Source of the DNA: Opitutia bacterium
GTDB lineage: Bacteria; Verrucomicrobiota; Verrucomicrobiia; Opitutales; Opitutaceae
Reading direction: 5' to 3'
Length of the DNA stretch: 11,260 nt
Assembly: GCA_003157575.1 (NCBI GenBank)
Contig: PMKA01000161.1
Span: forward strand, 248-11,507
The translations under genes and the position numbers were made by a program. The notes beneath the pieces are model-generated. The model ran no database searches, was not told the origin of the DNA, and worked only from the letters and a program-made list of their open reading frames with translations. Shown in pieces: positions 1 to 11,260 of the stretch (its first letter is position 1; each line of letters begins with the position of its first letter).

Positions 1-8
1 CCGGAACG

Positions 9-141
9 ATGCAGTCGGATCGCGCCTTACGAATGATGCCGACGATCACCGAATGGTGTGTAGGGCCGCCGCTTGTCGGCCGGCCACAGTTCATTGGGGA
101 AATGGCGCGCCGACAAGCGGCGGCCCTACATCCGACTGCAT
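9..141. repeat. Nested inverted repeat (REP-like palindrome pair)
   Basis: Two sets of perfect inverted arms are nested here. The inner 22-nt arms lie at 59-80 and 109-130; the left one begins TGTAGGGCCGCCGCTTGTCG and the right one is its exact complement. The outer 12-nt arms lie at 9-20 (ATGCAGTCGGAT) and 130-141 (ATCCGACTGCAT). The inner arm type recurs, diverged, at 5835-5856. The layout is that of a paired REP/BIME-like element between genes. Transcribed, it would make a strong stem-loop just upstream of the acetyltransferase gene. The repeat structure is directly visible; any function is unknown. Confidence 0.85.
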
Positions 142-151
142 AAAACCGGCC

Positions 152-166
152 TATATATACCGAGGA
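152..166 (+). promoter_or_regulatory. AT-rich -10-like stretch and ribosome binding site before the acetyltransferase gene
   Basis: A short AT-rich island (TATATATA, 152-159) stands out in otherwise GC-rich DNA and could be a -10 element, but I see no matching -35 box. GAGGA at 162-166 is a credible Shine-Dalgarno sequence six bases before the ATG at 173, and it decides the start of the next gene. The promoter part is weak; the ribosome binding site is better supported. Confidence 0.3.
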
Positions 167-172
167 TACAGA

Positions 173-799
173 ATGACCGATCAACCGCACCCTTCGCAGC
201 ATCCACCGGTGCCGGCTCCCGAACCCGGGGCGACAGCGTCCGAAGCACCCGTGTCCGACGGCCTCCGCATCGCCCAAGCAACCGAGGATGACGCGGAAAT
301 TGTGTCCATTCTTGTTCATGAGCTGGCCGATTTCGAACACCTCTCCCATGAGTGCGCCATGACGGCCGGCGCGGCGCGCGAGCATCTGCTCGGGCCGGGG
401 CGCTCGGCGGACGTCATGATCGCCTGGCTGGGGCACGAGCCGGCCGGCTTCGCGGTGTATTTCCGCACGTTCTCGACGTTTGTCGCACGGCCGGGAGTCT
501 TCCTCGAAGATCTGTTCGTCAGGCCGGCTTTCCGCCATCGGGGCATCGGACGCGCGCTGCTCAAGGAGGTCGGCCGGATTGCCCACCGCGCCGGCGCCGG
601 CCGCTACGAGTGGACAACGCTGATTTGGAACGAAAATGCACGGCGGCTCTACTCCGTGATCGGCGCCCGCGAGATGAACGAGTGGATACTCCTGCGAATG
701 GACCGCGACGCCCTTGCAGGTTTTGCGTGCGACGGGTCCGGACATCCTCATGACGACTGCTGCTGCCGGGGCGGCGGACCCGGGCATTGGACCGACTGA
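173..799 (+). CDS. GNAT-family N-acetyltransferase, diamine/thialysine acetyltransferase-like
   Basis: This 208-residue protein carries one GNAT fold (about residues 31-183) that transfers acetyl from acetyl-CoA to an amine. The acetyl-CoA loop is RHRGIGRALL (121-130), preceded by the beta-4 strand VFLEDLFVRP and followed by YEWTTLIWNENARRLYSVIG. This pattern recalls the spermidine/spermine and thialysine acetyltransferase subgroup, so a small amine substrate is plausible but unproven. The ATG at 173 was preferred over an earlier in-frame start because GAGGA precedes it and the upstream codons run through an inverted repeat. Residues 1-29 are Pro/Ala-rich and look unstructured. The C-terminal tail (184-208) is unusual: Cys186, His191, His193 and Cys196-198 could bind a metal. 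It ends 38 bases before nifE, so co-transcription is possible, but no nif role is known to me. Confidence 0.8.
   Translation: MTDQPHPSQHPPVPAPEPGATASEAPVSDGLRIAQATEDDAEIVSILVHELADFEHLSHECAMTAGAAREHLLGPGRSADVMIAWLGHEPAGFAVYFRTFSTFVARPGVFLEDLFVRPAFRHRGIGRALLKEVGRIAHRAGAGRYEWTTLIWNENARRLYSVIGAREMNEWILLRMDRDALAGFACDGSGHPHDDCCCRGGGPGHWTD
733..782. repeat. Small inverted repeat at the acetyltransferase/nifE boundary
   Basis: CGGGTCCG (733-740) and CGGACCCG (775-782) are perfect 8-bp inverted arms within the last codons of the acetyltransferase gene. They could form an RNA hairpin with a 34-base loop. No T-run follows, so it is not a standard intrinsic terminator. It might be an mRNA processing or stability element, or chance in GC-rich DNA. 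Confidence 0.3.
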
Positions 800-837
800 T
801 GCCCCGAACACCAAGCGCCGAATGGAGAACCAGAGCG

Positions 838-2334
838 ATGAAAACGACCATGGCATCCGAAGGCTCTCCTGATCTCAGCATTCAGCCTTCGACCCTTAAG
901 CCTTCCGGCATCGAAATTCTGCCATCGCGTGTCGCTTCCATTGCCGAGGCCGGAAAGCCCGGCAAGGGCGTAAATTGCGGCAAGACGAGCGTCGCGGGCT
1001 CCGTCTCGCAACGCGCGTGTGTCTTTTGCGGTTCGCGCGTTGTGCTCTATCCGATCGCCGATGCGCTGCACATCGTCCACGGGCCGATCGGCTGCGCGGC
1101 CTACACCTGGGACATCCGCGGGGCGCAATCGAGCGGCCCGCAGCTCTTCCGAAACGCATTCTCGACCGACCTGCAGGAGCTCGATGTGATTTACGGCGGC
1201 GAAAAGAAGCTCGAACGCGCCTTGCTTGAACTGATCGCCCGCCATTCGCCCAAGGCAGCCTTCGTTTACGGAACGTGCATCGTCGGCCTTATCGGCGACG
1301 ACGTTAATGCAATCTGCAAGAGCGTGGCCGCCGCGACGGGCATCCCCGTGCTCCCGGTTGCGAGCGAAGGCTTCAAGGGCACGAAGAAGGACGGGTACAA
1401 GGCTGCCTGCGAGGCCGTGTTTAAGCTGATTGGCACGGGGGACACCGCCGGGATTTCGCCGTTCAGCATCAACCTGCTTGGCGACTTCAACATCGCCGGT
1501 GAAACCTGGGTGATCCGCGACTACTTCGCCCGCATGGGCGTCGAGGTCGTCGCGACAATAACTGGCGACGGCAGGATCGACGCCATCCGGCGCTGCCACG
1601 GTGCAAAGCTGAACCTCGTCCAATGCTCGGGTTCGATGACGCACCTGGCCAAAAAGATGCAGGCCGCACACGGCATTCCGTTCAAGCGCGTCTCCTTCTT
1701 CGGCATCGAGGACATGTCCGCCGCACTTTATGAGGTGGCAAAACACTTCGGCTCCGATGAGCTGATGGAGAAAGCCCGCGCGGTTGTCCGCGACGAAGTC
1801 GGGAAGATTTATCCGCAGCTCCGCGCCTGGCGCGAGGACCTGAAGGGCAGGAAGGCCGCGATCTATGTCGGCGGTGCGTTCAAGGCGTTCTCGCTTGTGC
1901 GCGCCCTTCGCACGCTTGGCATGCGTACTGCACTTGTGGGCACGCAAACCGGCGATGCCGAAGACTACAACACGCTGCGCGAAATGTGCGATCCTGGTAC
2001 AATAGTCGTGGATGACTCGAACCCTATCGAGCTGGCGAAATTCTGCCTCGAACAGGACGTGGATCTTTTCATCGGCGGCGTGAAGGAGCGGCCGATCGCC
2101 TACAAGCTCGGCATCGGGTTCTGCGATCACAATCACGAGCGCAAGGAATGCCTGGCCGGCTTTGTGGGCATGCTGAACTTTGCGCGCGAGGTGCATGCGT
2201 CCGTTTGCTCGCCGGTGTGGAATTTTGTGCCGCGGCGGTCTCGTTGTAGGAGCCTGCTTGCAGGCGATTCCGAAGCAAACGCGAGCAAGCTCGCTCCTGC
2301 CTCCGGGCTGAAACCCACGGAGGCTGTCGCATGA
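838..2334 (+). CDS. nifE: Nitrogenase iron-molybdenum cofactor biosynthesis protein NifE
   Basis: NifE is the alpha-type subunit of the NifE2N2 scaffold, on which NifB-co receives molybdenum and homocitrate before transfer to NifDK. The 498-residue product shows the family hallmarks in order: ACVFCGSRVVLYPIADALH (60-78, Cys61 and Cys64), HGPIGCAAYTWDIRG (81-95, Cys86), STDLQELDVIYGGEKKL, YGTCIVGLIGDD (144-155, Cys146), NLLGDFNIAGE, the central cofactor-domain segment, and near the C-terminus DHNHERK and SPVWNFVPRR (458-467). It is slightly longer than usual. The extra length sits at both ends and is repeat-coded: residues 13-23 (LSIQPSTLKPS) come from a TTCAGCCTTC-type repeat, and residues 468-498 from REP-like elements. 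The start at 838 has GGAG ten bases upstream. An ATG at 850 is an alternative, and a TTG at 787 is unlikely. The stop overlaps the nifN start by 4 bp. Confidence 0.95.
   Translation: MKTTMASEGSPDLSIQPSTLKPSGIEILPSRVASIAEAGKPGKGVNCGKTSVAGSVSQRACVFCGSRVVLYPIADALHIVHGPIGCAAYTWDIRGAQSSGPQLFRNAFSTDLQELDVIYGGEKKLERALLELIARHSPKAAFVYGTCIVGLIGDDVNAICKSVAAATGIPVLPVASEGFKGTKKDGYKAACEAVFKLIGTGDTAGISPFSINLLGDFNIAGETWVIRDYFARMGVEVVATITGDGRIDAIRRCHGAKLNLVQCSGSMTHLAKKMQAAHGIPFKRVSFFGIEDMSAALYEVAKHFGSDELMEKARAVVRDEVGKIYPQLRAWREDLKGRKAAIYVGGAFKAFSLVRALRTLGMRTALVGTQTGDAEDYNTLREMCDPGTIVVDDSNPIELAKFCLEQDVDLFIGGVKERPIAYKLGIGFCDHNHERKECLAGFVGMLNFAREVHASVCSPVWNFVPRRSRCRSLLAGDSEANASKLAPASGLKPTEAVA
874..906. repeat. 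Decayed short-unit repeat inside the nifE 5' end
   Basis: The stretch CTCAGCATTCAGCCTTCGAC and the following CCTTAAGCCTTCC are degenerate copies of a TTCAGCCTTCAGCC-type unit. The same unit appears within the nifB 5' end (4041-4077) and, in the opposite orientation, after nifB (5346-5381). Here it is read in frame as LSIQPSTLKPS near the NifE N-terminus, ahead of the conserved core. Confidence 0.65.
2245..2300. repeat. REP-like palindromes inside the nifE 3' end
   Basis: A 24-nt unit at 2245-2268 begins TGTAGGAGCCTGCTTGCAGG and holds the hairpin GCCTGC-TT-GCAGGC. A related inverted unit, GCGAGCAAGCTCGCTCCTGC, follows at 2281-2300. An exact reverse complement of the first unit lies at 2387-2410 in nifN, and 19 bases of a further copy are at the right edge of the window (11242-11260). 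The pair sits downstream of the conserved NifE terminus and is translated as part of its tail. Confidence 0.85.
2319..2333 (+). promoter_or_regulatory. Shine-Dalgarno and overlapping start of nifN
   Basis: GGAGG at 2319-2323 lies seven bases before the nifN ATG at 2331. The nifE stop TGA shares bases with this ATG (ATGA), a typical arrangement for translational coupling that supports equal NifE and NifN synthesis. Both the Shine-Dalgarno and the start lie within the possible loop formed by the inverted REP-like copies at 2245-2268 and 2387-2410. Confidence 0.8.
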
Positions 2335-3917
2335 GCTCGGACGAGGCATTCTTCGCATCGAATCCGCTTCAAAACGCCGGCGGGAGATCGCCTGCAAGCA
2401 GGCTCCTACAACACAACGACGGCTCCTGCGATCCAGCCTTCGCATCCTGCGAGCCTGTACCTTTCGATGCGGTAGCAGAGAGGCCCGAGTTTCCATCGGC
2501 TTCGACGAACCCGTGCAAGCTGTGCACGCCGTTGGGCGCATGTCTGGCGTTCAGGGGCATCGCCGGCGCGGTTCCGCTGCTCCACGGTTCGCAAGGCTGC
2601 TCGACCTACATCCGCCGCTATCTGATCTCGCATTTCCGCGAGCCGGTGGACATCGCCTCGACGAATTTCTCCGAAGACACCGCCGTATTTGGAGGGCGCA
2701 AGAACCTGCATGTCGCGCTCGACAACATCGGCCGCCAATACCGTCCGGCGCTGATCGGCATCGCGACCACCTGCCTTTCCGAGACGATGGGCGAGAACAT
2801 GCCGATGCTCATCGGCGAATACGGTGCGGAGGCCCGGGATCTGCCTGCCGCCGTGGACCGCCCTGCCTTGGTGTACGTTTCGACTCCGAGCTTCAAGGGC
2901 ACGCATGCCGACGGTTTCCATGCTGCGGTCCGCGCACTCGTGGAAACTCTGGCGGAGGCGGGCCGGAAATCAGAGGTCGGAGGTCAGAAGTCAGAGGGCG
3001 AAGGGAGGAGATCGGAAATCGAAGATCGGAAAACGGAGATCCCACCGCGGCGCGTTGCCCTGATGCCCAACATGGTCTCCCCGGCCGACCTGCGACACCT
3101 CCGCGACCTTTGCTCGGAGTGGGGGACGGGCGTCACATTGGTGCCTGACTATTCGGAGACGCTCGATGGCCCGAGCTGGGCCGATTTCGAGCGCACGCCC
3201 GCCGGCGGAACGACAGTCGCCGAACTGCGCGCTCTCGGCGGCGCACCGGCCGCGATTGAGCTCGGGCATGTGCTCGCCCGCACGGAACATACGGCGGGCA
3301 CCCATCTGAAGTCCAAATTCCATGTTTCGCTCCATCGCATCGGCCTCCCCATCGGAGTGCGTGCGTGCGACGAGTTTTCCGCCGCCATGGAGGCGGCCAC
3401 CGGACGCGAGATGCCCCGGCGGATCGCCCTCGAACGCGGGCGGCTGGTCGACAGCTACGTCGACGCCCACAAGTACCTCGCGGGCAAAAAGGCGGTGGTG
3501 TACGGCGAGGAGGACCTCGTGGCCGGCCTGGCAGTCTTCCTCGCTGAGACCGGAGTTACCCCCGTACTCTGTGCAAGCGGCGGCCGGACGAAGCATCTGG
3601 CGGACGCGATCTTTGGCGCGGCCCCCGAGCTGCGCGGCCGCGCGGAGGTGCGCGAGGGCAGCGACTTTGGCGACATCGAGGCCCGCGCCGCCGAACTGAA
3701 ACCGGACCTGCTGATCGGAAGCAGCAAAGGCTACAAGCTCGCCCGTTCGCTGGGAATCCCGCTCGTGCGCTGCGGTTTCCCGGTGCACGACCGCCTCGGC
3801 GCACAACGCATCCGGTTGCTTGGTTATGCGGGAACCCAGGAGCTCTTCGACCGAATCGTCAACGCTGTGCTCGAAACCAAACAGGAGGACTCGGAAATCG
3901 GTTACGCCTATCTTTGA
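2331..3917 (+). CDS. nifN: Nitrogenase iron-molybdenum cofactor biosynthesis protein NifN
   Basis: NifN is the beta-type partner of NifE in the FeMo-co assembly scaffold. The 528-residue product has the anaerobe-type motifs NPCKLCTPLGACLAFRG (60-76; Cys62, Cys65, Cys71), PLLHGSQGCSTYIRRYLISH (82-101; Cys90), FGGRKNL (120-126), IATTCLSETMGEN (144-156; Cys148) and STPSFKGTHADG, then the C-terminal cofactor-domain half ending in EIGYAYL. It is longer than typical NifN for two visible reasons. About 58 poorly conserved residues precede the core, of which 19-27 are coded by a REP-like element. Residues 212-239 (charged, rich in R, K, S, E and G) are coded by a decayed short-unit repeat in a linker between two domains. 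Both additions keep frame and the conserved core is intact, so I judge it functional. The start is fixed by GGAGG and the 4-bp overlap with nifE. Confidence 0.95.
   Translation: MSSDEAFFASNPLQNAGGRSPASRLLQHNDGSCDPAFASCEPVPFDAVAERPEFPSASTNPCKLCTPLGACLAFRGIAGAVPLLHGSQGCSTYIRRYLISHFREPVDIASTNFSEDTAVFGGRKNLHVALDNIGRQYRPALIGIATTCLSETMGENMPMLIGEYGAEARDLPAAVDRPALVYVSTPSFKGTHADGFHAAVRALVETLAEAGRKSEVGGQKSEGEGRRSEIEDRKTEIPPRRVALMPNMVSPADLRHLRDLCSEWGTGVTLVPDYSETLDGPSWADFERTPAGGTTVAELRALGGAPAAIELGHVLARTEHTAGTHLKSKFHVSLHRIGLPIGVRACDEFSAAMEAATGREMPRRIALERGRLVDSYVDAHKYLAGKKAVVYGEEDLVAGLAVFLAETGVTPVLCASGGRTKHLADAIFGAAPELRGRAEVREGSDFGDIEARAAELKPDLLIGSSKGYKLARSLGIPLVRCGFPVHDRLGAQRIRLLGYAGTQELFDRIVNAVLETKQEDSEIGYAYL
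2387..2410. repeat. REP-like unit inside the nifN 5' end
   Basis: This 24-nt unit (begins ATCGCCTGCAAGCAGG) is the exact reverse complement of 2245-2268 in nifE. It is translated in frame as part of the NifN leader (residues 19-27, RSPASRLLQ), ahead of the conserved domain. Together the two copies make an inverted repeat with a 118-base spacer across the nifE/nifN junction. Confidence 0.85.
2964..3047. repeat. In-frame decayed short-unit repeat within nifN
   Basis: An 84-base purine-rich run of degenerate units such as GAAATCAGAGGTC, GGTCAGAAGTCAGAG and GATCGGAAATCGAAGATCGG interrupts nifN. Its length is a multiple of three. It codes for NifN residues 212-239, between the conserved blocks FHAAVRALVETL and RRVALMPNMVSP. 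Related units occur after the nifN end (from 3918) and, complemented, before the ferredoxin gene (5422-5462). Confidence 0.75.
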
Positions 3918-3960
3918 AGATCGGAAACGCTGAAACGCAAAAAAACTGAGAACCGAAACC
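3918..3960. repeat. Repeat-like spacer between nifN and nifB
   Basis: The 43-base spacer is made of units such as GATCGGAAACGCTGAAACG followed by an A-run and CTGAGAACCGAAACC. It resembles the decayed repeats elsewhere in the nif region. It contains no clear Shine-Dalgarno for nifB and no terminator hairpin, consistent with read-through from nifN. Confidence 0.4.
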
Positions 3961-5346
3961 ATGGACCCTGACATCACGAATCCAGTTCTGGATACCCGGT
4001 CTGTCGCGAGCGACATCCGCTCTGAACGGAATTCGGACCGTCAGTGTTCAGCCTTCAGCCCTTCAGTCATCCAGCCTTTGGATTTCTCCAGGCATCCCTG
4101 CTTCAGCAAGGAGGCGCACGGGAAATTCGCCCGGGTGCACCTTCCCGTGGCTCCGCGCTGCAATCTCCAATGCAATTTTTGCAACCGGAAGTTCGATTGC
4201 ATGAACGAGAGCAGGCCCGGGGTGACGAGCTCCGTGCTCCCGCCCCGACAGGCCGTGCCCTACCTTGAGGAGGTTTTTGCGCGGGTGAAGAACCTTAGCG
4301 TCGTCGGCATCGCCGGCCCGGGCGATCCGTTCGCCAATCCCGACGAGACGATGATCACGTTGCGGGCTGTCCGCGCGCGGTTTCCAGAGATGATGCTCTG
4401 TCTCGCGACGAACGGGCTGGGTGTGGCTCCGTATGTCGAAGAAATCGCGGCGCTGAAAGTGAGTCATGTCACGTTCACCGTGAACGCCGTCGATCCCAAT
4501 ATCGGCGCGAAGATCTATGCATGGATCCGCGACGGCAAGCGGCCGATGCGCGGCGTCGAGGCGGCAAAGCTTCTGCTCGAGCGTCAGATCGACGGAATCC
4601 GGCGGCTCAAGGCGCTGGGAGTGGTCGTGAAGATCAACTCAATCCTGATGCCGGGGATCAATGACACGCACATTCCCGAGGTTGCCAAAGTAATGAGGGA
4701 GCTCGGAGCCGACCTGATGAACGTGATGGCGTTTCTTCCCGTGAAAGGCGCAGCCTTCGAGGATCTCGCCCCTCCGGACAATCTTGATATGGTGCGGGCG
4801 CGGCTGCAAAGCGGCCTCCATCTGCCGCAGATGACCCATTGCGCCCGCTGCCGCGCCGACGCGGTCGGACTGATCAGCGAGGGGCTCAATCAGGAGAATA
4901 TGGAGCGCCTAAACCGGTTCGCGCGCGCCGATGTGCTGGGTGGTCGCAGTCGTCCCTACGTCGCGGTGGCGAGCGAGGAGGGCGCACTCGTCAACCAGCA
5001 CCTTGGCGAGGCGGCGCGCGTGCTGATCTTCAAGCAGGACCCGTCCACCCCGTCGGGATTCAAATTCCACGAGGTGCGCCGCACTCCGGAGCCCGGCAGC
5101 GGCGAACCTCGCTGGCGCGACCTCGCTGCGATCCTGCACGACTGTCGCGCGATTCTCGTCTCCGCCGCCGGTCCGAAGCCCAAGGGAATCATCGAGGAAG
5201 GCGGCGTCGAAGTACTCGAAATGGAGGGATTGATCGAGGAAGGCCTTGCAGCGGTATTCTCCGACCAGCCGATTCCAAAAACCCTTCAACGCCGCTTCAC
5301 CGCCTGCGGCGCCGGCTGCAGGGGCACAGGCGCGGGGTGCGGATGA
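3961..5346 (+). CDS. nifB: FeMo-cofactor biosynthesis radical SAM protein NifB with NifX-like C-terminal domain
   Basis: NifB fuses two [4Fe-4S] units and inserts carbide and sulfide to make NifB-co, the core passed to NifEN. The 461-residue product has the conserved opening HPCFSKEAHGKFARVHLPVAP (about 45-65), the radical SAM cysteines CNLQCNFC (Cys67, Cys71, Cys74), the following NRKFDCMNESRPGVTS, GIAGPGDPFANP (116-127) and the late pair MTHCARC (Cys294, Cys297). A NifX/NafY-type cofactor-binding domain follows (about 331-437, with NQHLGEAARVLIF), so this is the two-domain form. The tail ends with Cys449, Cys453 and Cys460 among glycines. Residues 1-42 are not conserved and come from repeat DNA: a small stem TGTCGCGAGCGACA at 4002-4015, then a CAGCCTTCAGCC run. 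No Shine-Dalgarno precedes the ATG; an in-frame TTG at 4078 would begin just before the conserved core. The start is therefore uncertain, the identity is not. Confidence 0.95.
   Translation: MDPDITNPVLDTRSVASDIRSERNSDRQCSAFSPSVIQPLDFSRHPCFSKEAHGKFARVHLPVAPRCNLQCNFCNRKFDCMNESRPGVTSSVLPPRQAVPYLEEVFARVKNLSVVGIAGPGDPFANPDETMITLRAVRARFPEMMLCLATNGLGVAPYVEEIAALKVSHVTFTVNAVDPNIGAKIYAWIRDGKRPMRGVEAAKLLLERQIDGIRRLKALGVVVKINSILMPGINDTHIPEVAKVMRELGADLMNVMAFLPVKGAAFEDLAPPDNLDMVRARLQSGLHLPQMTHCARCRADAVGLISEGLNQENMERLNRFARADVLGGRSRPYVAVASEEGALVNQHLGEAARVLIFKQDPSTPSGFKFHEVRRTPEPGSGEPRWRDLAAILHDCRAILVSAAGPKPKGIIEEGGVEVLEMEGLIEEGLAAVFSDQPIPKTLQRRFTACGAGCRGTGAGCG
4041..4077. repeat. Decayed short-unit repeat inside the nifB 5' end
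   Basis: Degenerate copies of a CAGCCTTCAGCCCTTCAG unit are read in frame as part of the non-conserved NifB N-terminus (CSAFSPSVIQP). The 13-mer TTCAGCCCTTCAG at 4054-4066 has its exact reverse complement at 5366-5378 just after nifB, so related repeats flank the conserved part of nifB in opposite orientation. Confidence 0.7.
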
Positions 5347-5381
5347 AAAGCTGAAAGCCAAAAAGCTGAAGGGCTGAAACC
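5346..5381. repeat. Decayed short-unit repeat after nifB
   Basis: The run GAAAAGCTGAAAGCC...GCTGAAGGGCTGAAACC consists of degenerate AGCTGAA units. This is the reverse-complement form of the repeats in the 5' ends of nifE and nifB. It begins at the nifB stop codon and has no terminator-like hairpin plus T-run. Confidence 0.65.
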
Positions 5382-5421
5382 AGAAGGCCGGGCATGACCG
5401 TGCCGAGGCCGAACTCCACAG

Positions 5422-5462
5422 AATCCCAAATCTCCGATCTCAGATTTCACATCTCAAATCTA
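5422..5462. repeat. Decayed ATCTCAAATCTCAGAT-type repeat before the ferredoxin gene
   Basis: Near-tandem units (CCCAAATCTCCGATCTCAG, ATTTCACATCTCAAATCTAA) fill the end of the 124-base gap between nifB and the ferredoxin gene. They stop eight bases before the ferredoxin ATG and leave no visible Shine-Dalgarno. On the opposite strand they read like the GGAAATCGAAGATCGG run inside nifN. Confidence 0.65.
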
Positions 5463-5470
5463 ACGCGACC

Positions 5471-5776
5471 ATGAACAAACCCAACCACCACCTATTCGTT
5501 TGCGGCAGCTTCCGGGCAAACGGCTCTCCCGCCGGCGCCTGCGCCAAGAAGCAATCCCTCGCCATCGTGCAGCACCTCCAGGAGGAGGTCGATACGCGTG
5601 CCCTTCCGGGCGTCATCGTGTCGATGACCGGCTGCCTCAACTGCTGTGTCAACGGTCCGGTGGTCATCGATTATCCCTCCGGCCACTGGTACAAGGGAGT
5701 CACCGAGGACGCCGCCGACGCCATCCTCGACGCGATCGAGAACAACACAGTGGCCGAGGAGTATCTGCTGCCGTGA
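5471..5776 (+). CDS. Thioredoxin-like [2Fe-2S] ferredoxin (Shethna-type), nif-associated
   Basis: This 101-residue protein belongs to the thioredoxin-fold [2Fe-2S] ferredoxins, exemplified by Shethna protein I of Azotobacter. The expected ligands are present: Cys11 (HLFVCGSFRANG), Cys24 (GACAKK), and Cys55 and Cys59 in GCLNCCVNGPVVIDYP; Cys58 is an extra cysteine. The length matches the family and there is no signal peptide, so it acts in the cytoplasm as a one-electron carrier. Its place between nifB and nifV suggests it supplies electrons to cofactor assembly or to nitrogenase itself; which of these cannot be told from sequence. The ATG at 5471 puts the conserved HLFVC strand at the usual distance from the N-terminus. 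No Shine-Dalgarno is visible, as the upstream bases are repeat DNA. Confidence 0.92.
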   Translation: MNKPNHHLFVCGSFRANGSPAGACAKKQSLAIVQHLQEEVDTRALPGVIVSMTGCLNCCVNGPVVIDYPSGHWYKGVTEDAADAILDAIENNTVAEEYLLP

Positions 5777-5784
5777 AATCCCAG

Positions 5785-5856
5785 TGCAGGGCCCGACCTT
5801 GCGTCCGGGCCGTGAATGACGCCGGGGATGGTCCGCCGACGAGCGGCGACCCTACA
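5785..5856. repeat. REP-like inverted pair between the ferredoxin gene and nifV
   Basis: A palindromic unit at 5785-5811 (TGCAGGGCCCGACCTTGCGT then CCGGGCC) faces a second unit at 5835-5856. The second differs at only two of 22 positions from the right arm at 109-130. Both share the plan of the other REP-like copies: a TGTAGGG-like head and a short GC stem around a CTTG or CTCG centre. They occupy most of the 109-base gap before nifV. No T-run follows, so this is not clearly a terminator. Confidence 0.7.
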
Positions 5857-5885
5857 ATCTGGCGCCGAACCAAAAGCAAACCGCC

Positions 5886-7010
5886 ATGCCCATGAGCAAC
5901 CTGCTTCCGCACCTGATTGACACGACGCTGCGCGACGGAGAGCAGGCGGCTGGCGTGATGTTCTCACGTGCCGACAAGGTGGCCATTGCCCGGGCACTTG
6001 TTGCGGCTGGCGTTCCTGAACTCGAGACCGGCATCCCCGCGACCGGCCGCGAGGCAGCCGACGACATGAGGGCGGTGGCCGACGCTATCGACGGCAACCG
6101 GGTGCTTGCCTGGTGCCGGGCCGACGCGACCGACCTTGCGGCGGCCCAGGCATGTGGAGCCCGCAGGGTGCACATTTCGTTTCCCGTTTCGGACCTGCAC
6201 ATGAAAATTTGGGGCAAGGACCGGTTGTGGGTCCTGCGCTCGTTGCGCGACCTGACGATCGATGCCGCAACGCGCTTCCAATTCGTATCGATAGGCGCCC
6301 AGGATTATTCGCGGGCCGATCCCGGATTTCTCGATGATTTTGTCCGCGCGGTGCAGTTGACCCCGGCGCGGCGCATACGGCTGGCCGACACTGTGGGGAT
6401 CGCGCATCCCCGTCGGATTGCGTCCGACGTTGCGCGATTGCGGGCGGCGGCCCCTCTGCTCGATTTTGAGTTTCACGCACACAACGACCTGGGCCTTGCC
6501 ACGGCCAACACCCTGGCGGCGTTCGAAGCCGGTGCATCGGCGGCGAGCGTCACCGTCAACGGCCTCGGCGAGCGGACAGGAAATGCCGCGCTTGAGGAGG
6601 TCGTCATGGCGTTGCGAATCGCGCTCGGGGTCGATTGTAGCGTCAATCCAGAGCATTTCTCCGGGCTGTCCGCAATCGTTGCGACAGCATCGGGGCGAGC
6701 GGTGGCTCCTGAGAAACCCGTTGTCGGCTCCGCCGCGTTCCGCCACGAATCGGGCATCCACTGCGCCGGATTGCTGCGCGACTCCCGGAGCTATGAGGCG
6801 TTCGCCCCCGAGCTTGTCGGACGCACGCGTCCGGATTTCGTGCTCGGCTCGCATACTGGCGGAGCGGCTGTGGCGGCGATCCTGCGCGCCCAGGGGACCG
6901 CGGTATCGGCGGAACAGGCCCGGCTTGTCGCTTCGCGGGTGCGCGAGCTCGCCCGCCGGCGGGGAGGTCCGCTGGCGCCCGCTGAATTGACCGCGCTTGT
7001 CGCGGCGTGA
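5886..7010 (+). CDS. nifV: Homocitrate synthase NifV
   Basis: NifV condenses acetyl-CoA with 2-oxoglutarate to give (R)-homocitrate, the organic ligand of FeMo-co. The 374-residue length is normal. Visible motifs are the catalytic [15 protein letters not shown] (10-24, with Arg16 and the metal ligand Asp17), [16 protein letters not shown], the metal-binding [14 protein letters not shown] (196-209, His197 and His199), [16 protein letters not shown] (224-239) and [14 protein letters not shown] (284-297). This fits the isopropylmalate/homocitrate synthase family without the C-terminal regulatory domain of LeuA. Its nif location, short form and HISFPVSD make NifV much likelier than LeuA or a citramalate synthase. 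A second ATG at 5892 is equally possible; neither has a Shine-Dalgarno. Confidence 0.93.
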
Positions 7011-7036
7011 AATGCGTCTTTCTCCGCCCCCAAAAA

Positions 7037-7534
7037 ATGAGCTTCAAATCATACGCCCTGCACCCCCAGCCGGATCACCGTCTCGTGCTCGACGATCCGC
7101 AGCCTCTGGTCTTCTCCGGCATCCGTGGCCTGATCGCACGCTTTGTGCAGTCCAGTCCGTCGCGAGCGAGCGAGCCGTGGAGACTTTGTCCCGGCGAATT
7201 GCATGCGCTTGCATTCCCGGACACGCTCGTTCGCGACCGCGGCATATTCTTCGAGCAGGTCGATGAAAGAGGGCTGGAACTCCAATGGTTGCAGAGCGTT
7301 CACGGGATCTCCGGCGAGAGGACGGAGATGATGTTCAGCTTTGCGCCGGTGACCCTGGTGCGCGCCGGCCCGCCAATCGTCATTCTTCCGGAGACCGCGG
7401 CCTGCACCTACAATGAAGGGCTTGAGCTGGAAGGCGGCGTGCTCGCGCCAAAGGGGACCTGGCATTGGGGAAAACCGCACCTGGCCCTCGGCGGCGTTGT
7501 TTTGCGGCCGGCCGGCCGCAGCCTGCCGGCCTGA
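7037..7534 (+). CDS. Uncharacterised protein encoded directly downstream of nifV
   Basis: I do not recognise this 165-residue protein. It has no signal peptide, transmembrane segment or cysteine motif (only Cys51 and Cys123). It is rich in hydrophobic beta-like stretches (LVFSGIRGLIARFV, MMFSFAPVTLVRAGPPIVILP) and ends in a glycine-rich segment, GGVVLRPAGRSLPA. The strongest coding evidence is its length, its close placement 26 bases after nifV and the absence of a competing gene. A GTG at 7007, overlapping the nifV stop, would add ten residues. The ATG at 7037 is preferred because the added residues look non-natural ([10 protein letters not shown]), although neither start has a clear Shine-Dalgarno. 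It may be the last gene of the nif transcript, but no nif function can be assigned from sequence. Confidence 0.65.
   Translation: MSFKSYALHPQPDHRLVLDDPQPLVFSGIRGLIARFVQSSPSRASEPWRLCPGELHALAFPDTLVRDRGIFFEQVDERGLELQWLQSVHGISGERTEMMFSFAPVTLVRAGPPIVILPETAACTYNEGLELEGGVLAPKGTWHWGKPHLALGGVVLRPAGRSLPA
7503..7520. repeat. 18-bp perfect palindrome in the 3' end of the nifV-downstream gene
   Basis: TGCGGCCGGCCGGCCGCA is an exact palindrome ending 11 bases before the stop codon, followed by GCCTGCCGGCC. As RNA it could fold into a tight GC hairpin at the end of the presumed nif transcript. No T-run follows, so it is not a canonical intrinsic terminator, and the extreme GC bias makes chance plausible. 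Confidence 0.45.
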
Positions 7535-7603
7535 AAGGACAGGGGAATGCGGCTTGCGGGCGGGCCGTGAGTCGTTAGGCTGCGGGGAACCCCCTTTCCT
7601 GCC

Positions 7604-8086
7604 ATGAAGCAAAATAACTTGTTGATGAGAACCGTGCTGGTCGCGGCGTTGCTGGGCGCCGCTGTTTCGTTGCTGGCCGAGGGCGGCGGTCCTGCCGCGG
7701 CGCCCAAACCTGCGGCAGACAAGGCCGCGCCTGGCTCGGGCGACGCAAGTCAAGTTGAAGAAGCCAAGATCCCGGGCCTTACCATTCCACGGGCAAAGGG
7801 CGGGTTTCTCGGCCTCGTCGTCACCGAAACCAACAACTTCAAGCTGTCCTTTTACGACGAGAATAAGAAGCCTCTCCCGGTCGACGTTGCCAGGGCCAAC
7901 CTACGATGGCCCGTGCACTACTCGACCTTCGACGAACGCACGGTGCTGACGCCCACCGACGATGGACTGGCATTGACGTCGAACAAGTTTGTCCGGCCGC
8001 CCTTTACCTTCAGATTGTTCATGACACTGGTTGTCGACGGCAGCGACCAGCCGCCGGAGAGCTACGTGATCGATTATCATCAATAG
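7604..8086 (+). CDS. Predicted secreted hypothetical protein
   Basis: This 160-residue protein starts with a Sec-type signal peptide: a short polar/basic n-region (MKQNNLLMR), a hydrophobic core (TVLVAALLGAAVSLLA) and a likely cleavage near residue 25. An Ala/Pro/Lys-rich low-complexity linker follows (26-55), then a compact domain of about 100 residues (GGFLGLVVTETNNFKLSFYD...SYVIDYHQ) with alternating beta-strand character. There is no lipobox cysteine; the protein contains no cysteine at all. I do not recognise the domain. It is probably periplasmic or exported, of unknown function. The 69-base gap upstream and the change of theme suggest it is separate from the nif operon. An internal ATG at 7625 would shorten but not abolish the signal peptide. 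Confidence 0.7.
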   Translation: MKQNNLLMRTVLVAALLGAAVSLLAEGGGPAAAPKPAADKAAPGSGDASQVEEAKIPGLTIPRAKGGFLGLVVTETNNFKLSFYDENKKPLPVDVARANLRWPVHYSTFDERTVLTPTDDGLALTSNKFVRPPFTFRLFMTLVVDGSDQPPESYVIDYHQ

Positions 8087-8124
8087 CTCGCGGCGTTGAC
8101 AGCCGGCGAACTTCACCAAACATG

Positions 8125-8141
8125 GGCGCGTTTTTCGCGCC
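8125..8141. other. Small hairpin ahead of the ribB-type gene
   Basis: GGCGCG-TTTTT-CGCGCC forms a 6-bp stem with a five-base loop in the 76-base gap before the riboflavin gene. It is followed by GGTTTGATT rather than a proper T-run, so it is at best a weak terminator for the gene upstream or a leader structure. The gap is too short for an FMN riboswitch and I see none of its conserved elements. Confidence 0.3.
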
Positions 8142-8162
8142 GGTTTGATTCCGCTTTTTCCC

Positions 8163-9269
8163 GTGCCTACCATCCAATCAAATCCCCCGTTCGATACTGT
8201 CGAGTCCGCCGTCCAGGAAGTCGCCGCCGGGCGGCTTGTGATTGTCACGGACGACGAGGACCGCGAAAATGAGGGCGACCTGATCATGGCGGCCGCCAAG
8301 GTCACCCCCCAGTCCATTGGCATGATGGTCCGCTACTGCAGCGGGATCATCTGCGTGCCCTGCGCCGAACCCCAGCTCAAGCGCCTCGGTCTCGGGCCGA
8401 TGGTGGGCCAGAACCGCGAATCGCAGCGGACGGATTTCACGGTCAGCGTCGACGCCGCCGAGGGGATCACAACGGGCATCAGCGCCTCTGACCGCACGCA
8501 GACGATCCGCGTTCTCGCGGACCCGCAGACCCGCGCCGAACAGCTGGTCCAGCCGGGGCACGTCTTTCCGTTGCGCGCCCGCTCGGGCGGCGTGCTCGAG
8601 CGCGCGGGCCACACGGAGGCCGCGGTTGACCTGGCGACGCTCGCCGGACTGTCCCCCGCGGGGGTGCTGTGCGAGCTGGTGAATGATGATGGCACGGTGC
8701 AGCGGCTGCCCGATCTCACGGAGTTCAGGAAGAAGTTCGGGCTGCGGATGATTTCGATCCGCCAGCTGATCGAGTACCGGATCAAGCGGGACCAGCTTGT
8801 GGAGCTCGTCTGCACGAAGCCGTTCCCGACCGAATACGGCGAATTCGAACTGCATGTGTTCCGCAGCACGCTCGACGACCGCCAGCATCTGGCGCTGACG
8901 ATGGGCTCCCTGGATTACACGCCGACCCTCGTGCGGGTGCACAGCGAAAACCTGCTGAGCGACGTGTTCCACGCGAAGGGCAGCGGAAGCAGCCGCGCGC
9001 TTGCGGCCTCGCTCGAGGCGATCGCCCGCGCTGGCCGCGGCGCGCTGGTCTACATGGAGCCGGCGAATCCGGGCGAGGTGCTGCTGCAGCGCCTGAATGC
9101 GGAGCCGGGCGAGACGGTTTCGCCGATGGGCCTGCGCGATTATGGAACCGGCGCCCAGATCCTTCGCATGCTGGGATTGAGCCGGATACGTCTGCTTTCC
9201 AACAGCGCGCCGAAAATTGTCGGCCTCGACGGTTTCGGGCTCGAGATCGTCGAACAGGTGCCGCTGTAG
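8163..9269 (+). CDS. ribB: 3,4-dihydroxy-2-butanone 4-phosphate synthase with degenerate GTP cyclohydrolase II domain (RibBX-type)
   Basis: The N-terminal half is an intact RibB, which turns ribulose 5-phosphate into formate and dihydroxybutanone phosphate for riboflavin synthesis. Evidence is VTDDEDRENEGDLIMAA, RYCSGIICVPC, GQNRESQRTDFTVSVDA, GITTGISASDR, PGHVFPLRA, the catalytic GHTEAAVDL and GVLCELVNDDG. The C-terminal half (about 220-368 of the product) keeps the RibA fold and its late NSAPKIVGLDGFGLEIVEQVPL but lacks catalytic elements. Family RibA has three zinc cysteines in HSECLTGD...RCDCG; here the stretch reads RVHSENLLSDVFHAKGSGSS, with none. The EGRNIGL-type loop is also gone. The protein should therefore make only the RibB product, as described for RibBX proteins in Proteobacteria. 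A GTG at 8163 is chosen as start, with a TTG at 8145 as alternative; neither has a clear Shine-Dalgarno. Confidence 0.9.
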   Translation: MPTIQSNPPFDTVESAVQEVAAGRLVIVTDDEDRENEGDLIMAAAKVTPQSIGMMVRYCSGIICVPCAEPQLKRLGLGPMVGQNRESQRTDFTVSVDAAEGITTGISASDRTQTIRVLADPQTRAEQLVQPGHVFPLRARSGGVLERAGHTEAAVDLATLAGLSPAGVLCELVNDDGTVQRLPDLTEFRKKFGLRMISIRQLIEYRIKRDQLVELVCTKPFPTEYGEFELHVFRSTLDDRQHLALTMGSLDYTPTLVRVHSENLLSDVFHAKGSGSSRALAASLEAIARAGRGALVYMEPANPGEVLLQRLNAEPGETVSPMGLRDYGTGAQILRMLGLSRIRLLSNSAPKIVGLDGFGLEIVEQVPL

Positions 9270-9344
9270 CAGATTGTCCGGCGCGACGTCCTTCTTTTTG
9301 TTTTGCAGCGGTCTGCAATAGGGGTTGCGGTGTGCGCCTCAATC

Positions 9345-9818
9345 ATGAGTCAACACGCACCCAGCGCCCCGGAGATCAGCGGCGCCGCCTTCACGGTCGG
9401 CGTCGTTGCGGCTCGTTTCAACCCAAAGCACGTCGAGGCGCTGCTTGACCAGGTCCATGAGCGCCTGCGCGCCGCGGGCGTGAAGGAGAGGCGGATCGTG
9501 CTGGCGCGGGTTCCCGGCTCGCACGAGCTGCCGACCGGAGTGCAGCTGCTGTGCCGGCGGCGCCGTCCCGATGTCTGCATCGCCCTGGGGGTCGTCGTCC
9601 GCGGCGAGACGCGGCACTACGAGCTGGTGGCGGAGGCCGCCTGCCACGGACTGATGCAGGTGGCGCTTGAGACGGGCGTCCCGGTCATCAACGGGGTGAT
9701 TGTGGCGGAGAACGAACGCCAGGCGGCGGAACGCTGCGGCGGCCCGATCAGGAAGGGCGTTGAATTTGCGGAGGCTGCGCTTGAAATGGCGGCGCTCCGA
9801 AAGAGGTTTTCCCGATGA
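9345..9818 (+). CDS. ribH: 6,7-dimethyl-8-ribityllumazine synthase RibH
   Basis: RibH condenses the RibB product, dihydroxybutanone phosphate, with the pyrimidine derived from GTP to form lumazine, the penultimate step to riboflavin. The 157-residue protein matches the family length. Motifs seen are VAARFNPKHVEALLD (Phe25, Asn26), RVPGSHELPTGVQLL (usual form VPGAFELP), ALGVVVRGETRHYELVAEA with the catalytic His91, and GVPVINGVIVAENERQAAER with Arg130. The last block usually reads as a GVLTT-type strand, so this is a somewhat diverged member. The ATG at 9345 gives the conserved start spacing; an in-frame TTG at 9303 would add residues read from a small hairpin and is rejected. It lies 75 bases after the ribB-type gene and overlaps nusB by 4 bp. 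Confidence 0.93.
   Translation: MSQHAPSAPEISGAAFTVGVVAARFNPKHVEALLDQVHERLRAAGVKERRIVLARVPGSHELPTGVQLLCRRRRPDVCIALGVVVRGETRHYELVAEAACHGLMQVALETGVPVINGVIVAENERQAAERCGGPIRKGVEFAEAALEMAALRKRFSR
9803..9817 (+). promoter_or_regulatory. Shine-Dalgarno and overlapping start of nusB
   Basis: AAGAGG ending at 9806 lies eight bases before the nusB ATG at 9815, whose bases overlap the ribH stop (ATGA). This fixes the nusB start and indicates translational coupling to ribH. Confidence 0.7.
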
Positions 9819-10261
9819 GCAAAGGCCAGTTTATCCAGCGACACGACGGCCGGGTGGCCGCCCTGCAGTATCTTTATGCGTGGAGCCTCAACGCACCGGT
9901 CGATCTGGAGGACGATCTGCGGGTGTTCTTTGAGAGCCTCGACAACCCGCGCGATCATTATGCATTTGGAGAGGAGCTGATCCACGGGGCCATCGAACAT
10001 ATTGACGACATCAACGGGAAGATCCGGACCCTTGCCCAGAACTGGGAGTTTGACCGGATCGCCAAGATCGACCTTGCCATCCTGCGTCTGGCGATCTTCG
10101 AAATGCTTTTTCGGAAGGACATCCCGCCGGTCGTGTCGATCAACGAGGCCATCGACCTTTCGAAGCAGTTCTCCAACGCCGATTCGAAACGGTTCATCAA
10201 CGGCATCCTCGACCGGCTAAAGGGCGACCTCGGGCGCGATGCGCGCAAGGCGACAGAATAG
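9815..10261 (+). CDS. nusB: Transcription antitermination protein NusB
   Basis: NusB binds boxA RNA with NusE (ribosomal protein S10) and promotes antitermination, chiefly on rRNA operons. The 148-residue all-helical protein has the family signature: an N-terminal basic helix with the RRxA-like pattern RHDGRVAALQYLYAWSL, the middle helix DRIAKIDLAILRLAIFEMLF, the segment IPPVVSINEAIDLSKQFSNADSKRFINGILDRL, and a charged tail. Length and domain are complete. The link ribH-nusB is common in bacteria, so position supports the call. The start is set by AGAGG eight bases upstream and the 4-bp overlap with ribH. Confidence 0.95.
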   Translation: MSKGQFIQRHDGRVAALQYLYAWSLNAPVDLEDDLRVFFESLDNPRDHYAFGEELIHGAIEHIDDINGKIRTLAQNWEFDRIAKIDLAILRLAIFEMLFRKDIPPVVSINEAIDLSKQFSNADSKRFINGILDRLKGDLGRDARKATE

Positions 10262-10268
10262 CTGCCGA

Positions 10269-11207
10269 ATGTTCTCCATCCTTCGCAAATTCAAGGACGG
10301 CCTGGCAAAGACCGTCGCGGTCATCACGCAGAAGACGCATGCGCTCTTCGGCGGACGCAAGATTGACGCCGCCTCCCTGGACGAGCTCGAGGAGGCACTG
10401 TACACGGCCGACTTCGGGGTGGCAACGACCACCGAGATCCTCGAGGAGATCAAGCTTGCGCATCAGAAGGACCCGGAATTACGCGGCCAGGATGCCGCGG
10501 TGATCGGCGCAGCGGTGCTCCGCCGCGTGCTTGCCGGCAGCGAGGGCCGCTTCGAGGGGGCGGCCCGTGGAAAGGACGGGTCGGCCAATCCGGAGGTCAT
10601 CAGCCTGATCGGAGTGAACGGCTCGGGAAAGACGACGACTGCGGCCAAGCTCGCCTGGATGCTGAAGCAAGACGGCAGGTCGGTGACCGTCGCCGCCTGC
10701 GACACCTTCCGCGCCGCGGCAATCGAACAATTGCGCACGTGGACCACGCGGCTCGACCTCGAACTGGTCGCCAGCCAGACCGGGGCGGATGCCGCGGCGG
10801 TCGCCTTCGATGCGTGGCAGGCGGCGAAGGCGCGAGGCCGCGATTATGTGATCATCGACACCGCCGGCCGCCTCCATACCAAGAGCAACCTGATGGAGGA
10901 ACTGGCGAAGATCCGCCGGGTGCTGCAGAAGCACGATCCGGCCGCGCCCCAGCATTCCTGGCTGGTGATCGACGGTTCGCTCGGCTCCAATTCGATCGAA
11001 CAGGCGCGGGTGTTCCACAAGAGCTTCGGCCTGACGGGGCTGATTGTGACGAAGCTCGACGGCACGTCGCGGGGCGGCGCGATCGTGGGCATCTGGCGGG
11101 AGCTCAGGCTGCCCATCTATTTTGTGGGCCTCGGCGAGCAGGCGGAGGACCTGCAGCGCTTCAACGTCGACAACTACGTCAAGGCGGTCTTTGGCCTGGA
11201 AGGGTGA
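10269..11207 (+). CDS. ftsY: Signal recognition particle receptor FtsY
   Basis: FtsY is the membrane-associated SRP-receptor GTPase that takes ribosome-nascent chain complexes from Ffh and delivers them to the Sec translocon. The 312-residue form has a short N-terminus, a helical N domain (about 1-95) and a G domain with the P-loop IGVNGSGKTTTAAKLAW (114-130), DTFRAAAIEQLRTW (145-158), DTAGRLHTKSNLMEEL (197-212), TKLDGTSRGGAIVGI (261-275) and VGLGEQAEDLQRF (286-298). The long acidic A domain of E. coli FtsY is absent, as in many bacteria, so membrane contact probably relies on the N-terminal helix MFSILRKFKDGLAK. The usual DATTGQN box reads VIDGSLGSNS (233-242), an uncommon variant. It starts seven bases after nusB. 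An in-frame ATG at 10239 inside nusB would add ten basic residues and is less likely. Confidence 0.95.
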   Translation: MFSILRKFKDGLAKTVAVITQKTHALFGGRKIDAASLDELEEALYTADFGVATTTEILEEIKLAHQKDPELRGQDAAVIGAAVLRRVLAGSEGRFEGAARGKDGSANPEVISLIGVNGSGKTTTAAKLAWMLKQDGRSVTVAACDTFRAAAIEQLRTWTTRLDLELVASQTGADAAAVAFDAWQAAKARGRDYVIIDTAGRLHTKSNLMEELAKIRRVLQKHDPAAPQHSWLVIDGSLGSNSIEQARVFHKSFGLTGLIVTKLDGTSRGGAIVGIWRELRLPIYFVGLGEQAEDLQRFNVDNYVKAVFGLEG

Positions 11208-11241
11208 CGGCTGGGGGCGCGGATGCCGATGGGCGACCGGG

Positions 11242-11260
11242 TGTAGGAGCCTGCTTGCAG
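11242..11260. repeat. REP-like unit cut by the right window edge
   Basis: TGTAGGAGCCTGCTTGCAG at the very end matches the first 19 bases of the 24-nt unit at 2245-2268 exactly. It lies 34 bases after the ftsY stop, so here the element is in its usual intergenic position. The rest of the element is outside the window. Confidence 0.8.

Follow-up and report, generated by a model that had tools for sequence, protein, structure and literature searches.

The window analyzed here, an 11,260-nucleotide stretch of DNA from an Opitutia bacterium, encodes three consecutive nif genes on its forward strand: nifE (positions 838 to 2334), nifN (2331 to 3917), and nifB (3961 to 5346). NifE and NifB are recognized by TIGR01283 (613.9 bits, cutoff 505.1) and TIGR01290 (382.6 bits, cutoff 343.65), respectively. 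NifN matches PF00148 with 382.9 bits and stays under the cutoff of TIGR01285 (282.6 bits, cutoff 326.8), and its structural model fits the NifN structure 3pdi_B with a TM-score of 0.88 by target. Each gene carries in-frame repeat segments, and two further repeats lie on the reverse strand: a TTCAGC-type run in the interval between nifB and a ferredoxin gene (5350 to 5390), and an intergenic heptamer array of the nifN type (5430 to 5461), whose score of 15 was reached by 0 of 2826 windows. An Rfam scan of the window returned no matches.

In nifN, positions 2965 to 3041 of the forward strand consist of eleven 7-base units arranged head to tail (consensus RGARRTC), which encode a 7-residue-periodic linker between domains (codons 212-237). 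The lag-7 score of this array, 25, was not attained in any of 2775 windows of the same length from this sequence or in any of 3000 base shuffles, the former result ruling out chance low complexity. The initial annotation described the nifN insert as exactly 84 bases, which is indeed the length of codons 212-239; however, compared with the uninserted relatives ADurb122 and G024 the net excess at the array is 63 nt, and it is 66 nt relative to VE3 and 51 nt relative to Loc163. Structure prediction agrees with the disorder that had been expected of the insert, as model confidence is low in blocks 211-240 (mean pLDDT 51-55); residues 1-62 fall below 50. The insert is probably, judging by this model, a disordered spacer peptide.

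The nifE run (874-910) and the nifB run (4040-4080) are genuine, though short and decayed. Both have a lag-7/8 score of 9, which was reached by 5 of 2839 windows for the nifE run and 4 of 2862 for the nifB run; chance low complexity is unlikely here, on weaker evidence than in nifN. Within the runs, forward-strand positions 875 to 909 (NifE residues 13-24) and 4041 to 4075 (NifB N-terminal region) are identical at 27 of 35 bases, a level of matching that none of 198,706 random pairs attained. Both runs are also among the 23 places in the genome that match TTCAGCCTTCAGCCYTTCAG with at most three mismatches (reversed control 0). These places include 881-900 in nifE, 4047-4066 in nifB, which matches the family pattern exactly, and 5366-5385 in the intergenic run. 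Because the nifE and nifB runs match each other and share this TTCAGCC family, the three genes hold two unit families, the nifN heptamer being the other, and not the single family initially proposed. Read by eye, the two are only loosely alike, with one reverse-complemented. A net insertion in nifB was not borne out either, since relative to Loc163 the run replaces an equal-length stretch of ordinary sequence (45 nt in each, counted from CAGTG up to the codons preceding HPCF). The nifE start is an inferred one, and a mis-called start is ruled out as the origin of the NifE extension by the lack of any in-frame ATG, GTG, or TTG between the run and the conserved core.

A further element, overlooked in the initial annotation, is a GTAG-tagged palindromic repeat (REP). 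It lies at the nifE C-terminus (2245-2264) together with an inverted partner-like half (2281-2300), and the two form part of the NifE C-terminal tail (2245 to 2300, forward strand). A copy on the reverse strand (2391 to 2410), a perfect inverted copy of 2243-2268 and an exact match in the genome search, is part of the NifN N-terminal extension. The tag is present in TGTAGGAGCCTGCTTGCAGG, and a GAGCCTGC/GCAGGC-type stem was read from the sequence. The REP half occurs at 124 places in the genome (control 0), and 2 of 43 sample sites lie wholly within called genes. The element is a GTAG-REP, with GTAG preceding a short stem-loop and with copies that are numerous and mainly extragenic. The partner half was found at one site in the 748-kb sample of the same genome, as was its control, and its dispersal in this genome is therefore not established. 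Loc163 and WAS16 have a similar doublet in nifN, and nzgw611 has one in nifE. The genome encodes five Y1_Tnp domains, one of which (C98:17592-17840) sits among REP copies; RAYT-type transposases presumably account for the spread of REPs.

The nifE stop and the nifN start lie between the two REPs, within a predicted hairpin (z -6.95; 60 approximate shuffles for this and each following z-score). This would suit an explanation in which the terminal segments are the spill-over of transcribed intergenic elements, such as start-codon hairpins that tune translation. Some relatives point the same way (L003 nifE 5' end, -3.42; L004 nifE-nifN, -2.87; L004 nifN-nifB, -2.27), but no structure is predicted in the window's own nifE 5' region (-0.55), at its nifN-nifB junction (-0.76), or at nifN site B (+1.32), and the internal NifN sites would require a different cause. 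Start-codon hairpins were rejected as a common theme, as they occur in some relatives and at nifE-nifN but are absent at the three segments of the initial annotation. We consider spill-over improbable as the source of the terminal segments.

Comparison with relatives, which belong to the same family as Opitutus terrae, supported a derivation of the segments from repeats and showed that they lie in frame and outside conserved cores. They are lineage-specific, and conservation at the protein level across distant nif clusters did not appear. NifN of the nearest relatives is approximately 70% identical, and a search of five same-genus genomes gave no NifN match. Outside the variable NifN N-terminal region, which the count omits, nine internal insertions of at least 13 residues were found in NifN, distributed over 5 of 7 Opitutaceae proteins. 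No internal insertion of this size was found in the Opitutaceae in NifE (0 of 6), NifB (0 of 6), NifD (0 of 5), or NifK (0 of 5), and NifE and NifB were rejected as internal targets. Within the cluster it is NifN that receives internal insertions, at three loops, rather than nif genes in general. Four lineages each have a different element in one and the same NifN linker. A selected function for the extensions, such as binding of a partner like NifX, NifY, or NifB by the charged NifN linker, is very improbable. The inserts do remain in frame, and the nifN insert is charged and soluble in composition, but its sequence is different in each of the close relatives and missing from some, and its pLDDT is low.

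The repeats are dispersed well beyond the nif genes, as the initial annotation had anticipated. The heptamer pattern occurs at 39 places in the genome (control 2), alongside the TTCAGCC and REP copies counted above, and the units are denser outside genes: the sample of this genome holds 10 period-7 segments in 117.6 kb of non-coding DNA versus 7 in 630.5 kb of coding DNA. In the related genome G008, the corresponding counts are 21 in 55.8 kb and 4 in 344.2 kb. Period 8 is raised as well in the non-coding sample (8 versus 1 under a Markov model), so the repeat class extends beyond 7-base units. Of 115 related genomes, just 55 contain a match to the heptamer pattern, and in some genomes the count for the reversed control equaled or exceeded that for the pattern (pattern versus control: G096, 1 vs 95; G066, 0 vs 23; G057, 4 vs 14). 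Inverted pairing of heptamer arrays was rejected as a general rule, being seen in G008 (6 of 22, versus 0 of 44 random) and not in the own-genome sample (0 of 12, versus 1 of 24).

Two enzymes unrelated to nif, an E1/transketolase fusion and an AMP-binding enzyme, have 7-base arrays at equivalent loops across many species. Repeats were also noted in an RsmB/F-like gene and a polymerase-like gene. The initial picture of repeats in three nif genes holds insofar as the repeats are real, but REPs contribute to it as well as heptamers, and non-nif enzymes are affected.

The units in a given loop often differ, even between species of one genus, and the 17 arrays of the own genome comprise 16 units with none dominant, so arrays may have arisen locally there. 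Both observations suit an explanation by slippage only, in which heptamer arrays form in place by 7-nt steps in unconstrained codons and their likeness to intergenic arrays is convergence; a 7-nt step has been proposed to reflect polymerase contact (PMC4679880, PMC4692102, as far as their accessible text goes). However, every single 7-nt step disrupts the frame, and growth in 21-nt steps is ruled out by the lack of a lag-21 excess (identity at lags 7, 14, and 21 of 0.80, 0.73, and 0.72 in coding arrays and 0.77, 0.73, and 0.74 in non-coding arrays). In G008, 11 of 25 arrays have the unit AACTCTC, and the array in its AMP-binding enzyme loop has this same commonest unit. Finally, palindromes, which are not slippage products, sit by eye in the same NifN loop in other lineages. 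Taken together, we view slippage alone as rather unlikely.

Our preferred explanation, which we consider likely, is that the segments are decayed copies of dispersed Opitutaceae repeats that entered permissive sites and were kept where frame and fold survive. The insertions in NifN, their frame, and their location support the initial idea of repeated insertion under this constraint. Heptanucleotide arrays and REPs, the two kinds of repeat, are both mainly intergenic; some copies would insert into the ends of genes or a small number of permissive loops, or replace sequence there. Only copies compatible with frame and fold would be retained, probably as disordered spacer peptide with no role beyond spacing. 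REPs might be copied by a transposase, and heptamers through slippage, recombination, or templated repair. It seems that proteins, NifN above all, draw disposable pieces from non-coding repeats.

As 7 and 3 are coprime, a single array gives the same heptapeptide in any phase. When all 16,384 heptamers were considered as pure arrays, every frame was open for 11,260 and no frame for 5,124, with 0 mixed cases. A pure array would read as the same seven residues, rotated, whatever the frame of the strand; because an open array reads alike in all frames, the phase of entry would be irrelevant and only a net length divisible by three would count. More tentatively, and with somewhat less than even confidence, we propose that Opitutaceae heptanucleotide arrays act as frame-independent linker donors. 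Phase independence of the heptapeptide would allow them to enter and replace each other repeatedly in the same loops of NifN, the E1/transketolase fusion, and the AMP-binding enzyme, with a turnover faster than that of the proteins and occasional switches of a gene between fused and split forms.

The origin of new protein stretches could be followed in this system, where donor repeats, acceptor loops, and parallel outcomes are comparable within one bacterial family, and the tolerance of the heptamer class is explained by a simple rule, the identical reading of a 7-base unit in all frames. In annotation, motifs or domains should not be inferred from tails and loops of NifE, NifN, and NifB in Opitutaceae, or from linkers of this sort elsewhere, as these may derive from repeats.

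Known systems resemble parts of what we describe. According to the available text of PMC3733652, intragenic GTAG-REPs are most numerous in Opitutus terrae, where, as in the window, they are GTAG palindromes, often doublets, lying in frame in genes; in that text the words "nif" and "nitrogenase" are absent and we found no treatment of heptamer arrays. Rickettsia palindromic elements likewise insert in frame into unrelated metabolic genes, as far as the accessible part of PMC10969869 describes, and in-frame insertion into conserved genes is what we find here; unlike the present repeats, they are palindromes of about 150 bp, and the comparison is one of mechanism. Heptanucleotide repeats are described in cyanobacteria, Xanthomonas (GGGAATC), and Beggiatoaceae (TAACTGA) in the portions of PMC4679880 and PMC4692102 available to us, with inverted pairs in Xanthomonas. 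The arrays described here share with them 7-base units, over-representation in many genomes, a mostly intergenic location, and some copies at gene edges, and their 7-base period above chance is that of the heptanucleotide tandem class (STRR/LSSR-like). Neither RGARRTC nor the 17 arrays of the own-genome sample share a described unit (TAACTGA, GGGAATC, GGGGAYT). Palindromic repeats within genes have already been reported from Opitutus terrae; for 7-base arrays recurring in fixed protein linkers, our literature search found no precedent. Whereas the heptanucleotide repeats in those portions are intergenic or at the protein periphery, the arrays described here also occupy linkers and internal loops of conserved enzymes, at the same positions and with changing units.

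The window comes from contig 55 of a 3.99 Mb genome (546 contigs, 73.6% complete). Its gene order is a GNAT acetyltransferase, nifE (838-2334), nifN (2331-3917), nifB (3961-5346), a 2Fe-2S ferredoxin, nifV, two ORFs without a Pfam match, ribBA, ribH, nusB, and an SRP54-type GTPase gene, which we read as ftsY. The closest named relatives of nifN are bins labelled Verrucomicrobia or Opitutaceae, with ADurb.Bin122 (ADurb122) first at 71%. No NifN match was found in the five same-genus genomes searched (G001-G005), so nif has a patchy distribution in the genus, to the extent that such incomplete genomes allow a judgement.

The insert in nifN (2965-3041) consists of eleven heptamers with the unit RGARRTC and translates as GRKSEVG, GQKSEGE, GRRSEIE, and DRKTEIP, the seven-residue period being a necessary consequence of a 7-base unit. 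The array scores 25 at lag 7, 23 at lag 14, and at most 4 at each of lags 5, 6, 8-11, 13, and 15. None of 2775 windows and none of 3000 shuffles reached the lag-7 score, so the repeat insert reported in the initial annotation is sound. Its units had been expected to recur elsewhere in the genome, and they do: a TCDGARR x3 pattern matches 39 places (overlaps included, ≤2 mismatches) as compared to 2 for the reversed control. The pattern is widespread but patchy, since it was present in 55 of 115 related genomes (≤1 mismatch); the control equaled or exceeded it in G096, G066, G057, G010, G005, and G031. A disordered location had also been anticipated. The AlphaFold2 model of NifN (28 sequences, mean pLDDT 80.0, pTM 0.81) matches the NifK/NifN structures 4wes_B and 3pdi_B (TM 0.88 by target) and places blocks 211-240 in low-confidence coil (pLDDT 51-55) between a helix (192-207) and a strand (242-245). 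Residues 1-62 fall below pLDDT 50. These low values suggest, but do not prove, that the insert and the N-terminus are disordered.

The proposal that a single repeat family accounts for the segments in nifE, nifN, and nifB was not borne out. The nifE (875-909) and nifB (4041-4075) runs, identical at 27 of 35 bases, are a second unit family and are among 23 TTCAGCC-pattern places in the genome (control 0). The nifE run lengthens the N-terminus, with a similar run at the same place in the relative Loc163, and NifE of ADurb122, WAS16, and nzgw611 begins directly at the core. The nifB run spans the same length as ordinary sequence in Loc163, and TCCGCAA-type heptamers occupy its position in WAS16; "replacement" describes nifB as well as "insertion" does. 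For nifE and nifB the initial annotation is upheld in part.

GTAG-type palindromic repeats (REPs) at the nifE/nifN junction were overlooked initially. Perfect inverted copies of one repeat lie at 2243-2268 and 2387-2412, encoding part of the NifE tail and part of the NifN N-terminus, respectively. The repeat starts with GTAG, given as the tag of one REP super-family in PMC3733652. Allowing ≤2 mismatches, it occurs at 65 forward and 59 reverse places in the genome, as compared to 0 for the reversed control. No dispersal in the own-genome sample is evident for the half at 2281-2300 (one site, control 1), although a doublet similar to the one that includes it is present in Loc163, WAS16, and nzgw611. 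The 57-nt doublet can be read through in five of its six frames. The sample contains 43 REP sites, two entirely within called genes, nifE among them; the NifN copy is missing from this count because the simple gene caller cuts the nifN start. The genome encodes five Y1_Tnp domains. Both copies flank the nifE stop and nifN start in a predicted long hairpin (2235-2420, z -6.95), which might tune nifN translation; heptamer arms occupy the equivalent place in WAS16 (z -2.87). Separately, a second GTAG-type palindrome, GTAGGGCCGCCGCTTGTCGGC, forms an inverted pair (60-80 and 109-129) upstream of the GNAT gene, with a variant at 5835-5855 before nifV. This family has 19 sample sites (control 0), and a copy lies between the IMS and IMS_C domains of a Y-family polymerase-like gene (L170:14757-16385).

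Comparison with relatives indicates where NifN accepts such sequence. In a tree built from the joined core alignments of NifE, NifN, and NifB, the window falls beside (Loc163,(ADurb122,(WAS16,nzgw611))) with supports of 87, 99, and 100. The inter-domain linker, site B, measures 147 nt between anchors in the window, 207 in nzgw617, 132 in WAS16, 126 in nzgw611, 99 in G039, 96 in Loc163, 90 in G038, 87 in G062, 84 in ADurb122 and G024, 81 in VE3, and 78 in the outgroups G121 and G108; in G050, G080, G010, and G057, where the anchor was not matched, it is longer too in the protein alignment. The window's array was found at site B in none of the relatives examined, and the inserts of WAS16, nzgw611, and nzgw617 each appear, as read, to hold a different GTAG-type palindrome. 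At the loop termed site A, WAS16 has five GGAATGC-type units (three exact) and an inverted partner (region z -6.61), with weaker versions in Loc163 and nzgw611. At a third loop, site C, Loc163 and WAS16 carry the REP doublet in reverse and G038 another inverted repeat. Insertions were counted as internal runs of at least 13 residues absent from most sequences, leaving out the N-terminal NifN region, where 6/7 Opitutaceae have runs of 12-17 residues. By this count, Opitutaceae NifN has nine runs in five of seven proteins (two of the seven incomplete); ADurb122 has none and VE3 one 6-residue run. No such run was found in Opitutaceae NifE (0/6), NifB (0/6), NifD (0/5, one partial), or NifK (0/5). 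Outside the family, 1/23 NifN (Treponema, L025) has two, both low-complexity, and 2/22 NifB have one.

Coding and non-coding densities were compared, as had been proposed, in a 748 kb own-genome sample (90 of 100 contigs fetched) divided by a codon-based caller made for this analysis. At period 7 and score 12, 7 segments lie in 630.5 kb of coding and 10 in 117.6 kb of non-coding sequence (Markov control 3); raising the score to 14 leaves 4 coding and 7 non-coding segments (control 1). For period 14 the figures are 7 and 11 (control 1). Outside genes, period 8 is likewise raised (2 and 8, control 1); period 15 (21 and 8, control 2) is a mix of ordinary coding repeats and 7+8 TTCAG runs. Periods 4, 5, 10, 11, 13, and 16 were at about control level. 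The related genome G008 (20 stretches of 20 kb) has 4 period-7 segments in 344.2 kb of coding and 21 in 55.8 kb of non-coding sequence (control 0); with multiples of 3 set aside, 7 and 14 are the sole periods to rise above the rest. Its unit AACTCTC accounts for 11 of 25 arrays and is also that of its AMP-binding enzyme loop; the four coding segments are two AACTCTC, one close variant, and one GC-rich run. No unit dominates the own sample (17 arrays, 16 units), where two of the seven coding segments are GC-rich runs. The remaining five belong to four genes, with two arrays in an AMP-binding enzyme and one each in nifN, an E1/transketolase fusion, and an RsmB/F-type methyltransferase. As a side observation, some G008 arrays form inverted pairs ∼36 nt apart that resemble REP doublets (L258:6404-6494, L276:9771-9869); inverted partners accompany 6/22 G008 arrays, 0/44 random positions, and 0/12 arrays of the own genome.

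Two of these enzymes were followed across relatives. Because they were picked for their own-genome arrays, the hit rate is inflated but the positional agreement is not. In the AMP-binding enzyme (16 of 19 matching genomes examined), 10 of 16 ORFs contain 13 lag-7 segments, and none at lags 5, 8, 10, 11, or 13. Twelve of the 13 lie in the same two loops, and that of G009 in a third. Units in loop 1 differ among the own genome, G002, G004, and G005, which belong to a single genus; in loop 2 the own genome and G003 have one unit in common, and G001 and G002 differ. Among 15 genomes, E1/transketolase has six distinct arrays in six genomes, every one in the inter-domain linker (7 segments, the G001 array counted twice); lags 8 and 11 each gave a single segment. 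The linker measures 89 nt in G001 and 81 nt in three other genomes of that genus, an excess of 8 nt, and the G001 fusion is two ORFs broken exactly at the heptamer linker (L256, contig C32, near locus base 2624). Unless a sequencing error, this split is the price of an array length change.

Pure heptamer arrays are open in all three frames for 11,260 of 16,384 units, in none for 5,124, and mixed for 0; entry phase is thus irrelevant and the one requirement is a net length divisible by 3. The REP part would be consistent with spread by a transposase. For the heptamers, we tentatively favor a process in which repair or replication copies arrays that already exist, rather than slippage at the site. 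The main reasons are the G008 units and the palindromes that other lineages carry in this NifN loop. The arrays gave no 21-nt signal of growth by steps. The suggestion that dispersed repeats provide material for new stretches of protein finds support, at the level of sequence, in the form of a tolerated, recurrent process.

We found no report of heptamer arrays as protein linkers in Opitutaceae in the open-licence literature. In published work, heptamer repeats are mainly intergenic (PMC4679880, PMC4692102), REPINs are treated in PMC3116915, intragenic GTAG REPs are most numerous in O. terrae (PMC3733652), and Rickettsia palindromic elements lie in frame (PMC10969869).
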